From: Ruficoccus amylovorans
Lineage (GTDB): Bacteria; Verrucomicrobiota; Verrucomicrobiia; Opitutales; Cerasicoccaceae
NCBI RefSeq assembly: GCF_014230085.1
Contig: NZ_JACHVB010000060.1
Coordinates: 124,001-188,000, forward strand
Reading direction: 5' to 3'
DNA: 64,000 bases
The position numbers and the translations under genes are program-made. This document shows positions 1 to 64,000 of this stretch, in pieces (positions within the stretch are counted from its first letter, which is position 1; each line of letters opens with the position of its first letter). A model generated the notes under the pieces. The model had not been told where the DNA came from and did no database searches. It saw only the letters and a list, made by a program, of their open reading frames with translations.

Positions 1-834
1 TCGTTCAACTCGCTCGGCCAGTGGCGGCGGATGCGCCCGCTCATCGAGGCGGCGAAAAACCCGCCCAGTTGCGGGCTGCGCGTCAACCCCGAGTACGCCG
101 AGGTCGAAGTGGAGATTTACAACCCCTGCGCGCAGGGGTCGCGGCTGGGGATCACCGCCGCCGCCCTCGAAGGCGAAGACCTCACCGGGCTGGAGGGGCT
201 GCACTTCCACACCATGTGCGAGCAGAACGCCGACGTCCTCGCCCGCACACTTCCGCACTTCGAGGAAAAGTTCGGCCACCTCATTCCCCGGATGAAGTGG
301 GTCAACTTCGGCGGCGGACACCACATCACGCGGGCCGACTACGACGTGGACCTGCTCTGCCGGCTCGTATCAGATTTCCATGACAAGTACGGCGTCCAGG
401 TCTATCTGGAGCCGGGCGAAGCCATCGCGCTGGGCACGGGCGTGCTCGTCGCCACCGTGGTCGACATCGTGGACAACGCCGGGCCGGTCGCCATCCTCGA
501 CACCTCCGCCACCTGCCACATGCCCGACACGCTGGAGATGCCCTACCGCGCCGAGATCGTCGGGGCCGGGCTCCCCGGCGAGCATCCGCACACCTACCGC
601 CTCGGTGGCCCCAGTTGCCTGGCCGGGGACATCATTGGCAGCTACTCCTTTGCCGAGCCGCTCCAGCCCGGCCAGCGCCTCGTCTTCCTCGACATGGCGC
701 ACTACACGATGGTCAAGAACACGACCTTCAACGGCGTCCCTCTGCCCGCCATCTGCACCTGGTCCCCCGACAGCGACAAGATCACTGTGGCCAAAACCTT
801 CGGCTACGCCGACTACCGCAACCGCCTCTCCTAA
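1..834 (+). CDS. nspC: Carboxynorspermidine decarboxylase, 5' end outside window
   Basis: PLP-dependent fold-III decarboxylase that converts carboxynorspermidine or carboxyspermidine to (nor)spermidine in the cytoplasm. The open frame enters from the window edge, with ten in-frame codons before the first visible Met, so the N-terminus and the PLP lysine are missing. Visible are the VNFGGGHH motif (about codons 101-108), the LEPGEA motif and the DTSATCHMPDTLEMP segment carrying the active-site cysteine, all characteristic of NspC/CASDC rather than ornithine or diaminopimelate decarboxylases. The gene ends at TAA and is followed at once by a hairpin array. An arginine decarboxylase gene lies at the other end of the window, which fits a polyamine route through carboxyspermidine. 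The family call is firm. Confidence 0.93.
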   Translation, partial: SFNSLGQWRRMRPLIEAAKNPPSCGLRVNPEYAEVEVEIYNPCAQGSRLGITAAALEGEDLTGLEGLHFHTMCEQNADVLARTLPHFEEKFGHLIPRMKWVNFGGGHHITRADYDVDLLCRLVSDFHDKYGVQVYLEPGEAIALGTGVLVATVVDIVDNAGPVAILDTSATCHMPDTLEMPYRAEIVGAGLPGEHPHTYRLGGPSCLAGDIIGSYSFAEPLQPGQRLVFLDMAHYTMVKNTTFNGVPLPAICTWSPDSDKITVAKTFGYADYRNRLS

Positions 835-1029
835 GCGGGTTGCACCCGCTGGCAATGAGGGGGCGTTGCCCCCTACGGAGCCAGAAAGGCTCCTACCCCA
901 GTGCGTGTCCGCACAGGACATTGAGGGGCTCTGCCCCTACGCCGCCAGAAAGGCGGCTATCCCAAGACTGGCAGTCTGTACAAGCCTCTCCTCTTAAAAC
1001 GATATCCCTATCGTTAAGCCGTGGCTTAA
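835..1029. repeat. Tandem mini-hairpin array A (nine hairpins)
   Basis: Nine perfect inverted repeats follow one another between two convergent genes: 835-849 (GCGGGT TGC ACCCGC), 859-873 (GGGGGC GTT GCCCCC), 877-893 (GGAGCC AGAAA GGCTCC), 901-914 (GTGCG TGTC CGCAC), 925-937 (GGGGC TCT GCCCC), 941-957 (GCCGCC AGAAA GGCGGC), 965-977 (AGACT GGC AGTCT), 998-1015 (AACGATA TCCC TATCGTT) and 1014-1029 (TTAAGCC GT GGCTTAA). Stems are 5-7 bp, loops 2-5 nt, and linkers about 0-20 nt. Hairpins 3 and 6 share the AGAAA loop. The first two share wording with a degenerate stretch at 44384-44418. No single one is a classical terminator with a T-run. Confidence 0.8.
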
Positions 1030-1077
1030 GCACACTGGCCTCGGGTCTTTCCGGACAGGCCTAGAGGGCGGTGGTGT

Positions 1078-1734
1078 CTATTCTTCGACCACGGTACGCG
1101 CGCGCTGGTTGCTGGGGCGGTAATTGGGGGACCAGACCCGGTAGCCGGGGATGGTAATCGTACCGCCCTCCTTGAAAATCGCTTCCTGCAGCTCGATTTC
1201 GCGTTCGATGATGGCGGCGCGCTTTTTGTCGATCTGCTCGGTCTGGATGCTGAGCTGGGCAAGTTCCTGCTTGCGGCGTTCGATGTCCGCGAGAATGGCC
1301 CGCTGCTCATCAGTGAGGCTGGCACCGACGGCGGCCTGGCGCGCGGCGATCTCGGCCTGCTGCTTGCGGGTCGCCTCCAGTTGGGCCTGAATCTGCTGCA
1401 TCTTGCCCGCGATGTCAGAAGCTTCCCGTTCGGCGGCTTCTCGGGCGAGGGCTTCCTGCCGGAGCTTTTCGTTGAGCGCCTTCAGCCGGGCCTGACGGGC
1501 GGCCTCCTCCTGCTCGGCCTTGAGAGCGGCCATGCGCTCGGCCTCAGCCAGCGCCTTGGCCGCGGCGGCGGCCTCCCGCTTCGCATAGGCTTGATGGCTG
1601 GCCTCCAAATCGGCCAGTTCCTGCTGTTGGGCAAGGACTTCCTGCCGGGCGGCGTGGTTGACATTAATCAGTACGACGACGCCGATGAGCGCCGCCACCA
1701 GGGCGAGCGAAAGGATAATAACGGCTTGTTTCAT
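1078..1734 (-). CDS. Membrane-anchored coiled-coil protein, unknown function
   Basis: 218 residues. An N-terminal hydrophobic helix (about residues 5-24) is followed by a long Ala/Glu/Gln/Lys/Arg-rich heptad-like region (about 28-180), predicted to be a coiled coil outside the membrane. A short non-helical tail then contains GTITIPGYRVWSPNYRP. There is no lipobox and no recognisable catalytic motif. The start is ATG. It is transcribed toward nspC and is not obviously in an operon, since the APC permease gene on the same strand starts more than 1.3 kb upstream. The composition resembles TolA-like or divisome-type spacers, but that is only a structural analogy and no function is assigned. Confidence 0.7.
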   Translation of the reverse strand: MKQAVIILSLALVAALIGVVVLINVNHAARQEVLAQQQELADLEASHQAYAKREAAAAAKALAEAERMAALKAEQEEAARQARLKALNEKLRQEALAREAAEREASDIAGKMQQIQAQLEATRKQQAEIAARQAAVGASLTDEQRAILADIERRKQELAQLSIQTEQIDKKRAAIIEREIELQEAIFKEGGTITIPGYRVWSPNYRPSNQRARTVVEE

Positions 1735-1871
1735 GGGTTTGCAGGCGGGGGAATTGCAGTCAGGTTATGCAATAAGTCAGCAAACACACAGGAATGTTTC
1801 CTGAGGGGCACAAACAGCCTGAAGCATACCCCCCGGCCAAGGCGAGGCCAATCGCGGCCCCGTCTCCACCG

Positions 1872-3038
1872 CTAGCTGGTTGCCGACACCCGCCGCCAGC
1901 GATGCCAGAGCAGTCCCAAACCGATCAGCACGAGCCCCGAACTCCAGGCGCGCCAATCCACCCAGAAGGCCAGAAACACACAACTGGCCAGTCCCGCATA
2001 ACCAATCAGGCGCGGGTAAAGCGTTTGCTCCGGCCTGAGCCGGAGAGCGGCCAGGTTACAGATCGAGTAGTACACCAGCACCGTGAACGTGCTGAAGGAC
2101 CAGGCCAGCTTGATGTCGCCCAGGCCGACCAACATACAGATCAGCACCGCCACGCCTACCACCGCAGCGGCAGGCTGCCCGGCGGCTCCGACTCGTCCGA
2201 ACCGCCCCGGCATATCGCCCCGCAGGCCCATGGCGTAGAGAATCCGCGAGAGCCCGAGCACGAGGTTCAGCAGCACACCCAGCAGGGCCGTCACCTCGCC
2301 CACCCGCCACAGAGCCGGATAGGGCGCACCCCGAAGCTGCGCCCAGGCCACCCCGAGGTAGAGCAACGCCGAGGCCCCAAGCGTGAGAAACATTGCCAAC
2401 GGGATGTTTTTGCGCGGGTCGCGGATCTCGCCCCCCATCGTGGCAATACGTCCGTAGCCGGTGTAACCGACAAAAATCAAAGCACAGACTTCGAAAAAGC
2501 TAAAAACATCGCCACCCGCCGGGGTCGTCCCGGGCGCCGCCATCCGCACCCCGCCCAAGACAAAAGCCAGCAGCGCGAGCAGGGTGAGCGACACGATCAC
2601 GAGGTTGACGAGGCTCGTCCGGCGCAGCCCCCCGAGGATGACAGCCGTCATAAGCACAATCACCCCCAGCGCCACGGGGATTTGCCAGGGCACGTCGGCG
2701 AAACGCCGGGCAATCGCCAGCGCGGCAGTCGCCGCCGAGGCGCTCTTGGCCAGCAGAAACATCCACCCGGCCGTAAATCCGAGCGCGGGCGTGAGCAGGC
2801 GGTAGCCGTACTCGTAGGTGCCGCCAGCCACCGGGTAGTTCGCGGCGAGCTGGGCGCTGTTGAGTCCGTTACAGGTTGCCACGAGGGCGGCCACGAGGAT
2901 GGCCGCGAGAACGTAGAGGCCGGTCATTTCCACTCCCAGGGCAATAACGACAAAAACCCCTGTCCCGAGGATCGACCCCAGACCGATCAGAACGGCCCCG
3001 GCCACGCCCAGTTCGCGTTTCAACTCACTGCTTGCCAT
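1872..3038 (-). CDS. APC-family amino acid permease
   Basis: Polytopic inner-membrane transporter of the amino acid-polyamine-organocation superfamily, about 388 residues, short for a family that usually runs 430-500. The N-terminal helix has the APC signature GLGSILGTGVFV (about residues 18-29), where the unwound part of TM1 binds the substrate carboxylate. A Gly-rich TM2 and the segment NYPVAGGTYEYGYRLL follow. The later segment FVGYTGYGRIATMGGEIRDPRKNIP matches the TM6-loop consensus. The ATG at 3038 is preferred over an in-frame GTG three codons upstream. The substrate cannot be read from sequence, although polyamine or amino acid import would suit the nearby nspC. Confidence 0.88.
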   Translation of the reverse strand: MASSELKRELGVAGAVLIGLGSILGTGVFVVIALGVEMTGLYVLAAILVAALVATCNGLNSAQLAANYPVAGGTYEYGYRLLTPALGFTAGWMFLLAKSASAATAALAIARRFADVPWQIPVALGVIVLMTAVILGGLRRTSLVNLVIVSLTLLALLAFVLGGVRMAAPGTTPAGGDVFSFFEVCALIFVGYTGYGRIATMGGEIRDPRKNIPLAMFLTLGASALLYLGVAWAQLRGAPYPALWRVGEVTALLGVLLNLVLGLSRILYAMGLRGDMPGRFGRVGAAGQPAAAVVGVAVLICMLVGLGDIKLAWSFSTFTVLVYYSICNLAALRLRPEQTLYPRLIGYAGLASCVFLAFWVDWRAWSSGLVLIGLGLLWHRWRRVSATS

Positions 3039-3135
3039 CTTTCGCACAGTGCTCGCCCCCGGTCCCGAGTCAACCCGTTCGGCGCATAGGGAGGCTGTTG
3101 TTACCGAACCGTAACACTTCCTTCTCCCCCGGGGT

Positions 3136-3164
3136 AAAAAAAACGGCCCCCTGACGGGAGCCGT
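3136..3164 (-). terminator. Rho-independent terminator after the S26B-like gene
   Basis: Read on the minus strand, the stem ACGGC/GCCGT with an inner CCC/GGG extension and a four-base loop is followed by eight T residues (the A-run at 3136-3143). It sits 50 bp past the stop of the minus-strand gene at 3216-3704 and before the APC permease, so it should separate the two units. Confidence 0.8.
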
Positions 3165-3215
3165 GAAGAAAACTGAAAGCTTTTGAAAAAGCCGAAGCCG
3201 AGCTGGGCGCGGAGC

Positions 3216-3704
3216 TTAGTAGCTCTTGCCGATGACGCGTTCCTTACCGGCAAGGGTGCCGTTGTCCTTGCCGTTGGAGTGGAAGACGCCGAAGACCACG
3301 CCGCGGTAGTTGTTTTCGGTGACCAGTTCGGGGTCTTCGCCGCGGTTGTTGATGCCGCGGGCGATCCAGCCGTTTTCGGTCTTGCGAACGAGCTGGTGGC
3401 CGACGAGATCGCCGTTGCGGTCGCGGTACACGACCATCATTCCGGCGCTCAGGCTGCTGAAGGAGGCGCGGTCGATCATCAGGATGCTCTTGCTGTCGTA
3501 GTAGGGGAGCATGGACTTGCCGTCGGCGGGGATGGCGGTCCAGTTGTCATTCATGGCGGCGACGGCCAAGGCGTCGGAGTAGGCCTGGGAGGGGGCGACG
3601 CTGGAGGCGAGCTTTACATCGGCGCGGACGGAGTTGGCGGCGAAGGCGATCAGGGCCACCAGAGCGAAGAAAATCGAAGTTGTTACAGGTGCTTTCGTTT
3701 TCAT
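3216..3704 (-). CDS. Exported S26B (SipW/Sec11-like) signal peptidase-fold protein
   Basis: 162 residues from ATG 3704, chosen because it gives a clean signal peptide (MKTK, hydrophobic 8-23, SVRA cut before DVK). Longer in-frame starts exist at 3740 and 3782. The mature part carries DGKSMLPYYD (Ser64), then NGDLVGHQLV (His103), then RGINNRGEDP (Asp124). This Ser-His-Asp order and the G-x-NN-x3-D spacing match the ER/archaeal/SipW branch of S26 peptidases, in which His replaces the usual Lys. The first Asp of the KGDNN motif is Ile here. There is no C-terminal membrane anchor. A divergent paralogue lies at 3885-4349. Being exported rather than anchored like a leader peptidase, it is unlikely to be the housekeeping enzyme. 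Activity is inferred. Confidence 0.72.
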   Translation of the reverse strand: MKTKAPVTTSIFFALVALIAFAANSVRADVKLASSVAPSQAYSDALAVAAMNDNWTAIPADGKSMLPYYDSKSILMIDRASFSSLSAGMMVVYRDRNGDLVGHQLVRKTENGWIARGINNRGEDPELVTENNYRGVVFGVFHSNGKDNGTLAGKERVIGKSY

Positions 3705-3884
3705 GCCTGCATCATCCCATATTTTCGCGTTTTCCGGCATTAGTCCTCCGACTGATCCTCTTTCGGGGCACACGGCAATCATACGCCATAAACGCTGTAT
3801 CGGTGATCGGGTTGGCGCTGTATCCGCCCTAAGGTCTTCACTGTATTAAGGACTTTTCTTGCCAACCGACGGAAATCCCCGTAA

Positions 3885-4349
3885 ATGCCTCTCATGCGTT
3901 ACGGGCTCAGTATTTGTGCGGTTTGCGCGTTAACACTGACCGGCTGTGTGACGGACTCGGGCGGCCAGGCAAACCAGGCTCCAAGCTCCACCGTCAGCCC
4001 CAGCAGTGCCCGTTCCGCCGCCTACAAGGTGGAGCGTCTGGGCAACGGACGGATGGCCGCGCAGGGCTCCGGCATGTCGATGGCCCCCCTCTACGGTGAC
4101 AACACCGTGGTCGTCTTCGATCCGATTGCCTTCGACGACCTCCAACCGGGCATGGTCGTGCTCTACGAGGCCAGTGACGGACGCCTGCTCTGCCACGCGC
4201 TTTCGCGCAAAATCGGGCAGACCTGGGAAGTCGAGGGTATCAACAACCCCGACATCGACCCGGAGCGCGTCCACGCCGATAATCTCAAGGGCGTCGTGTA
4301 CGCGACCTTCCACAGTTGGGAAGCCGCCTCGACCGTCAACAGCCGTTAA
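3885..4349 (+). CDS. S26B-like signal peptidase-fold lipoprotein, paralogue of 3216-3704
   Basis: 154 residues. The N-terminus MRYGLSICAVCALTLTGC gives a type II signal peptide with lipobox LTGC (Cys21), so the product should be a periplasm-facing lipoprotein. A low-complexity Ser/Thr/Ala linker (about 24-46) leads to GMSMAPLYGD (Ser65), GRLLCHALSRK (His104) and EGINNPDIDPERV (Asp125). These positions coincide with those of the divergent neighbour, so the two are clear paralogues with the same candidate Ser-His-Asp set. The Met in SM-x-P is kept. An ATG at 3894 is an alternative start. The 180-bp gap between the two signal-bearing starts probably holds both promoters. Confidence 0.72.
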   Translation: MPLMRYGLSICAVCALTLTGCVTDSGGQANQAPSSTVSPSSARSAAYKVERLGNGRMAAQGSGMSMAPLYGDNTVVVFDPIAFDDLQPGMVVLYEASDGRLLCHALSRKIGQTWEVEGINNPDIDPERVHADNLKGVVYATFHSWEAASTVNSR

Positions 4350-4420
4350 ACGCGCCGGAAAAGTTCCAAATCCGCTTGCCTTCGGGCGGATGGCGGCATG
4401 ACCTGTCCTTTTTCTCTCAC

Positions 4421-5410
4421 GTGATTGCCTACGCCGAATTCTCCACCCTCATGCTCGTCCTGCTGCTGGTCGTCGGTCTGGCAGCCCTGTGCTTCGGAGG
4501 CGACTGGCTCGCCCGTGGCGCGGCCTCGCTGGCCCTGCTGTGGAAGATCAACCCGGTCGTGGTCGGGCTCACCATCGTGGCCATCGCCACCTCCATGCCC
4601 GAGCTGATTACCGCCCTGATGGCGACCAGGCAGGGCAGCGACAGCCTCGCCCTGGGCAATATCATCGGGAGCAACCTGGGTAACATCGGTCTGATTCTCG
4701 GCATCGCCGCGATCATCGCCCCGGTCAAGATCCAGTGGCGGCTGATCCGGCAGGAAGTACCCATCCTCTTTGTCGCCACCCTGCTGTTTACCCTGCTATG
4801 CCTGACCGGTTATTTGTTCAACGGACGGCTGGGACGGATCGAAGGGGCGGTGTTGCTGGTCGGTGCGGTCGCCTATCTCGTCTTTCTGGTCATTCAAGCC
4901 CGGAAGGCCCGCGACGACATCCAGAAGGAGTTTGAGGAGGAAACCGGCGAACCGGTCAAGAGCATCTGGGGCTGCCTGGGCTTCATCGTGCTGGGCGGGT
5001 TCGCCCTGTGGCTCGGGGCGGAACTGCTGATCGGCAGCAGTGTGGAGCTGGCTGTGCGCATGCACATCAGCGAGGCCCTCATTGGCCTGACCGTGGTGGC
5101 CATCGGCACCAGCCTGCCCGAACTGGCGGCCTCCGTCGCCGCTGCCCTTCGCGGCCAGAGCGACATCGTGACCGGAAACATCGTCGGCTCGAATATTTTC
5201 AACATGCTCCTGGTCGGTGGCGGCGTTTCCACCCTCTTCCCGATTCGGATTGACGGGCAGCTCTTCCTGCTCGAATACCCGGCCATGATCCTCATCACCG
5301 TGCTGCTGTGGCTGGCGTTCTACACCGGACGCACCGTCACCCGCCGCGAGGGCGTGTGCTTCGTGCTGCTCTACGTCATCATCCTGACCGTCTCGGGCAT
5401 GACCCAGTAA
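4421..5410 (+). CDS. Calcium/sodium antiporter, CaCA family (YrbG-like)
   Basis: Inner-membrane cation exchanger with the two inverted CaCA repeats. The first ion-binding motif is GNIIGSNLGNIGLILG and the second GNIVGSNIFNMLLVGG. Each is preceded by a VGLTIVAIATSMPEL or GLTVVAIGTSLPEL segment carrying the conserved Pro-Glu. A charged cytosolic loop (KARDDIQKEFEEETGE) separates the halves. The frame is open from an ATG at 4316, which would overlap the previous gene by 34 bp. A GTG at 4421 and an ATG at 4451 both agree better with the family N-terminus. None has a convincing ribosome site, so the start is uncertain. Confidence 0.9.
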   Translation: MIAYAEFSTLMLVLLLVVGLAALCFGGDWLARGAASLALLWKINPVVVGLTIVAIATSMPELITALMATRQGSDSLALGNIIGSNLGNIGLILGIAAIIAPVKIQWRLIRQEVPILFVATLLFTLLCLTGYLFNGRLGRIEGAVLLVGAVAYLVFLVIQARKARDDIQKEFEEETGEPVKSIWGCLGFIVLGGFALWLGAELLIGSSVELAVRMHISEALIGLTVVAIGTSLPELAASVAAALRGQSDIVTGNIVGSNIFNMLLVGGGVSTLFPIRIDGQLFLLEYPAMILITVLLWLAFYTGRTVTRREGVCFVLLYVIILTVSGMTQ

Positions 5411-5580
5411 TACCCCTGCCGCCTGCTCCCCCCTGCTGAGCGACCGCCACAGGCCTGGCGAAATGGCGAAAACCGCTCCGTTGAGCCAATCCCTGCGGGG
5501 AAAGGCAACCATCGATATTTATTGGTCAGGATTGCAGCCCGGCGTTGACCCCCGGCTGATCTGCGGGCACATTGCCGCCC

Positions 5581-6168
5581 ATGGCCGAGGATACACGCAA
5601 ACAAGTACTGGTTTTCAGGCACGGACAAACCGAGTGGAGCCTCAATGGCAAACACACCTCGATCAGCGACATCGAGTTGACCGACGAAGGGCATCGGGGC
5701 GCTGTCGCCCTGCGCCCGCTGGTGCAGCAGTGGAAGTTCTCGCTCGTGCTCTCCAGCCCGCTCAAGCGCGCCCGCGAGACCTGCGAACTGGCCGGGTTGG
5801 GCGACCTGATGGAGATCGACCCCGATCTGATGGAGTGGAACTACGGCCAGTACGAGGGCCTCACCACAGAAGAAATCCGCCGTAAAGTTCCCGGCTGGGG
5901 CATTTTCACCCATCCGGTGCCCGGCGGGGAGACCCCCGGCGAAGTCGCCGCCCGCTGCGACCGCGTTATCAACCGCATCCTCGATGCCGCCGGCGACGTG
6001 GCCATTTTCGCGCACGGACACTACCTGCGGGTCTTCGCCGCCCGCTGGCTCAAGCTTGCCCCGGAGCAGGGGCAACACTTCGTCCTCGACACCAGCTCGC
6101 TCAACCGCCTCGGCTATGAACACGAGACCCGCGCCATCCTTACTTGGAACGCCACCATCGGCGGCTAG
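5581..6168 (+). CDS. Histidine phosphatase family protein
   Basis: Phosphoglycerate mutase-like fold, 195 residues from ATG 5581; an in-frame TTG three codons upstream is possible. The catalytic RHG lies near the N-terminus (VFRHGQTEWS, about residues 13-15). The proton-donor region is EWNYGQYEG and the second histidine lies in IFAHGHYLRV. The Arg of SSPLKRARET completes the phosphate pocket. It resembles the short SixA/CobC/RNase H-associated class more than a glycolytic mutase, and the substrate cannot be told from sequence. It ends at the edge of a repeat-rich, non-coding convergent gap. Confidence 0.87.
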   Translation: MAEDTRKQVLVFRHGQTEWSLNGKHTSISDIELTDEGHRGAVALRPLVQQWKFSLVLSSPLKRARETCELAGLGDLMEIDPDLMEWNYGQYEGLTTEEIRRKVPGWGIFTHPVPGGETPGEVAARCDRVINRILDAAGDVAIFAHGHYLRVFAARWLKLAPEQGQHFVLDTSSLNRLGYEHETRAILTWNATIGG

Positions 6169-6417
6169 GGCGTTCAAAAAATACTGTAGCCACAGTATTT
6201 GAATGGCTAAATGGCTAGTGTCCCGTTAGCTTAGTTCCTGATAAAAATATTTTCACCGCAGAGGCGCAAAGACGCAGAGCGACCTCTGTATCCACGAAGT
6301 TTTTTGTGCTTCTTGTGCCTTTTTGTGGCCATTAACATTTGTTAAGAACTTAGCTAACACGACACTAGAGCGTTTTAAAAAATACTGTAGCCACAATAAT
6401 TGAATGGTTAAATTGTT
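6168..6417. repeat. Direct repeat pair of about 45 bp flanking the MITE-like element
   Basis: Two copies of an AT-rich word, 6168-6214 and 6369-6417, share GCGTT, then AAAAAATACTGTAGCCACA, then TTGAATGG and TAAAT, with scattered differences. Copy 1 contains a perfect 7-bp hairpin (ATACTGT AGCC ACAGTAT) that is degenerate in copy 2. They lie directly outside the inverted-repeat element at 6215-6368. No coding potential is seen anywhere in 6169-6478. Confidence 0.7.
6215..6368. mobile_element. MITE-like element with 23-bp terminal inverted repeats
   Basis: A 154-bp non-coding element. Its ends, 6215-6237 and 6346-6368, are inverted copies of each other matching at 20 of 23 positions, beginning CTAGTGTC and running through GTTAGCT to AGTTC. 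Each end has a CTAG tetramer; a TA dinucleotide inside it could be a target duplication of the IS630/Tc1 kind, which is inference only. The interior holds the word CGCAGAGGCGCAAAGACGCA and, facing it, a TGTGCTTCTTGTGCCTTTTTG stretch related to the inverted element at 43496-43641. There is no transposase in the window, so this would be a non-autonomous relic. Confidence 0.6.
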
Positions 6418-6474
6418 AATTGTTGGATGCGAAACGTAGAAAACAACAATTAGCCATTTAACTATTTAACCATT
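6403..6474. repeat. AT-rich inverted repeat at convergent gene ends
   Basis: Arms at 6403-6425 and 6444-6474 pair imperfectly through AATGGTTAAAT and TAATTGTTG segments around an 18-nt loop. The right arm carries an extra AGTTAAATGG-like unit and the left arm overlaps the second direct repeat copy. It ends five bases from the stop of the minus-strand lipoprotein gene and may serve as its transcription end, though there is no classical GC stem with a T-run. Confidence 0.5.
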
Positions 6475-6478
6475 CCTC

Positions 6479-8071
6479 CTAATACGCGTACTCGACCGTT
6501 TCTCCCGAATCGGTGATGACTTCGAGGGTGCCGCCATCAGCTTCGATGACGAGATCCTCGTAGCTTTCGCCGTTCACCGGTTCGAGGGGCATAACGTACT
6601 GCTTCTCAACGAGCGTCGGATAGGCGACTTCGGTTGCCCCCTCTTCGAGCAGGTAGAGCTGCCCGGCCGCCCCCACCTGGCGCAGGTTGTTGGTGATGGT
6701 CTTTTCGCGGCTGGTTTCACGGACCTTGTTGAAGGCCGGGATGGCCATCGCCGCGAATACCCCGGTGCTGGCCATCAGGGTGCTGCTGTCGCCAAAGCCC
6801 GCGCTGACCGTCGGCCAACGCGCGTCGCTGAAGATCGAATCGGGCCGAATCACAGTGACGGCGGCTGCTCCGGCTTCGGCCTTGTCGAGACTCAGCACCG
6901 GGAAGACAAACTCGTACAGGCCGAGCACCCCCGCAGCCTGCGGGAACTGCTCTACGATGTTGTCGCGCAGGGCGATGAAGGTCTGGAAAGCTTCCTGGGA
7001 AACAAAAGTCAGGCCGTTGCCCTCAGTGGGGAGACCCTTGACCGCCGCCTGATAGGCAGGCGTGTCCGCGAGACGGGCTTTGCCGCTCCGGCATTCGTCA
7101 AAGAAGGCCCGGCTGCTGGCTATGGTCAGGTCGCCCGTGGCGGTATCGAGGATGACGACCACGGTCGGCAGCGGCAGGCCGGTGGGAGCGGAGGCTTCGT
7201 CCTGGTAAATCACCAGGTCACCCTCCTCGGTTCGGGTCATCGTGCCCTCACTGACATTCATCTCGATCGGGATAACACCTTCGGATACGAGCCAGCTCAT
7301 ACCCTTTAGCTGCACAAAAAACTCCGTCTGCGGCACAGAGATCGACTCCTCCGCCATCGGGAGCGCCATTTCACTCATCTCGCCGAAACGGACCACCGTA
7401 GTCACAACCGTGTCGGACTTATCGAGGGCATCGCCGATGGTCAGCGTGCTCGCCGGGCTGACGGGCTTGCCGAGGATGCTGGCGGCGGCCTGATCGCCAT
7501 TGCCGGGCATGAAAGCCTCCGCTCCGTCACGGACGACCTGCGCGATGACGCGGCCCCGGATGTCCTGAGTCACAAAAATGTCCGCGTCTGCCGGAGCCAG
7601 CGCGAGGGCGTCAAAGGCATGCGGTTGTTCCCCGAAAAGAGCGAACAGGCCCTTGGCCCCACCGGGGAGGTAAACGACACTCTTGTTGCGGAACGTCGTC
7701 CCTTCAGAGTAGGAACTGGCCCCGATGGCGGAAAGTTCGGAAATCCCAAGGATTTCGACCGCCTGGTCGTAAGGGAACATCGCGGCCATCATCATGCCCA
7801 TGTCCGTCGGGGAATGCGCGGCCATCCCGCCCATGAACGCGTTGAGCTGGCCCCCCAGTTCCTGGAAAGCCGTTCCGAAGTCCTTGAAATAGAAGAAATT
7901 GCCTCCCAAATCGAGATCCTTCCCGACCGCCTCGAACGCAGGCGAACGGCTTTCCTTCGGTACCAGCGGAAAGGAGTCGGTATCCGCTTTCTCCGGCTCC
8001 TCCTTTGGAGCACAGGCGGACAGGGAGAGGAGAACAGCAAGCAGGCTCAGGCCAGAGAGGACGGTTTTCAT
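6479..8071 (-). CDS. Large lipoprotein with pseudopilin-like C-terminal segment
   Basis: 530 residues from ATG 8071, which yields a type II signal peptide ending in LSLSAC (lipobox). The long central part has no motif I recognise; it looks like a DUF-type exported domain with paired alpha/beta segments. Near the end the sequence changes to AIPAFNKVRETSREKTITNN, then LRQVGAAGQLYLLEEG and YPTLVEKQYV. This is the post-helix part of a type II secretion or type IV pseudopilin of the Verrucomicrobia/Lentisphaerae kind, but it lacks the prepilin peptidase site and most of the hydrophobic helix. The protein therefore looks like a fusion. An unrelated lipoprotein gene lies upstream on the same strand, beyond a terminator. 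Confidence 0.75.
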   Translation of the reverse strand: MKTVLSGLSLLAVLLSLSACAPKEEPEKADTDSFPLVPKESRSPAFEAVGKDLDLGGNFFYFKDFGTAFQELGGQLNAFMGGMAAHSPTDMGMMMAAMFPYDQAVEILGISELSAIGASSYSEGTTFRNKSVVYLPGGAKGLFALFGEQPHAFDALALAPADADIFVTQDIRGRVIAQVVRDGAEAFMPGNGDQAAASILGKPVSPASTLTIGDALDKSDTVVTTVVRFGEMSEMALPMAEESISVPQTEFFVQLKGMSWLVSEGVIPIEMNVSEGTMTRTEEGDLVIYQDEASAPTGLPLPTVVVILDTATGDLTIASSRAFFDECRSGKARLADTPAYQAAVKGLPTEGNGLTFVSQEAFQTFIALRDNIVEQFPQAAGVLGLYEFVFPVLSLDKAEAGAAAVTVIRPDSIFSDARWPTVSAGFGDSSTLMASTGVFAAMAIPAFNKVRETSREKTITNNLRQVGAAGQLYLLEEGATEVAYPTLVEKQYVMPLEPVNGESYEDLVIEADGGTLEVITDSGETVEYAY

Positions 8072-8265
8072 GGGAACGATGATGACATCGGGATACGGTC
8101 CGGGCAAGCCTTACGCGCCGGAAACCGGTTAATTGGTCATTTTCCAGCGGTCATTTATCATTGGGCATTGGAGGGGGGAGCGCGACAGCCGGGGGCGGAG
8201 GCGGCGGCTGCTGACAAGCGCTAAAAACGTCCCGCCTCCACGGTGATTACGAAGGGGTCGGGCAC

Positions 8266-8297
8266 AAAAAAGGCGGGCCCGTCAAATCAGGCCCGCC
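8266..8297 (-). terminator. Rho-independent terminator after the TIG lipoprotein gene
   Basis: The minus-strand stem GGCGGGCC/GGCCCGCC (8272-8279 and 8290-8297) with a ten-base loop is followed by six T residues (A-run 8266-8271). It sits 30 bp beyond the stop at 8327 and isolates this gene from the next minus-strand lipoprotein gene. Confidence 0.85.
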
Positions 8298-8326
8298 AGG
8301 GAAAGTTTGTTGATGTTCGTCCGAAA

Positions 8327-9313
8327 TCAGTCGATCTGGATAACTTCGGCCTCTTCGACGATGACCTGATCACCCGAGGGCTGGATCACATCCACGCTGC
8401 GCTCCTGAATGTAGACCCCCACCACGTTGACCGGGATACGGACCTCGGAAAAACCGGGAGCAGAAACGAAAAGGCTGCCAGAACCGGGCATTCCGCCCTC
8501 GATCGGGACACTCACGGACATGGCACCGGCGGGGATCGCCACCTCGGGCATAACCACGCTCTGCGGGATGTCGGTCGTCACATCAATGGGCAGGCCGCCC
8601 TGCGGGGCCGCGAAGTCGATCTTGACCACGAGCACTTCACGCTGCCCGGAGGAGAGCGAAAGGCTGCTATGGCTGACGCTCAGCTTGGCCGGGTCCACCT
8701 GGAAGTTGCCCACAGAGAGCAGCCCCGAACCGGTGGAGATCTCCACGCGGTAGGTGTCACCCGCCGGAAGCGGCGGCACCACGAAACTGAGCGAAGTCGG
8801 CGAGTAGTAGGTGGTTTCGGCTTCAAAGCCCCCGATCACGACCTTGTCGGACTTGCTGAAGCCGCGGCCGACGACCGGGATGCTTGAGCCGACCGGCCCG
8901 CGATAGGCCTCCAGGGTGATGACGTAGCGGTTGGTCAGGGCGAGGGTGTACACCTTGCCGCTCTGGGCCTGCTTGTCCTTGAGGTCGCCCTTGAAGTCGG
9001 TCTGGTAGTCCAGGATGAAGTAGTAGCGGGCAGCGTTGCGGCCCTCGGGCATGGCGAAGTTGTATTTGTAAATGTCCTTGCCGATGTCGCTCTGCTGCAT
9101 CGGGCGGGCTTCGCCATCAATGACGACATAGGGCTTGAAGCTGCCCTTGACCAGCGAGTTGTCCATATTGTCCACGGACATGCTGATCTCATAGATCCCC
9201 GAGGGGTTCTGCGGGACCGGGTTGCTGGTCAGATTCGTGATGGACGGGCCGCAGCCGGCGAGGAGCGCCGCCAGCCCAAGCAACGGGAGGAAAAAAAACT
9301 TTGCCTTGCTCAT
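8327..9313 (-). CDS. IPT/TIG-domain lipoprotein, unknown function
   Basis: 328 residues with a type II signal peptide (LAALLAGC lipobox, Cys21). About residues 27-125 form an exported beta-rich domain. Residues about 133-215 (ITLEAYRGPVGSSIPVVGRG, then SKSDKVVIGG, FVVPPLPAGDTYRVEIS) match an IPT/TIG immunoglobulin-like domain. A C-terminal beta region follows that ends in acidic VIVEEAEVIQID. IPT/TIG domains usually mediate surface protein or carbohydrate contacts; no enzyme motif is present. The gene has its own terminator and is divergent from hemW, whose start is 34 bp away, so the two promoters must be very close or overlap. Confidence 0.8.
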   Translation of the reverse strand: MSKAKFFFLPLLGLAALLAGCGPSITNLTSNPVPQNPSGIYEISMSVDNMDNSLVKGSFKPYVVIDGEARPMQQSDIGKDIYKYNFAMPEGRNAARYYFILDYQTDFKGDLKDKQAQSGKVYTLALTNRYVITLEAYRGPVGSSIPVVGRGFSKSDKVVIGGFEAETTYYSPTSLSFVVPPLPAGDTYRVEISTGSGLLSVGNFQVDPAKLSVSHSSLSLSSGQREVLVVKIDFAAPQGGLPIDVTTDIPQSVVMPEVAIPAGAMSVSVPIEGGMPGSGSLFVSAPGFSEVRIPVNVVGVYIQERSVDVIQPSGDQVIVEEAEVIQID

Positions 9314-9347
9314 GGGTTCAGGAAGCGCATAGCCAATAGACCTTTTT

Positions 9348-10508
9348 GTGAGCCTGCAAGCAAAACCCTCGGAACGCCGCCCCCTCGGCCTGTACGTCCA
9401 CGTGCCTTTCTGCGCGCGGGCCTGCGACTTCTGCGCCTTTTACCAGGAGGCCCCGCGCCGGGGCGACATCGACCGCTACCTCGCCGGCATCGACCGCGAA
9501 GCCGCTTCCGCCCTGACCGGACAACCGGTGGAGACGATCTTCTGGGGCGGTGGAACCCCCGGCCTGCTCCCGGCCCGCGACCTGCGCCGCCTGGGGGAAA
9601 CACTTCTCAAGCACCTGCCAGAGCCCCCACGCGAATGGTCGGTCGAGCTGGCCCCCTCCGCCGTCAAGCCCGACAAGGCCGCCGCCCTGCGCGAACTCGG
9701 GGTCAACCGCGTCTCCATGGGCGTGCAGAGTTTTGACGACGAGTTGCTGGACAAACTGGGCCGCCAACACCACGCCAATCAGATTTACCAGGCCTGGGAA
9801 ACGCTCCGCGCCGCCGGGTTCGATAATATCAACCTCGACCTGATGTTCGCCCTGCCCGGCCAGAGCCGCGAGCAGTGGCTGGCCGCCCTGCGCGAAGCCA
9901 TCCGCCTCGGCCCCGAGCACATCTCGACCTATTGCCTCACCTTCGAGGAGGACACCGCGCTGTGGGTCAAGCTCAGCCAGGGAAAAATCCGCCGCGACAT
10001 CCCCCAGGAGGCGGATTTCTACACCCTGAGCTGGGAAACGCTGGCCGAAGCCGGGTACGCCCAGTACGAGGTTTCCAACTTCGCCCGCCCCGGCCACGAA
10101 TGTATCCACAATATCAATACGTGGCGAATGACGGAGTGGCTCGGGCTCGGCCCCTCCGCCGCCTCGCAGTACGGAGGCTGCCGCTACGCCAACGTGGCCG
10201 ACCTCGACAAATGGCTGGCGGGCGTGGACGCCGGTCAGCCCGCCCGGGTGGACGAAGTGGATCTGACCCCGGCCATCCTTGCCACCGACACGCTCATCTT
10301 CGGCCTGCGCATGAACGCCGGGGTGGACCTCGCCCGGCTCGAACGTGACTGGCCCGGCCTTGACCTCTCCCCCGTCCGCCCCTGGGCTCGCGAACTGGCC
10401 GACGAGGGCCTGGCACTGCTTGAAGGCGACACCCTGCTCCTCACCCCCGCAGGCCGCCTTCTGGCCGACCGCGTCGGGGCCTCGGCACTCGAACTGCTGG
10501 AAGGTTAG
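9348..10508 (+). CDS. hemW: Radical SAM HemW-like protein (coproporphyrinogen III oxidase-like)
   Basis: 386 residues from a GTG start. The radical SAM cluster motif is CARACDFC (CX3CX2C) near residue 22, preceded by the family-typical LYVHVPFC. The SAM-binding IFWGGGTPGLL follows, then RVSMGVQSFDDELL, NLDLMFALPGQ and HISTYCLTFEEDT, all matching HemW/HemN. HemW members act in heme trafficking or insertion rather than as a true coproporphyrinogen dehydrogenase. The Phe before the last cluster Cys resembles HemN, where HemW more often has Tyr, so some doubt remains over the exact subfamily. It stands alone on the plus strand. Confidence 0.87.
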   Translation: MSLQAKPSERRPLGLYVHVPFCARACDFCAFYQEAPRRGDIDRYLAGIDREAASALTGQPVETIFWGGGTPGLLPARDLRRLGETLLKHLPEPPREWSVELAPSAVKPDKAAALRELGVNRVSMGVQSFDDELLDKLGRQHHANQIYQAWETLRAAGFDNINLDLMFALPGQSREQWLAALREAIRLGPEHISTYCLTFEEDTALWVKLSQGKIRRDIPQEADFYTLSWETLAEAGYAQYEVSNFARPGHECIHNINTWRMTEWLGLGPSAASQYGGCRYANVADLDKWLAGVDAGQPARVDEVDLTPAILATDTLIFGLRMNAGVDLARLERDWPGLDLSPVRPWARELADEGLALLEGDTLLLTPAGRLLADRVGASALELLEG

Positions 10509-10600
10509 GGTCTGGAATGCGGGCGATTTTTCCCAATGGAGGTTGAGCTGGGCCTGTGATTGTGAAAGGGTCAGGCCCTTCCGGCGGAAACGAGAAACCG

Positions 10601-11089
10601 ATGAAAACCGACTTTGCACGCGCCTGCGAAAAACTAATGGGCATGGACGAGCGCACATGGGAACGCCACGCCAACCCGTGGAGCGTGTACTCGCGCTTCA
10701 CGGTGATGCCCCTGCTCACGTTGGCAATCGTATCGCGAGTCTGGATCGGGGGCTGGGCCTGGTTGGCCACGGCGGTGGTCCTCCTGTGGATCTGGCTGAA
10801 TCCACGCCTTTTCCCCGCCTGCAGCCGTAAGAGCGGCTGGGCGGTCGAGGTGACACGGGGTGAGCGCCTTTATCTGGCGCGACAACGGCAGCCCATCCCA
10901 CCCCATCACGCGCAGGCGGCCCGGTTGCTCCAGATGCTTTCGGTCGCGGGCCTGCCCATTTGGGTTTACGGCCTGTACACGCTAAACACATGGGCGCTCG
11001 TGCTCGGGAATGTCTGCATCATCGCATTCAAGGCATGGTTTGCGGACCGCATGGTCTGGCTCCACCGCGACATGCAGATGGGCGGGTAA
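10601..11089 (+). CDS. Small integral membrane protein (DUF6653-like)
   Basis: 162 residues from ATG 10601; the frame is open further upstream without a better start. The N-terminus MKTDFARACEKLMGMDERTW followed by RHANPWSVYSRFTVMPLL is the pattern I associate with the DUF6653 group of short membrane proteins. There are four hydrophobic segments (about residues 35-50, 52-70, 112-128, 130-148). The C-terminus is Trp/Met-rich (FADRMVWLHRDMQMGG). Function is unknown. It lies between hemW and a transporter, with gaps of 92 and 194 bp, so operon membership is doubtful. Confidence 0.72.
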   Translation: MKTDFARACEKLMGMDERTWERHANPWSVYSRFTVMPLLTLAIVSRVWIGGWAWLATAVVLLWIWLNPRLFPACSRKSGWAVEVTRGERLYLARQRQPIPPHHAQAARLLQMLSVAGLPIWVYGLYTLNTWALVLGNVCIIAFKAWFADRMVWLHRDMQMGG

Positions 11090-11283
11090 TATCGCTCCCG
11101 GCTTTTGGTCAAAATGTTCGACCCGCCTGTCAACACACGCGGCGAACCGCCGGGCCCTCTGGCGAAAAATAATCATCGCTAAGCCCGGTCCCGGCTTTGT
11201 AGGTAAACGCTGGCGGCTCGACCGCATTCTTCCCCACGGAGGATGTTTGCCTTTCCCTGAAAACAATTTCCCAGACTCGGACG

Positions 11284-12300
11284 ATGCTCACTTCCTGGCT
11301 AAAGCGTTACCAAATCGACGGCTTCCTGCTGGTACTGATCGGCACGGTGGTGCTGGCCAGCGTCTTGCCCGCCCGGGGCGTGGGCGACACGATTTTCCGG
11401 CACCTGACCACGGCGGCCATTGCCCTGCTTTTTTTCATGCACGGGGCCAAGCTCTCCCGCAAGGCGCTGCTGGGCGGCATCGGGCACTGGCGGCTGCATG
11501 TCACCATCCTGTACTCGACTTTCGTGCTCTTTCCGCTGCTGGGAATGGCCGCCAAGGGACTGGTGCCGACCGCAATCCCGCAGGACATTTACCTCGGTTT
11601 CCTTTACCTGTGCGCCCTGCCCGCCACCGTCCAGTCGGCCATCGCCTTTACCTCCATCGCGCGCGGGAACATCCCGGCGGCGGTTTGCGCCGCCTCGGCC
11701 TCCAGCATCCTGGGGGTGTTTGTCTCGCCCATCCTCGTCGGCCTGCTGATGGAGACGCAGGGCGACGGCGGCTCGATGGACACCCTCGGGGCAATCCGCT
11801 CGATCTGCCTCCAACTCATGCTGCCCTTCGTGGTCGGGCACCTGTGCCGACCGTTGATCAAGGACTTTATCCACAAGTACAAAAAGTACATCAACGTGAC
11901 TGACCGCACCTCCATCGTGCTGGTCGTCTATACGGCCTTCAGCGAAGCCGTCGTCGGGGGTATCTGGAAGCAGATCGACCTCTACGGCATCGGGGTGATC
12001 GTGGTCGTCTCCTGCGTGTTGCTGGCCATCGTGCTGACGATCAACGTCTATGCAGCCCGCTGGCTCGGGTTCTCTAAAGAGGACGAAATCACCATCGTCT
12101 TCTGCGGCTCCAAAAAGAGCCTGGCTAACGGCGTGCCTATGGCCAACGTGCTCTTCCCCGCCACCACGGTGGGGCTGATGGTCCTGCCGCTGATGATCTT
12201 CCACCAGATCCAGCTCATGGTCTGCGCCGTCATGGCGGCCCGCTACGCCAAGTCCCCCAACCGCCCGCCCGAACCACTGACCGAGCTGAAGCCGGAATAA
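11284..12300 (+). CDS. Bile acid:sodium symporter-like (SBF-like, YfeH group) transporter
   Basis: 338-residue polytopic membrane protein. The N-terminal DGFLLVLIGTVVLASVLPARG, the LFFMHGAKLSR motif and LCALPATVQSAIAFTSIARGNIPAA place it in the SBF-like (PF13593) branch of the bile acid/arsenite/riboflavin transporter superfamily. The crossover-helix residues GSKKSLANGVPMANVLFP near the C-terminus are well conserved. About ten helices are visible. Substrate is unknown, and bile acids are improbable in this organism. The gene is followed 26 bp later by a strong bidirectional hairpin. Confidence 0.88.
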   Translation: MLTSWLKRYQIDGFLLVLIGTVVLASVLPARGVGDTIFRHLTTAAIALLFFMHGAKLSRKALLGGIGHWRLHVTILYSTFVLFPLLGMAAKGLVPTAIPQDIYLGFLYLCALPATVQSAIAFTSIARGNIPAAVCAASASSILGVFVSPILVGLLMETQGDGGSMDTLGAIRSICLQLMLPFVVGHLCRPLIKDFIHKYKKYINVTDRTSIVLVVYTAFSEAVVGGIWKQIDLYGIGVIVVVSCVLLAIVLTINVYAARWLGFSKEDEITIVFCGSKKSLANGVPMANVLFPATTVGLMVLPLMIFHQIQLMVCAVMAARYAKSPNRPPEPLTELKPE

Positions 12301-12326
12301 GGCCCTAAATAGCTTTGAGGATTAAT

Positions 12327-12364
12327 GCGAGAGGGTGTTTTTTGAAAAAAAAACACCCTCTCGC
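12327..12364. terminator. Bidirectional terminator repeat, copy 1
   Basis: A 17-bp perfect stem, GCGAGAGGGTGTTTTTT at 12327-12343 and its complement ending CTCTCGC at 12364, gives T-rich ends on both strands. It lies between the convergent transporter and VOC genes. About 35 further bases (GCTCTCCCCAAAAAACTTTT and so on) are shared with a second copy at 33156-33191, so this is a dispersed repeat, not just a local hairpin. Confidence 0.85.
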
Positions 12365-12431
12365 GCTCTCCCCAAAAAACTTTTGAGAGGGAACTTCGTT
12401 CCTTGTGAAAGAGCGGTCAGGAGGAGATCCC

Positions 12432-12812
12432 TCAGCCAGCGGTGCCGTCCTTGCGCTGGTGGAGCCCGACCTGGTTGCCGTCGGGGTCGAGGAAGCCCGC
12501 CATGAAGCAGACCGGCGTCTCCATCGGGCCGTAAAGGATGCTCACCCCCTTGGCCTTGAGTTCCTCCACTGCGGCAGGCACATCGTCCACCGCCAGGTAA
12601 ACCATCCCGCCCGGCTTGGGATCGCGGTTTTCGAGAAGCTTGGGTGGGTAGAGCGAGAGCGTAACGCTGCCGATTTCAAACTCGGCCCATTGAAACTCCT
12701 CCCCCATCTCGACCATGCCCGGCGTCAAACCGACCACATCGCGATAAAACTCAACGCTACGGGCCACATCGGAAACCTCGTAACAGACAAAATCGACGGC
12801 GATGACTTTCAT
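12432..12812 (-). CDS. VOC-family (glyoxalase/bleomycin-resistance fold) protein
   Basis: 126 residues forming one vicinal oxygen chelate unit with two beta-alpha-beta-beta-beta modules. Characteristic stretches are DVARSVEFYRDVVGLTPG, a central FEIGSVTLSLY, LAVDDVPAAVEELKAKGV, and FLDPDGNQVGLHQ at the end. The typical metal positions are only partly readable: a Glu/His near the termini can be placed, but not all ligands. It is transcribed alone toward the repeat terminator. Substrate is unknown. Confidence 0.85.
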   Translation of the reverse strand: MKVIAVDFVCYEVSDVARSVEFYRDVVGLTPGMVEMGEEFQWAEFEIGSVTLSLYPPKLLENRDPKPGGMVYLAVDDVPAAVEELKAKGVSILYGPMETPVCFMAGFLDPDGNQVGLHQRKDGTAG

Positions 12813-12911
12813 TTTAAAAATGTGAACATTTTTTCACCATAATTCAAGCCAAAAAGATCGGTAATCTGACACCAGGTCCATCATTCTTTTCTGGCAATGC
12901 GGAATCACTCT

Positions 12912-13988
12912 TCACCGGCCTTGCAGGCGAGACTTCCCCGGCTCGTCGGCCGGTTCGAACCAGGCGGCGTTCCGGCATGGGCCCGGCAGTTGCCAGACTT
13001 CGCGCTTGCGGGTGTCAGCCACGCACAGGCAGTGGTCGTGGCGGTAGAGCGGCGCATCCGGTTCGCTCCCGGCGGAGCGCTTGACCCGGCGCGTCAGGCA
13101 CACCGCCAGGTAGCGCCCGTCGCGGGTCGCCACCGGCGGGCGGGCATAGCGAATGTCCGGATGAGCGTTGGCGGCGAGCGCCAGCACGCGCTCGGCCCGG
13201 CCCTCGGCGAGCGAGTAGTGAAAAAGATCCCCGCTGCTCTCACTGAACCAGAAACCCTCGCCACTGGCATCCCAGAGCGGGTGGTGGCCCCGCGGATGAA
13301 GCGGCACAAGACGGTCGGCGGCCAGATCCCAGAGGACAATACCCGAGCCTCCGAGCAGAATTTTGTCACCACTTGGGTGATAACACCCGCCGCGTCCCTC
13401 CGGCAGCCCTGAGCCGGCAAGTTTTCGCAACCGCTTGCCCGAATATTCGACCACCTGATACCCCTCAACCCCGTAAAATAGCACCTCCTTGCGCGTCGGG
13501 TGAATGTCGAGCGGGAGAAAAGCGTCACGCGGCAGTGACACAAGGAGCGTCTTCATTTTCCCGAGGTCGAATATCCCAAGCTGATGCTGGATATTCACAC
13601 CCTCGCCAGGCATGTCGGTGGCCACGAGGCCAAGGAGGGCGTCGTGCCGGGGCAGGTAGCGCAGCAGCCACAAAGTCCACTGGTTGAGCCCGAGCCGGAA
13701 GAGCCGACTGCCCGTTCCCTGCTCCAGATGCCAGGCGCGAAGTTCGCTGAAATCCTTCTGCTGGCGGCCCTGCGGAGAGGCGTAGCCGTAGGCCATGCGC
13801 CGTACCGGATCGACCGCCACCGGACAATCCACCAGCCCGACCTCGCCCAGGTCCGCCGGTTCGGCGAAATCCGTCTCCGAACACAGCAGACGGGAGCCGG
13901 CCTGCCAGAGCAGTTTTGCCCCCACCGGGCGCGGCGACACGGCCTGCCACTCGGAACCAAGCAGCAGGGGTAACTTCGTCGCGGGCAT
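12912..13988 (-). CDS. Beta-propeller-like protein, unknown function
   Basis: 358 residues from ATG 13988, chosen for a GGTGGA ribosome site just upstream; a GTG at 14045 adds 19 residues. The protein has recurrent short beta units with Gly/Asp turns such as HPTRKEVLFYG, YHPSGDKILLGGSGIVLWDL, LWDASGEGFWFSE and TRDGRYLAVCLT, spaced like WD40/TolB/NHL propeller blades. There is no signal peptide and no enzyme motif, so it is probably cytoplasmic. It is divergent from the purine permease gene, starting about 150 bp away. No specific family is recognised. Confidence 0.65.
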   Translation of the reverse strand: MPATKLPLLLGSEWQAVSPRPVGAKLLWQAGSRLLCSETDFAEPADLGEVGLVDCPVAVDPVRRMAYGYASPQGRQQKDFSELRAWHLEQGTGSRLFRLGLNQWTLWLLRYLPRHDALLGLVATDMPGEGVNIQHQLGIFDLGKMKTLLVSLPRDAFLPLDIHPTRKEVLFYGVEGYQVVEYSGKRLRKLAGSGLPEGRGGCYHPSGDKILLGGSGIVLWDLAADRLVPLHPRGHHPLWDASGEGFWFSESSGDLFHYSLAEGRAERVLALAANAHPDIRYARPPVATRDGRYLAVCLTRRVKRSAGSEPDAPLYRHDHCLCVADTRKREVWQLPGPCRNAAWFEPADEPGKSRLQGR

Positions 13989-14139
13989 GCTTCCACCGTG
14001 CAGAATGCCGGAGCCGAAGTCAAACCGTGACAGCGACTTGCCCACTTTCAGGCCCGGTTTTTAGACAAAAACGACACCTCACGGTCAACAAACAGTTTTC
14101 TCATTTGCCAGGATGTCGGGCATCGGGCAATGAAGCAGG

Positions 14140-15471
14140 ATGCTGGAGCGAGTCTTCCACCTGAACCACAACGGCACAAACGTCCGGCGAGAGCTGATCG
14201 CGGGCCTGACCACTTTCGCCGCGATGGCCTACATCCTCGCGCTCAACCCCGCCATTCTGGTCAGTGGCGGAGCGACCGGCATGGAGCTCAAAGGGCTGAT
14301 AACCGTCACCGCGCTGGCCGCCGCCGCCGGTTGCTTCCTCATGGCGGCCATGACCAACTACCCCATCGCACAGGCTCCCGGCATGGGGATCAACAGCTAT
14401 TTCGCCTCCATCATCGTCGTCCACATGGGCATCCCCTGGGAGGGAGCACTGGCCATGGTTTTCTGGAACGGCGTGCTCTTCTTCGCGCTCTCCATCACCG
14501 GCCTGCGCACGCGGATCGTCCACGCCCTGCCCCGCCCCATTCACATCGGTATCCAGAGCGGAATCGGTTTTTTCATCGCCTTTATCGGCTTAAAGAACTC
14601 CGGACTGGTGGTGGGCTCGCCCATCACACTGGTGGCCGAGGGCGACCTGCTCTCGCCCGGTCCGCTGGTCGCGCTGGCCGGGCTGGCACTCATCGTCGTG
14701 CTGACCCGCTTCCGCGTTGCCGGGTCCATCATCCTCGTCGTCCTCCTGCTCACCGTGGCCGGGTTGTTCATCCCCACCGGGGAAAGCACGCTAACGGCCC
14801 AACCCACGGGCCTGTTTTCCATGCCTGCAGGCATCGGCCAGACCTTCCTCGCACTGGACTGGCTCTATCCTTTCCGCCACTTCGAGGCGGCGCTGCCGGT
14901 CATCTTCACGCTGTTGCTGCTGGACCTGTTCGACTCGATCGGAACCCTCGTCGGGCTGGCCCGGCAATCCGGCCTGATGGACAAAGACGGTCACATGCCC
15001 AAGCTCGGGCGCGCCCTCAGCGCGGACGCCGCCGCCACGGTGATCGGCGCGCTGCTGGGGACCTCCACCACCACGGCCTACCTGGAGTCGGCCACCGGCA
15101 TGCAGGCCGGAGGGCGCACCGGGCTGACCGCTGTCGTGACCGGACTATGCTTTTTGGTAGCGTTGTTTTTCACGCCTGTCATCAGCATCATCCCAACGGC
15201 GGCGACCGCCCCGGCCCTGATCTTTGTCGGGCTGCTCATGGCCCGTTGCTTGAGCGACCTCGACCACGACAACATGCTCGAAACCGCCCCGGCGGTCTTC
15301 ACCGCGCTGCTGATTCCCCTGTGCTACAGCATCACCGGCGGGATCGCCCTCGGGCTGCTCCTGTACTGCGCAGCCATGATCCTGAGCGGACGCGGGCGCA
15401 AGCTCTCCTGGCTGACCTACGCGCTGGCGGGCGTGTTTATCCTGTTCTTTGTCCTCGGACAAAAGGCATGA
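14140..15471 (+). CDS. NCS2-family purine permease, AzgA/PbuG type
   Basis: 443-residue inner-membrane transporter with about 13-14 helices. The AzgA-branch signatures are strong: RRELIAGLTTFAAMAYILALNP at the N-terminus, the TNYPIAQAPGMGINSYF motif, GIQSGIGFFIAFIGLKNSG, LDLFDSIGTLVGLARQSGLM and GALLGTSTTTAYLESATGMQAGGRTG. Members of this branch import adenine, guanine or hypoxanthine with protons; the exact base cannot be called. The start is ATG 14140 with the expected family N-terminus. No purine riboswitch pattern was seen in the 150 bp upstream. Confidence 0.93.
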   Translation: MLERVFHLNHNGTNVRRELIAGLTTFAAMAYILALNPAILVSGGATGMELKGLITVTALAAAAGCFLMAAMTNYPIAQAPGMGINSYFASIIVVHMGIPWEGALAMVFWNGVLFFALSITGLRTRIVHALPRPIHIGIQSGIGFFIAFIGLKNSGLVVGSPITLVAEGDLLSPGPLVALAGLALIVVLTRFRVAGSIILVVLLLTVAGLFIPTGESTLTAQPTGLFSMPAGIGQTFLALDWLYPFRHFEAALPVIFTLLLLDLFDSIGTLVGLARQSGLMDKDGHMPKLGRALSADAAATVIGALLGTSTTTAYLESATGMQAGGRTGLTAVVTGLCFLVALFFTPVISIIPTAATAPALIFVGLLMARCLSDLDHDNMLETAPAVFTALLIPLCYSITGGIALGLLLYCAAMILSGRGRKLSWLTYALAGVFILFFVLGQKA

Positions 15472-15846
15472 GCGCGACCTTTCGCTTCAACTAGCCTTAC
15501 CTTTTCGGCATCCGTATATCACCAACAGCCGACACCTCAGAAACTGTCGGCGGGCGGGCTTCCCAGGTTGAACGCGGCGATGAGGGCGGCCTTACAGACC
15601 AGCGCCACCCGCCAAACCAGACGCGCAAGCACGCCGCGGGGCCGCCTCTCGTGGAGGCTCCGCTTGTGGGAAATAGCTCTGGTTGATCGTCGCATGGCCG
15701 TTCTGGTATGGGAAAAACGGGCCACAGAAGCGATTTCCGGGCCAGAAGCAACCGAAAAACGTAAAAAATCCGGCTAGAGCCTTGCCGACTGGCACCGAAC
15801 CGGCTTAGTTCAGGCGACTTTCACGCCACCCCTTTTCTCCGCTGTC
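15472..15846. other. 375-bp gap; possible small minus-strand ORF only
   Basis: No convincing gene. A 62-codon minus-strand ORF at 15537-15725 (GTG start) would encode a basic N-terminus and one hydrophobic stretch, LVWRVALVCKAALIAAFNLG, but it has no clear ribosome site and competing frames are equally open. A hairpin with 7-bp arms (GCCGACA/TGTCGGC, 15529-15551) overlaps its stop. No TPP, cobalamin or other riboswitch pattern was recognised before the ABC importer gene. Confidence 0.4.
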
Positions 15847-16605
15847 ATGACAGAACCGATCCTGAGCTACTGCGGCGTCACCAAGCGCTACGAACGGGGC
15901 AAGCCCGTGCTCGAGAGCCTGGACCTGGACGTGCAGGAGGGAGATTTTGTGTCCATCATCGGCCCCAGCGGCTGCGGCAAGTCCACCCTGCTGCGCCTGA
16001 CCGCCGGGCTCAGCCCTTTGTCAGAGGGGCAGATCGTCTTCCGCGACGGAGAACCGGCCCGGCGGAATCTGGGATTTATTTTTCAAGACGCGACGCTGCT
16101 GCCGTGGCTGGATGTCCGCCGCAACGTCGAGATGCCGCTCAAGCTGGCGAGCCGCCCCCGCGCCGAGCGAGAGGGAGCTGCTCGCGAGGTCCTTGGCCTG
16201 GTCGGGCTCCGGGCCGTCAGCGACCGCTTCCCGCGCCAGCTCTCCGGCGGGATGAAAATGCGCGTCTCGCTGGCCCGGGGATTGGTGCAAAAGCCCTCGC
16301 TCCTGCTGCTCGACGAGCCCTTCGGCGCGCTCGACGCCATCACCCGCAACCAGCTCAACGCCGAGCTGTTGGCCCTGCGCGGTCAGTCGCCTTTTACCGC
16401 GCTCTTCGTCACCCACTCAGTCAACGAGGCGGTCTTTCTCTCCAACCGCATCGTCGTGCTCTCCGCCAACCCCGGCCGCATCGCCCACACCGTCGAGGTG
16501 CCTTTCGCCTACCCGCGAGCGGCCTCCCTGCGCGAAGACCCGGCCTTTCACCGGCTGTGCGCCGAACTGATGCACGCGCTGGCCGAAGCCGCCCCCGCCC
16601 GATGA
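15847..16605 (+). CDS. ABC importer ATP-binding protein, nitrate/sulfonate/taurine class
   Basis: 252-residue ATPase of the SsuB/TauB/NrtD type. It has Walker A GPSGCGKST (about residues 40-48), a Q-loop in IFQDATLLPWLDV, the signature LSGGMKMRVSLARGL, Walker B LLLLDEPFGALD, and the switch histidine in FVTHSVNEAV. LPWLDV and SRNEA-like wording are typical of this class, which also includes HMP and riboflavin importers. It overlaps the permease gene by ATGA. No substrate-binding protein gene is in the window, so the ligand stays open. Confidence 0.9.
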   Translation: MTEPILSYCGVTKRYERGKPVLESLDLDVQEGDFVSIIGPSGCGKSTLLRLTAGLSPLSEGQIVFRDGEPARRNLGFIFQDATLLPWLDVRRNVEMPLKLASRPRAEREGAAREVLGLVGLRAVSDRFPRQLSGGMKMRVSLARGLVQKPSLLLLDEPFGALDAITRNQLNAELLALRGQSPFTALFVTHSVNEAVFLSNRIVVLSANPGRIAHTVEVPFAYPRAASLREDPAFHRLCAELMHALAEAAPAR

Positions 16606-17384
16606 AACGCTCCCTGCACTGGATTCTGCCACTGGGCACCGGAATGGTCATTCTGGGGCTGTGGTGGGCCGTCACCACGATTTGGGCGGAGCAGTTGATC
16701 TACTTTCCCGGCCCCTGGGCAGTGGTCGAAGCGGTCTGGAGCGAGCGGGCCGAACTGCTGCCGGCCACCTGGAAAACACTCTGGATGGCGCTGGCGGGCT
16801 TCGCGGCGGCTACGGCGGGCGGGAGCATCCTGGCACTGGCGCTGGCCTCGACCCGGCCCGTACGCCAATCGCTCTACCCCTGGGTGCTGGCCCTGCAAAT
16901 GGTGCCCGTTGTCATCATGATCCCGATTTTCCAGATCTGGTTCTCCTACGACTCGGTTAAAACCATCGTCAGCATGACGTTCATGATCAGCTTCTTCCCC
17001 ATCGTGGCCAACACGACGATGGGCCTGGTCTCGACCGACCGACGCCTACGCGAGCTATTCCTGACCTGGCACGCCCGCCCCTGGCAGGAGTTCCTGTATC
17101 TGCGCATTCCCTTCGCGTTGCCCTACTTCCTGACCGGTCTGAAAATCGCCGCCGTGCTCGCGCCGGTCGGGGTCATCACCGGCGACATGCTGGCCGGGAC
17201 CTCCGAGGGCACCAGCGGCCTCGGCTTTCTCCTCTATAAATACCGCTCGGAGTTCCGTCCCGACGCGGTCTTCGCGGTCGCCCTGCTCTCGGCGCTGCTG
17301 GGCTTTCTCTTCGCCGCCGCCATCCAGGCCCTGAGCTGGCTGCTCCTGCACCGCTGGCACGACTCGGCCACCGGGAAAGAATAA
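16602..17384 (+). CDS. ABC importer permease, SsuC/TauC class
   Basis: 260 residues from ATG 16602, whose ATGA overlaps the ATPase stop and implies translational coupling. There are about six membrane helices. The conserved EAA-type cytoplasmic loop is seen around TWHARPWQEFLYLRIPFALP, followed by FLTGLKIAAVLAPVGVITGDM, which matches BPD_transp_1 permeases of the nitrate/sulfonate/taurine group. The frame is open far upstream, but that stretch is antisense-type noise over the ATPase gene. A single mini-hairpin (GCGGC GCT GCCGC, 17395-17407) separates it from the convergent folK. Confidence 0.9.
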   Translation: MKRSLHWILPLGTGMVILGLWWAVTTIWAEQLIYFPGPWAVVEAVWSERAELLPATWKTLWMALAGFAAATAGGSILALALASTRPVRQSLYPWVLALQMVPVVIMIPIFQIWFSYDSVKTIVSMTFMISFFPIVANTTMGLVSTDRRLRELFLTWHARPWQEFLYLRIPFALPYFLTGLKIAAVLAPVGVITGDMLAGTSEGTSGLGFLLYKYRSEFRPDAVFAVALLSALLGFLFAAAIQALSWLLLHRWHDSATGKE

Positions 17385-17394
17385 AGGGGGGAAC

Positions 17395-17407
17395 GCGGCG
17401 CTGCCGC
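17395..17407. repeat. Single mini-hairpin in convergent gap
   Basis: The perfect 5-bp stem GCGGC/GCCGC with a three-base loop lies between the convergent ABC permease and folK genes. Its size and loop match the units of the tandem arrays elsewhere in the window, but only one is present. Confidence 0.45.
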
Positions 17408-17418
17408 CCTGCCGTCAG

Positions 17419-17931
17419 CTAGAGCTCAATGTCGTCCCGGCGGTTAACGCCCTCCGAACGCGGCAGGCCGAGAACCTCGCGCCGCAGGCTGGCCCAACGC
17501 GCCTCCCCGGCCAAGGCCCCGTCCGCCAGCAAGTCCGCCAGCGGCGCGACGACAAAGGCCCGCTCCCGCCAACGCGGATGTGGCAGCACCAGCCCCGGCT
17601 CGTCGAGGCATTCGTCAGCGTAAAACAGCAGGTCGATGTCGAGCGTGCGCGGGCCGTTGGGGATGTCCCGCTCGCGGCCGTGTTCGCGCTCGATTTGCAG
17701 GCAGGCAAGCAGCAACTCCCGCGGAGCGAGCGTCGTTTCCACCGCCGCCACCTGATTCAAAAACAGCGGCTGGTCCGCGTAGCCGACCGGCTCGGTCTCG
17801 TACACGGGCGAGGCCCCCAGCAAGCGCGTGCCCGGCAGCGCAGCCAACGCCCGGCGGGCCGAGGCCAACAGTTGCGCCCGGTCGCCGAGATTCGAGCCCA
17901 GCCCGAGAATAGCCTGGCGGGCGGCGTTCAT
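17419..17931 (-). CDS. folK: HPPK: 6-hydroxymethyl-7,8-dihydropterin pyrophosphokinase
   Basis: 170 residues. It transfers pyrophosphate from ATP to hydroxymethyl-dihydropterin, the step before dihydropteroate synthase. The family start ILGLGSNLGDRAQLL is followed by VYETEPVGYADQPLFLNQVA, the EREHGRERDIPNGPRTLDIDLLFY signature with its catalytic Arg and paired Asp residues, and LPHPRWRERAFVVAPL. The start ATG overlaps the folB stop by 4 bp. It is the last gene of the five-gene pab-fol operon and faces the ABC importer convergently. Confidence 0.95.
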   Translation of the reverse strand: MNAARQAILGLGSNLGDRAQLLASARRALAALPGTRLLGASPVYETEPVGYADQPLFLNQVAAVETTLAPRELLLACLQIEREHGRERDIPNGPRTLDIDLLFYADECLDEPGLVLPHPRWRERAFVVAPLADLLADGALAGEARWASLRREVLGLPRSEGVNRRDDIEL

Positions 17932-18293
17932 TCGCCGCGCTCCCGCACGACCGTCACCGAGACCCGGCCTCCGAAGTTCTCAATCGGGGCCTCGGGCTTG
18001 ACCACGGTCAATTCCACCGCGCAGACCAGCGGAAAACGTTCCAGAATCAGCGCCGAAGCTGTCTCGGCCACCGCCTCCAGCGTGTCGAAAGCCGGGCCGC
18101 TCAGCACTTCGCGAACGACGGCGATCACTTCGACGTAGTTGACCGTGTCGGCCAGCGCATCGCTGCGACCGACCTTACCCAAGGGCAGGGAAAGCTTGGC
18201 GTGCGCGGTGAAGTTTTGCCCGTTCTCACGCTCGTGCGCGTACACGCCGTGGAAGCCGAAAGCCTCGATACCGTCGATCTGAATGCTGTCCAT
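17928..18293 (-). CDS. folB: Dihydroneopterin aldolase
   Basis: 121 residues, the usual length. It converts dihydroneopterin to hydroxymethyl-dihydropterin plus glycolaldehyde. MDSIQIDGIEAFGFHGVYAHER carries the conserved FHGV and Glu of the family. DTVNYVEVIAVVREVL matches the pterin-binding TVNY motif, and LEAVAETASALIL supplies the conserved Glu and Ala region. VKPEAPIENFGGRVSVTV is the C-terminal KP-x-AP element, including the catalytic Lys. It sits between folP (41-bp gap) and folK (4-bp overlap). Confidence 0.94.
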   Translation of the reverse strand: MDSIQIDGIEAFGFHGVYAHERENGQNFTAHAKLSLPLGKVGRSDALADTVNYVEVIAVVREVLSGPAFDTLEAVAETASALILERFPLVCAVELTVVKPEAPIENFGGRVSVTVVRERGE

Positions 18294-18334
18294 TTCGGCC
18301 TCTTACTCATGCCCCCGCTCGGGAGAGTGGCGAG

Positions 18335-19258
18335 TCATTTCTCGAAATTTAAGCCCGCCGCAATGGCATCGGCCATGAGCAGCGTCTGGCGGGCGCGGGC
18401 CACATCGTGCACGCGAACCATCCGGCAGCCCTGCGCCACGCCCCAGACGTGCGTGACCTGCGTCCCGTCCTCGCGTTCGCCGATCTCGCGGTCGAGCACC
18501 AGCCCGATGGTGGACTTGCGCGAAGTCCCCAGTAGCACCGGACAACCCAACGCGCAGACCCGTTCCAGACGCCGCAGCACTTCGAGGTTATGCGGGGGCT
18601 TTTTTCCAAACCCGAAACCCGGGTCGAGCCAGCACTGCGCGACAGGAAGTCCCGCCGTCCGCACCTGCCCGAGGCTCACGCGCAGGTCGAGGAGGACGTC
18701 TTCCCAAAAATCATCATAGATCGGCGCGGGCCGGTTGTGCATGAGGACGACCGGGCACCGCAACCGACCAGCAGCCTGCGCCATCGGTGACAAGGGCAGC
18801 CCGACCAGCGGCTCCCCGGCCCTCACAGCCTCTCGCCAGCGCGCCCACTCCTGCTCGTCGAGTCCGTGACGCACGCCCCAGATGTCGTTAATCATGTCCA
18901 CCCCGGCGTGGATGGCCGCCTCGGCCACCTCGGCCTTGTAGGTGTCAACCGAGAGCGGCAGGTCGGGAAACTCCCGGCGCAGGGCCTCGATCACCGGAAG
19001 GATGCGTCCGACCTCCTCCGCCGCCACGACCGGCGGCGCGCCCGGACGGGTGGACTCCCCGCCCACGTCGATCACATCCGCCCCCGCCCCGGCCATGAGG
19101 GCCGCCTGCTCCAGCGCCCGCTCGACGGTAGCGAAACTGCCACCGTCCGAAAACGAGTCGGGCGTGACATTGAGAATGCCCATCAGCAGCGTCCGAGCGC
19201 CCGCCGAGGGCAGCGGACGCCCGTGCGGGCTTTGCCAGGTAAGAGGAAGATGGCTCAT
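18335..19258 (-). CDS. folP: Dihydropteroate synthase
   Basis: 307 residues, somewhat longer than the usual 270-290. It condenses hydroxymethyl-dihydropterin pyrophosphate with p-aminobenzoate. LLMGILNVTPDSFSDGG and DVIDVGGESTRPGA are the two diagnostic phosphate-binding loops. LSVDTYKAEVAEAAIHAG and MINDIWG follow, then CPVVLMHN, WLDPGFGFGKKPPHN with the catalytic Lys, LLGTSRKSTIG, and VRVHDV near the C-terminus. About 20 residues after the INDIWG segment (WARWREAVRAGEPLVGL) look like a local insertion. The start overlaps the pabC stop by ATGA. Confidence 0.95.
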   Translation of the reverse strand: MSHLPLTWQSPHGRPLPSAGARTLLMGILNVTPDSFSDGGSFATVERALEQAALMAGAGADVIDVGGESTRPGAPPVVAAEEVGRILPVIEALRREFPDLPLSVDTYKAEVAEAAIHAGVDMINDIWGVRHGLDEQEWARWREAVRAGEPLVGLPLSPMAQAAGRLRCPVVLMHNRPAPIYDDFWEDVLLDLRVSLGQVRTAGLPVAQCWLDPGFGFGKKPPHNLEVLRRLERVCALGCPVLLGTSRKSTIGLVLDREIGEREDGTQVTHVWGVAQGCRMVRVHDVARARQTLLMADAIAAGLNFEK

Positions 19259-20127
19259 TGCGGGAGAGAGGCGTGGTACAACTCCACCATGCGTGAAAAC
19301 GCCGCCGGGGCAACCGCATTGCGCCGCCAGAGCGGTTTCCCGTCGAGGCCAAGGATTTCCCGTACCGATACCGGACCGGTCGCGGCGTTAATCACGCCCA
19401 CGGCCTGAGCTTGCTCCAGCACCGACAGCGGCCACTCGCCTTCGCGCACCTCCACGCCCGCGCCCTGAGCCAACTCAAGCAGGTGCCCCCGGTGGACGCC
19501 TGCCAGCAGGCCAGTGTCCAGGGACGGTGTGCAGAGCGCTCCATCCTGTATCCAAAAAATATTACAGGTCACGCCCTCGCAGATACTCCCCCGCACATCA
19601 AGCATCAGCCCCTGCTCGCCGGGCTCGCCGTTGGCCTGTAATTCGCGCCAGGCGAAGAGGCTGTTCAGCCAGGCCAGGCTCTTGCCCCGGGGGCGCTGCT
19701 CGCCGCTGTCGCGCCGGGTCTCCAGCAGGCGCAAGCGGATGCCCTCCGGCGGAGGCGCGGGCGGCAGGGGGCGCAGCGTGAGCATGTCCCAGGGCTCGCG
19801 GTACGGTCCGGCGGGCAGGCCGAAACCGGCGCTCCCGGCGGACACGGTGTAGCGTAGCACGGCGTCACCGCCACCCGAGGCGGCCAGCAACTCGGCCACC
19901 GCCCGCTCAAGCCGGGGCAGGTCGGCTACCAGAAGTGTATCCGTATTTTCAATACACAGCGGCTCCAGCGTCCGCCACAGCCGCTCCCGGTGCCGCTCCA
20001 GCAGAAAGCACCGCCCGCCCCAGGTGCGGAAGGTCTCGAACGCGCCCGCCCCATAGAGCAGACCGTGGTCGTCCGCCGGGATATGGGCCTCATGGGCCTC
20101 CCTCAGTTCGCCGCGAAAGATCAGCAT
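19255..20127 (-). CDS. pabC: Aminodeoxychorismate lyase-like, fold-IV PLP enzyme
   Basis: 290 residues from ATG 20127, which overlaps the pabB stop by 7 bp. Fold-type IV PLP aminotransferase/lyase. The N-terminus IPADDHGLLYGAGAFETFRT is family-typical. The PLP lysine lies in the segment RGKSLAWLNSLFAWRE, and GLMLDVRGSICEGVTCNIFW is the conserved EG-x-x-x-N region. The sequence alone cannot separate ADC lyase from D-amino acid or branched-chain aminotransferases. Its place between pabB and folP strongly favours p-aminobenzoate formation. Confidence 0.88.
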   Translation of the reverse strand: MLIFRGELREAHEAHIPADDHGLLYGAGAFETFRTWGGRCFLLERHRERLWRTLEPLCIENTDTLLVADLPRLERAVAELLAASGGGDAVLRYTVSAGSAGFGLPAGPYREPWDMLTLRPLPPAPPPEGIRLRLLETRRDSGEQRPRGKSLAWLNSLFAWRELQANGEPGEQGLMLDVRGSICEGVTCNIFWIQDGALCTPSLDTGLLAGVHRGHLLELAQGAGVEVREGEWPLSVLEQAQAVGVINAATGPVSVREILGLDGKPLWRRNAVAPAAFSRMVELYHASLPQ

Positions 20128-21620
20128 GTCGCCTCCTCCAGCGCCGCCCACAGGGCCCGCGCCTTGTTTAAAGATTCCTCAAACTCACGCTCCGGCACGG
20201 AGTCGGCGACGACGCCCGCCCCGGCCTGCACATGCGCCTGCCCCCGACCGGCCAGCAGCGTGCGAATGACGATGTTCAGCTCGAAATCGCCGTTGTAGCC
20301 GAACCAGCCGACCGACCCCGTATAAAAACCGCGCCGCACCGGCTCCAGCTCCTCGATGATCTGCATGGTGCGGACCTTGGGCGCGCCGGTGATCGTCCCG
20401 CCGGGAAAAGCCGAGGCCACCACGTCCACTTCGTCGCGTTCCGGGGCGAGTTCCCCGACCACATGCGAAACGATGTGCTGCACGTGCGAATAGCCCTCCG
20501 CCACCATGTAATCGCGCACACGCACGCTGCCGTAACGGCAGACCCGGCCCAGGTCGTTGCGGATCAGATCGACCAGCATGAGGTGTTCGGCCCGCTCTTT
20601 GGGGTGGGCGAGCAGTTCCCCGCGCAGGGCCGCGTCACTGTCGCCACAGGCTCCGCGCGGGCGGGTCCCGGCGATGGGGCGCGCCTCGACGCAGCCGTTG
20701 ACCGACTTGACCAGCAACTCCGGCGAGCCGCAGACCAGCGTCCACTCCCCCGCAGGCACGTAGGCCATGTAGGGCGAGGGATTGATCCGGCGCAGCGCAT
20801 CGTAAACCGCCGCCGGGTGAGCCGTCAGGGGGCGGGTTTCGCGCAGCGAGAGGTTGACCTGATAGGTGTCGCCCGCGCCGATGTATGCCTGCACCCGCCG
20901 GACCGCCGCCGTGTAGGCCGCCCGGTCCAGCGACAGGGTACGCATGGCCGGAGCAGGGGCGGCGACTGGCGGGCCGGAGGAATCGCCCCCCGCCGTCTCC
21001 GACACTGCCGACGGCAAGGCCGCCGCCCGTTCGGATGCTCTTTCTTCGCAAGCGGTCTGAAAATCCTTCACCAGCGCCGCGCAACGCTCGCGGGCAACTT
21101 CGAAACGCTCCCGCAAGTGGCCCGAAGCGCTATCCACCACCGGACTTTCCGCCACCACGACCGCATACGCCGTCCCCGTCTCGCGGTCGAAAACCAGCAC
21201 CTCGTCCGCCACCGACAACACCGCCGGGGGCAGCCCGAGATCGTCTTCCGCGCGGGCCGGGAGATTTTCGATTTCCCGCGCCAGGTCGTAGGACAGCGCC
21301 CCGACCAGCCCCCCGGTAAACGGCGGCAATCCCGGCCAACGCGGAGCCCGGTGCTTTTTTAAGAACGCCCGCAGCGCAGCCAGTACGCCCGGCCCCGTTC
21401 CCGCCGGGCGGGACAGCTCCGGCCAGGCCAACGGCTTCGGCCGGGGAATAAAGTAGGTGTAGCGCCCGCCCCGGGCACTCTCCAGCAGGACGGCGCCCGT
21501 CCCGGCCAGCAGCGGTTCCCAGCGCTCCGGCAGGCGGACCCCGCCGACACGGCGTACGTACGGCAAGCGTTCATACTCCCCGGCCGCGGTCTCCCACTGT
21601 TGCAGACTCACCAACTCCAT
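20121..21620 (-). CDS. pabB: Aminodeoxychorismate synthase component I
   Basis: 499 residues from ATG 21620; a TTG at 21644 is an alternative. A chorismate-binding enzyme of the anthranilate synthase I/PabB family. The N-terminal TrpE-like domain is followed by a Ser/Ala-rich linker (about residues 205-235). The catalytic domain contains YQVNLSLRETRP, SPELLVKS, the PIAGTRPRG motif, MLVDLIRNDLGRVC, and GGTITGAPKVRTMQIIEELE. PIAGT is the PabB form of the active-site loop, with the Lys of the covalent subclass replaced. No glutamine amidotransferase (PabA) gene is present in the window. This is the first gene of the folate operon. Confidence 0.92.
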   Translation of the reverse strand: MELVSLQQWETAAGEYERLPYVRRVGGVRLPERWEPLLAGTGAVLLESARGGRYTYFIPRPKPLAWPELSRPAGTGPGVLAALRAFLKKHRAPRWPGLPPFTGGLVGALSYDLAREIENLPARAEDDLGLPPAVLSVADEVLVFDRETGTAYAVVVAESPVVDSASGHLRERFEVARERCAALVKDFQTACEERASERAAALPSAVSETAGGDSSGPPVAAPAPAMRTLSLDRAAYTAAVRRVQAYIGAGDTYQVNLSLRETRPLTAHPAAVYDALRRINPSPYMAYVPAGEWTLVCGSPELLVKSVNGCVEARPIAGTRPRGACGDSDAALRGELLAHPKERAEHLMLVDLIRNDLGRVCRYGSVRVRDYMVAEGYSHVQHIVSHVVGELAPERDEVDVVASAFPGGTITGAPKVRTMQIIEELEPVRRGFYTGSVGWFGYNGDFELNIVIRTLLAGRGQAHVQAGAGVVADSVPEREFEESLNKARALWAALEEATC

Positions 21621-21699
21621 AGACTCGAAAACAGACCACGACAAAATCCGGCATTGATCTTGTCAGCAAGCCCTACATGGCGCAAGATGCCACGCCATT

Positions 21700-21807
21700 A
21701 TGGGAAAACAATACAACAAAGTTATAAAGCGCAAACGTCTCCTCGCCTACAAGGCCCGCAAAAAGGCTGCCGCCAAGGCCGCCATCCCCTCCAAGGCCAA
21801 AGCGTGA
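21700..21807 (+). CDS. 35-residue highly basic small protein
   Basis: The predicted peptide starts MGKQYNKVIKRKRLLAYKAR and continues with KKAAAKAAIPSKAKA. It is almost wholly Lys/Arg/Ala, like a ribosome- or nucleic-acid-associated small protein. I recall similar MGKQYNK-type short proteins in Opitutae genomes, but cannot check this here. The ATG lies about 80 bp from the divergent pabB start. Its stop overlaps the GTG start of the next gene (GTGA), so the two are probably translationally coupled. It is too short for most automatic gene calls. Confidence 0.6.
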   Translation: MGKQYNKVIKRKRLLAYKARKKAAAKAAIPSKAKA

Positions 21808-22310
21808 AGCGTTTGCTGTCCATCAGCCTGACCTGCCTGTTGGCGACTTTCGCCGCAGCGCAGGCAAAGGATTTTCCACAGATCGACTACGTCAAGAGCC
21901 GCCATGTGGAGGCGGAAACGTTTAAGCGGATCTCCGAATATTTTGACGGTAAGGAAAACCAGGGCGACAAGATCGTCCTGCGTACGGATCCCTCCGTACG
22001 CGAGGGCTGGTACCTCGTCCTGATGCTCGACGGTGACGCCGACCAGTACCCCGCCGGGACGCGCGTCGGCCTGAAAGTTCTCCTGCCCGGGCAGAAAGAG
22101 GAAGTGGTCAAGGCGACCAGTCTGCCCACTCCGATCCCCTCCTCCAGCGAAATCTGGATCGGCCTGACCGGCAAGGACGAACCCGCCAATGGCAAGCCCC
22201 CTGTGGCCTGGATGGTTGTCATCTATAGCCCGCAGGGCAAAGTGTACTCGGCCTACAAAAGCTACCTGTGGGAAAAGCCCGACGAGGAAGCCAAGCCCGC
22301 CCAACAATAA
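21804..22310 (+). CDS. Exported protein of unknown function
   Basis: 168 residues from a GTG that overlaps the stop of the upstream 35-codon gene. The N-terminus VKRLLSISLTCLLATFAAAQA is a signal peptide with an AQA cut site. The mature domain has mixed alpha/beta character, with VREGWYLVLMLDGDADQYPA, GTRVGLKVLLPG and WMVVIYSPQGKVYSAYKSYLW resembling a small beta-sandwich. No named family is recognised. The next gene, the OGG1-like glycosylase, starts 12 bp downstream, so the three plus-strand genes may form one unit. Confidence 0.75.
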   Translation: MKRLLSISLTCLLATFAAAQAKDFPQIDYVKSRHVEAETFKRISEYFDGKENQGDKIVLRTDPSVREGWYLVLMLDGDADQYPAGTRVGLKVLLPGQKEEVVKATSLPTPIPSSSEIWIGLTGKDEPANGKPPVAWMVVIYSPQGKVYSAYKSYLWEKPDEEAKPAQQ

Positions 22311-22322
22311 CCGGGGCCCCGC

Positions 22323-23198
22323 ATGAAGTGGACCCCGTGGCGGACTCTTCCGTCAACCACCCGATTTTCCGCCCCCGTGCTGCGCGAGCTGCTCGACGGC
22401 GGACAGGCTTTTCGCTGGTACGAAACCGGCGGCGTCTGGCAAGGCGCCTGGGGTACCGATCTGGCCCGGCTACGCCTCAGCGCAGAGGGTATGCTGGAAT
22501 GGTCCGGCCCGCAGACCGCCGGCAAGCGTACCGGGGAAGCCCTCCGCCACTACCTCGCGCTCGACGCCGACTGGGACCACGCGATGGACACCCTGCCCTG
22601 GCGCAGCGACCCCGTACTCGCAGCCGCCATGAAACAATGGCCCGGCCTGCGCATCCTTCGCCAGCCACTGGCCGAGACTCTGATGGTTTTCCTCTGCTCC
22701 TCCACCAAGCAGATCGTCCAGATCAAGCAGATCTGCGCCGACCTCGCCGACACCTTCGGTGAACCGCTGACCGACGCGGATGGACACCGCCAGCTACCCA
22801 CTTGGGAAGCGATTCACGCGGCAGACGAAGACCGCCTGCGCGCCTGCCGCCTCGGCTACCGAGCCCGCTATCTGAAGGGAACTGCCGCCATCCTGACTGC
22901 TCGGCCCGGATGGCTCGACACGATCCCCGCCCTGCCCTACGCACAGGCGAAAGCCGAATTGATGGCCCTCCCGGGCGTGGGGGCGAAAATCGCCGACTGC
23001 GTGCTGCTCTTCGGGGCAGGCATGCTGGAAGCCTTTCCCGTCGATACCTGGATTCTCAAGGTCATGGCTCAGCACTATCGCCTGCACGGGTGGAAGCCCG
23101 ACCACGTGGCCACCTTCGGACGCACGCATTTCGGGGCGCTGGCTGGAGCTGCCCAGCAATTTCTCTTTTCCGATGCGCGACTGCGCCGGGACAGCTAG
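22323..23198 (+). CDS. OGG1-type 8-oxoguanine DNA glycosylase/AP lyase
   Basis: 291 residues. The N-terminal domain contains LLDGGQAFRWYETGG, the OGG1 GQ-x-FRW motif. The helical domain has MVFLCSSTKQIVQIKQIC, where OGG1 has the FICSSNNN-x-x-RI helix. The helix-hairpin-helix-GPD motif is LPGVGAKIADCVLLFGAGML, with Lys as the Schiff-base residue, and AFPVDTWI supplies the catalytic Asp. The order and spacing match eukaryotic-type OGG1 rather than MutY, Nth or AlkA. OGG1 homologues occur in a minority of bacteria. It would excise oxidised guanine from DNA. Confidence 0.87.
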   Translation: MKWTPWRTLPSTTRFSAPVLRELLDGGQAFRWYETGGVWQGAWGTDLARLRLSAEGMLEWSGPQTAGKRTGEALRHYLALDADWDHAMDTLPWRSDPVLAAAMKQWPGLRILRQPLAETLMVFLCSSTKQIVQIKQICADLADTFGEPLTDADGHRQLPTWEAIHAADEDRLRACRLGYRARYLKGTAAILTARPGWLDTIPALPYAQAKAELMALPGVGAKIADCVLLFGAGMLEAFPVDTWILKVMAQHYRLHGWKPDHVATFGRTHFGALAGAAQQFLFSDARLRRDS

Positions 23199-23237
23199 AG
23201 CATTTTCCCACTCCAAGACTCGTAGAGAAATCCCGGA

Positions 23238-24521
23238 TCAACCGCTCCCCTTGCCGGTTATGTTCTGAAGCGCCTTCATTCCCTGGAGCACACGGAATTT
23301 ACCGTGATGGCCCTTGGCAAGCTCCTCGAAACGCCGGGCGTTGCTGTTGTTTTTCTCGTCTTCATCGGCGCCCAGAAACAGGACCACATTCACCGGCGGA
23401 TCGCTCCTGTCCTGGTTGGCGTAATATTCGCGTTCGAGATTATGAAGGAACTGGTCGATCTCCTCCTCACTGTAAACATCGGAGGGAGGACGGGCTGTCC
23501 TTGGCTCAAGCTCGCGAACAATGGTGCCAATCCACTGGACAACCCGTTCGGGCTGGCCGGCTTTTTTACGCTTCTCGTTCTCGTTTTTAAGCCATTCCTG
23601 GGCTTTCACTACCGCAGCGTCCCAGGCGGCCTGCTTTTTTTCGTCCCAGCCTTGATCCTTGTAATATTGCGCCCGTTCCTCGGTCGTCATGCCGCGACCA
23701 TGATGCTGCCAGCCGGCCACCAGGATATTAATGGTGTCGCTGCCCTGTTCCATCGCGATCTGAACGGCTCTCAGCCACTGGGAGGCATCATCGGTCAGGG
23801 GTTCCAGGGTCTTGTTCTGGATGGAAACGTTGCTCGACAGCTTGCCGACGCTGGCGAAGTCCTTGTTGATCGGCTTGATCCACTCCTTGAAAAGTTCCTT
23901 GTTCTGGCGGGTGGCGGGCAGAAGCTTGTCCGAGTAGATCTGGACCTTGCTGCCGTCGTAGAACATGGCGTTGAAAAGCGTCCCGGAGGAAAGCTTGCTC
24001 ACCATGGCGGAAATTTCATCCTTAATGATGTTGTAGGCGGGCAGCCCGCCCTTCTGGTCCTCAAGCATGTAGCGGGAGGCATCGACGATGAACATCACGC
24101 GCTCGCCAGTGGACTTGATCCCGAAGAAATCGACCGCCGACTTACTGAAGTCGATCCCGCCGCCGCCGAAATCGTCTCCGACGCGACCGGCTCCGTAGTT
24201 ACCGCCGACGGCGACCTTCGTATCGACGGTGGGCATGCTCACGCTCAGGTCGGGCAGGTTGATCGACGAGATATTCGTCACGGTGATTTTCTGTACCGGA
24301 CGGGAGCTTTTTTTCTGCTGCTGCTGAAGGCGCACCTGCTGCTGGAGCTTCTGGGGCTCGATCTTCTCGGGCGGGGGCGGCGCCTCCATTTCCGGCTCAT
24401 CCGGAATCAGCGCGGTATAAATCGTGTAACTGCCCAGGCCGATGATAAGAATAAGGTGAACAATCAGGCTGACGCCGATCACCTCGATCAGGGGCAGGTT
24501 AATTTTGCGTCGTTTCTTCAT
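23238..24521 (-). CDS. TonB-like anchored protein with von Willebrand A-like domain
   Basis: 427 residues. It begins like a TonB energy transducer: basic cytoplasmic tail, one membrane helix (about 12-38, IGVSLIVHLILIIGLGSYTI), then a Pro/Glu/Gln-rich spacer (EAPPPPEKIEPQKLQQQ, to about 80). Instead of a TonB C-terminal domain it has a Gly-rich stretch and a vWA-like fold from about residue 140. There ERVMFIVDASRYMLED occupies the MIDAS strand, with DASRY in place of DxSxS. A conserved NILVAGWQHHGRG and a terminal NVVLFLGADEDEKNN segment follow. It is last in the operon with two ExbD and one ExbB gene, which supports an energy-transducer role. Ligand unknown. Confidence 0.75.
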   Translation of the reverse strand: MKKRRKINLPLIEVIGVSLIVHLILIIGLGSYTIYTALIPDEPEMEAPPPPEKIEPQKLQQQVRLQQQQKKSSRPVQKITVTNISSINLPDLSVSMPTVDTKVAVGGNYGAGRVGDDFGGGGIDFSKSAVDFFGIKSTGERVMFIVDASRYMLEDQKGGLPAYNIIKDEISAMVSKLSSGTLFNAMFYDGSKVQIYSDKLLPATRQNKELFKEWIKPINKDFASVGKLSSNVSIQNKTLEPLTDDASQWLRAVQIAMEQGSDTINILVAGWQHHGRGMTTEERAQYYKDQGWDEKKQAAWDAAVVKAQEWLKNENEKRKKAGQPERVVQWIGTIVRELEPRTARPPSDVYSEEEIDQFLHNLEREYYANQDRSDPPVNVVLFLGADEDEKNNSNARRFEELAKGHHGKFRVLQGMKALQNITGKGSG

Positions 24522-24560
24522 GCGGGGGCAGATTCGGGGCTGTCGGGCAAGGAGGTGTGG

Positions 24561-24998
24561 TTACTCGGCGGCAAAGGAAACATACTTGATCTGGGCGGCG
24601 GCGCAAGCGTTCAGCACATCGATGGAGCGCTGGTGCAGCGAGGCCGGGGCCGCCACAATCGTGACCGAGGTCTGGATCTCGGAGCGGTCAGCCGAGGTTT
24701 TGAGCCGTTTGAGGGTGTTGACCAGCTCGGGCATGGTGCGGCTGTTGATGCTGTCCATAGGCGCGCCGTTGAGGTAGACGTCGCCACTGGGCATGATATC
24801 GACCACATGCTCGTTGGGCAGTTCGACGTTCTTGGGCGGGGGCACGTTGGCGGGCAGCCGCAGGCCCAGGTCGGCCTCCTCCTGGAAGTTGGTCGTGACC
24901 ATGAAGAAGGCCAGCAGCAGGAACACCACGTCGATCATCGGCGTCAGGTCGGTCTTGTCCTCTTCGGCGAGGGGGGAAGCGCGTCTTTTTCTAGCCAT
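24561..24998 (-). CDS. exbD: ExbD/TolR-family biopolymer transport protein (second copy)
   Basis: 145 residues. One N-terminal helix carries the proton-path aspartate in LTPMIDVVFLLLAFFMV. It is preceded by a basic cytosolic tail (MARKRRASPLAEEDKTD) and followed by a periplasmic domain with LRLPANVPPPKNVELPNEHV and VVDIMPSGDVYLNGAPM, typical of ExbD. It lies 2 bp after the previous exbD and 39 bp before the vWA gene. Two different ExbD copies in a row suggest a heteromeric ExbD pair with the single ExbB. Confidence 0.9.
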   Translation of the reverse strand: MARKRRASPLAEEDKTDLTPMIDVVFLLLAFFMVTTNFQEEADLGLRLPANVPPPKNVELPNEHVVDIMPSGDVYLNGAPMDSINSRTMPELVNTLKRLKTSADRSEIQTSVTIVAAPASLHQRSIDVLNACAAAQIKYVSFAAE

Positions 24999-25000
24999 GG

Positions 25001-25405
25001 TCAGGCATCCTGGAGGGTAGCGAAAATGATGTCGAAAACGCCGTTTTCGGCACAGGTTCTCATGATGGTCTGGATGTACTCGTGAGGGGTGTTAGCGTCC
25101 GCGCGCACGTAGACGCGGAAGCCCGGAACCTCCTCATTTTCCACCCGGATGCGTTCGGAGAGCTCATCGAGCGTGACCGGCATCATGCCAACATAGGCGT
25201 CACCGTTTTCAACCACTGTGACTTCCAGGCGGTTGCTGTTGTCGTCTGGGACAACGGCGCGGTCCGCCTCCGGCATCATGATCTCGATCTTGTTCGTAAT
25301 CTCCGCCGCCACGACCATGAAGAACACGATCAGGAGAAACACCACGTCGATCATCGGCGTGATGTCCATGGGCTGATCGGGCGTATCTGGGCGATGGGTT
25401 TTCAT
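25001..25405 (-). CDS. exbD: ExbD/TolR-family biopolymer transport protein (first copy)
   Basis: 134 residues. The helix MDITPMIDVVFLLIVFFMVV contains the functional Asp. The periplasmic part reads PEADRAVVPDDNSNRLEVTV, VVENGDAYVGMMPVTLDEL and a closing YIQTIMRTCAENGVFDIIFAT, matching the ExbD fold with its C-terminal helix and strand. It shares the TPMIDVVFLL core with the second copy but diverges outside it. It follows the ExbB gene by 27 bp. Confidence 0.9.
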   Translation of the reverse strand: MKTHRPDTPDQPMDITPMIDVVFLLIVFFMVVAAEITNKIEIMMPEADRAVVPDDNSNRLEVTVVENGDAYVGMMPVTLDELSERIRVENEEVPGFRVYVRADANTPHEYIQTIMRTCAENGVFDIIFATLQDA

Positions 25406-25432
25406 CGGTCAGGGGCAGTCAGTGGGAAAGGC

Positions 25433-26215
25433 TCAGGAGGTGTGGCGGCGGATGCCCTTCATCATGCGGTGGAAGAGGTCACCGACCTGCTTGTCCACCC
25501 GGGAAGAGATCTTGCCGTACACGTTCTTGAAGAAGATGTAGAAGAACATCGCCGGCACCGCCACAATCAGGCCGGTGGCCGTGGTGATGAGCGCTTCGGA
25601 GATGTTGTCGGCCAGCGCCTGCGGTTGACCCATACCCTGGGCGGCGATGGCGCGGAAGGCCTTGATCATACCCGAAACCGTCCCGAGCAGACCGACCATC
25701 GGTGAGAGGGTCGCCACCAGCGAAAGCATGTTGATCATGACAAAGGGCGCGGCCAGTTCCTCGGTCGAGGACTCCTCCATCGCCTCCTTCATCGACTCCG
25801 GGTCGATGTGCTGGCCGTCGATGCGATCCAGCCCGGCGCTGATGATATTCGTCAGGACGGCAGGATTGTCTTCGCAAATCTTACGGGCGCCGTCGAAGTC
25901 CAGGCTCTCCATGGCCGGAGCCAGCTTCTGGGCCAGGTCCGGGCGCAGGAAGGGCTTTTCGCGGATCATGAGCAGGTTGTAAATAATCAGGCCCACCCCG
26001 CTGATCGAAAGCACAAGCAGGATGTACATGGCCCAACCACCGGCCTGGAACAAGCCCCACAGGGACATGCTGACGCCCACATCGTCCTCGGCCTCGACAG
26101 TCTGTTCGGTCTGCGCGGCAGGCGGCTCATCCTGAGCCAGGACGGGAACCGGCGCGGCGAAAAACGCGGCCAGCCCCAGCGAGAGCATGAGTATGAATTT
26201 CTTAAGGTCGTGCAT
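25433..26215 (-). CDS. exbB: MotA/TolQ/ExbB-family proton channel protein with signal peptide
   Basis: 260 residues. Unlike classical ExbB it has a cleavable-looking signal sequence (MHDLKKFILMLSLGLAAFFA through VLAQ) and an acidic exported stretch before the first channel helix, FQAGGWAMYILLVLSISGVGL. The MotA/TolQ/ExbB core is clear: LSLVATLSPMVGLLGTVSGMIKAF and ISEALITTATGLIVAVPAMFFYIFF. This layout, with an extra exported N-terminus, is common in Planctomycetes-Verrucomicrobia ExbB proteins. Together with the two ExbD proteins it should form the proton-driven motor for the vWA-tipped transducer. Confidence 0.92.
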   Translation of the reverse strand: MHDLKKFILMLSLGLAAFFAAPVPVLAQDEPPAAQTEQTVEAEDDVGVSMSLWGLFQAGGWAMYILLVLSISGVGLIIYNLLMIREKPFLRPDLAQKLAPAMESLDFDGARKICEDNPAVLTNIISAGLDRIDGQHIDPESMKEAMEESSTEELAAPFVMINMLSLVATLSPMVGLLGTVSGMIKAFRAIAAQGMGQPQALADNISEALITTATGLIVAVPAMFFYIFFKNVYGKISSRVDKQVGDLFHRMMKGIRRHTS

Positions 26216-26275
26216 ACGGGTAGGGTTTTGTGGTTGAAAGAAAAGTGTCAGGTTAAATGAATCCCGGCGCAGGCT

Positions 26276-27361
26276 TTAACTTCCCTGCGCGGGCAGCTTG
26301 GCCAATTGTTCGCGGCTTTTTTCACCCCAGGGGGTGCTGCCGTAGAAAAGATCAACTTCGCCGTAAATCTCGCGGGCGACATCGTTGCGGCCTATCTTCT
26401 GGTAAAGGGTACCGGAGCAATAAAACAGCTCGGGGGTCCAGGGATAGCTGATGTCCGCGGTGACAACGCCCTGGCTGATATTGCCCATGGCCAGCTCGGT
26501 ATTATCGGCGGCCATAGCCAGACGGCCCTGCACGAGCTTGAGCAGGGAAAAGGCGCGCTCCTCAGGCTCGATTTCCCCGGCTTTTTCGACGAAAAGTTCA
26601 GCCGTCTGGCTGCGTCCGGTTTCCAGGTTGCAGTAGGCTGTCCAGAGAATGGCCTCCTTCTGCACCCGCGTGTCCGGAATATCCTGAATGCGCTGGTAGA
26701 GGAAAAGGGCCTCGGAAACATTGCCCGTCTCGCGCAACTGATTGGCAAAGCGCATGATCTTGGGCAGGAGCGCCTCGTATTTCTTGCTCAGCGGGATGCG
26801 GTTGAGCAGCTTGAGGGCTTCATCGGTCTTGCCCGCATCCACCAGCCGCTCCGTCAGGATAAAGGCGTAGTCGATGTACTGCGGGGGCAGCTTGGTCAGG
26901 GGCAGGTACGCCATCAGTGCGGATGCCTCGTCCAGGTCGCTACTGCGCACCAGCGCAAAGGTGAAACGGTCCACCACCGAGTGGATATTGATATTATCGG
27001 GCGGGATTTGCAGGTAGCGCACCAACGGATAGACGTACTCGCGCATGGAGCCCACAGCGCGGTCATAATCGCCCGCGTTGATAATATCGACGTGGTCCTC
27101 GTACTCGCGTGGCGGGGTGTAAAGGATCGACAGACCGGGGGTGTTCAGCGGCAGGATGATTTCCTGGCTGTCCTTCGGATTGTACCGGAAGATCAGCTCG
27201 CCGTTCTCCTCACCCATGAGGTAGAGCTTGTTGTTGGCGCCACCGGTGCGGTTAACCACAGGCACGGGCGTATTGCCGTACTTGCTAAGGTTGTCCTGGC
27301 CCTGCGCGGGCAGGACGGAGGCGAACACCAGGAGGGCCAGAGCGTATTTGAGGGAAGTCAT
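26276..27361 (-). CDS. Exported TPR-like protein, unknown function
   Basis: 361 residues from ATG 27361; the adjacent GTG at 27364 is an alternative. It has a signal peptide (MTSLKYALALLVFASVLPAQGQD). A short beta domain (KLYLMGEENGELIFRYNPKD) is followed by helical tandem repeats that look like degenerate TPRs: DAGKTDEALKLLNRIPL, ETGNVSEALFLYQRIQ, ETGRSQTAELFVEKAG. The start codon overlaps the stop of the large TPR gene upstream, implying coupling. Periplasmic location fits a scaffold role beside the Exb motor. Confidence 0.78.
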   Translation of the reverse strand: MTSLKYALALLVFASVLPAQGQDNLSKYGNTPVPVVNRTGGANNKLYLMGEENGELIFRYNPKDSQEIILPLNTPGLSILYTPPREYEDHVDIINAGDYDRAVGSMREYVYPLVRYLQIPPDNINIHSVVDRFTFALVRSSDLDEASALMAYLPLTKLPPQYIDYAFILTERLVDAGKTDEALKLLNRIPLSKKYEALLPKIMRFANQLRETGNVSEALFLYQRIQDIPDTRVQKEAILWTAYCNLETGRSQTAELFVEKAGEIEPEERAFSLLKLVQGRLAMAADNTELAMGNISQGVVTADISYPWTPELFYCSGTLYQKIGRNDVAREIYGEVDLFYGSTPWGEKSREQLAKLPAQGS

Positions 27362-30300
27362 CACAGGGCCGACCTCGCTTGTTTGATTTGATCGTAATAG
27401 GCGGAGCCCTCCAGGGAGGGGTTGGCGAGAAACTCGTCGTAGGTGCGGCGCGCGTCATCGCGGCGGCCCATGCTTTCGAGCGCCTGCCCGCTTTGGTAAT
27501 AGGCACCGGAAGCCCACTCGGGGAAGCCGGAATAGCCGATATAGACCCGTTCGAAAAACGCCTGGGCCGAGGGCCAGTCCTGCTCCTCCATGTAGGTCAA
27601 TCCGGTCTTGTAAAGAGCCTCGGCCTGCGGTTCGCCGCGCCACTCGCGGCGGGCGATGACCTCCTGGTACTTTTCGCGGGCCCGGTCGAGGTCGCCCTGC
27701 TTGCGCAAGGCATCGGCCTCGCCCATGACGGCCAGCACGATCCCGGCCGCACCGGGGAACTGGTCCTGTGCCTCGCGGTAAAAGTTGACCGCCTCGTAGG
27801 TCTGGCCGTTGGCCATGCTCAGGGCGCCGAGGGCGAGGTAGGCGTTGAGAAGGCTTTCGTGCGATTCCGGATGCGCCTCGATCACGGTCAGATAGGCTTG
27901 CCGGGCGAGCTGCCGATCGAAGTCCTCGGCCTTGCCGCCGATCCAGATCAGCGTCTCGGGACTGGCGAAGCGCAGTTCCTGATCGGTGTAAATGTGGCCG
28001 CCGTCGGCGGGAGCCCCCATGTTGTCGAGTGTCATGGCCAGACGCATGGCCAGGGTCATTTCCTGGTTGAGCATCGCCTTGTCATAGGCGCGCCGGAGCG
28101 TGACGGCGGGGGATTCCTTGGGGAAGGCTTCATTCGTGCGGCGGGCCTGGGCCAGCCACTCGTCCACCGGAGTCATGTCCTGCGCCAGTCCCTCGCGGAA
28201 CTTTTTCGGGTAAAAGGCCTCCTGAATGGACATGCTGATGTCCGGGTTCTGCTTGAAATAGTCGAAGAGAAACTGCCGGTCCAGGATGATCTTTTCGCGG
28301 AAGGCGGTGTCGCTCTTGAGCTTTTCGAGGAAGGCGAGGTTGGCGTCGATTTCCGCGCGGTTCTCGTCGTATTTTTGTCCGTAAACCTTGAGGATCAGGT
28401 CGATACCATAAGAGTTCGGATCGTTCCCGAAGCGCATAACCCCGTCGAGATAGGCATCAAGCATGTCTTGCGGACGGCCCTGAAGCTCACGCGCCCGGCC
28501 CAGCTCGAAGAGCGCGCCGGTGAAGTCCCCCTCCTCGCGGTAGGTGTTCATGTAGTCTTGAAAATTGACAACCATCTCATCGTAGCGGTGGTTGGCCTCG
28601 TAAAGCTTGCCCTTCTGGAAATAGGCGTTGCGGATGAAGCTCGGGCTGGTGGTGAACTTCTCGACGTTGCTGTAGTGCTTGAGAGCCCGGTCCACATTGC
28701 CGGTGGCCGCGTAGATGTCCCCCAGGAAGTACTCGACCTCGCCGCGAAGGCTGGTCTTGGGGTACTTTTTGACAAATTCGATAAAGTCCTTTTCGGCCTC
28801 CGGGTACTGCTCCAGCCCAAAGTAGCAAATGCCCCGGCGGTAGAGCGAATCCTCCGCGTAGGCGCCGGTGTTGTAGTGCTGGAGGATCACGCTGAACTGC
28901 TTGATCGCGTCCTCGTAGTTGCCCATAAAGATGTCGCCCAGTCCGACCCAGTAGTGGCAACCTTCGGCCATCATGCCCTTGGGGTGCTTCTGCAGGTAGC
29001 CTTCGAAGACGTTTATCATGTCGCCGAAACGCTCGAGCTTCACGTAAGTGGATCCCATCAGGAACACCACTTGTCCGGCATAGGCCGACTCAGGGTTTTC
29101 GGCCAGGAAGCCCTTGGCCAGGTCGAAAAACTCGTCATACTGCCCCTTCTCCAGGTAGAACTGGCAGAGCTTCACAATAATGTCGTCGGCATACTTGTGC
29201 CAGGACTTGTTGCTAACGTAACTCTCGCCCATCGCGATGACCTCATCGGTGAGCTTGAGCTCAGTCGCCGCACTGAAGGCCGCGTAGAGAAAGTCCTGGG
29301 CGGCAGCGTGCTCGGGGTACTCCTGCACCAGTTCCTTGTAGGCAAAAAAGGATTCCCAGTCCCGGCCCGTGAGCAGGTAGGTCCGCGCGATACGTACTTT
29401 CAGGTCCGCCGTGTAGTCGTCCAATTTCTTGAGCGCGTCGAGTTGCGCCTGGGTGTTGGCCACCTGGGTTTCCAGCTCGACCAGTTGGTCGCCACCGCCG
29501 GTGCTGCTCGTGATCTTGAGCAGTTCGTACTGCGAGCGCAGGTCGGCGAGGTAAGACTCCTGCCAGTCCACAATTTCCTGCACGGTCAGCACCATCCGGT
29601 ACATGAGCATGGCCTCGTTGAAGCGCTGGAGCTTGGAAAGCTTGTCCCCGGCGTCGAGCAGGGCGACGTTGAGCTGGAGGCTGTAGCGGGCGGGCGATTC
29701 GTTAACCAGGTACGGCAGGAGTGTCATCGTCTCCTTGAACTTACCCTGGGCGATATAAGCCTCCATCAGGGCGGCGGCGGCCTTGGACTGGTCGTCCACC
29801 GTGCGGCCTTCGCGCAGGTAGAGAGCGAACCAGTTCTGCCCGGCGGCCCAGTTTTTCGCGATGTAGAAGCAGGCTACAATCTTGCGCAAGGCATCCTGGC
29901 GTTGCTCGGAGTTCAGGCGCATCTCCAGGGGCGGAGTCAATAGCTTGGCGTAAACCTCACCAGCCTCGTTGAATTTCTGCTGCCCCCGGTAAGCGTCGGC
30001 CATGGCAAAATTGGCGTTGACCGAGTAAGTGCCGTTCGGGAACTCTTTTTCCAGGCGCTGAAACCACTTGATCGCCTCGTTCAGATACGTGGTATTATCC
30101 TCTTCGCTGTACTGCACGAGGTAGCCCAACCCGAGGTAGAAATAGACCCCGTTGAGACTCTTGCGCATTTCCTCGCCTTCGCCTTCGAAGCGTTTGACCA
30201 TCTCCATCAGGTACGGGCGCGCCCCCAGATAGTCCCGAGCCTCGATCAATGACCCGGTCTCCCGCTGGAGCTCGCTGAGAGTCATGCGAGACGTATCCAC

Positions 30301-30390
30301 GCTCTGTCCCCAGCACAGCGACTGGAGGCAAACGAGGATCAGAAATATAGGAAAGCAAGGGTTGAATCGAATACGGGCCTTACGGATCAC
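27361..30390 (-). CDS. Large periplasmic TPR-repeat protein
   Basis: About 1009 residues from a GTG at 30390, preferred because it gives a compact signal peptide (IRKARIRFNPCFPIFLILVC through LCWG). A TTG at 30447 would add 19 residues. The rest is a long solenoid of TPR/Sel1-like units, for example YLNEAIKWFQRLEKEFPNGT, YAEDSLYRRGICYFGLEQYP, FIEFVKKYPKTSLRGEVEYF and GDIYAATGNVDRALKHYSN. Several have the YaiO/BamD/YbgF-like spacing seen in Tol-Pal-associated proteins. It is first in the operon leading to ExbB, ExbD, ExbD and the vWA protein, and likely scaffolds an envelope complex. Confidence 0.82.
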   Translation of the reverse strand: MIRKARIRFNPCFPIFLILVCLQSLCWGQSVDTSRMTLSELQRETGSLIEARDYLGARPYLMEMVKRFEGEGEEMRKSLNGVYFYLGLGYLVQYSEEDNTTYLNEAIKWFQRLEKEFPNGTYSVNANFAMADAYRGQQKFNEAGEVYAKLLTPPLEMRLNSEQRQDALRKIVACFYIAKNWAAGQNWFALYLREGRTVDDQSKAAAALMEAYIAQGKFKETMTLLPYLVNESPARYSLQLNVALLDAGDKLSKLQRFNEAMLMYRMVLTVQEIVDWQESYLADLRSQYELLKITSSTGGGDQLVELETQVANTQAQLDALKKLDDYTADLKVRIARTYLLTGRDWESFFAYKELVQEYPEHAAAQDFLYAAFSAATELKLTDEVIAMGESYVSNKSWHKYADDIIVKLCQFYLEKGQYDEFFDLAKGFLAENPESAYAGQVVFLMGSTYVKLERFGDMINVFEGYLQKHPKGMMAEGCHYWVGLGDIFMGNYEDAIKQFSVILQHYNTGAYAEDSLYRRGICYFGLEQYPEAEKDFIEFVKKYPKTSLRGEVEYFLGDIYAATGNVDRALKHYSNVEKFTTSPSFIRNAYFQKGKLYEANHRYDEMVVNFQDYMNTYREEGDFTGALFELGRARELQGRPQDMLDAYLDGVMRFGNDPNSYGIDLILKVYGQKYDENRAEIDANLAFLEKLKSDTAFREKIILDRQFLFDYFKQNPDISMSIQEAFYPKKFREGLAQDMTPVDEWLAQARRTNEAFPKESPAVTLRRAYDKAMLNQEMTLAMRLAMTLDNMGAPADGGHIYTDQELRFASPETLIWIGGKAEDFDRQLARQAYLTVIEAHPESHESLLNAYLALGALSMANGQTYEAVNFYREAQDQFPGAAGIVLAVMGEADALRKQGDLDRAREKYQEVIARREWRGEPQAEALYKTGLTYMEEQDWPSAQAFFERVYIGYSGFPEWASGAYYQSGQALESMGRRDDARRTYDEFLANPSLEGSAYYDQIKQARSAL

Positions 30391-30683
30391 GTCATCAAAT
30401 CGGTCGGGGGTAAAAGCATTGGAAACATCCAGCCAAGGAGATTTCAAAGCATATTGCCAGAAAAAAGCTTGGTCAGAGATAGTATCACCTGAGGGAAGGA
30501 CTTAACCTATAAAAATGCGCTCAAGTCAACAGGCAAGCCCCACAAACAGCCTAAAGAAGCAAAGCCAACCCTTCACACCCGCCGTCACAGGAGAAGAAAC
30601 AGCCCCCCTCAACCAACACCCGCAACCGAACACATGCTGAACGCAAAACTGCACTTGTCAGGAAGCACGACGGTAGCCAAAGT

Positions 30684-31823
30684 TTGCCCATCCTACTACA
30701 TCGGTACATTTTCAGATCTGTCCTGGTGGCGACCGTCATGGCCGTCGCCATGTTCGTGTTCGTGCTGGTCGCCGGTAATGCGATCAAGGAAGTCCTCGGG
30801 CTTTTGGCCTCGGGTCGGGTGAGCTGGGGGCAGTTCTTCTATATCATGATGATCCTCATCCCCCGGGTCATCCCCTACGCCTTCCCGCTGGGCATTCTCA
30901 CCGGCGTACTGCTGGTCCTCGGCCGACTCTCGGCCCAGGGCGAAATCCTTGCCATGAAGGCCGCCGGTATCAGCCTGTACCGCATCGCCGCCCCGATCTT
31001 CCTTATCGCCATCGGCGGCACGGTTTTCGCCGTGGCCATCGCCTTTTACTACGCCCCCATGGCCGACACCCTCTACAAGCGCACCCTGGCCAACATCGTG
31101 CGCGAGGACCCGCTGCGCTTTTTCCAGACCCGTACCTTCGTGAAGGAGTTTCCCGGCTTCGTCTTCTACTTCGACTCGCGCGACGGCCCCACCGTCCACA
31201 ACCTGCGCGTCTGGGTCATCGACGAAAGCAACCGCATGACCCGCTACCTCCAGAGCGACAGCGGCGTCATCACCTTCGATGCCGAGACCGACTCCATCAA
31301 GCTGACCGTTGACGCCGCCGCCGCCGAAAACCGCAGCGGCAGCGATGTCGAGGACGCCGGGGGCCTGCACACCGTCACCTTCGGCGACTCCAGTTTCAGC
31401 ATCCCGCTGGACGGACTCTTCGGCTCCAGCAACCAGGAGCGCAAGCTCTCCTACCTCAACCTGAACGAGTTGCTGGGCAAGCGCCAGCAGTACCTCGATA
31501 ACACCGAGGGCCTCCCCGCCGAGGAGCAGGCCTCCCTCGTAAACAAGGTGCAGACCGCTATCCAGAAAAAGGCCGCCATGGGCGTGGCTGTGCTCTCCCT
31601 GTGCGCCATCGCCATCCCCCTCGGCATCAAGGCCAGTCGCTCCGAAACCTACGCCAATCTCGCCATCGCCCTCGGCCTTGCCCTGACCTATTTCTTCCTC
31701 CTGGTCATCGTCTCCTGGCTGGAAAAAAAGCCCGAATTACGGCCCGACCTCCTGATCTGGCTCCCCAATTTGCTCTATCAGGGACTCGGTTTTTACCTGC
31801 TCAACCGCGTCAACAAACACTGA
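30684..31823 (+). CDS. lptF: LptF/LptG-family LPS export permease
   Basis: 379 residues from a TTG that gives the family-typical start (MPILLHRYIFRSVLVATVMA). It has six membrane helices in two groups of three around a periplasmic beta-jellyroll domain (about 125-270, FFQTRTFVKEFPGFVFYFDS, VWVIDESNRMTRYLQSDSG). MMILIPRVIPYAFPLGILTG and LGRLSAQGEILAMKAAGIS are diagnostic of LptF/G, including the coupling helix to LptB. Only one of the usual pair is here, so F versus G is not certain. It is divergent from the TPR/Exb operon. Confidence 0.88.
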   Translation: MPILLHRYIFRSVLVATVMAVAMFVFVLVAGNAIKEVLGLLASGRVSWGQFFYIMMILIPRVIPYAFPLGILTGVLLVLGRLSAQGEILAMKAAGISLYRIAAPIFLIAIGGTVFAVAIAFYYAPMADTLYKRTLANIVREDPLRFFQTRTFVKEFPGFVFYFDSRDGPTVHNLRVWVIDESNRMTRYLQSDSGVITFDAETDSIKLTVDAAAAENRSGSDVEDAGGLHTVTFGDSSFSIPLDGLFGSSNQERKLSYLNLNELLGKRQQYLDNTEGLPAEEQASLVNKVQTAIQKKAAMGVAVLSLCAIAIPLGIKASRSETYANLAIALGLALTYFFLLVIVSWLEKKPELRPDLLIWLPNLLYQGLGFYLLNRVNKH

Positions 31824-31903
31824 GCCCGCGCAAAAGACGCGCCAAAGCGAAAGTTTTCCCTTGCCTTCGGCTGGGAATCCGCTTTTATCCAGCGCTTTTT
31901 CCC

Positions 31904-32092
31904 ATGTCTGAAGAGAAATCACAGAGCAAGACACCGCAAGGACTCGACTTCAACGACGTTGATATCCTCAAGCGCTACGTCACCGACACCGGCAAGATCC
32001 TTCCGCGCCGCATCACCGGCCTGACGGCCCTCCAGCAGCGCCGCATCACCAAGGCGATCAAGCGCGCGCGCAATCTCTTGTTGATGAAGTAG
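31904..32092 (+). CDS. rpsR: Small ribosomal subunit protein bS18
   Basis: 62 residues from ATG 31904. The core DFNDVDILKRYVTDTGKILP, then RRITGLTALQQRRITKAIKR and ARNLLLMK, is the universal bS18 sequence, with a short polar N-terminus (MSEEKSQSKTPQGL). It lies 80 bp after lptF and 29 bp before tsaC. The usual bacterial rpsF-ssb-rpsR-rplI neighbours are absent, so the gene sits outside its ancestral operon. The frame is open upstream but that extension overlaps lptF and is not coding. Confidence 0.95.
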   Translation: MSEEKSQSKTPQGLDFNDVDILKRYVTDTGKILPRRITGLTALQQRRITKAIKRARNLLLMK

Positions 32093-32121
32093 TTCTCCGC
32101 CTCGGGCGGCACTTTTTTGTC

Positions 32122-33126
32122 ATGCCGACCGCGAGCATACTCGGCGAATCGGACGATCATGTCCGCATGGCCGCACGCCTCCTGCGAGAAGGCGAACTCG
32201 TAGCCCTGCCTACGGAGACCGTTTACGGACTGGCAGGGAATGCCCGGCTCGAAACCACCGTCCGGAGCATTTTCACCGTTAAGGGACGCCCCTTAATCGA
32301 CCCGCTGATCGTGCATGTGCACGATTTTTCGCAGGTCGAGGAGCTTTGCGCCGACGTCCCGCCGATCGCCCACCAATTGGCGGAGGCATTCTGGCCCGGC
32401 CCCCTTACCCTGATCCTTCCAAAGGCCCCGCAGGTCAGCGACCTGCTCACGGCAGGCCATCCGACCGTCGCGGTCCGCATGCCCGCTCACCCGCTGGCCC
32501 GACGCATCCTCCAGGCGGCCGATGTCCCCCTGGCCGCGCCCAGCGCCAACCCCTTTGGCTACATCAGCCCCACCTGTGCTGAACACGTGCAGGAATCGCT
32601 CGGCGAACGCATCGGCTGGATCGTGGACGGCGGCCCCTGCCAGAAGGGCATCGAATCGACTATCATCGACGTCTCCACCCCCGGTGAAATCCGTCTGCTG
32701 CGCCCCGGCCCGCTGACCGGCGAGCAAATTTCGGAGGCCCTGAACGGTTTACCTGTCACCACCCCGGCCGCCACGTCCAGCGACAAACCTGTCGCCCCCG
32801 GCATGCTGACGCGCCACTACAGCCCTCATACGCCACTGACCCTCGTCCCCAACGGCCAACTCCCCCCTGCCATCCCCCCGACCGCGCCCGAAGGCTCCAG
32901 CGCCTGGCTGGCCACCGCCCGCCCGCGCGCGGACGCGTCCTCCCCCGCCTATACCCGCTACTGGTTCAGTGAAACGGGCGCACTGGAGGATATTTCCCAA
33001 TCCCTTTTCGGCATGCTGCGCAAGCTCGACCAAGCCGGCCATTCCCATATCTACGTCGAACTTCCCCCCTCCGACGGCCTCGGCCTCTCCCTCATCGACC
33101 GCCTCAACCGCGCCGCCGCGCGTTAG
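32122..33126 (+). CDS. tsaC: L-threonylcarbamoyladenylate synthase (Sua5 type)
   Basis: 334 residues, the long Sua5-type form with an extra C-terminal domain compared with the short TsaC/YrdC of about 190. It makes threonylcarbamoyl-AMP for the t6A37 modification of ANN-decoding tRNAs. The N-terminal domain has ALPTETVYGLAGNA, the KGRPLIDPLIVHV lysine-arginine motif, FWPGPLTLIL, TVAVRMPAHPLAR, and APSANPFGYISPT. A linker with LLRPGPLTGEQI leads to the Sua5 domain beginning at APGMLTRHYSPHTPL, whose PGM-x-x-x-HY motif is conserved. It ends before the second copy of the bidirectional terminator repeat. Confidence 0.94.
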   Translation: MPTASILGESDDHVRMAARLLREGELVALPTETVYGLAGNARLETTVRSIFTVKGRPLIDPLIVHVHDFSQVEELCADVPPIAHQLAEAFWPGPLTLILPKAPQVSDLLTAGHPTVAVRMPAHPLARRILQAADVPLAAPSANPFGYISPTCAEHVQESLGERIGWIVDGGPCQKGIESTIIDVSTPGEIRLLRPGPLTGEQISEALNGLPVTTPAATSSDKPVAPGMLTRHYSPHTPLTLVPNGQLPPAIPPTAPEGSSAWLATARPRADASSPAYTRYWFSETGALEDISQSLFGMLRKLDQAGHSHIYVELPPSDGLGLSLIDRLNRAAAR

Positions 33127-33155
33127 AGCACGCTCCAAGTAGATTTGCAGGTTAT

Positions 33156-33191
33156 GCGAGAGGGTGTTTTCTGAAAAAAACACCCTCTCGC
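33156..33191. terminator. Bidirectional terminator repeat, copy 2
   Basis: A 15-bp perfect stem (GCGAGAGGGTGTTTT at 33156-33170, complement at 33177-33191) is followed by the same downstream words as copy 1 at 12327-12364: GCTCTCCCCAAAAAACTTTT, GGAAC, TCGTT. Like copy 1 it lies between convergent genes, here tsaC and the polysaccharide kinase. Confidence 0.82.
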
Positions 33192-33274
33192 GCTCTCCCC
33201 AAAAAACTTTTGAGACGGAACCTCGTTTCTTCGCAAGAACGGTAGCCGCTAAACACCGAGGAGGTGTACGCCAC

Positions 33275-33308
33275 AAAAAAAGCGGCGAGGCCGAAACCTC
33301 ACCGCTTT
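33275..33308 (-). terminator. Rho-independent terminator of the exopolysaccharide operon
   Basis: On the minus strand an AAAGCGG-GAGG stem pairs with CCTC-CCGCTTT around a six-base loop and is followed by a run of seven T. It lies 25 bp beyond the stop of the tyrosine kinase gene, the last gene of that operon. Confidence 0.85.
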
Positions 33309-33333
33309 ATAAAACAGCGTTACCAGTCGAAAC

Positions 33334-35676
33334 TCAGACCTGGCCGTCGTCATCCGCCGGGGTGGCAATTGGGGCACGCTTGGTCTTTTTGCCCTTACCC
33401 TCCACCTGGACATCCTCGCCATCGTCCGTGTGATAATAATCCTGGTATGATTTATCGTAGTAGTTGGCGTAGTAGTAACTCGCCACTGCCACGCTGATCT
33501 GGTTGAGCACCGCGCCAAAGACCGGGGTGTTCGACTCGATAATACGGCGCAGGTTAGCCTTGGCCGTGCGGCGCTTCACCGCGTTGAATTTGATCACATA
33601 AATGATACCATCAGCATGCGGCAGGATGGTCAGCACGTCACTGACAGCACCGATGGGCGGCGAGTCGATAATGATCCGGTCGTAGCGCGAACGCAGCTCG
33701 TGCAGCATTTCCTCGTAACGCGGGCTGTTAAGAATCTGCGTCGGATTCTTCGCCTTCCCCCCGGCCATGAGCACGTCAAGGTTCGGGTAAAGTTCGCTCA
33801 CAATGGCCTCGTCGAGTGAAAGCTCATTGTTGAAGTACTGGATGATCCCCTTCTGCTCGCCATCGATTTCGAGCGACTTGCCCACATTCGGCATGCGAAG
33901 GTCACCGTCTACGATGAGGGTCTTTTCGCCGTGAATGGCGAAGGTCAACGCAAGGTTGGTCGTGACAAAGGACTTACCTTCACTGGGCGAGGTACTGGTC
34001 GAGACGATAACCTTGGCATTTCGGCTGGCCTCGTTGATCTTGAGGGCGGAGTGGATGGCTCGGAAGGATTCCGTCACCCGTCGGTCCACATTGGCCGCCA
34101 CCGCGCGCGCCTTTTCCAATGAATTGAGACGCTTGATGCGAGGAACAATACCGATCAAGGGCAGGCCCACAGCCGTTTCAACGTCGAAAGCCGACTTGAT
34201 GCGGTCATCGAGGAACGCGATCACAAAGACAAAACCGAGACCGAGCGCAATCCCACCGAAGACCCCGAGGGCCAGATTCATCGGGACATTCGGCTTGGCC
34301 GGTTCGGGGGTAGGGAGAGCCTTTTCGACAATACGGGCATTCGGCAGGATGAGCGGGATATTATTCCGCTCCTGCTCCAGACGATAGACGATCTGGGAAA
34401 GCACACCGACGTTAACCTCAAGGTCCTGCTCCAACGACTGGTAACCAACCGCCAAACGCTGCAGTTGCTTAATATCGTCTTCCTTCTCGGCCAGACGTTT
34501 CTGGGCCTGCTCGTATGCGTTTTTGCCTTCCAGGTACTCGACGCGGATCTCTTGAACCGCAGAATTGATGGCCGCATCAAGCTCTTGCTTCGTCTGTTCG
34601 TGGCCGCGGACAGCCTGCTCCAACGCCGGCCACTTGGGACCGTAGCGCTTGCGCATGGAGGACAATTCAACCTCCTGTGTGCTGAGCTGCGCAAGCAGAT
34701 TTGAAATGCGCTGGCGCATCGAGATGAAAGGCAAATCCCAAAGCTGTTTTCCTTCGGCCACATACTCCTGAACCAGTTGCCACCGGCTCTCACGGGTGTC
34801 CAGTTCAGCCTTGGCCTCAGTCACCAGTTGATTGAGCTGGAAAATTTCCTGGGTCTCGATGTTTTCATCGGGTTTGAGAGATGTGCGGTTCGCCTTCTCG
34901 CGATATTCAACCAGCTTTTCGCGGATCGAATCCACCTCGGCCCGCTGCTTATCAGCACGGATGCGCAGGTCTTCCACCGCGCGCATGGACGATTCCACGT
35001 TCAGGCGCACATTGTAGGTGATGTACTCGTCAGCGTAGTAATTAGCGGCCATAGCGGCCATTTCCGGGTCCGGGTGGTAAAAGCCGATCCGGATCAGCAA
35101 AGTCGAGCGAATGCCGTCCACGCGCTTGTTTTCATAGAGCTTCTCCACCAGAGTGGGCTCACGAGAGGTAAAGCGGATCTCGTCAAGAAAAGGAGCCATG
35201 AAGCGCTCGCGGTCCTCATCCTTGAAGCGGTTGGCAACGGCCTCCGCCATAGCGATAGTATTGAGAATACCAACCTGCGTCATGAAGTCGTCCACCCCCA
35301 GGATGCGGTTTTCCTCAATGTCCATCTTACCCAGAACATTCGGTGCGTCACGCAGGAGCTGCACCTGGGCCTGCGAGTAGTAAATGTCAGTGGTATTGAG
35401 CGTGTAGAGCAGCGTGCCTACGAAAACGATGAAGAACGTCACCAGAAAATGCCAGATGCGTTCGCGCAGGATCATCAGGTAGTCCTTGATCCCCCGCTGC
35501 GGCGTTGCCTGCTGGCCTCCTCCATAACCACCACCGCCTGCGCCGTAGTTGTAACCACCATAGCTGTAGCCACCATAATAACCACCGCCGTAGTTGGAGT
35601 ACCCCTGGCCGGAGCCATAGCCACCATATCCGCCACCACCGTAGCCGCTGCCCGATTGGGATTTGTCGTCGCTCAT
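33334..35676 (-). CDS. Wzc-like polysaccharide co-polymerase/tyrosine autokinase with Gly/Tyr-rich N-terminus
   Basis: 780 residues. Residues about 10-56 are an unusual Gly/Tyr repeat tract (GYGGGGYGGYGSGQGY, YNYGAGGGGYGGG). Then come a first membrane helix (about 75-95), a large Wzz domain with coiled coils (about 100-450), and a second helix (PMNLALGVFGGIALGLGFVF). The cytoplasmic BY-kinase has Walker A SPSEGKSFVTTNLAL, Walker A' LIVDGDLRMPN and Walker B DRIIIDSPPIGA, with a C-terminal tyrosine cluster (YYYANYYDKSYQDYYH). It controls chain length and export of an exopolysaccharide. It is third in the operon after the barrel and Wza-like genes. Confidence 0.92.
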   Translation of the reverse strand: MSDDKSQSGSGYGGGGYGGYGSGQGYSNYGGGYYGGYSYGGYNYGAGGGGYGGGQQATPQRGIKDYLMILRERIWHFLVTFFIVFVGTLLYTLNTTDIYYSQAQVQLLRDAPNVLGKMDIEENRILGVDDFMTQVGILNTIAMAEAVANRFKDEDRERFMAPFLDEIRFTSREPTLVEKLYENKRVDGIRSTLLIRIGFYHPDPEMAAMAANYYADEYITYNVRLNVESSMRAVEDLRIRADKQRAEVDSIREKLVEYREKANRTSLKPDENIETQEIFQLNQLVTEAKAELDTRESRWQLVQEYVAEGKQLWDLPFISMRQRISNLLAQLSTQEVELSSMRKRYGPKWPALEQAVRGHEQTKQELDAAINSAVQEIRVEYLEGKNAYEQAQKRLAEKEDDIKQLQRLAVGYQSLEQDLEVNVGVLSQIVYRLEQERNNIPLILPNARIVEKALPTPEPAKPNVPMNLALGVFGGIALGLGFVFVIAFLDDRIKSAFDVETAVGLPLIGIVPRIKRLNSLEKARAVAANVDRRVTESFRAIHSALKINEASRNAKVIVSTSTSPSEGKSFVTTNLALTFAIHGEKTLIVDGDLRMPNVGKSLEIDGEQKGIIQYFNNELSLDEAIVSELYPNLDVLMAGGKAKNPTQILNSPRYEEMLHELRSRYDRIIIDSPPIGAVSDVLTILPHADGIIYVIKFNAVKRRTAKANLRRIIESNTPVFGAVLNQISVAVASYYYANYYDKSYQDYYHTDDGEDVQVEGKGKKTKRAPIATPADDDGQV

Positions 35677-35698
35677 ACTGCGAAGAAATTTCTAAAGT

Positions 35699-36379
35699 TT
35701 AAATAATGCGCTCGGCCACGATGACGTGGTCGCCATTTTTCAGCTTGATGTCGGAAACTTCCGGACTTTCGAGAATATCGTCAAAATCGACGGTAATAAC
35801 CTCGGTTTTCCCCTCCGGATTGACCCGGCGAATCTTGATATTACCACGACGGGCCAGACGGGTCAGGCCCCCAGCACTGTTGATCGCCTCACTCAGCGTC
35901 AATTCCCGCTCCGGCGGGATCGGAACCGGGCCGGGCCTGTTAACCATGCCATGAACATAGATGAAGCGTTCCGTGTACTGGAGAACAAGGATCGTTACAT
36001 GGGGATTAATCAGATAATCGCCTTTGTAGGCCTGAGTAACGAGCTTCTGTGCGTTATCAACCGTCATCCCGCCAATGACCAACTCCCCAACCAAGGGCAG
36101 GGAAACCGTGCCATCCGCCGAAAGGCGGGTCTGAACCTGAAGTTCAGGCTCCTGAAAGACATCCACCTGAACAACATCCAAAGGCTGAAGAACGTAATTA
36201 CCGGCCACAACCCCCGCAGATACACCGGTAGCACCCAAAGGGCTAGTAGCTGGTGCAGTCGCGCCCCCACCGGAAGAATCTCCCCCTGTGCCGGAAGCAC
36301 CTTCATTTTGAGCGGAGAGAAATGGGACGAGGAAACAGACGAGCGGCAGCAACAGTGTGACGCGCAATAGAGAGCTCAT
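35699..36379 (-). CDS. Wza-like polysaccharide export protein
   Basis: 226 residues, shorter than E. coli Wza. It has a type I-looking signal peptide (MSSLLRVTLLLPLVCFLVPF, cut near SAQ) with no lipobox, unlike classical Wza. A Gly/Ser/Thr linker follows, then the Poly_export domain (YVLQPLDVVQVDVFQEPEL, GTVSLPLVGELVIGGMTV, NPHVTILVL) and one SLBB domain (FIYVHGMVNRPGPVPIPPER, LTLSEAINSAGGL). It should form the periplasmic/outer-membrane export channel partnered by the kinase encoded 22 bp downstream. Confidence 0.9.
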   Translation of the reverse strand: MSSLLRVTLLLPLVCFLVPFLSAQNEGASGTGGDSSGGGATAPATSPLGATGVSAGVVAGNYVLQPLDVVQVDVFQEPELQVQTRLSADGTVSLPLVGELVIGGMTVDNAQKLVTQAYKGDYLINPHVTILVLQYTERFIYVHGMVNRPGPVPIPPERELTLSEAINSAGGLTRLARRGNIKIRRVNPEGKTEVITVDFDDILESPEVSDIKLKNGDHVIVAERII

Positions 36380-36465
36380 GATAGATTCGCGGGTTTTATA
36401 GACAAGTTACGGGAAGGAACCGATAGGACCTTCCCGCAACCAAAAAGTTCAGCCAGATTGGCTAA

Positions 36466-37665
36466 TTAGTAGCGAATGACCGCCTGGAGATTGACAATAT
36501 TGTTGTCGTAGGTGAGTCCAGCACGGTTGGAGTCATTCTTAAAGTAGGAGTAACCCAAGCTCAGGCTGATGATCGGGTCCGGAGTCCAGGTAACCGAAGC
36601 ACCAGCGATATAGGTATTGTCCTCACGACCGGCATTGGTACCGGCACCAGTCTGGTTCTGATATTCGGTGTTGTAATAGTCGAAGTCAGCCTGGGCTGAA
36701 ACATAGGGGGTGATGGCGTAACGAGCGCCCACACCAACACCAATCTCGTCGATCGAGGTACCCTGACCGCCGACACCGAAGTCCTTGCCGATATCGAGAA
36801 GGAGGGTCAGCTTTTCCGAGTAGTTATAGCTGAAGGTGGAATCCATGGCGAAACGCCCGTCATTGCTGACACCGCTACCGTCACGGAGCTGGTAACCGAT
36901 GTTCAGCTTGGCATTGAGCTTCGGCAGGACTTCGCCCGTGAGCGCCAGATTAAAGAAGTAGTCGCTGTAATGGCGGGCCGGCTGTGTAGAGGTACCTTGC
37001 GTATCTGTGTAGCGGTAGCGGAACCCAGGACCGATGCTCCACTTCGGAGTCACACGATAGAAAAAGTCCACCGGTACAGAGTACGAATCATAGTTCGAGT
37101 AGGCGTCTCCAAAAGTAGCGTTATTGGTGTACTCGACGCGATTCCAGGCAAAGCCGCCAGCCATCCAGTACTTCTGGGAGAAATCATACTGGCCATTTGC
37201 ATAAGCGTTGTAAAGGTCGCGCTTAACGAGGTTGGCCTGAGTGGCGAGGTTACCCGGAATCAGCGTGTTCTGGGTATTTTGCTGGGTCTGAACGTAGGAG
37301 AACCCGGCCTCGGTCGAAAGCGGACCGTTCGCGTAGCTGCCATCAATATAGAGGTTGGCGCGCTGGGTATTCAGGCTATCAAACCGATTATAAAAATAGA
37401 AGTCTTCGCGGAACATGACGCGGAGATTCGCCATGCTGTTGCGCCCGACGTTCATCTCAACGCCGGGGCCGAGGATGAAGAGGAAGTCGTCCTCTGTGTT
37501 CGGCGAGTTAAAAACATTCGTCTGGAAGCGTCCGGCAACCAGGCCGTTAAAGAATACGTCAACCGTATCGGCGACGGTTACGAGTGGAGCCGCTTGCGCC
37601 GAAGTACCACCCGCGAGGAGGGCAGCAACTCCGATTAGGGCTGAGAGTGTAGATTGTTTTTTCAT
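36466..37665 (-). CDS. Outer-membrane beta-barrel protein of the exopolysaccharide operon
   Basis: 399 residues. Signal peptide MKKQSTLSALIGVAALLAGG through AQA. The mature protein is made of alternating amphipathic strands with aromatic girdles and periodic Tyr, such as FFNGLVAGRFQTNVFN, RVMFREDFYFYNRF and SLGYSYFKNDSNRAG, and it ends in an aromatic residue (LQAVIRY), the usual BAM signal. It resembles the beta-barrel porin class found beside EPS export genes. It is the first gene of the barrel, Wza, kinase operon. The base composition is slightly less GC-rich than neighbours. Confidence 0.82.
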   Translation of the reverse strand: MKKQSTLSALIGVAALLAGGTSAQAAPLVTVADTVDVFFNGLVAGRFQTNVFNSPNTEDDFLFILGPGVEMNVGRNSMANLRVMFREDFYFYNRFDSLNTQRANLYIDGSYANGPLSTEAGFSYVQTQQNTQNTLIPGNLATQANLVKRDLYNAYANGQYDFSQKYWMAGGFAWNRVEYTNNATFGDAYSNYDSYSVPVDFFYRVTPKWSIGPGFRYRYTDTQGTSTQPARHYSDYFFNLALTGEVLPKLNAKLNIGYQLRDGSGVSNDGRFAMDSTFSYNYSEKLTLLLDIGKDFGVGGQGTSIDEIGVGVGARYAITPYVSAQADFDYYNTEYQNQTGAGTNAGREDNTYIAGASVTWTPDPIISLSLGYSYFKNDSNRAGLTYDNNIVNLQAVIRY

Positions 37666-37986
37666 AGACGGTTTGCAGCAGGTAGTGTGATTTAGGTGTT
37701 AGGAGCCACTTGTACCCGACAGGTTGTTGAAAACCTTAGAGCAAAGCAAGACTAACTATGCCAAATATAATTTGAACAGATATATCCCCCGGTTTGCCAC
37801 ACTCTAACTGACGAGTCAAGAGAGTTCTACACCCGGAGACGAGTCAAAAAAACCCTATTCGCGCCAATGATTAGTAAAATCCGCATTGATTTTCATGAAA
37901 CGTTACCAAAGATGACCTGTCCCCTTATCTCAATCCATCTCTTCCAATAAAAAACTGAACGGTGATCTCCGGACGCCGCCTCCACC
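37666..37986. promoter_or_regulatory. AT-rich divergent promoter region with a repeated GACGAGTCAA word
   Basis: The 321 bp between the divergent exopolysaccharide operon and the TPR gene are clearly more AT-rich than the surroundings and hold no ORF. The word GACGAGTCAA occurs twice in direct orientation, at 37810-37819 and 37838-37847, start to start 28 bp. It could be an operator for either gene. No clean -35/-10 or sigma-54 spacing could be assigned with confidence. Confidence 0.5.
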
Positions 37987-39633
37987 ATGGCCAGACAATC
38001 TTCCAAAGCATCCTCCCGGAATAACCGCAAAACCATCCTGCTTGGACTCGCCCTGCGACAACGTGGCCCCAGCGGCAAATGGCGCATCCGCTTTCTATGG
38101 GGGCGGATCTTCGGCATTCTGGCCCTGCTGGTTATTGCGGGATACCTGGCCGGAGCCACCGCCATCTACTTCTATTTCAAGGAAAACAAGGGCTACAAGG
38201 GGGTTTCCTTTGGCCAAGTCATGGCCCTGCCCTTCAATATGGAGAAGTTCCAGCAACAGCGCGGGGATTACGAAATCCAGGAGGCCAAAAACTACCTCAA
38301 GGAAAACGACGTACGTAAAGCCTACTTCTACCTGCGCTCGGGCGTAGCCCACAACCCGACCAACCTGGAAGGACGCACCCTGCTCTCCGAATTCGCCCTT
38401 CTGGCCAAGCGCCAACCCGAGGAGGCCATTAGCCTGATGCGCGGCGGTATCCCCTACGCCGGTAACGACAAGGACTACCTCAAACGCTACATCCAACTGC
38501 TCCTGCGCTATCAGCAGGACCAGGAAGTGATGGATGTCGCCGACACCATTTTGAGCAAAAACCCGGATGCGGAAGTCCAGCGCCTGCTCGCTCTGGCTGC
38601 CGCTACCGCCCACTACTACCGCGGCGACTTCGACCAGGCCGAGGACTACATCCGCCAGTACGACCTCGACAACGACCTCGAAGGCACCCTGCTCTCCGCC
38701 CGCATCAGTTGGGACCGGGGACAGCAACAGGCCGCGATTTCCAAGCTGGAAACCTCCATCGGCAAATATCCCAACGACGAACCGGTTTACGCCCTGCTCA
38801 GCCGCTTCTACCGCGACATGGGAGCCCACGCCAAGGCACGTCGCTACGCGGTTTTGCGTAACATCAACGCCCCGTTGAGCGTCACCCCCCGGATCGACCT
38901 GCTCTACAGCCTGGATAACACCGACAAGCCCGAACGCGCCGACCGCGAGGCCGAAGCCATCCTCGCCCAGTTCGGGGATGACGACAAGGCCCTCATCGCC
39001 CTGGCCAACTACGCCACCGACTCCGGCCGCGTCGATCTGGCCCGCCGCATTTACGAAACCGCCCTGGAAAACGACTTCAACATCGCCCCCTTCGCCCTCC
39101 TGCTGGTCGAGGCCCATATCACCGGCGGCGACTACCAGGGCGCCATCGACTTCACCGAGGAGCTCTCCAAGGAAAAGCCCGAGTGGATGGAGCGCAACAT
39201 GGGCGTGTTTAACAGCCTGCGCTCGGTCGCTTACCACGGCATCGGCAACAAGGACTACAGCGACATGTACCTGGAGCAGTTCCTCAAGCAGGGCAACGTC
39301 CGCGTGGATACGCTGATCGCCGTCTCTCGCCGCTTCACCGAAATGGGCGGCAAGGAGCAGGCACGGAAGATTCTGGTCAAGGCCATCCACGACAACTCCG
39401 ACAATCAGGCCGCCCTCTCCCGCCTGATCGAGCTGGAGATCGACATGGGCAACTCCGCCCAGCTCGGCACTTACCTGAAAAAGCTTCTGCAAATGCGCCG
39501 CCCCTCGGTGGAACTCCTCCAAAAGGCCTATCGCAGCCTCGGGAGCGACCGGTTCATCTTCACTCAGGACCGCGAGACCCTGCTCATCGAGCTCGATACG
39601 ATCATCCACCCCGACAAGCAGCGCCCGAGCTGA
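37987..39633 (+). CDS. Membrane-anchored TPR protein
   Basis: 548 residues. A very basic cytoplasmic tail (about 1-37) is followed by one membrane helix (about 40-62, IFGILALLVIAGYLAGATAI). The rest is a periplasmic TPR solenoid: YFYLRSGVAHNPTNLEGRTL, HYYRGDFDQAEDYIRQYDLD, ISKLETSIGKYPNDEPVYAL, NKDYSDMYLEQFLKQGNVRV. It is divergent from the exopolysaccharide operon across a shared regulatory gap and may act in the same envelope process, but there is no domain evidence for that. Confidence 0.82.
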   Translation: MARQSSKASSRNNRKTILLGLALRQRGPSGKWRIRFLWGRIFGILALLVIAGYLAGATAIYFYFKENKGYKGVSFGQVMALPFNMEKFQQQRGDYEIQEAKNYLKENDVRKAYFYLRSGVAHNPTNLEGRTLLSEFALLAKRQPEEAISLMRGGIPYAGNDKDYLKRYIQLLLRYQQDQEVMDVADTILSKNPDAEVQRLLALAAATAHYYRGDFDQAEDYIRQYDLDNDLEGTLLSARISWDRGQQQAAISKLETSIGKYPNDEPVYALLSRFYRDMGAHAKARRYAVLRNINAPLSVTPRIDLLYSLDNTDKPERADREAEAILAQFGDDDKALIALANYATDSGRVDLARRIYETALENDFNIAPFALLLVEAHITGGDYQGAIDFTEELSKEKPEWMERNMGVFNSLRSVAYHGIGNKDYSDMYLEQFLKQGNVRVDTLIAVSRRFTEMGGKEQARKILVKAIHDNSDNQAALSRLIELEIDMGNSAQLGTYLKKLLQMRRPSVELLQKAYRSLGSDRFIFTQDRETLLIELDTIIHPDKQRPS

Positions 39634-39737
39634 GCCAACCGGCAGCCCCCCGCCAGCAAGGGCCGGGCCGATACCGGCAGCGCATTTCCAATAAAGGTCT
39701 ATTTCGTCCAAAACTGCGGCTTAATCTTGGACAAGTA

Positions 39738-39801
39738 TTGGGGCTGCGCGCCCCAAACCTGCGGCAGGACAGAGTCCTGCACCTGTGATCCTGCGGATCA
39801 C
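39738..39801. repeat. Mini-hairpin array B (three hairpins)
   Basis: Between convergent genes: 39738-39756 (TTGGGGC TGCGC GCCCCAA), 39764-39780 (GCAGGAC AGA GTCCTGC) and 39785-39801 (GTGATCC TGC GGATCAC). The last two, with the linker ACCT, recur at 45929-45966 and 46920-46957 with only loop-base changes. Confidence 0.8.
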
Positions 39802-39884
39802 TCCTTTTTGTGCGGGGCGATGGTCTTCTTCAAACCGCTACCGAGAGCAGGCATTTCCTTCTTAATCTTCCCCCAAAACGGACT

Positions 39885-41192
39885 TCAATCCTCATCCTCG
39901 TCGTCAGCTCGCACGCGCACCGTGGCCGAGAGGATACGCTTTTCGTCCACTTCAAGGATGGTGACTTCGAGCGGGGGCTCGTCGATCTCGAAGCTCTCGC
40001 CCGCGTCGGGCATGCGCCCAAGCTCGTCCGTAATCCAGCCGCCGAAAGTCGAGACCTCGGTGTCGCCCACGTCGATGTTGAGCGCTTCCTCCAGATCATG
40101 CAGGGGCGTGAGACCATCCACATGGAAGGCCTCCTTGCCCATCGGGCGGACCATGGCGGCCTCGTTGACATCGAACTCGTCCTGAATGTCTCCGACCAGC
40201 ACTTCGAGAATCCCCTCCAGGGTAATCAGCCCCAGCGTACCGCCAAACTCGTCCTTGACCACGGCCATGTGGAATTTCTGCTGGAGCATCGTTTCCATGG
40301 CATTTTCCAGCGGGTCGGACTGGCTGAAAGCAGGCATATGGCGACGGATGCGCAGCAGATCCGAGATCTGCCCCTTGCGACGGAAGATGTCCTTGATATG
40401 GATCAGCCCGATGCAGTGGTCGAGATCCTCCTCGCACAGCGGGAAACGCGTATGACCGCTCTCGCGGCCCATGGCCAGGTTCTCATCCACCGGGAGCGTG
40501 ATGTCCATGTACTTGACCTGGTTGCGCGGCAGCAGCACGTCCGAGACTTCCAGGTCGCGGATGCGCAGTGCGTTGCGCAGGAGGTTGCGGATGCGCGGGC
40601 TCAGGGTAATGTCTTCCTCACCCAGCGCCCGGATCTGCACCTCGTAATCGAGCACGTTGAAGTCTTCCTTCAGCTTGAGCTGGAAGGGCTGGAGAATGAG
40701 CCCGGCGACCTTGCGCAGCAGGCGCGACCAGGGTGAGACCAGCGTGACAAACCCAAGGATGAACCACGAGGAGAAGCGCAGCGAGTCCTTCGGATGGGCC
40801 ATGGCAATGGCGCGCGGCACCAGAAAACCGAAGATGCTCGTGAGCGAGACCGTGAGCACGAAGGTGAAAAAGATCAGCAGGATCTTGCCCGGCTGAACGG
40901 AAAACCACTCGATCTTCCCGATGAGGAAAAAGATCGTCGGCACCAGCACCAGCCCGAGCCCGACCGTGGTCAGGAGCACGCCGAAGCGCAGCACCTGGGC
41001 GATCTGGCCGCCACGATCCAGCAGCAGGGCCACCCGGCGGCTCTTGCGCAGGCGCTCCATCTCCTCGTCGTCCAGCAGGCTGTAACGCAGCTTGACCATG
41101 CTGATCTCACAGACGACCAGCATCGCGTTAATAAACAGCAGAAGGAGGAGAAAAACTCCGTACAACAGGATATCGATGGCGGTCAGGTTCAC
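39885..41192 (-). CDS. CNNM/CorC-type hemolysin-family membrane protein
   Basis: 435 residues from a GTG that overlaps the hisC stop (GTGA). The N-terminal DUF21/CNNM membrane domain (about 1-185) has four hydrophobic segments and the conserved INAMLVVCEISMVKLRYS. A CBS pair follows (about 205-330, with ITLPVDENLAMGRESGHTRF and LENAMETMLQQKFHMAVVKD EFGG-type wording). The CorC/HlyC C-terminal domain (about 345-430) has VDGLTPLHDLEEALNIDVGD and FGGWITDELGRMPDAGESF. Family members are linked to Mg2+/Co2+ efflux or homeostasis, not haemolysis. It is the distal gene of a two-gene unit with hisC. Confidence 0.92.
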   Translation of the reverse strand: MNLTAIDILLYGVFLLLLLFINAMLVVCEISMVKLRYSLLDDEEMERLRKSRRVALLLDRGGQIAQVLRFGVLLTTVGLGLVLVPTIFFLIGKIEWFSVQPGKILLIFFTFVLTVSLTSIFGFLVPRAIAMAHPKDSLRFSSWFILGFVTLVSPWSRLLRKVAGLILQPFQLKLKEDFNVLDYEVQIRALGEEDITLSPRIRNLLRNALRIRDLEVSDVLLPRNQVKYMDITLPVDENLAMGRESGHTRFPLCEEDLDHCIGLIHIKDIFRRKGQISDLLRIRRHMPAFSQSDPLENAMETMLQQKFHMAVVKDEFGGTLGLITLEGILEVLVGDIQDEFDVNEAAMVRPMGKEAFHVDGLTPLHDLEEALNIDVGDTEVSTFGGWITDELGRMPDAGESFEIDEPPLEVTILEVDEKRILSATVRVRADDEDED

Positions 41193-42322
41193 CGTCGCTC
41201 GAGCGCCCCTTTCACGGATGCGGCCTGCGGGCCGGCCAGAATCTCTTCCAGAGCCGACAGCAGCCGTTGGTTTTCCTCAGCCGTCCCCACCGTTACCCGC
41301 AGGTATTGCGAGAGGCCGTAGCCGTGCAGCGGGCGGACAATGATCCCCTGCGCCTCCAGCAGCTCAAAGACGGTCCGCGAATCGGCCACGCCCATGAGCA
41401 CGAAGTTCGCCCGGCTCGGCGGGCACTCCAGCCCGAGACGCTCCAGCCCCTCGGTCAGTTGCCGCAGTCCGGCGGCATTGGAGGCGCGCGAGCGAGCCAC
41501 GAACTCGTGGTCGTCGAGCGCCGCCAAGGCGGCCGCCTGGCCCACGCCGGTGCTGTTGAAGGGCTGGCGCACCTGATTCAGAAGCGCGATCAGCTCGGGG
41601 TCGCCGTAGCCGTAGCCCACGCGCAGCGAGGCCAGGCCGTAGATCTTGGAAAAGGTCCGGGTGCAGAAAACCTTGTGCCCCTCGTCGATGAGCGGACGCA
41701 GGTCCACCGGGTTTTCCAGGTACTCGGCGTAGGCTTCGTCGAAGCAGAAAATCACGTGCGGCGGCAGTTGCCGGATAAAGGACTTGAGGTCGTCCGGGTC
41801 GGTCAGGGTGCCGGTCGGGTTGTTCGGGCAGGGCAGGAAGATGATCTTCGTGCGGTCGGTCACGGCGCCCGCCATGGCGTCGAGGTCGTGCGCCAGGTTG
41901 GGCATCGGCACGGAGACGGGTTTCGCCCCGAAAAGCAGCGCCGCCAGCTTGTACACGATAAAGGCGTACTCACCGAAAATAATCTCGTCGCCGGGGCCCG
42001 CGAACGCCTGCGCCAGCAGCACCATGACTTCGTTCGAGCCGGTGCCGACAAAGATCTGCTCCGGCTTGAGCCCGCGCACCTCGGCCAGCTTCTGGCGCAG
42101 CGCGAGTGCCCCGCCATCCGGATACAGGTGGGCGTGCCGCATGGCCTGGGCCGCGGCTTCAACCGCCTTGGGCGAGGGGCCCAGGGCGTTTTCATTGGAG
42201 GCGAGCTTGAGCACGCCGCTGGGGTCGAGGCCGAATTCGCGTGCCACGTCCTCAATCGGCCGACCCGGCTCATAAACCGGCAGGGAGAGCACTCCCGGCC
42301 TGACCAATTCACGGTATTTCAT
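41189..42322 (-). CDS. hisC: Histidinol-phosphate aminotransferase
   Basis: 377 residues from ATG 42322. PLP fold-I aminotransferase for the eighth step of histidine synthesis. Family motifs: VLKLASNENALGPSPKAVEA, LYPDGGALALRQKLAE, FVGTGSNEVMVLLAQAF, FLPCPNNPTGT, FCFDEAYAEY, and the PLP lysine in RTFSKIYGLASLRVGYG with its phosphate-binding Arg. The frame is open for another 370 codons upstream, but that region is antisense to the reductase gene and is not coding. It is first in a pair with the CNNM protein. Other HisC-like enzymes act on aromatic acids, so substrate range is open. Confidence 0.92.
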   Translation of the reverse strand: MKYRELVRPGVLSLPVYEPGRPIEDVAREFGLDPSGVLKLASNENALGPSPKAVEAAAQAMRHAHLYPDGGALALRQKLAEVRGLKPEQIFVGTGSNEVMVLLAQAFAGPGDEIIFGEYAFIVYKLAALLFGAKPVSVPMPNLAHDLDAMAGAVTDRTKIIFLPCPNNPTGTLTDPDDLKSFIRQLPPHVIFCFDEAYAEYLENPVDLRPLIDEGHKVFCTRTFSKIYGLASLRVGYGYGDPELIALLNQVRQPFNSTGVGQAAALAALDDHEFVARSRASNAAGLRQLTEGLERLGLECPPSRANFVLMGVADSRTVFELLEAQGIIVRPLHGYGLSQYLRVTVGTAEENQRLLSALEEILAGPQAASVKGALERR

Positions 42323-42532
42323 TTGAAAAAGACCCCCTAGGCTGTCATACCTCCTCCCGCTTGCAATCTTATAATATGCGCGAGCACAGACCACGCCAAT
42401 CGTACCCCGAATAAAAACCGCAGGGCGATATATCCGCCCTGTTGTTTTAAATATTACTGGAAACGTCCCCGTCGTTACCCCCTGACAACCCACCCGCCAC
42501 CAACCTTTTAGCCCTTTAACCTCATACCCGCC

Positions 42533-43486
42533 ATGAAAATTGCCCTGACTGGAGCCTCCGGCCTGGCCGGTTTCAACACCGCCCGCGCCGCCCGCGCCCG
42601 CAACCACGAAGTCCACGCCTTTTACCACTCGCGCCAGCCGGAACTGCCCGGGCTGGAGCTGCACCAGATCGACCTCTCCGAGCCGGAGAACGTCGTTGGG
42701 CCGTTGCTGGAGATTTTTCCCGACGTGATTATCCACGCCGCCGCCGTCTCCAGCCCCGCCGACTGCGACGCCGACCCCGCCCGCGCCGAGAAGCTCAACG
42801 TCGCCCTGCCCCGCCGACTGGCGCAGGTCGCCCATCACCTCGGCTGCCGCCTCATCCACCTCTCGACCGACATGGTCTTCGACGGGCAGCAGGGCACCCC
42901 CTACCGCTCGACCGACCTGCCGATCCCGATGGGCCTCTACGGCCAGCTCAAGCTCCTGGCCGAGCGCGAAGTCCTCGAACACGGCGTGGACGAGGCCACT
43001 GTCCTGCGCATCCCCATCCTCACCGGCAACAGCCCCTCGGGCAACCGCTCCGTCCACGAAAAGCTCTTCCACGCCTGGGCCGCCGGAAAGCGCCCCACCC
43101 TCTACACCGACGAAATCCGCCAGCCCCTCTCCGCCGCCAATCTCGGCGAACTCCTCGTCGAGCTGTGCGAACGCCGCAACCTGCACGGCATCTTCCACTG
43201 GGCCGGGAACGAAACCGTCACCCGCTACGAAATGGGCCGCCGCATCCTGGAGCGCTTCGGCCTGCCCGAAGACCTCATCGAGCCCGTCACCTGCGACGAC
43301 GCCAGCCGACCGACCGACCTGCGCTTCGAACTGGCCCCGCTCGTGGGCAAGCTCAAGACCGTCCCCCTCTCCTACGAGTTCCAGCTCGACGAAATGCTCG
43401 TCCCCGCCGACTGCCGCGACTGGTACGAACAAGCCAGCGGCCGCTCCGCCGCCCCCGTCCGGCTCAAGAAGGGCGTGGATTTTTGA
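42533..43486 (+). CDS. RmlD-like NAD(P)-dependent sugar-nucleotide reductase
   Basis: 317 residues, extended SDR fold. The N-terminal nucleotide motif is TGASGLAGFNTARA. VIIHAAAVSSPADCDADP, HLSTDMVFDGQQGTPY and the catalytic Tyr-x3-Lys in YGQLKLLAERE match dTDP-4-dehydrorhamnose reductase (RmlD). The C-terminus is longer than in RmlD and lacks rhamnose-operon neighbours, so a related substrate is possible. It is divergent from hisC and is followed 10 bp after its stop by an inverted-repeat element. Confidence 0.85.
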   Translation: MKIALTGASGLAGFNTARAARARNHEVHAFYHSRQPELPGLELHQIDLSEPENVVGPLLEIFPDVIIHAAAVSSPADCDADPARAEKLNVALPRRLAQVAHHLGCRLIHLSTDMVFDGQQGTPYRSTDLPIPMGLYGQLKLLAEREVLEHGVDEATVLRIPILTGNSPSGNRSVHEKLFHAWAAGKRPTLYTDEIRQPLSAANLGELLVELCERRNLHGIFHWAGNETVTRYEMGRRILERFGLPEDLIEPVTCDDASRPTDLRFELAPLVGKLKTVPLSYEFQLDEMLVPADCRDWYEQASGRSAAPVRLKKGVDF

Positions 43487-43495
43487 TCAGAAGAG

Positions 43496-43641
43496 ATTAA
43501 CCACAAAGACACAAAGGCGCAAAGTGAGCCAATAATCGGTACCACAGGGATTCACGAGAGCGGTAACGAGATAAAGCTCAAGAAGCCGAAACACTGCCGC
43601 CTCCGCCGCTTCCTTTGTGCCTTTGCGTCTTTGCGGTTAAA
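43496..43641. repeat. Inverted-repeat element with about 29-bp arms
   Basis: A 146-bp non-coding element. Its left arm (43496-43524) contains AACCACAAAGACACAAAGGC and its right arm (43613-43641) is the inverse of AACCGCAAAGACGCAAAGGC, matching over about 29 bases with three or four differences. The arms resemble the interior of the MITE-like element at 6215-6368 (CGCAGAGGCGCAAAGACGCA). It lies between the reductase and lipoate ligase genes on the same strand and would form a long stem-loop in any read-through transcript. Confidence 0.7.
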
Positions 43642-43654
43642 TCACATTCCCCCG

Positions 43655-44347
43655 ATGCACATTCTGCCCACACGCACCGCCTCAGCCGCCGCCAACATGG
43701 CCACGGACCTGATGCTACTGGATGCGTATCCAATAATGGATACACCGCGCTTTCGGCACTACGGGTGGAGCGGCCCGGCGTGGAGCTTCGGGCTGTCGCA
43801 GGCGTTTAACCAAACCCACGAGCACATCCTCGCCCGAGGTGCCCAACTCGTACGCCGCCCCACCGGCGGCGGCCTCGTCGGGCACCTCGACGACTGGACC
43901 TACGCCCTCGTCGTCCCGCCGGGCGGTCGCGGCTACCGCGACGGCCCCGCCGCGCTCTACCGGCTGGTCCACGAGCAAATCGCCGCCGCCTTTGCCGCGC
44001 AGGGGCTGGCCTGCGGCCTGCACACGGTCAAAAGCGCCGACGGCCTGCACGCGGTCTGCTTCGAACAACCCGAGCAACATGACCTCACCCTCCCCGGCGG
44101 CGAAAAAATCGCCGGAGCCGCCCAGAAGCGCACCCGCAACGGCCTCCTCGTGCAGGGCAGCATCACCCGCCGCCTGCCCGTATCCATAAACTGGATACAG
44201 TTTGCCGACGACTTCACCGGCGCCCTGTCACAGCTTTTCAATACGACCCCGACGCCCACCCCCTGGCCCGACTGGGACGAACAACGCCTCGCCCGCGAAA
44301 CCGCCCGCTTCGCCTCCGATGCGTGGACCAGGAAACGTTCACACTAG
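43655..44347 (+). CDS. Lipoate-protein ligase-like (biotin/lipoate A/B family) protein
   Basis: 230 residues from ATG 43655. It matches the BPL/LplA/LipB catalytic fold: MATDLMLLDAYPIMDTPRFR, WSFGLSQAFNQT, and LVRRPTGGGLVGHLDDWTYA, the RRxTGGG loop that binds acyl-adenylate. GGEKIAGAAQKRTRNGLLVQ, then GSITRRLP, supplies the conserved lysine and the (H)GS motif, with Gln where many ligases have His. It is shorter than E. coli LplA and lacks its accessory domain, so it may be a LipM/LplJ-like octanoyl or lipoyl transferase. The 5' region contains the inverted-repeat element. Confidence 0.82.
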   Translation: MHILPTRTASAAANMATDLMLLDAYPIMDTPRFRHYGWSGPAWSFGLSQAFNQTHEHILARGAQLVRRPTGGGLVGHLDDWTYALVVPPGGRGYRDGPAALYRLVHEQIAAAFAAQGLACGLHTVKSADGLHAVCFEQPEQHDLTLPGGEKIAGAAQKRTRNGLLVQGSITRRLPVSINWIQFADDFTGALSQLFNTTPTPTPWPDWDEQRLARETARFASDAWTRKRSH

Positions 44348-44356
44348 CTGTTTTTC

Positions 44357-44594
44357 CTGGGCTTGTGCAGCCCGGACCCGCCCCCGGTTGCACCCGGAAG
44401 CGATGAGGGACGCTACCCCTTCGGCACTGCGTGCCTACTCCAAGGTATGCGCTCATAAAATGGTGGCGACCCAGTTTTGATACTCCTCAGCGTTTGTTGA
44501 AAAGAGCCGTGCTTTTTTCAACAAACGCTGACGCGATACGCAGTATCGAAAGTGCAGGCTATGCCTGCTGCGGGTCTGGGCTGCACAAGCCCAG
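44357..44594. repeat. Mini-hairpin array C with a 16-bp central stem
   Basis: A series between convergent genes: 44359-44373 (GGGCT TGTGC AGCCC), a degenerate copy of array A wording at 44384-44418, 44423-44435 (GGCAC TGC GTGCC), a strong 16-bp stem at 44488-44530 (arms CAGCGTTTGTTGAAAA and complement), 44534-44548 (CGATAC GCA GTATCG), 44554-44568 (GCAGGC TAT GCCTGC) and 44576-44594 (CTGGGCT GCACA AGCCCAG). The first and last hairpins are inverse copies of each other, so the whole region is bracketed. Confidence 0.78.
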
Positions 44595-44616
44595 TATCCC
44601 CCCTCCCTCCCTATCT

Positions 44617-45867
44617 CTATCCCAACCGGAGGACGGCAACGTTTTCGATGTGGCGGGTTTGCGGAAAGAGGTCGAAGGGCTGGACTTCCTCCAGGGTGTA
44701 GCCGCCGGTGAGGAGCATTTTCAGGTCGCGGGCCTGGGTGGAGGGGTCGCAGGAAACATAGACCACGCGGCGCGGGCCGAGCGCGAGCAGTTGCCGGATA
44801 AAGGCTTCGTCGCAACCGGCACGGGGCGGGTCGATAATCATGGCGGTTTCGTCGCCGGGGAAGTTGATGGCGGAAAAGATCGACTCGGCCTCGCCGATGT
44901 AGAACTCGGCGTTCTTAATGCCGTTGATGGCGGCGTTGGCGTTGGCCCACTTTACCGCACTGGCGTTGACCTCGACCCCGGCCACGCGCTCGAAGCGCCG
45001 CGCCCCGCACAGCGCGAAGACCCCGACCCCGCAGTAGGCGTCTACCAGGTAACGCACACCGTCGATACAGGCGCGCTCCATCACAAAGTCCACCAACTCG
45101 GGCAGGATAAAAGGGTTGTTCTGGAAAAAATCGCCCGCCAGAAATTGAAACACAACCGGCCCGATTTTCTCGGTCACGGAGGCGTTGTTGTCCGTGGTCA
45201 CGCCATCCAGCGTGTGCCGCAACAGGAGCGTACCGCCTTTTTTCAGCTTGGCCGAACGCTCCCGGATACGCTTGCGCTCGGTCGGCAGGGCCTCGTTGAT
45301 CGCCTCAGTGGCAATGGGGCAAGCGGGTACATCGACGATGCGGTTGCGCTGCCCCTGATGGAGAAACCCGATGGGCATCTCGCGCTTCGGCGTGGCGGCT
45401 TCGCCGGGCTTTGGCTTAAAGGGCTTCGGGTAGTGCGGGGTCAGCTTGGAGCGGTAGTGGTACTCGCGCGGGGAGCCGTGGGTCGGGTTGACCGGATGGG
45501 TAATCCCGGCCAGGCGCACGAGCAGTTCCGAGACTTGCTGGCGCTTCCACTCACGCTGCGCGGCGTAACTCATGTGCTGGTACTGGCAACCGCCACAGGT
45601 TCCGAACAGCGGGCAAAGCGGGTCCACCCGCTCGGGCGAAGGCTCGATAATTTCCAGCAGGTCGGCGTCGGAGTGCTGTTTGTGGTTGCGGTAAACACGC
45701 ACGCGCACGCGCTCGCCGGGGAGCGCGAAGGGCACCATCACGACCCAGCCGTTGACGCGCCCGAGGCCGGAGCCGAGGTTCGTCAGTGTGTCCACGCGCA
45801 GTTCCAGCTCCTCGTGATAGGCGAAGGGCTCGGGCTTGAAGTTCTTCGGGGCCTGAGGCGAAGTCAT
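44617..45867 (-). CDS. TrmA/RlmD-family RNA (uracil-C5-)-methyltransferase
   Basis: 416 residues. N-terminal TRAM-like OB domain (about 18-80, LRVDTLTNLGSGLGRVNGWV and PGERVRVRVYRN). The Fe-S cluster cysteines are in CPLFGTCGGCQYQHM, with a further Cys in DVPACPIA. The SAM domain has FFQNNPFILPELVDFVMERA, DAYCGVGVFALC and MIIDPPRAGCD, and the nucleophilic cysteine is in VVYVSCDPSTQARDL. These match the RlmD/RlmCD branch, which methylates U1939 or U747 of 23S rRNA; the target base cannot be decided. The stop lies 22 bp from array C. Confidence 0.9.
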   Translation of the reverse strand: MTSPQAPKNFKPEPFAYHEELELRVDTLTNLGSGLGRVNGWVVMVPFALPGERVRVRVYRNHKQHSDADLLEIIEPSPERVDPLCPLFGTCGGCQYQHMSYAAQREWKRQQVSELLVRLAGITHPVNPTHGSPREYHYRSKLTPHYPKPFKPKPGEAATPKREMPIGFLHQGQRNRIVDVPACPIATEAINEALPTERKRIRERSAKLKKGGTLLLRHTLDGVTTDNNASVTEKIGPVVFQFLAGDFFQNNPFILPELVDFVMERACIDGVRYLVDAYCGVGVFALCGARRFERVAGVEVNASAVKWANANAAINGIKNAEFYIGEAESIFSAINFPGDETAMIIDPPRAGCDEAFIRQLLALGPRRVVYVSCDPSTQARDLKMLLTGGYTLEEVQPFDLFPQTRHIENVAVLRLG

Positions 45868-45928
45868 AACAGTCAGGGTCGGTTATATTCACGCCCGCCC
45901 CCGCCGCGTCAAAGCAAATGCAGCAGCA

Positions 45929-46012
45929 GCAGGACAGAGTCCTGCACCTGTGATCCTCCGGATCACTGATGCCTCCGCTCGGAGCTGCGGCATGGAATGC
46001 GGCTCTTGCCGC
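45929..46012. repeat. Mini-hairpin array D (four hairpins)
   Basis: 45929-45945 (GCAGGAC AGA GTCCTGC) and 45950-45966 (GTGATCC TCC GGATCAC), with the same ACCT linker as arrays B and E. Then 45973-45984 (CTCCG CT CGGAG) and 45999-46012 (GCGGC TCTT GCCGC). Unlike the others this array lies between divergent genes, upstream of both the uracil methyltransferase and the TrmH-type gene. Confidence 0.78.
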
Positions 46013-46129
46013 CAACACAAACGAACTTCCCCTCCCCCCGGTTTCCCAGACTACTGAGTAAAATCTGGACCCCACCTTATCGTTGCGTCAAATTACACGG
46101 TCTAGCCATTTCCGACGTTTTCCCAAGCT

Positions 46130-46930
46130 ATGCCCGTGACCGAAATCACCTCGCGCCAGAACCCCCGGCTCAAACAAACCATGCGCCTGCACGAACGCAA
46201 GGGCCGCGCCGCCGCCGGACAATTTCTCGTCGAGGGACGGCTGGAGCTGGAGCGCGCCCTCCGGGCCGGGCTCACCTGCGCCGAGAGCTGGCAATGCCCG
46301 GAGCAGGCCGGGTACGATTCCGCGTTGGCCGGGCAACTGGCCACGGCAGCGGCGGAAACCTTCCGTGTTCCCAAGTCGGTTTTTGAAAAACTCTCCCGCC
46401 GTGAAAATCCGGACGGGCTGGCCGCTGTCTTTACCGCGCCCGAAATCGCCCCCGACGCCCTCACCCTCAAGCCCGCCCCGCTTATCGTCGTGCTAGAGGG
46501 TGTGGAAAAGCCGGGCAACCTCGGCGCAATCATCCGCAGCGCCGAAATTGCCGGGGCCGACGCCGTCATCGTCAGCGGTGGGGCCGACCTCTATAACCCG
46601 CACGTCATCCGCAATTCGCGCGGGCTGGTCTTCACCTTTCCCGTGTTGGCAATGGAACCCGAGGCCGCCCACGCCTGGCTGGCCGCCCACGGAATCAAGC
46701 TCTACGCCACCACCCCGGCAGCCACGCTCCCGCACTGGAGCGCGGACCTCGCCGCCCCCTGCGCGCTGCTCATGGGCAGCGAGGCCGAGGGGCTGAGCCC
46801 GTTCTGGCTGGAAAAGGCCGACGCATGTATCCAGATTCCACTACAGGGAAGCGGTGACTCGCTCAACGTCTCCGTCAGCGCCGCCGTCGTCCTCTTCGAG
46901 TCCGTCCGCCAACGCCAGAGCAGGACATAG
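46130..46930 (+). CDS. SpoU/TrmH-family RNA 2'-O-methyltransferase
   Basis: 266 residues. The N-terminal substrate-binding domain (about 1-100) begins TEITSRQNPRLKQTMRLHER. The SPOUT knot has the three family motifs: VLEGVEKPGNLGAIIRSAEI with the catalytic Asn/Arg, LLMGSEAEGLS, and IPLQGSGDSLNVSVSAAVVL. It likely methylates a ribose in 23S rRNA or tRNA. The extreme 3' end (last codons and TAG) overlaps the first hairpin of array E, so the terminal residues QSRT come from repeat sequence. Confidence 0.92.
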   Translation: MPVTEITSRQNPRLKQTMRLHERKGRAAAGQFLVEGRLELERALRAGLTCAESWQCPEQAGYDSALAGQLATAAAETFRVPKSVFEKLSRRENPDGLAAVFTAPEIAPDALTLKPAPLIVVLEGVEKPGNLGAIIRSAEIAGADAVIVSGGADLYNPHVIRNSRGLVFTFPVLAMEPEAAHAWLAAHGIKLYATTPAATLPHWSADLAAPCALLMGSEAEGLSPFWLEKADACIQIPLQGSGDSLNVSVSAAVVLFESVRQRQSRT

Positions 46931-47007
46931 TCCTGCACCTGTGATCCTTCGGATCACGGATGCCTTTGCCTGGGGCAAAGGCATGGGAGCGGATACATTT
47001 TCCGCTC
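46920..47007. repeat. Mini-hairpin array E (four hairpins), overlapping a gene end
   Basis: 46920-46936 (GCAGGAC ATA GTCCTGC, spanning the TAG stop of the TrmH-type gene), 46941-46957 (GTGATCC TTC GGATCAC), 46961-46983 (a 10-bp stem, TGCCTTTGCC and complement) and 46987-47007 (GAGCGGA TACATTT TCCGCTC). It lies between convergent genes. The first two hairpins are the same as in arrays B and D except for loop bases. Confidence 0.8.
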
Positions 47008-47028
47008 TCATCATCTGGACGCGAAAGT

Positions 47029-47451
47029 CTAACGAGACGCGGCTTCGGTCGCGTCAACCATACCCGAGCGAGAGTTTTCCAAGGGTGACGCCGATAGCCA
47101 ATCAATGTGCAGGCGATAAGAATAGTTCGTATCGTCCCACGAGATATCTTTTCCGTTAACCACCAGATGCTGCAACTGCGGCTTGGGCGATTTCACTCTC
47201 ATATCGGATCGAAAAAGGATAACCGCATAATCCAAGGGCTCCTCCCCAGTAAACTGAATCCACTCTGCCCCCATAGGCAGCAAATCAGGTCCCGATCGGT
47301 CGACACCCGAAACGACTTTAATCTCCCCGAACTCAAAGGGGATGGCCTGTATTTCCCGCTCTTCGTAGCGATGCCCATGAAAAAAAGCTCCTCCCCAGTA
47401 GCTGAGTACGCAAAGGAGAAAAACGGCGATAAATTTACCCACTTTCTTCAT
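47029..47451 (-). CDS. Small exported or anchored protein, unknown function
   Basis: 140 residues from ATG 47451, whose ATGA overlaps the stop of the OleD-like gene and suggests coupling; an upstream in-frame start at 47460 is possible. One N-terminal hydrophobic helix (KFIAVFLLCVLSYWGGAFF) is followed by a mixed domain with FEFGEIKVVSG and HLVVNGKDISWDDTNYSY. The coding sequence is noticeably less GC-rich than its neighbours. No family is recognised. A role tied to the upstream reductase is suggested only by the coupling. Confidence 0.68.
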   Translation of the reverse strand: MKKVGKFIAVFLLCVLSYWGGAFFHGHRYEEREIQAIPFEFGEIKVVSGVDRSGPDLLPMGAEWIQFTGEEPLDYAVILFRSDMRVKSPKPQLQHLVVNGKDISWDDTNYSYRLHIDWLSASPLENSRSGMVDATEAASR

Positions 47452-48434
47452 GACATCCAATCCTCAACCAGTTCATCCAAACCCGCTTCGGTCGAGACTT
47501 CGGACGCGTAGCCGAGGTCGCGACGGGCGGCGGAGATGTCGTACCAGTGGTCCTTGGACAGCTCGACCGCGACGAAGCGCGTCATGGCCGGTTCGCCCGG
47601 CAGGCGGAATTTTTCGTAAATCCACTCCAGCGCCCGGCCCGCGCGGTAGGCCGTGCGGGCGGAGATGCGGCGCTTGACGACCGGCTCGCCCAAGCGCGAG
47701 AGCAAGTTGTTGATCCAGTCCCACAGGACGACCGGCTCGCCCTGTGAGAGAAAATACGCCCGCCCGGCGGCGGTGCCCTTTTCCAGCGCGTCAAAGGCCA
47801 GTTCGTGAGCGAGGGCGGCGTTTTTGACATGGGTGATGTCCACCCGGTTCGTGCCGTCGCCGACGATGCGCAGGCGACCCCGGCGGGCGCGGTCCACCAG
47901 ACGCGGGACAATGTGCGGGTCGCCCACGCCCCAGATCAGATGCGGGCGCAGGGCGCAGGTCAACAGGCCGTCATGGCCGCTGGCGGCGAGGACTTCGCGT
48001 TCGGCTTGCGCCTTGGTTTCGGGGTAGGGGCAGAGCCAGTTTTTCCCGTAGGGCAGCGACTCGTCCGCGCCGGAAAACGCCTCCCCGGTAAAGACCACGC
48101 TCGGCGTGCTCGTATAGACAAGCCGTCCCACGCCGTGGCGCACGCAGGCGGCGAGCACGTGGCGCGTGCCCAAGACATTGGCGCTGAAGTACTCCTCACG
48201 CGGGCCCCAGACTCCGGCCTTGGCCGCGACGTGGAAGACCGCCTCTGTCCCGGCCACCGCCCGGTCCACCGCCGTCGCGTCGGCGATGTCGCCCCGAACA
48301 ATCTCGACGCCGCGCTTCTCCAGCTCCGGTTGAGCCGAGCGCCCAAGCACGCGGACCTCCAGTCCGCGCGCCAGCAGCCGCTCCACCACATGGCGGCCGA
48401 GAAAGCCGCCGCCTCCCGTGACCAGTACCTTCAT
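47448..48434 (-). CDS. OleD-like NAD(P)-dependent 3-beta-HSD/epimerase family reductase
   Basis: 328 residues from ATG 48434. Extended SDR fold with MKVLVTGGGGFLGRHVVERL at the N-terminus, GDIADATAVDRAVAGTEAVF, FHVAAKAGVWGP, YTSTPSVVFTG and the catalytic Tyr in CPYPETKAQAERE. RIVGDGTNRVDITHVKNAAL is close to the 3-beta-HSD branch that includes OleD, which reduces 2-alkyl-3-ketoacids in long-chain olefin synthesis. An OleC-like gene lies about 2.6 kb away on the same strand. General sterol/sugar reductases of the same fold remain possible. Confidence 0.78.
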   Translation of the reverse strand: MKVLVTGGGGFLGRHVVERLLARGLEVRVLGRSAQPELEKRGVEIVRGDIADATAVDRAVAGTEAVFHVAAKAGVWGPREEYFSANVLGTRHVLAACVRHGVGRLVYTSTPSVVFTGEAFSGADESLPYGKNWLCPYPETKAQAEREVLAASGHDGLLTCALRPHLIWGVGDPHIVPRLVDRARRGRLRIVGDGTNRVDITHVKNAALAHELAFDALEKGTAAGRAYFLSQGEPVVLWDWINNLLSRLGEPVVKRRISARTAYRAGRALEWIYEKFRLPGEPAMTRFVAVELSKDHWYDISAARRDLGYASEVSTEAGLDELVEDWMS

Positions 48435-48496
48435 AGGGGCGACGGTGGGGAGTGCGGGCTTGCTTGCCAACCTTTTTTCCCAAGCATGGAGCGGAT

Positions 48497-50356
48497 ATGG
48501 AGAAATCCGCCCGTCCCCTGCCCCGCTGGCCCTTTGCGCTGGCCGTCGCCGTGCTCGCGCTGCTGCCGCTGCTGCCCGCGCTGGAAAACGGCTTCGTCTG
48601 GGACGACGAGATGAATCTCACCGCCAACGAGCACTTTCGCGGGCTCGGGGCAGAGCACCTGCGCTGGATGGCCACGAACTTCCACGGCGGGCACTACCAG
48701 CCGCTGACCTGGCTCTCCTACGCGCTCAACCACGCCGCCGGCGGCCTGCACCCGCGCGGCTACATCGCGGTCAACCTCGCCCTGCACGCGCTCAACGCCG
48801 CGCTTGTTTTTATCCTCTTCACGCACCTGCTCCCTCGCGACGGCCACGAACGCCGACGCCTGGCCTGGGCCGTGCTCGGGGCGCTCTTTTACGCCCTGCA
48901 TCCGCTGCGGGTCGAGTCCGCCGTCTGGGTGACGGAGCGCCGCGACGTGCTATCGCTGTTCTTTCTGCTACTGAGTCTGCTGGCCTGGCTGCGGGCGCAG
49001 GACGGGTCGCACCGGCGAGGGCTTTTTTACGCCTTGAGCCTGCTCACCTTCGCGGCCTCACTGCTCTCGAAAGCCTGGGGCATCGTTTTTCCCGCCGTGC
49101 TGCTGATCCTGTATTGGCGGCCGCTCCATCGGCATAGCTGGAAAAAAATCGCGCTGGAGCTGGCCCCTTTCGCCGTGCTCGCGGTCGGCTTCGCCCTGCT
49201 GGCCGCCGCCGCCCAATCCGAGGAGGCCATGGCCTCTCTCGATGCCCACGGCTGGGACGCCCGGCTCATGCAGGCGGCCTGGAGCCCGGCTTTTTATCTA
49301 GAAAAAACCGCCCTCCCACTCGACCTTTCCCCCCTCTACCTGCTGCGGGGCGACTTCAACCCGTGGTCCCCGGCCATGATCGCCGGGGCCGCCGTCACGG
49401 TCGTAATCACGGGGACGTTGATCCTGCGGGCGAGGCGCTTTCCCGCCCTGCTGGCCGGTTGGCTGGTCTTTCTCGTGCTGCTGGCCCCCATCTCCGGACT
49501 GGCGCAGAGCGGCTCCCAACTCGCCGCCGACCGCTACACCTACCTGGCCGGTATCGTGCCCGCGCTCGGCCTGGCCGCCGCCGGGCTGTGGGCCAGCCGC
49601 CGCTGGCCGCAGCAGAAGAAGCTCTTCGCCGTGGGCATGGTCGTGGTGGTGGCGCTACTGACCTTTGCCACCACGCGCCAGACGCAGGTCTGGGAGAGCG
49701 CCGACACCCTCTGGAGCCAGGCCATCGAGGCCGACGAAACCAACTACGTCGCCTACTTCAACCGTGCCACGACCGGCAAACTCGGCGGCTACGAAGGCGC
49801 ACTGGCCGACCTCGACCGGGCCATCGAACTCGACCCCGGCTACGCCGCCGCCTACGCCCGGCGCGGGGAGATCCGCGTCAACGCCCGGCAGGACGCCGCC
49901 GCCCGCGCCGATCTCGACACGGCGATTTCCCTCAACCCGGCTCCCGCCCAGCCCTACAACAACCGGGGCATCCTCAACCTGCGGGCCGGAAAAACCGCCA
50001 AGGCTGAAGCCGACTTCGGAGACGCGCTGGAGCGTGACCCGGAGCTTTACGAAGCCTATGTCAACCGGGGCCTGCTTTATCACCAGCAGGGCAAATCCAC
50101 CGCCGCGCTGGCCGACTACGGCGCCGCCCTCGCGCTCCGCCCCGACGTGTGGCAGGTGTATTTTAACCGGGGTCTACTCCTGGCCGAGACCGGCCAGACC
50201 GAGGCGGCCATTGAAGATTTTACCCACGCGCTCTCACTCAACCCCGACTTTGCCGGAACATACGAGCAGCGGGCCTTACTCTATAGAAAGCTGGGGCAGA
50301 CCAAAGCTGCCGAGGCTGACCTCGCAGCCGTCCGTCGCCTGACAACCCTGCCCTGA
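48497..50356 (+). CDS. TMTC-like GT-C glycosyltransferase with C-terminal TPRs
   Basis: 619 residues from ATG 48497, preceded by GGAGCGGAT. The N-terminal half is polytopic (about ten helices) and starts with LPALENGFVWDDEMNLTANE, the DD motif of GT-C/PMT-like enzymes of the TMTC type. HPLRVESAVWVTERRDVLSL and LAADRYTYLAGIVPAL are the other conserved loops. From about residue 415 there are five or six TPR units, such as YEGALADLDRAIELDPGYAA and NNRGILNLRAGKTAKAEADF. Such proteins probably glycosylate exported proteins from a lipid-linked sugar. Substrate is inferred only. Confidence 0.84.
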   Translation: MEKSARPLPRWPFALAVAVLALLPLLPALENGFVWDDEMNLTANEHFRGLGAEHLRWMATNFHGGHYQPLTWLSYALNHAAGGLHPRGYIAVNLALHALNAALVFILFTHLLPRDGHERRRLAWAVLGALFYALHPLRVESAVWVTERRDVLSLFFLLLSLLAWLRAQDGSHRRGLFYALSLLTFAASLLSKAWGIVFPAVLLILYWRPLHRHSWKKIALELAPFAVLAVGFALLAAAAQSEEAMASLDAHGWDARLMQAAWSPAFYLEKTALPLDLSPLYLLRGDFNPWSPAMIAGAAVTVVITGTLILRARRFPALLAGWLVFLVLLAPISGLAQSGSQLAADRYTYLAGIVPALGLAAAGLWASRRWPQQKKLFAVGMVVVVALLTFATTRQTQVWESADTLWSQAIEADETNYVAYFNRATTGKLGGYEGALADLDRAIELDPGYAAAYARRGEIRVNARQDAAARADLDTAISLNPAPAQPYNNRGILNLRAGKTAKAEADFGDALERDPELYEAYVNRGLLYHQQGKSTAALADYGAALALRPDVWQVYFNRGLLLAETGQTEAAIEDFTHALSLNPDFAGTYEQRALLYRKLGQTKAAEADLAAVRRLTTLP

Positions 50357-50374
50357 CCCACCCAGTTCTCTTTC

Positions 50375-51043
50375 ATGCGATTACTTCCCTCTCACCTGAT
50401 ACTCGCGCTCGCCTGCGCTTCGACTCTGCCCACGCTCCACGCCGTCCAGGATCTGGGCGGCGGATTCTGTCTCAACGACAACTCCGCCCAAGTCGAGACA
50501 ACCGCAACCACGACCGAACTCGCCAACCGCCTCGGCTCAGTGGTCTTTCCGGGGGAGGAAAAAATCATGCTGACGATTATCGGCCTCACCGAGGCCGACA
50601 AGGCAACGGCGAAGTCCGAAGCCGCCCTCGGCCAGCGACAACGAAAAATCTCTGCCATGCTGACCGGCAGCCCCTTGAACGAGGTGCAAAAAGTCGCCTT
50701 GGGAAAAGAGACGAAAGCCCACTTGGCCGCGCTCGGGCTGAATACCTTCAGTTGCTATACGGCCGGCAGCGGGCAGAATGCCGCCACCCTGTTTGTCAGT
50801 AACGACGAAGCCCGGCTACAGGCGCTCTGCGCACCGATGGCCTTCGGTACCAGCCCGCAGACCGCGACCAGCACTCCGCTCAGTACGATTGAGCACTTCG
50901 CGAGCGCGCTCGGACTCACGGAAGAAGCGAAAAAGTCATCCGCCCCAAAGTCCACCGACATCCGCCCTGGCACCGCGATCAGTCAAGGTACCGGAACCCC
51001 TGATACGACTAAAGCGCTTTTGAAAACTTCTTCGCCAGAGTGA
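50375..51043 (+). CDS. Exported protein of unknown function
   Basis: 222 residues. Signal peptide MRLLPSHLILALACASTLPT with a cut near LHA. The mature part has two conserved-looking blocks, LANRLGSVVFPGEEKIMLTI and SAMLTGSPLNEVQKVALG KETK-type helices, three cysteines, and a Ser/Thr-rich tail. No family is recognised. It follows the TMTC-like gene by 18 bp and may be co-transcribed. Its last 35 bp overlap the end of the convergent OleC-like gene. Confidence 0.68.
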   Translation: MRLLPSHLILALACASTLPTLHAVQDLGGGFCLNDNSAQVETTATTTELANRLGSVVFPGEEKIMLTIIGLTEADKATAKSEAALGQRQRKISAMLTGSPLNEVQKVALGKETKAHLAALGLNTFSCYTAGSGQNAATLFVSNDEARLQALCAPMAFGTSPQTATSTPLSTIEHFASALGLTEEAKKSSAPKSTDIRPGTAISQGTGTPDTTKALLKTSSPE

Positions 51044-52673
51044 GGCGGTGAATCTTGGCATTGTGGCGCACGTCCACCGGGAAGCGTTGCTCGAAAAAGA
51101 CCCGTTTGACCGGAGACGTAACCGGGTGCGTGGCGGCGACGGCGAGGATTTTTTTCTCAAAGGCTTGACGGGCGCTGGGCGTGGAGGGGAATTTCCCCGG
51201 CTCGGGCTCGATCACGATGGCCGGGACCTGCTTGCCGGGCTGGCCCAGCCCGATGAGCGCGCTGCGGTAAACGTCCGGTTGCCGGTTGAAAATCGCCTCG
51301 CAGCAGTCCGTGTAAAGGTCGCCCTGCGCCGTGCGCACGCGCTCGGCCTTACGCCCGCAGAACCAGAGCCGCCCGCGCTCGTCGAAGTAGCCCAGATCGC
51401 CCATGCGGTGCCAGATTTTGGCCGGGTCGGCGGGGTCGCTGAGCTTGGCGGCGGCGGTAGCGTCAGGCCGGGCCTCGTAGCTCCTGGTCACGCTCGGGCC
51501 GCAGACGGTGATTTCGCCGATCTCGCCCGGCGGCAGGCAAAGCGCGTCCGACATTTGCGCCAGCGGCTCGTCAGTCAGGCGGATAATCCGCGCCTGCATT
51601 TCCGGAAAAACCGCCCCCACGCAGGTGCCGCGCCCTTCGTCAGTAAGGGGCTGGGTCTCTTCAAGAACTTCGCGCCCACTGATGGTGGCCACGGGGAGCG
51701 CCTCGGTCGCACCGTAGGGGGTATTGATCTCGCCCGCGGGCAGGAGCGGCTTCATCCGGCGGATCAGCCCCGGCGGGACCGGTGCCCCGGCCATCTGGAT
51801 GCGCCGGACGGAGGGCAAGGTCTTGCCCTCGCGCTCGCAGTAGCGGGCGATCAGGCTCCACAAAGCAGGCGAGCCAAAGCTGTTCGTGACCCCAGCCTTC
51901 TGAATGGCCTCGACGATCTTGGCCGGATCGGCGGCGGCGGGCCGGGAGGGATCCATTTCAGGGACCACGGTACACATCCCCAGCGCGGGGTTGAAAAGCG
52001 CGAAAACCGGCAGCAGGGTCAGGTCCACCTCGCCCGGCTCGACCCGGTACTGGTTTTTCAAAAGCCGCACCTGCGCCTCGAACATCCCATGCTCGTAGCG
52101 GACGCCCTTGGCCGGCCCGGTCGAGCCGGAGGTAAACAAAATCGCCGCCAGGTCGGACGGGGCGGCAACCGCTACTTGCGCATCCGCACTTCTCCCGGTC
52201 TCCTTCGCACCGGAGAGCGCCCCGGCAAGCAAGGTCCGCCAGCTCCGGGAGCCGACGGTGATTTTTGAGCGAAAGCGATAGCCACGAAGCAAGAGCGGTG
52301 AGAGCCAGGTCGCCGCCGGGATGCCCACCAGCGCCTCGGGCTTACTCTGGCGCACGCAGGCGCGGAAATGCCCCCAGCCCATGCCGGGATCGATCACCAC
52401 GGGCACAGCCCCGAGCTTGAACAGGGCAAAAACGGTAACAATCAGGTCGAAGCCGGGCTTGACCATCAACAGCACCCGCGTGCCACGGTCAATTCCGCGG
52501 GCACGGAGATGAGCAGCCGCCACACGGACACACGCCTTCAGTTGACCGAAGGAAACAGCGTCGAAGCGCAGCTCACCCTCGCGCCGATGCGGCAACTTGA
52601 CCGCAGGCGCATCCGGGGCAGTCTCGGCAGCCAGCGCCAGATAGCGAGCGACATTGGCGTTGCCAATTGCCAT
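51009..52673 (-). CDS. oleC: OleC-like AMP-forming ligase (beta-lactone synthetase family)
   Basis: 554 residues of the ANL superfamily. ILFTSGSTGPAKGVRYEHGM is the P-loop, INTPYGATEALPVATISGRE the adenylate motif, and HRMGDLGYFDERGRLWFCGR the hinge. The block RVLLMVKPGFDLIVTVFALF, then KLGAVPVVIDPGMG, together with FGSPALWSLIARYC, is specific to OleC, which closes beta-hydroxy acids to beta-lactones on the way to cis-olefins. The C-terminal lysine is in RHNAKIHRLTLAKK. OleA and OleB are not in the window; an OleD-like gene is nearby on the same strand. Confidence 0.85.
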   Translation of the reverse strand: MAIGNANVARYLALAAETAPDAPAVKLPHRREGELRFDAVSFGQLKACVRVAAAHLRARGIDRGTRVLLMVKPGFDLIVTVFALFKLGAVPVVIDPGMGWGHFRACVRQSKPEALVGIPAATWLSPLLLRGYRFRSKITVGSRSWRTLLAGALSGAKETGRSADAQVAVAAPSDLAAILFTSGSTGPAKGVRYEHGMFEAQVRLLKNQYRVEPGEVDLTLLPVFALFNPALGMCTVVPEMDPSRPAAADPAKIVEAIQKAGVTNSFGSPALWSLIARYCEREGKTLPSVRRIQMAGAPVPPGLIRRMKPLLPAGEINTPYGATEALPVATISGREVLEETQPLTDEGRGTCVGAVFPEMQARIIRLTDEPLAQMSDALCLPPGEIGEITVCGPSVTRSYEARPDATAAAKLSDPADPAKIWHRMGDLGYFDERGRLWFCGRKAERVRTAQGDLYTDCCEAIFNRQPDVYRSALIGLGQPGKQVPAIVIEPEPGKFPSTPSARQAFEKKILAVAATHPVTSPVKRVFFEQRFPVDVRHNAKIHRLTLAKKFSKAL

Positions 52674-52704
52674 CGGCGGGGCCTCGGGCCGTCAGGAGCC
52701 GGGC

Positions 52705-52983
52705 TTAGTAATCAGCGACGACGATCGTGCCCCAAAGGAGGCTCAGATTGTCACCGGAGATGTTCTTGCGCGGGTAGAGCTCGTCCGTGTGAACGTTGAA
52801 ATTATCGTCCCGGAGCTTTTTGTAGGAACCGGGCTCGTAGCTGACGAAGCCGGCGGCATTAAAATCCTGATTTGCGCGGGCGTAGGCGGGGTGAACGCCT
52901 TCCGGCACGTTGCTGCAGCCAGAGAAAACCAGCGCGAACAGGGCGGAAGTACCAACGAGGAGGGAAGCAGAAGACTTTTTCAT
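52705..52983 (-). CDS. Small lipoprotein, unknown function
   Basis: 92 residues from ATG 52983. MKKSSASLLVGTSALFALVF leads to the lipobox FSGC (Cys23). The mature part, about 70 residues, has PEGVHPAYARANQDFNAAGF, SYEPGSYKKLRDDNF and LYPRKNISGDNLSLLWGTIV, with many aromatic residues. No family is known. It lies 31 bp upstream of the OleC-like gene on the same strand and could share its transcript. Confidence 0.72.
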   Translation of the reverse strand: MKKSSASLLVGTSALFALVFSGCSNVPEGVHPAYARANQDFNAAGFVSYEPGSYKKLRDDNFNVHTDELYPRKNISGDNLSLLWGTIVVADY

Positions 52984-53064
52984 GTACTTAGTGTGAAAGG
53001 TCAGTTGACGTGAATTTAGGTAACACTTCAAGTATAAATTTTCCGTCTAAATTGCGCCAAAGCC

Positions 53065-54984
53065 TTAATTTCCGCTTCTGGCCGTGCTTTTCGGGACCGT
53101 CACGCTGCGGATCACCCAACTGATCTGCTGAATGGTGTAGGGCTTCTGGATCGTTCCGGTAAAGCCGTATTGGGCGGGATTGAGCAGGACAGGGTTATTC
53201 GTGTAACCGCTGGTGACGATGCTCCTGAGGTGCGGATAACGGGGCTTGAGCCGCTCGACCACCCCGCACGCACCGAGGCCACCGGGGACGGTCAGGTCCG
53301 CGATCAGGACATCGTAGGGATTCCCGGCCTGCTCCGCCTCCTCGAAGAGACGGACGGCTTCCTCCCCATCGGCGGCAAAGGCGACCTCGTAGCCCAGGTG
53401 CGTGAGCATGTCTCCGGCAATTTGCCGGATCATCTTCTCATCGTCCATGAGCAGGATGCGCCCCTTGCCGTGGTAGAGCTTCTGGTCCGGCTCCTCCACC
53501 TGGACGGCCCCGCTGGGCAGAGCGGGCAGGTAAAAGACAAAGGTCGTGCCGACGTCCGGGGTAGAATCAACCAGGATATGCCCATCGTGGTTTTTGACGA
53601 TGGAGTAGCTCGTGGCCAGGCCGAGGCCGGAACCGGTCTTCTTCGTCGTGAAGTACGGGTCGAAGATGCGGGCCAGGTTTTCGGGCGGAATGCCCGGCCC
53701 GTTGTCAGCGACGACGATTTTTACATAAAACCCCGGCTCAAGCGGGATCGACGGCTCGGCCCCCAGCTCGGTGTTTTCGGCCCGGATCTCAATGCGCCCG
53801 CCCTTTTTCATCGCCTGGGTGGCGTTGATGAGGAGGTTGTTAATGACCTGGGCGATCTGCCCCTCATCCACCTCGACCGCCCAGAGGTCGGCGGGCACAT
53901 TGAGCTGGCAGCGGCAGTTCGAGCCGCTCAGGATGAAACCCGAAGACTCGCGGATGAGGTCATGCAGCGAGGTCCGCGTCTTGACCGGCACCCCGCCCTT
54001 GGAAAAGGTCAGCAACTGCTGGGTCAGATCCCGTGCGCGCATGGCTGCCTTTTCCGCCGACTTGAGGATGGAAAAGAGCTGGTCACCCTGCTCGCAGCGG
54101 TTGCGGGCCAGCGAGATGTTACCGAGAATCCCGGTCAGGATGTTGTTAAAGTCGTGGGCAATCCCCCCGGACAGCAGCGCGATGGACTCCATGCGCTGGT
54201 TTTTCTGGAGTTCGCGCTCCAGGCGCACCTGATTGGTGATGTCGGAAAAAACCAGCACGCAACCGGTGATCCGCCCTCGCCCATCGAGAATTGGCGAGAG
54301 CAGGAAGTTCACTTTGCGCTCGATCCCCTCGGCGGTAACCAGCAGCCGGTCGGCCAGCGGCCCGACGGCCTGCCCGCTGCGGAAAACCCGCTCCAGCGGC
54401 AAGGGATTCTCCGTCTTTTCTTCGGCGTCGAGCAGCCGGAAAATCTCCTTCAACGGACGTCCCCGCACCGACTCCAAGCGGCGGCCGATCAGGCGTTCGC
54501 CCTCGCGGTTAACGAAGTCCACCGCACCGTGCACATCCGTGGTGATGACCCCCTCCCCGATGGAACTGAGGGTGACGGAGAGCTTCTCCCGGTCCAGATC
54601 GCGCCGGGCCTGCTCCGAGCGGCTGTCCGAGAGGTCGCGCAGCACAACGGCCCATTCGGACGACTCCCTCTGCGGCTCCAGTAGTTGCGCCTCGACCCAG
54701 ATTTCGCCGCCGTCGGGACGGGCAAAAAGCAGTTCGCGGCTCCAGGGTTGGCGGCGGGAGAGCGCGGCAGCAATTTCTGCCAGCGCGGTACAGGAGGACG
54801 CCCCCAGGTTGAGGGCGTTTTCGAGCGGTCCCTGCTCCAATCCGGTCAGACGGGCCCAGGCCGGATTAACGTAGTCCACGGCAAAGCCCACCTCCGCTTC
54901 CACGGAGTGTCTGACGATAGCGATAGCGACATCCAGGCGATCCGCCAGCAGACGGAGCGTTTCATATCCAGGATCTCTTGGCAT
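53065..54984 (-). CDS. Hybrid PAS-domain sensor histidine kinase with receiver
   Basis: 639 residues, no membrane helix, so probably a cytoplasmic sensor. Two PAS domains (about 18-125 and 140-260; VDYVNPAWARLTGLEQGPLE, GAVDFVNREGERLIGRRLES). The dimerisation/phosphoacceptor site is LLSGGIAHDFNNILTGILG (His about 278). The ATPase has NNLLINATQAMKKG, DNGPGIPPENLARIFDPYF and GSGLGLATSYSIVKNHDGHI. The C-terminal receiver (about 515-635) has LMDDEKMIR, the phosphoacceptor Asp in DVLIADLTVPGG, VTSGYTNN and the Lys in QKPYT. This layout is typical of phosphorelay kinases of the NtrB-like HisKA group. No cognate regulator is adjacent. Confidence 0.92.
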   Translation of the reverse strand: MPRDPGYETLRLLADRLDVAIAIVRHSVEAEVGFAVDYVNPAWARLTGLEQGPLENALNLGASSCTALAEIAAALSRRQPWSRELLFARPDGGEIWVEAQLLEPQRESSEWAVVLRDLSDSRSEQARRDLDREKLSVTLSSIGEGVITTDVHGAVDFVNREGERLIGRRLESVRGRPLKEIFRLLDAEEKTENPLPLERVFRSGQAVGPLADRLLVTAEGIERKVNFLLSPILDGRGRITGCVLVFSDITNQVRLERELQKNQRMESIALLSGGIAHDFNNILTGILGNISLARNRCEQGDQLFSILKSAEKAAMRARDLTQQLLTFSKGGVPVKTRTSLHDLIRESSGFILSGSNCRCQLNVPADLWAVEVDEGQIAQVINNLLINATQAMKKGGRIEIRAENTELGAEPSIPLEPGFYVKIVVADNGPGIPPENLARIFDPYFTTKKTGSGLGLATSYSIVKNHDGHILVDSTPDVGTTFVFYLPALPSGAVQVEEPDQKLYHGKGRILLMDDEKMIRQIAGDMLTHLGYEVAFAADGEEAVRLFEEAEQAGNPYDVLIADLTVPGGLGACGVVERLKPRYPHLRSIVTSGYTNNPVLLNPAQYGFTGTIQKPYTIQQISWVIRSVTVPKSTARSGN

Positions 54985-55207
54985 GAATGCAGGTATGTTG
55001 GCCGCGCCCGGTCAAGAGGTTACAGGTTTGAACGGGAGCGGCGGAGGAGACCACGCGGTGGCTTCCGTCAGCTAATAAATTAATACTCGGCAAGAGTGCC
55101 AGAAGAAAAACCGTCTGCATATGCAAAAAAGAAGGCCCGCAACCCTCCCAACTCCGAAGGCCGATGAGACTTGACCCGGCGGGCCGGGCTTTCATGCTGG
55201 TCCGCTT

Positions 55208-56770
55208 ATGGCCACCGATAACGCCTCCACCCCCACGATGGACACCCTGATCGCCCTGTGCAAACGGCGCGGTTTCGTTTTCCCGTCTTCGGACATCTAC
55301 GGCGGCTACAACGGCTTTTTCGACTTCGGGCCGCTCGGCGTCGAGGTGAAGAACAACATCAAGCAGGCCTGGTGGAAGGACTTCGTCCACCGCCGCGACG
55401 ACATCGTCGGCCTCGACTCCACCATCATCATGCACCCGAAGATCTGGGTCGCCTCCGGCCACGTCGGCGGCTTCTCCGACCCGATGGTGGACTGTAAGGA
55501 GACCAAGCTGCGCTACCGTGCCGACCAGCTCTTTTTCCAGGAGTTCACCTTCACGCCCGACGGGGAGGGTGACGCCATGAACCACTTCGTCGTCGTAGTG
55601 GAAGCCGACGACATGAACACCGCCCTGGCCGAGCGCGCCTCCAAGGTCGCCCGCCTCCTGGGCAAGCAGGCCGAGGGCAAGGTCCGGGCCGCCCCTGCCG
55701 ACGGTGCCGCCGTGATCGAGTTCACCGAGTCCACCGCCGAGCAGCGCGAAGCCGCCTTCGGCCCCGACGCGACCACCGCCGGCACCCTGACCGAGCCGCG
55801 CGACTTTAACCTCATGTTCGAGACGAAGGTCGGCCCGCTGGCAGACAAGTCCGCCACCGCCTACCTGCGCCCCGAAACCGCTCAGGGGATTTTTGCCAAT
55901 TACCGCAACATCGTGGACACGGGCCGGGTCAAGGTGCCCTTCGGCATCGCCCAGGTCGGCAAGGCCTTCCGCAACGAGATCACCCCGCGCAACTTCCTCT
56001 TCCGCTCGCGTGAATTCGAGCAGATGGAGATCGAATACTTCATCCAGCCCGACGCCGACTGGAAGACTCTCCACCGCGAGTGGATTGACAAGTGCATTGA
56101 CTGGCTCGTCTCCATCGGCCTGCCCCGCGAGGGCATCGGCGAGGATGTCCACCCCGCCCACAAGCTTTCCCACTACTCCAAGGGCACGACCGACCTGACC
56201 TTCCGCTTCCCGCACGGGGTGCAGGAGCTGTGGGGCATCGCCTGCCGCGGCGACTTCGACCTGACCCAGCATCAGGAGCACTCCGGCAAGTCGATGGAGT
56301 ACTTCGACGAGCAGCAGAAACAGAAGTACATCCCGCACGTGATCGAGCCTTCGCTCGGCGTGGACCGGACCTTCCTGGCCGTGCTCGCGGCCGCCTACTG
56401 CGAGGACGAGATCCCCAACGACAAGGGCACGCCCGAAAAGCGCAGCGTGATGAAGTTCCATCCGCGCATCGCCCCCTACAAGGTCGCCGTCTTCCCGCTG
56501 GTCAAGAACAAGCCCGAGCTGGTCGAGCACGCCCGCAAACTCTACGAGCGCCTGCAAAACCGCTGGAATGTCTTCTGGGACGTGTCCGGGGCCATCGGCC
56601 GCCGCTACCGCCGCCAGGACGAGATCGGCACGCCCTTCTGCGTCACGGTGGACTTCGATACCATCGAGCAGGGCACCGGCGTCACCGTCCGCGACCGCGA
56701 CACCACCCAGCAGATCCGCCTCTCCGAAGACGAGTTGTTCAACTACCTCTCCGAGAAGATCGACGGGTAA
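55208..56770 (+). CDS. glyS: Glycine-tRNA ligase, single-chain class II type
   Basis: 520 residues, cytoplasmic. The alpha2 GlyRS (archaeal/eukaryotic-like) rather than the tetrameric GlyQ/GlyS form. [20 protein letters not shown] with [10 protein letters not shown] is the diagnostic N-terminus, followed by [15 protein letters not shown] domain of about 110 residues with extra sequence precedes [17 protein letters not shown] (motif 2 region). [20 protein letters not shown] and [20 protein letters not shown] follow, then [16 protein letters not shown] (motif 3) and an anticodon-binding C-terminus ([20 protein letters not shown]). It is divergent from the sensor kinase. Confidence 0.95.
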
Positions 56771-56828
56771 GGAAAAGGCAACCCCTTCCTTACCAGCTAA
56801 CCCCATCTGACTTGCCACAGATTTAGTG

Positions 56829-56856
56829 TTGACATTGTGCATTTTACATCTAATTT
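56829..56856 (+). promoter_or_regulatory. Candidate sigma-70-type promoter of the toxin island
   Basis: A consensus TTGACA (56829-56834) is followed after 16 bp by TAATTT (56851-56856) at the edge of the AT-rich island. If real, transcription would begin near 56863, inside the longest reading of the next gene, which favours a start at or after GTG 56864. The -10 match is weak, so this is tentative. Confidence 0.4.
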
Positions 56857-57307
56857 GTTAGATGTGGCCCGAGATATCAAACACCTTTACCGCCCCAAAA
56901 TCCCACAATATCAGTTGCATGATACCCACATAGCAAAGTGGAGCATTCCAACATTATCTGAGGGACACGTACCTTTCCCTAAGAAGCTGATACGATGCAT
57001 GCACCGCATACTGACTTGGGATGGTGCGCTCCAAGACATGTCGGTGCTATTGGCGGTAATTGACTATATCCGCCCCGATAAAAACGCTGTCCCAAGCATC
57101 GAATATGTCGCTTATGTATCAGGCCTCAGCATCAAAGAGACATCTGAAAGCTTAAAAAGATTATCTCAAAATGGCCTCATAACGATCGAAGAAGTTAATG
57201 ATCGTTTAAAGATAGATACTACCCCCCTATTGCGTGCTATTGAATTGGCGGCAGAAGCCTACGACACAAAGCCAACAGATACCTGCGAAGAGAAAGCATG
57301 GCAATGA
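56837..57307 (+). CDS. Winged-helix-like protein upstream of a RelE toxin
   Basis: Up to 156 residues from GTG 56837; a later GTG at 56864 would better fit the promoter. The N-terminal part has no clear match. About residues 60-125 (TWDGALQDMSVLLAVIDYIR, IEYVAYVSGLSIKETSESLK, RLSQNGLITIEEVNDRLKID) look like a winged helix with a recognition helix and a wing. Such domains are common in replication initiators and TA regulators. Its stop overlaps the toxin gene start, so the two are coupled. The gene is strikingly AT-rich compared with flanking housekeeping genes, a sign of transfer. Confidence 0.62.
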   Translation: MHFTSNLLDVARDIKHLYRPKIPQYQLHDTHIAKWSIPTLSEGHVPFPKKLIRCMHRILTWDGALQDMSVLLAVIDYIRPDKNAVPSIEYVAYVSGLSIKETSESLKRLSQNGLITIEEVNDRLKIDTTPLLRAIELAAEAYDTKPTDTCEEKAWQ

Positions 57308-57570
57308 GGTGGAAATACCACATCGATAAGCGAGCTATCAGCGACCTAGAGAAGTTAGGAACACCTGCAGCAGAGCGTATCTTCAGTTATCTGGAAAAAA
57401 GAATGGCAACAGACACGGATCCTAGACGCTTTGGCAAACCCCTCAAAGGTGGGCTGAAGGGGCTCTGGCGCTACCGCGTCGGTGATTATCGTATTATCAG
57501 CCAAATCAAGGACGACGAGATGATGGTTCTAATCATAAAGGTCGGACACCGTCGAAACATCTACGGCTAG
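57298..57570 (+). CDS. RelE/ParE-family toxin
   Basis: 90 residues. WKYHIDKRAISDLEKLGTPA, RFGKPLKGGLKGLWRYRVGD, YRIISQIKDDEMMVLIIKV and GHRRNIYG match RelE mRNA interferases of the group usually paired with DUF6290-like RHH antitoxins. The basic residues Lys/Arg of the RYRVGDYR core and the C-terminal His-Arg are kept, so it looks intact. The start overlaps the winged-helix gene by 10 bp; a second ATG at 57304 gives an ATGA overlap. The usual antitoxin lies downstream, the reverse of the normal order. Confidence 0.88.
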   Translation: MAMRWKYHIDKRAISDLEKLGTPAAERIFSYLEKRMATDTDPRRFGKPLKGGLKGLWRYRVGDYRIISQIKDDEMMVLIIKVGHRRNIYG

Positions 57571-57624
57571 CCATCCCAGTAAATCCAGCTTGCAGAAAGT
57601 CCAATTTCGTGCGATTTTTTATGT

Positions 57625-57831
57625 ATGTTGACCGTACAACTTAATTCCAGAGCCGAAGCGCAATTGCAGCGTCTTGCCAAGAAATCAGGCCGTACGGTAG
57701 ACGAATATGCCCGCGAAGCGCTTCTCCAGCACTTGGAAGATTTGGACGACATCCGCGAAGCGACCGAACGCTTAAAAGAGCCAAGTCAAATATTTTCCCT
57801 TGAAGAGGCCAAGCGCCAACTCAGTCTATAA
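57625..57831 (+). CDS. RHH-type antitoxin (RelB/DUF6290-like)
   Basis: 68 residues. MLTVQLNSRAEAQLQRLAKK with SGRTVDEYAREALLQHLEDL is a ribbon-helix-helix DNA-binding module. DIREATERLKEPSQIFSLEE, then AKRQLSL, is the C-terminal toxin-wrapping part. This is the family normally encoded just before RelE toxins of the type found here, yet it lies 54 bp after the toxin. The gap is AT-rich and may hold its own promoter. It could alternatively be the remnant of a second locus whose toxin is lost. Confidence 0.83.
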   Translation: MLTVQLNSRAEAQLQRLAKKSGRTVDEYAREALLQHLEDLDDIREATERLKEPSQIFSLEEAKRQLSL

Positions 57832-57842
57832 TACTTGCCCAG

Positions 57843-57870
57843 AAGAGGAGGCCAGGTGCCGAGTCCTCTT
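57843..57870 (+). terminator. Possible terminator after the antitoxin gene
   Basis: The arms AAGAGGA (57843-57849) and TCCTCTT (57864-57870) enclose a smaller GGC/GCC stem and are followed by TATAC. It is between the convergent antitoxin and recJ genes. The T-run is short, so efficiency is uncertain. Confidence 0.45.
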
Positions 57871-59594
57871 TATACTGCTCCAGCGGGTGTAACCCGCCGC
57901 CAGTCCACCAGTTCCAGCCGGGGGGAGCGGTGGCCGTTCCAGACGTTCCAGGTGAAGCGGACGGCAAGGTCGATGGGCTGGCCGGTGGGGGGCGGATTGG
58001 TGGCCCCGTTCCAGGCGATGCCCTTGATCTGGCGGCCGTTGCCGCCGGTCAGTTCGAAGCGCAGGTGCTTTTGGGCAAAGACTTCCGGGCGGCGCGAAAG
58101 GACCGCACCCTTGAGGCCGAGCACGGGCTCGGGGTTTTCCTGCCCGTAGGGGCGGAGGCGGTCGAGTTCGCCCAGCAGGCGCTCGCCGAGGTCGCCGGGC
58201 TTGATCCAGGCGTCGATGGTCAGACTGGGCTCGGGCGGGGCTTCGGAAAAAAGCTTACCCACGGCCTCATTAAAGGCGGCCCGGAACTCCGGCAGGCGGT
58301 CTTTGGCGAGGGTGATGCCCACCGCCATGCGGTGGCCGCCCCACTCCTCCAGCAGGCCGTCGCAACCGTGCAAAATCTCCTGCAAATCTACTTCGGGGAT
58401 GCTCCGGCCCGAGCCGCGCAGCAGGTCGCCGTCCTGACTCAGGACAATGGCGGGCCGGTAAAAGCGGCGGGCCAGACGGCCAGCGACAATCCCGACCACC
58501 CCCGGGTGCCAGTCGGCCCCGGCGGCGACGAGCCCGGCGGGAATATTCTCCTCGGAAAAATCCGCCACGGCGGCGTCGAAAACATCGCGCTCGATGGCCT
58601 GGCGTTCGCGGTTGAGCGCGTCGAGTTCGGTGGCGGCGGCAACGGCACGGCCCCGTGATTCGCTTAAAAGCATTTCCACCGGCAGGGCGGCGTCGGCCAG
58701 ACGGCCTCCGGCATTGAGGCGCGGCCCGAGGCGGTAGGCAACGTCGGCGGCACAGATCGGGTGCTCCTTGACCAGCCCCGAAACCTCCAGCAGCGCGGAC
58801 AGACCGGTCCGGCGGCCCGAGGCGAGCTGTTGCAGCCCTTCGCGGGCAAAGATGCGGTTCTCGCCGCGCAGGGGGACGAGGTCCGAGATCGTGCCCAGCG
58901 CCACCAGGTCGAGCGAATACTTGAGCTTGAGGTCGAAGGCGCGCGGGTCGTTGAGCTGGCGCAGGCGCTTGACCAGCGCGTGCACGAGCTTGAAGACCAA
59001 CCCGGCGGTGCACAATTCGCGGGCGGCCTCGTCGCCGGGGCCGGGGTAGAGCTTCGGGTTGACCAGCAGGCAGTCGGCGGGAACGGCTTCCTTGGACTCG
59101 TGGTGATCGACGATGATAACGTCAATCCCCCGGGCCCGCAGGCGGGCCACCTCGGCCACGGAATTGGTGCCGCAGTCCAGCGCCACCAGCAGGTCCGGCG
59201 GGGTACCGGTCAGGACGCGGTCGAGCATGGACTCGCTCAGGCCGTATCCCTCCTCCAGCCGCCGGGGAACCCGGTAAACCGGATCGGCCCCGAAGTGACG
59301 CAGCATGCTGACCAGCAGCGCGGTGCTGGTCATGCCGTCCACATCGTAGTCGCCGATGACGAGAATGTCCTCGCCCTCCCGAATTGCGACCAGCAGCCGC
59401 TCGACCGCCTCGGAGATGAAGCTCAACTCCTCGGGGTCGCGCAGGTGGCGCAGGCGCGGATCAAGGAAGGCGGCGGACGGTCCGGTCCGCTCCAGCCGGG
59501 CGGCCAGGAGCGCGGCCAGCACGCCGTCCACCCCGTGCTCCGAACGCAGCAGGCGCACTGCCGATTCCGGAGGCGGGGTGAAAGACCAGCGCAT
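57870..59594 (-). CDS. recJ: Single-stranded-DNA-specific exonuclease RecJ
   Basis: 574 residues from ATG 59594; the frame is open for 42 more codons that overlap secDF. Mn2+-dependent 5'-3' ssDNA exonuclease of the DHH family. VIGDYDVDGMTSTALLVSML and VIIVDHHESKEAVPADCLLV carry motif I and the DHH motif. LVALGTISDLVPLRGENRIF and GPRLNAGGRLADAALPVEML follow, then the DHHA1 domain (RGSGRSIPEVDLQEILHGCD, EEWGGHRMAVGITL) and the OB-like C-terminus (YGQENPEPVLGLKGAVLS). It lies 11 bp after secDF in the yajC-secDF-recJ unit, a known bacterial arrangement. Confidence 0.94.
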   Translation of the reverse strand: MRWSFTPPPESAVRLLRSEHGVDGVLAALLAARLERTGPSAAFLDPRLRHLRDPEELSFISEAVERLLVAIREGEDILVIGDYDVDGMTSTALLVSMLRHFGADPVYRVPRRLEEGYGLSESMLDRVLTGTPPDLLVALDCGTNSVAEVARLRARGIDVIIVDHHESKEAVPADCLLVNPKLYPGPGDEAARELCTAGLVFKLVHALVKRLRQLNDPRAFDLKLKYSLDLVALGTISDLVPLRGENRIFAREGLQQLASGRRTGLSALLEVSGLVKEHPICAADVAYRLGPRLNAGGRLADAALPVEMLLSESRGRAVAAATELDALNRERQAIERDVFDAAVADFSEENIPAGLVAAGADWHPGVVGIVAGRLARRFYRPAIVLSQDGDLLRGSGRSIPEVDLQEILHGCDGLLEEWGGHRMAVGITLAKDRLPEFRAAFNEAVGKLFSEAPPEPSLTIDAWIKPGDLGERLLGELDRLRPYGQENPEPVLGLKGAVLSRRPEVFAQKHLRFELTGGNGRQIKGIAWNGATNPPPTGQPIDLAVRFTWNVWNGHRSPRLELVDWRRVTPAGAV

Positions 59595-59605
59595 GGACAA
59601 GGGGA

Positions 59606-62212
59606 TCAGGACTTGGCCTCGGACTCGGCGTCGCGGGCCCGGCGGGTGGTCGTTTCCCACTCGTAGGTCGGGCGCGTCAGGTGGCGTTCGGTCACGTGCT
59701 TGCGGTTGCCTTTGTGCCACCAGTAGAAGACCGGGCTGGCGATGAAGATCGACGAGAACGTACCGGTGATAATCCCGATGATGAAGATCAGCGCGAAGTC
59801 CGTGACCACGCCCGCTCCAAAGATGTACAGCGCGAGCGCCGCCAGCAGGGTGGTGACGGAGGTCAGCAGGGTACGCGAGAGGGTGCGGTTGATAGCGTAG
59901 TTGCAGACATCGAACAGCGTCATGTCCGGGCGCAGGTCCAGCTCCTCACGGATACGGTCGAAGACGACGATGGTGTCGTTGATCGAGTAACCGACGATCA
60001 TGAGGATCGCCGCCACCATCGGGGCGGTAAACTGCCCGCTGCCAATCCCGAAAAACTGCCCCACGATGACAAAGATCCCGATCGACATGAGCACGTCGTG
60101 GACAGTCGAAACCACGGCCCCGACCCCGTAACCGAGTTCGAAGCGCAGCGCCACGTACAGGAGGATACCGGCCAATGAAACCAGGATCGAGAGAATGGCG
60201 TTGAAGGTAATTTCGTCGCTGACGGTCGCCCCGACCGCGCTCTCGCTGACCTTGACCAGTTGCGCATCGGGGAAAGCTTTTTGCATGGCGGCAACCACCT
60301 GGTCAACGCGCCCTTCCTCCAGGTCCACCTGGAGCTTAAGCCGTTCCTTATCGCTGCCGAGCATGCTGAGGTAGCCGGGCTGGATTTCGCCCAGATCGGG
60401 ATTGGCATCGGCCAACTGCTCGATCTCGGTCAGGCCTGGCTTGCTGGCCTGCTCGAAATCCATCGTCACTTCGACGCCGCCCCGGAAGTCGATCCCGAGA
60501 ATGTGCTCGCGGTGCGTCCAAATAACAACCACCCCGGCCAGCACGATCAGCCACGAGCAGATGAAGGCCGGACGGCGGTAGGCCAGGAAAGTGAACTTCG
60601 CCTTTTCCAGCAGGCTGAAGGGCGAAACCGACTTGAGCAGATTCAGGCTGACAAGTATTTCCAGCATGAAGCGGCTCACCACCAGCGCACCGAACATGGA
60701 GGCGCCGATACCGATGGCCAGCGTCACCCCGAAGCCCTTGACCGGACCAGCCCCGAGCCAGATCAGGATGGCGGCGGTCAACAGCGTGGTGATGTTCGCG
60801 TCAATAATGGTCGAAAAGGCCTTGGCATAACCGCCGGCGAGGGCGTTTTTCATGTTCTTGCCCGCCGAAAGCTCTTCGCGCATACGCTCGAAGATGAGGA
60901 TGTTCGCGTCCACGGCCATCCCGATGGTGAGCACGAGCGCGGCCACCCCCGGCAGGGTCAGGGTGCCCCCGACGCTCATGAGAACGCCGAGCACGACGAT
61001 GACGGACAGTCCGACCGATGCGACCGAGACGATACCCGCCAGCAGGTAGTAAAGGATCATGAAGACCACGACCGCTCCGGCACCCAGCAGGGCGGCCTCG
61101 ATGGAGGAGTCGCGGGCGTCGGCGGCCAGCGTCGGGCTGACGACGTACTTTTCACCCACCTCCAGTTCGAACTTGAGCGGGTTGTTGAGGACATTGGCCA
61201 GTTCCTGGGCCTCAAGCTGGGTAAAGGTGCCGGTGATGCGGGCGGAGCCGCCGGTGATGGGCTGGCCGTTGTTCAGGCCGAGGGCGCTGTAGAGCTTGCC
61301 GTCGAGCACGATGGCCATCTTGCCCGAGCCAAGGGCGTTGCGGGCCTTGTCCTCGGCCGCAATCTTGCGGGTCATGTCCGCGAAGACATCGCCGCCGTCG
61401 CTGGTCATGTTAAGGAGAATCTCGTAGCCACCGTACTGGCCCTGGATCGGGAAGGCACGGTCCACGATTTCGCCGGTGGCCTCGGGGATGATTTTGACAA
61501 AGTAATGCTCCTCAATCGGGTTGCCCTCGCGGTCGGTGTCTTCGATGACCATCTCCTCGAAGCCGAGCGGAGCCTGCACGCCGGGACCGGGCACGATGTC
61601 GCGGTGCACGAGGCGGAACTCCAGGTGGGCCGGTTTCTTGAGTGCGTCGGCGGCTTCGGGGTTCTTTTCCAGGTCGAGTCCGGGCAGTTGGACTTCGATC
61701 TGGTTATTACCGACCGGGCGGATGATCGGCTCGGCCACGCCCAGGCCGTTGACACGGCTCTCCATGATGCGGACGGCCTCCTTGAGCTGGGCGCTGGCGA
61801 CCTGATCGTTCTCGGGCTGGTCCTTGAGCTTGAGCGTGAAGGCCACGCCCCCGGCCAGATCGAGGCCCTTGCGGAGCTTGCCGCGGGACTCCTCGTAGAG
61901 GACGTTCATGATGACGTCGTTGCGCTTGTCCTGATTCTTGACCAGCACGAGGTCAACATCCGGGTAGAACTTGTGGTAGAGGTCCACCTTCTCGGCCTTG
62001 GCCTGTTCCTTGATCGCCAGAAACAGCGGCGTGGTGTCGTTCACCCGCTCCTCGGCCCGCTCAAGAAAGGCCTGGTAGTCGGCCTGGTTGGCGGTGGCGC
62101 GGGTCAGGATGAACTCGTCAAAGTCCTTGTCCTCCATCGGGAGGAGGTTGAGCACGGCCCAACCGACGATAACAACGCTGAGGATCAGTTTCCAGATGAT
62201 GGAACTTTTCAT
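59606..62212 (-). CDS. secDF: Fused SecDF protein translocase subunit
   Basis: 868 residues, SecD and SecF joined in one chain. The SecD half has an N-terminal helix (KSSIIWKLILSVVIVGWAVL), the periplasmic P1 domain (ESRVNGLGVAEPIIRPVGNN, IEVQLPGL) and its membrane part (LTLPGVAALVLTIGMAVDAN, ILIFERMREEL). The SecF half begins about residue 545 (FRGGVEVTMDFEQ) and contains VGYSINDTIVVFDRIREELD and TRTLLTSVTTLLAALALYIF-type segments. The conserved Asp/Arg proton residues are present in both halves. It uses the proton gradient to aid Sec-dependent export after SecA. Cotranscribed with yajC. Confidence 0.95.
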   Translation of the reverse strand: MKSSIIWKLILSVVIVGWAVLNLLPMEDKDFDEFILTRATANQADYQAFLERAEERVNDTTPLFLAIKEQAKAEKVDLYHKFYPDVDLVLVKNQDKRNDVIMNVLYEESRGKLRKGLDLAGGVAFTLKLKDQPENDQVASAQLKEAVRIMESRVNGLGVAEPIIRPVGNNQIEVQLPGLDLEKNPEAADALKKPAHLEFRLVHRDIVPGPGVQAPLGFEEMVIEDTDREGNPIEEHYFVKIIPEATGEIVDRAFPIQGQYGGYEILLNMTSDGGDVFADMTRKIAAEDKARNALGSGKMAIVLDGKLYSALGLNNGQPITGGSARITGTFTQLEAQELANVLNNPLKFELEVGEKYVVSPTLAADARDSSIEAALLGAGAVVVFMILYYLLAGIVSVASVGLSVIVVLGVLMSVGGTLTLPGVAALVLTIGMAVDANILIFERMREELSAGKNMKNALAGGYAKAFSTIIDANITTLLTAAILIWLGAGPVKGFGVTLAIGIGASMFGALVVSRFMLEILVSLNLLKSVSPFSLLEKAKFTFLAYRRPAFICSWLIVLAGVVVIWTHREHILGIDFRGGVEVTMDFEQASKPGLTEIEQLADANPDLGEIQPGYLSMLGSDKERLKLQVDLEEGRVDQVVAAMQKAFPDAQLVKVSESAVGATVSDEITFNAILSILVSLAGILLYVALRFELGYGVGAVVSTVHDVLMSIGIFVIVGQFFGIGSGQFTAPMVAAILMIVGYSINDTIVVFDRIREELDLRPDMTLFDVCNYAINRTLSRTLLTSVTTLLAALALYIFGAGVVTDFALIFIIGIITGTFSSIFIASPVFYWWHKGNRKHVTERHLTRPTYEWETTTRRARDAESEAKS

Positions 62213-62239
62213 GGGGAAAGAAGGTGGCGGAGCGTTTTC

Positions 62240-62608
62240 TTACTTGGCCTGCTCGGCCGGGACGGTCGGCTGGATGTCCTTGCCCTCGTCGCCGGGGGCC
62301 AGCACGCTGGTGACGAAGTTCTTGGCCAGTTCAGCCTTGGTGCCGTCCACCAGCTTGATCACAAGGCGGTCGCTCTTGACGTTGGAGATGGTGGCGTAGA
62401 GCCCTCCGTTGGTCACGATGCGGTCGCCGATCTTGAGGGCTTCGATGCGCTTCTGGTGCTCCTTCTGCTTCTTGCGCTGCGGGGCGATGACCAGAAAGTA
62501 CATCCCGCCGAACATCAGAATGAGAATCAGAAAGGTACCCCCCATGCCGCCGCCGGGTTGATCGGTGGCCGCCTGGGCAAGTGCGGTAATAAATGCGGTT
62601 GTGCTCAT
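62240..62608 (-). CDS. yajC: Preprotein translocase accessory subunit YajC
   Basis: 122 residues. One membrane helix preceded by a short Gly-rich tail (PGGGMGGTFLILILMFGGMY) and the family core FLVIAPQRKKQKEHQKRIEA. LKIGDRIVTNGGLYATISNV and KLVDGTKAELAKNFV are the YajC signature. It is the first gene of the yajC-secDF-recJ unit, with a 27-bp gap to secDF. Confidence 0.95.
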   Translation of the reverse strand: MSTTAFITALAQAATDQPGGGMGGTFLILILMFGGMYFLVIAPQRKKQKEHQKRIEALKIGDRIVTNGGLYATISNVKSDRLVIKLVDGTKAELAKNFVTSVLAPGDEGKDIQPTVPAEQAK

Positions 62609-62921
62609 GATTTAAATTCAGGAAAACCGTCGAGGTAAGAGCAGCGCCCCCCAAAAGGCAAGAGGATTGTCAAGCCCTCCGGCCTCTCCCGGCCAATGGC
62701 CAAACGCCCCCGCAGCCGGAACGGACGAAGCCGCGACGATAGAGACGAACCGCGCCTGCTCCCCCGCCCCGCACGCCCGGCGACCTTCACGCACCGCAGC
62801 AGCACAGGCGCGGGACGGGATTGGCGGGACGGATTCTGTCACTCCCCGGCCCCGCCGAAACCGGAAGTTTACACTTCCGAGTGCCTGCGGCCTTGATTCG
62901 CCGGAGAAATTGCACTAGCGG
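62609..62921. other. Divergent gap between yajC and speA, 313 bp
   Basis: No convincing gene. A hairpin at 62862-62879 (CGGAAGT TTAC ACTTCCG) lies about 45 bp before the speA start and may be an operator or part of the speA leader. The rest is GC-rich with no recognised riboswitch. Promoters for both divergent genes are expected here but not clearly readable. Confidence 0.45.
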
Positions 62922-64000
62922 ATGGGCTTGCAAAACGGTGAGCAGGATAACTGGTCGGCCTCATCGGCCGACGCCTACTACGGCTTTTCACGCTGGGGAA
63001 AGGGACACTTCTCCGTCGATCCCGACGGGGCGCTCTGCGTCCACCCCATGGCTGACGCGCGCAAGATCCGCCTGACGGACGTGCTCGAAGAGGCCCGCCA
63101 GATGGGCCTCTCGGCCCCGCTGACCATCCGCGTGCAGGATTTACTGCGGCGGCGGGTCGTCGAGCTGAACGAGGCCTTTGGCGCCGCCATCGAGGCCGAA
63201 CAGTATGAGGGGCGCTATCAGGGGGTCTTCCCGATCAAGGTCAACCAGTTGCGTGAGGTCGTGGACGAAATCCTCGACGCGGGCAAGCCGTGGCACTTCG
63301 GCCTGGAGGCCGGGAGCAAGCCCGAGCTGCTCATCGCCCTGGCCATGCTCCAGACCAAAAACGCCCTGCTCGTGTGCAACGGCTACAAGGACGCCGACTA
63401 CATCCGCCTGGCCATGCTCGGCACCCGCCTGGGCAAAAAAGTCGTCGTCGTGATCGAGCAGCCCTCCGAGGCGGACATGATTATCCAGCTCTCGCGCGAG
63501 ACGGGTGTGACCCCGATCATCGGCCTGCGCCTCAAGCTCAGCACCACCGGCGAGGGCCGCTGGTCCACCTCCAGCGGCGACCACGCCAAGTTCGGCCTCT
63601 CGGCCCCGGAGCTGGTCTCGGTCGTCAAAAAACTCCGCCGGGCCGGGCTCAAGGATTTTATCCAGCTCGTGCATTTCCACATCGGCTCGCAGGTGCCGAG
63701 CATCATTACCTTGAAAAAAGCCGTGGTCGAAGCCGCCCGCTTCTACTGCGAACTGCACCGCATGGGGCTGCCCATGAAGTACCTGGACTGCGGCGGCGGC
63801 CTCGGGATCGACTACGACGGCTCGCGCAGTAACTTTGACAGCTCGGCCAACTACTCCCTCCAGGAGTACGCCCGCGACATGGTGTTCAACATCAAGAGCG
63901 TGTGCGAAAGCTCCGAGGTGCCCGTGCCCGACATCGTGACCGAGAGCGGCCGGGCACTCGTTGCCCTGCACTCGATCCTGATCGTCGAGGTGGTTGACAA
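62922..64000 (+). CDS. speA: Biosynthetic arginine decarboxylase, 3' end outside window
   Basis: PLP-dependent fold-III enzyme forming agmatine from arginine, the first step of putrescine synthesis in this route. 359 codons are visible from ATG 62922. WSSASSADAYYGFSRWGKGH is the SpeA start. The PLP lysine is in YQGVFPIKVNQLREVV, followed by GLEAGSKPELLIALAM, NGYKDADYIRLAML, RLKLSTTGEGRWSTSSGDHA with KFGLSAPE, LVHFHIGSQ and DCGGGLGIDYDGS. The frame runs uninterrupted off the window end. Together with nspC it points to polyamine synthesis through carboxyspermidine or carboxynorspermidine. Confidence 0.95.
   Translation, partial: MGLQNGEQDNWSASSADAYYGFSRWGKGHFSVDPDGALCVHPMADARKIRLTDVLEEARQMGLSAPLTIRVQDLLRRRVVELNEAFGAAIEAEQYEGRYQGVFPIKVNQLREVVDEILDAGKPWHFGLEAGSKPELLIALAMLQTKNALLVCNGYKDADYIRLAMLGTRLGKKVVVVIEQPSEADMIIQLSRETGVTPIIGLRLKLSTTGEGRWSTSSGDHAKFGLSAPELVSVVKKLRRAGLKDFIQLVHFHIGSQVPSIITLKKAVVEAARFYCELHRMGLPMKYLDCGGGLGIDYDGSRSNFDSSANYSLQEYARDMVFNIKSVCESSEVPVPDIVTESGRALVALHSILIVEVVD

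Follow-up and report, generated by a model that had tools for sequence, protein, structure and literature searches.

A dispersed, ordered chain of three hairpins behind genes of Ruficoccus amylovorans, close in kind to REP/BIME elements

Among the closest described systems are the GTAG REPs, which have been reported from Opitutus terrae (Verrucomicrobia) and are located behind genes, frequently providing the TAG stop codon; their stems show complementary changes (PMC3733652). Compensatory stem changes have likewise been reported for REPINs (PMC3116915), and TnpA-REP cuts at CT next to the REP (PMC8266576). Clusters of hairpins near stop codons have been proposed as terminators, with sequence conservation near the stop codon not found (PMC8355165), and the hairpin elements of sponge mitochondria have conserved stems and variable loops (PMC2800124). 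Here we describe a dispersed repeat found in a 64,000-nucleotide stretch of the genome of Ruficoccus amylovorans (the window). At the level of titles and abstracts, the literature yielded no description of its three-hairpin unit. The view of the initial annotation that no named repeat has such a design is not supported, since REP/BIME elements are of a closely similar kind.

Nine mini-hairpins lie at positions 834–1029 of the window, directly 3′ of the stop codon of nspC, and we verified every stem and loop letter by letter. Two copies of the repeat unit account for six of them. Our covariance model of the repeat, R1, was built from seven units of this genome, after a pattern taken from hairpin C had located the unit at further places; both window units are among these seeds, so that their R1 matches arise by construction. 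The features of the window are as follows.

1..834, plus strand: 3′ part of nspC (carboxynorspermidine decarboxylase; gene name from the initial annotation), an open reading frame (ORF) matching PF00278 over 31–834 at E 3.1e-11
834–850, plus strand: hairpin 1 (A of unit 1), stem 7 bp, loop 3 nt
858–874, plus strand: hairpin 2 (B of unit 1), stem 7 bp, loop 3 nt
877–893, plus strand: hairpin 3 (C of unit 1), stem 6 bp, loop 5 nt
901–914, plus strand: hairpin 4 (A of unit 2), stem 5 bp, loop 4 nt
924–938, plus strand: hairpin 5 (B of unit 2), stem 6 bp, loop 3 nt
941–957, plus strand: hairpin 6 (C of unit 2), stem 6 bp, loop 5 nt
965–977, plus strand: hairpin 7, AGACT-GGC-AGTCT, stem 5 bp, loop 3 nt, in the position expected for the A hairpin of a third unit
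998–1015, plus strand: hairpin 8, AACGATA-TCCC-TATCGTT, stem 7 bp, loop 4 nt, outside the repeat family
1014–1029, plus strand: hairpin 9, TTAAGCC-GT-GGCTTAA, stem 7 bp, loop 2 nt, outside the repeat family
834..900, plus strand: repeat unit 1, hairpins A, B and C and tail TACCCCA; R1 match at 835–900, 76.2 bits, E 2.2e-15
901..964, plus strand: repeat unit 2, hairpins A, B and C and tail TATCCCA; R1 match, 88.3 bits, E 4.4e-18
1078..1734, minus strand: ORF MKQAVIILSL..., coiled-coil-like by eye, with no Pfam match
44384..44442, plus strand: probable diverged unit of the repeat family; R1 match, 22 bits, E 0.0028

The nspC stop codon (TAA, 832–834) adjoins unit 1, and hairpins 8 and 9 overlap by two bases (1014–1015). 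The nine perfect inverted repeats of the initial annotation, with stems of 5–7 bp and loops of 2–5 nt, are all present, the first starting at 834 and not 835, as are its two AGAAA loops. The nine are not a single design, and the contrast that the initial annotation drew with tandem duplication is not supported, because hairpins 1–6 are two head-to-tail tandem copies of a dispersed unit. Membership of hairpins 7–9 in the family is not supported: for the stretch that holds them (965–1077), the genome offers nothing convincing as a second copy, the best match being 29 bases at E 0.24, although the hairpin at 965–977 is possibly the decayed start of a third unit.

In an automatic scan (stem ≥5, loop 2–5), these 195 nt hold eight non-overlapping perfect hairpins, compared with a mean of 0.78 (s.d. 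0.83, maximum 4) in 2000 dinucleotide shuffles of the same 195 nt, none of which reached eight. This comparison had been set beforehand as a refuting test of the initial annotation, and the rarity of the row withstood it. Other 195-nt clusters in the window never exceed four hairpins; when the window was shuffled 30 times, the maximum per shuffle was four to six. Folded as RNA, positions 834–1029 are more stable than any of 200 shuffles (z = −4.4); the minus strand of 834–964, folded as single-stranded DNA, also exceeds all 200 shuffles (z = −6.7).

We read the grammar of the unit from 95 places in the genome, these being 108 matches less 14 from overlapping loci plus one added (L023:1501-1567), with no duplicates; loci L092–L096, which have no match at E ≤ 0.001, were left out. 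The unit is about 64 bp long and consists of hairpin A, a linker, hairpin B with a GGGGC..GCCCC core, the bases ACG, hairpin C and CTACCCC or CTGCCCC. Between A and B, the linker is exactly GRCAWTGA in 34 of the 95 copies and has another form ending in TGA before B in 42, with neither in 19. Modules of at least five dissimilar kinds fill slot A (GTGCG..CGCAC; xCGGGTTGCACCCGx; GGTGC, GATCC and GATGC types; CTCCGGCTGGAG; and ACGC..GCGT). Hairpin B is AGGGGC/GCCCCT, ATGGGGC/GCCCCAT with one extra pair, or longer. Hairpin C has six perfect stem types in this genome, mostly with the loop AGAAA or AAAAA; among the congeners, the matches of G001 to the exact linker pattern mostly have GGCAC-TGC-GTGCC, G003 often has GCTCCC-GAT-GGTCGC, and AGAAA and AGACA (five each) are the most frequent C loops in G002 loci. 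The C hairpins are thus partly species-specific, in a pattern like that of concerted evolution or recent amplification.

Within a unit and across its tandem copies, linkers and tails share one direction, hairpin chains may extend further at the 5′ side, and whole units form convergent pairs at some loci (for example, L031/L061 and L078). At least eight copies (L022, L049, L051, L053, L059, L064, L071 and L085) carry an extra hairpin, GTCCGGCTGGACCAGCAAT, or part of it within the B loop, an arrangement that resembles the insertion of one repeat into another. The reverse complement of GTCCGGCTGGACCAGCAAT occurs 3′ of hairpin C in other copies, such as L018, L024, L028 and L038.

Five loci (L065, L066, L067, L077 and L078) form a subfamily with an additional 5′ hairpin, GCAGGGC-AT-GCCCTGC; although their places are unrelated, they differ very little over 80 nt, and the subfamily looks young, which makes it the most promising source of insertion junctions. 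Two further hairpin chains lie in the window. The first, at 44467–44600, is a second composite repeat made of CCCAGTTTTGAT.., a long CAGCGTTTG..CAAACGCTG hairpin, CGATACGCAGTATCG and TGCAGGC..GCCTGC, and it also occurs in the orthologous gap of G001 (L205) with compensated stems (CGATGCGTAGCATCG). The other, at 45920–46010, contains GCAGGAC..GTCCTGC and GTGATCC..GGATCAC, and at L068 the unit is followed downstream by a variant of this chain whose stem is GTGATGC..GCATCAC.

With 150 of 1427 candidates scored, R1 finds at least 113 matches in the R. amylovorans genome at E ≤ 1; with 98 of 1375 scored, it finds at least 83 at E ≤ 0.001, seven being the seeds in each case. At the stricter threshold, the repeat is present in six of 54 genomes and has no match in the remaining 48. 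All four genomes of the genus carry it (83, 48, 64 and 23 matches), as do G005 from the same family (14) and G044 from another family of the order (19). R2 at E ≤ 1e-4 found it in at least seven of 177 genomes of the order, with 29 candidates scored per genome, and added G119. The seven carriers are therefore the present genome (G000), its congeners G001, G002 and G003, and G005, G044 and G119. An exact linker pattern occurs in five of 372 genomes of the order (R. amylovorans, G001, G002, G003 and G119) and in three of 387 genomes of a phylum sample, all within the genus; the reversed-pattern control gave no matches. Rfam has no match to the window at gathering score and none to 780–1120 at E ≤ 5.

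The matches in G044 had been suspected to be false, a suspicion that we dropped because the DNA there shows a similar linker order: AGCCATTGA, AGGGC-TGC-GCCCT, TACG, a hairpin and CTATCCCC, with another such B hairpin before. The A and C stems of G044 are very different from ours, and several of its copies are identical to one another; G119 likewise combines a similar linker order with different stems. Either common descent or convergence between REP-like families could account for the likeness of G044. Within R. amylovorans, copies at unrelated loci are 95–100% identical over 80–129 nt, as judged from 33 similar pairs; seven of these pairs, in which two windows overlap at a single place, were not taken as copies. 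This near-identity mostly stops at the end of the chain, with one pair (L065/L078) continuing 49 nt beyond, and on these alignments it suggests recent spread.

How does this repeat compare with the systems described above? It shares with GTAG REPs short stems, mostly short loops, a dispersed and intergenic distribution, a place behind genes, TAG at the stop and complementary stem variants (PMC3733652). Unlike them, it strings three dissimilar hairpins in a fixed order and one direction, with recurrent linkers and an inconstant tag, and five of its seven carriers have no RAYT above the cut-off; the separation from the O. terrae GTAG families is drawn from their described traits (PMC3733652). 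With BIMEs and REPINs, the repeat has in common a composite of palindromes and linkers, tandem copies and, for REPINs, compensatory stem changes (PMC3116915, PMC8266576). REPs in BIMEs and REPINs are paired in inverse orientation, whereas our unit runs in one direction and exchanges hairpin modules. The double-hairpin elements and RHE of mitochondria are also mobile-looking intergenic hairpin elements without known function, but they are organellar, and in sponges the stems are conserved and the loops vary, whereas here the stems vary and the linkers recur (PMC2800124). Hairpin-cluster terminators similarly place several hairpins within a few bases, close 3′ of stop codons, yet they are not a sequence family, and our repeat is one (PMC8355165). 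With at least 83 matches, and with 84 of 95 copies outside called genes, the unit has the small palindromic form and the many intergenic places of a REP; a RAYT gene flanked by cognate REPs, which defines a REP/RAYT system (REPtron), was not found above cut-off in the five carriers searched with the RAYT model. Judged by how it works and how it is built, we class the repeat as a variant of REP/BIME elements, and keep it out of the REP/RAYT system because the defining enzyme was sought and not found in five of the seven carriers.

We examined stem covariation in an alignment of 43 distinct copies from five genomes (45 rows: 23 from R. amylovorans, seven from G001, four from G002, five from G005 and six from G044) with 17 paired positions. 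Pairing was kept in 94.0% of cells against 70.9% in shuffled alignments, two-sided changes occurred in 140 cells against 41.1, and the covariation score was 0.500 against 0.123 (at most 0.084 with slid partners); all these figures lean upward, because the structure guided the alignment and the copies are related, the slid controls being less affected by relatedness. Further pair types numbered 35 against 29.3 in shuffles, four of 500 shuffles reaching 35, and the count of pairs with two-sided changes (12 of 17 against 9.9) was a weaker measure, with 19 of 500 shuffles reaching 12. For hairpin C, which could be parsed in 75 of the 95 copies and not in 20, the Watson–Crick fraction over 24 distinct stems was 0.75; shuffling the arms 2000 times gave 0.649 and never more than 0.729.

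Comparison with congeners revealed turnover at individual sites. None of the three (G001, G002 and G003) has a unit in the nspC gap. In all three, a homolog of the MKQA... ORF follows nspC in the same direction; the window copy is inverted, amid genes that are otherwise collinear with the congeners, except that a permease at 1872–3047 was not aligned in G001. This small local inversion has the hairpin units at its left end and none seen at its right end. At L034, an R. amylovorans site within the nspC stretch of G001, G001 is also unit-free. From G001 we took 20 evenly spaced stretches of 20 kb, in which six R. amylovorans sites have both flanks alignable: the unit is absent at four (L014, L057, L078 and L085), has other modules at one (L035/L200) and has left an apparent remnant, seen by eye and without an R1 match, at the last (L073/L206).

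Five sites are shared with G002, having been picked because G002 carries a unit there. Module A is kept at L026, L031 and L057 (one of them decayed), whereas L068 and L076 have a different A module at the same stop codon, and a second R. amylovorans unit at L031 has no counterpart. A pair of the C stem differs on both sides at three of the five (L031, L068 and L076). The initial annotation had named a lack of stem conservation in orthologous gaps as refuting, and the outcome is split: the nspC gap shows no such conservation, whereas at these five sites both genomes have units. Its view that pairing is maintained while the letters change is supported by the covariation. The replaced modules at shared sites fit both independent insertion at a favored site and conversion by another copy. 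Reading the aligned orthologous gaps by eye, we found no clean empty site against which the terminal inverted repeats and target-site duplication of a MITE could be judged, the congener sequences being too diverged for one and the adjacent gene inversion blurring the site at nspC. Neither a target duplication nor a transposition intermediate was found.

Using a simple codon-usage gene caller made for this analysis, we placed the 84 intergenic copies relative to genes. The 5′ side of the unit faces the 3′ end of a gene in 65 of them, and the 3′ side faces the 3′ end of the neighbor in 46 of 83. In 30 of the 84, a stop codon lies no more than 8 nt from the start of the unit (16 TAG, eight TAA and six TGA, with two of the TGA stops inside the unit), 21 of the starts lying within one base of the stop, compared with only two units whose 3′ ends come within 8 nt of a stop. 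These counts cover all 30 adjacent copies. For the 19 next to reliable ORFs, CTAG is enriched at the adjacent stop (nine of 19 against 27 of 210 other stops; Fisher P = 0.00065), whereas TAG alone is not significantly so (nine of 19 against 66 of 210; P = 0.20). CTAG is no general target rule, because CTAR occurs a few bases upstream in only 18 of the 95 copies. On the plus strand of the window, CTAG is about ten times rarer than base composition predicts (20 observed, 221 expected), yet it is common at the stops that precede units.

The directional placement of units directly 3′ of stop codons is what one would expect of RNA devices in the 3′ tails of mRNAs that terminate transcription without a U tract or protect from 3′ decay, with selection on the RNA keeping the structure; a functional mRNA 3′ element would likewise favor gene 3′ ends. 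The stable RNA fold of 834–1029 (z −4.4) and the proposal that hairpin clusters near stops act as terminators (PMC8355165) fit this explanation as well. We nevertheless consider it unlikely. As intrinsic terminators the units are rejected: no site with a GC-rich hairpin and a T run occurs in 700–1200, not one of the 30 units next to a stop has the ending of a U-tract terminator, and a crude scan places a separate terminator-like site downstream of 11 of these 30. Congeners manage without a unit behind nspC, and 19 of the 84 intergenic copies have no gene 3′ end at their 5′ side. G·U pairs fill only ten of 695 cells, compared with 42 for other mismatches, so that no slow, RNA-like route through wobble pairs is visible. 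The counts of G·T and A·C, three and none among 1093 pairs in a parse that trims stem-end mismatches (P = 0.25), show no clear excess of G·T and speak for neither side.

The repeat could instead be an ordinary GTAG REP family whose RAYT is missing from the draft assembly (97.8% complete), has diverged beyond what the models recognize or was lost not long ago. CTAC, which reads GTAG on the opposite strand, follows hairpin B in 58 of the 95 copies and hairpin C in 52, and the GTAG REPs of O. terrae share with our units the place behind genes, the TAG stop and the complementary stem changes (PMC3733652). In these units, part of the GTAG tetranucleotide belongs to the stem; the tag is replaced by ATCG or TGCG in subfamilies and is absent from the G044 copies that we read. 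The Y1_Tnp model PF01797 matches four genes in G002 and five in G005 at E ≤ 0.001, these two genomes having been searched with this model alone, but it has no match in the R. amylovorans genome at E ≤ 1 or in G001, G003 and G044 at E ≤ 0.001, while matching ten of 14 control genomes. The RAYT model NF047646 (REP transposase) has no match above cut-off in any of the five carriers tested (G000, G001, G003, G044 and G119), G044 having a single match below it (E 0.51); the control of this model is weak, with matches in eight of 14 genomes, including Escherichia coli, and above cut-off in only one of the 14. The hairpins on either side of three RAYT-like genes of G005 are of other types (AACCCC..GGGGTT or GCATCCC..GGGATGC), and these loci have no R1 match at E ≤ 0.01. 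As a resident mobilizer, a RAYT was not found above the model cut-off in five of seven carriers, and we regard an ordinary GTAG REP family as a doubtful explanation. The three G005 loci (L213, L214 and L215) resemble a more classical REP/RAYT set in a neighboring genus.

A third possibility is hairpin copying, in which template switching within a stem at replication repairs one arm from the other and so yields two-sided change without movement. Two-sided changes do far exceed G·U intermediates, and at L031 and its G002 counterpart L228, hairpin A is much the same while one pair of C is flipped from G-C to C-G. Purine–pyrimidine orientation flips outnumber wobble-compatible changes by 2643 to 957 in row comparisons, a count that is inflated because these comparisons mix non-homologous A modules. 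Since the replaced modules match subfamilies resident elsewhere in the genome, exchange of blocks is the simpler account; hairpin copying also leaves the dispersal unexplained, and we think it very improbable. Chance hairpins, which GC-rich DNA often makes (the window has 341 short hairpins, and 30 shuffles of it average 279) and which may include hairpins 7–9, are rejected for hairpins 1–6 by the 2000 shuffles and the at least 83 sequence-related matches, and as a general explanation hardly merit consideration.

We conclude that the repeat is probably a REP-like mobile element that is not autonomous, exchanges its hairpins as blocks and has been spread by an unrecognized or lost factor acting on single-stranded DNA; both mobility and mechanism we infer from the comparisons above. 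The unit would spread as single-stranded DNA and be recognized by its hairpins, and the spreading factor would be supplied in trans by an unrecognized enzyme or have been lost. New or donor copies may overwrite parts of resident ones by ectopic conversion or may insert again at the same sites, and a hairpin exchanged as a block would stay perfect. Just 3′ of stop codons, units would persist in a spot that is tolerated and perhaps favored. Those downstream of genes are probably transcribed as 3′ tails and may affect the mRNA, which need not be the reason for their existence.

More tentatively, and as a possibility to which we give limited credence, the heritable unit may be the grammar itself: ordered hairpin slots and recurrent linkers, with stems swapped as modules, kept across families of the order and spread without a Y1/HUH REP transposase by a single-stranded DNA process not yet recognized. 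The repeat provides a data set in which RNA selection, transposase recognition of single-stranded DNA and the exchange of blocks among repeats, which are usually confounded, may be separated, and G001, with two contigs and nearly closed, is the genome in which to seek the spreading factor. REP elements are usually attributed to a resident RAYT; here, a high-copy and apparently recently active family occurs in seven carriers, five of which have no RAYT above cut-off, and its architecture keeps the hairpins and linkers but replaces the stems.
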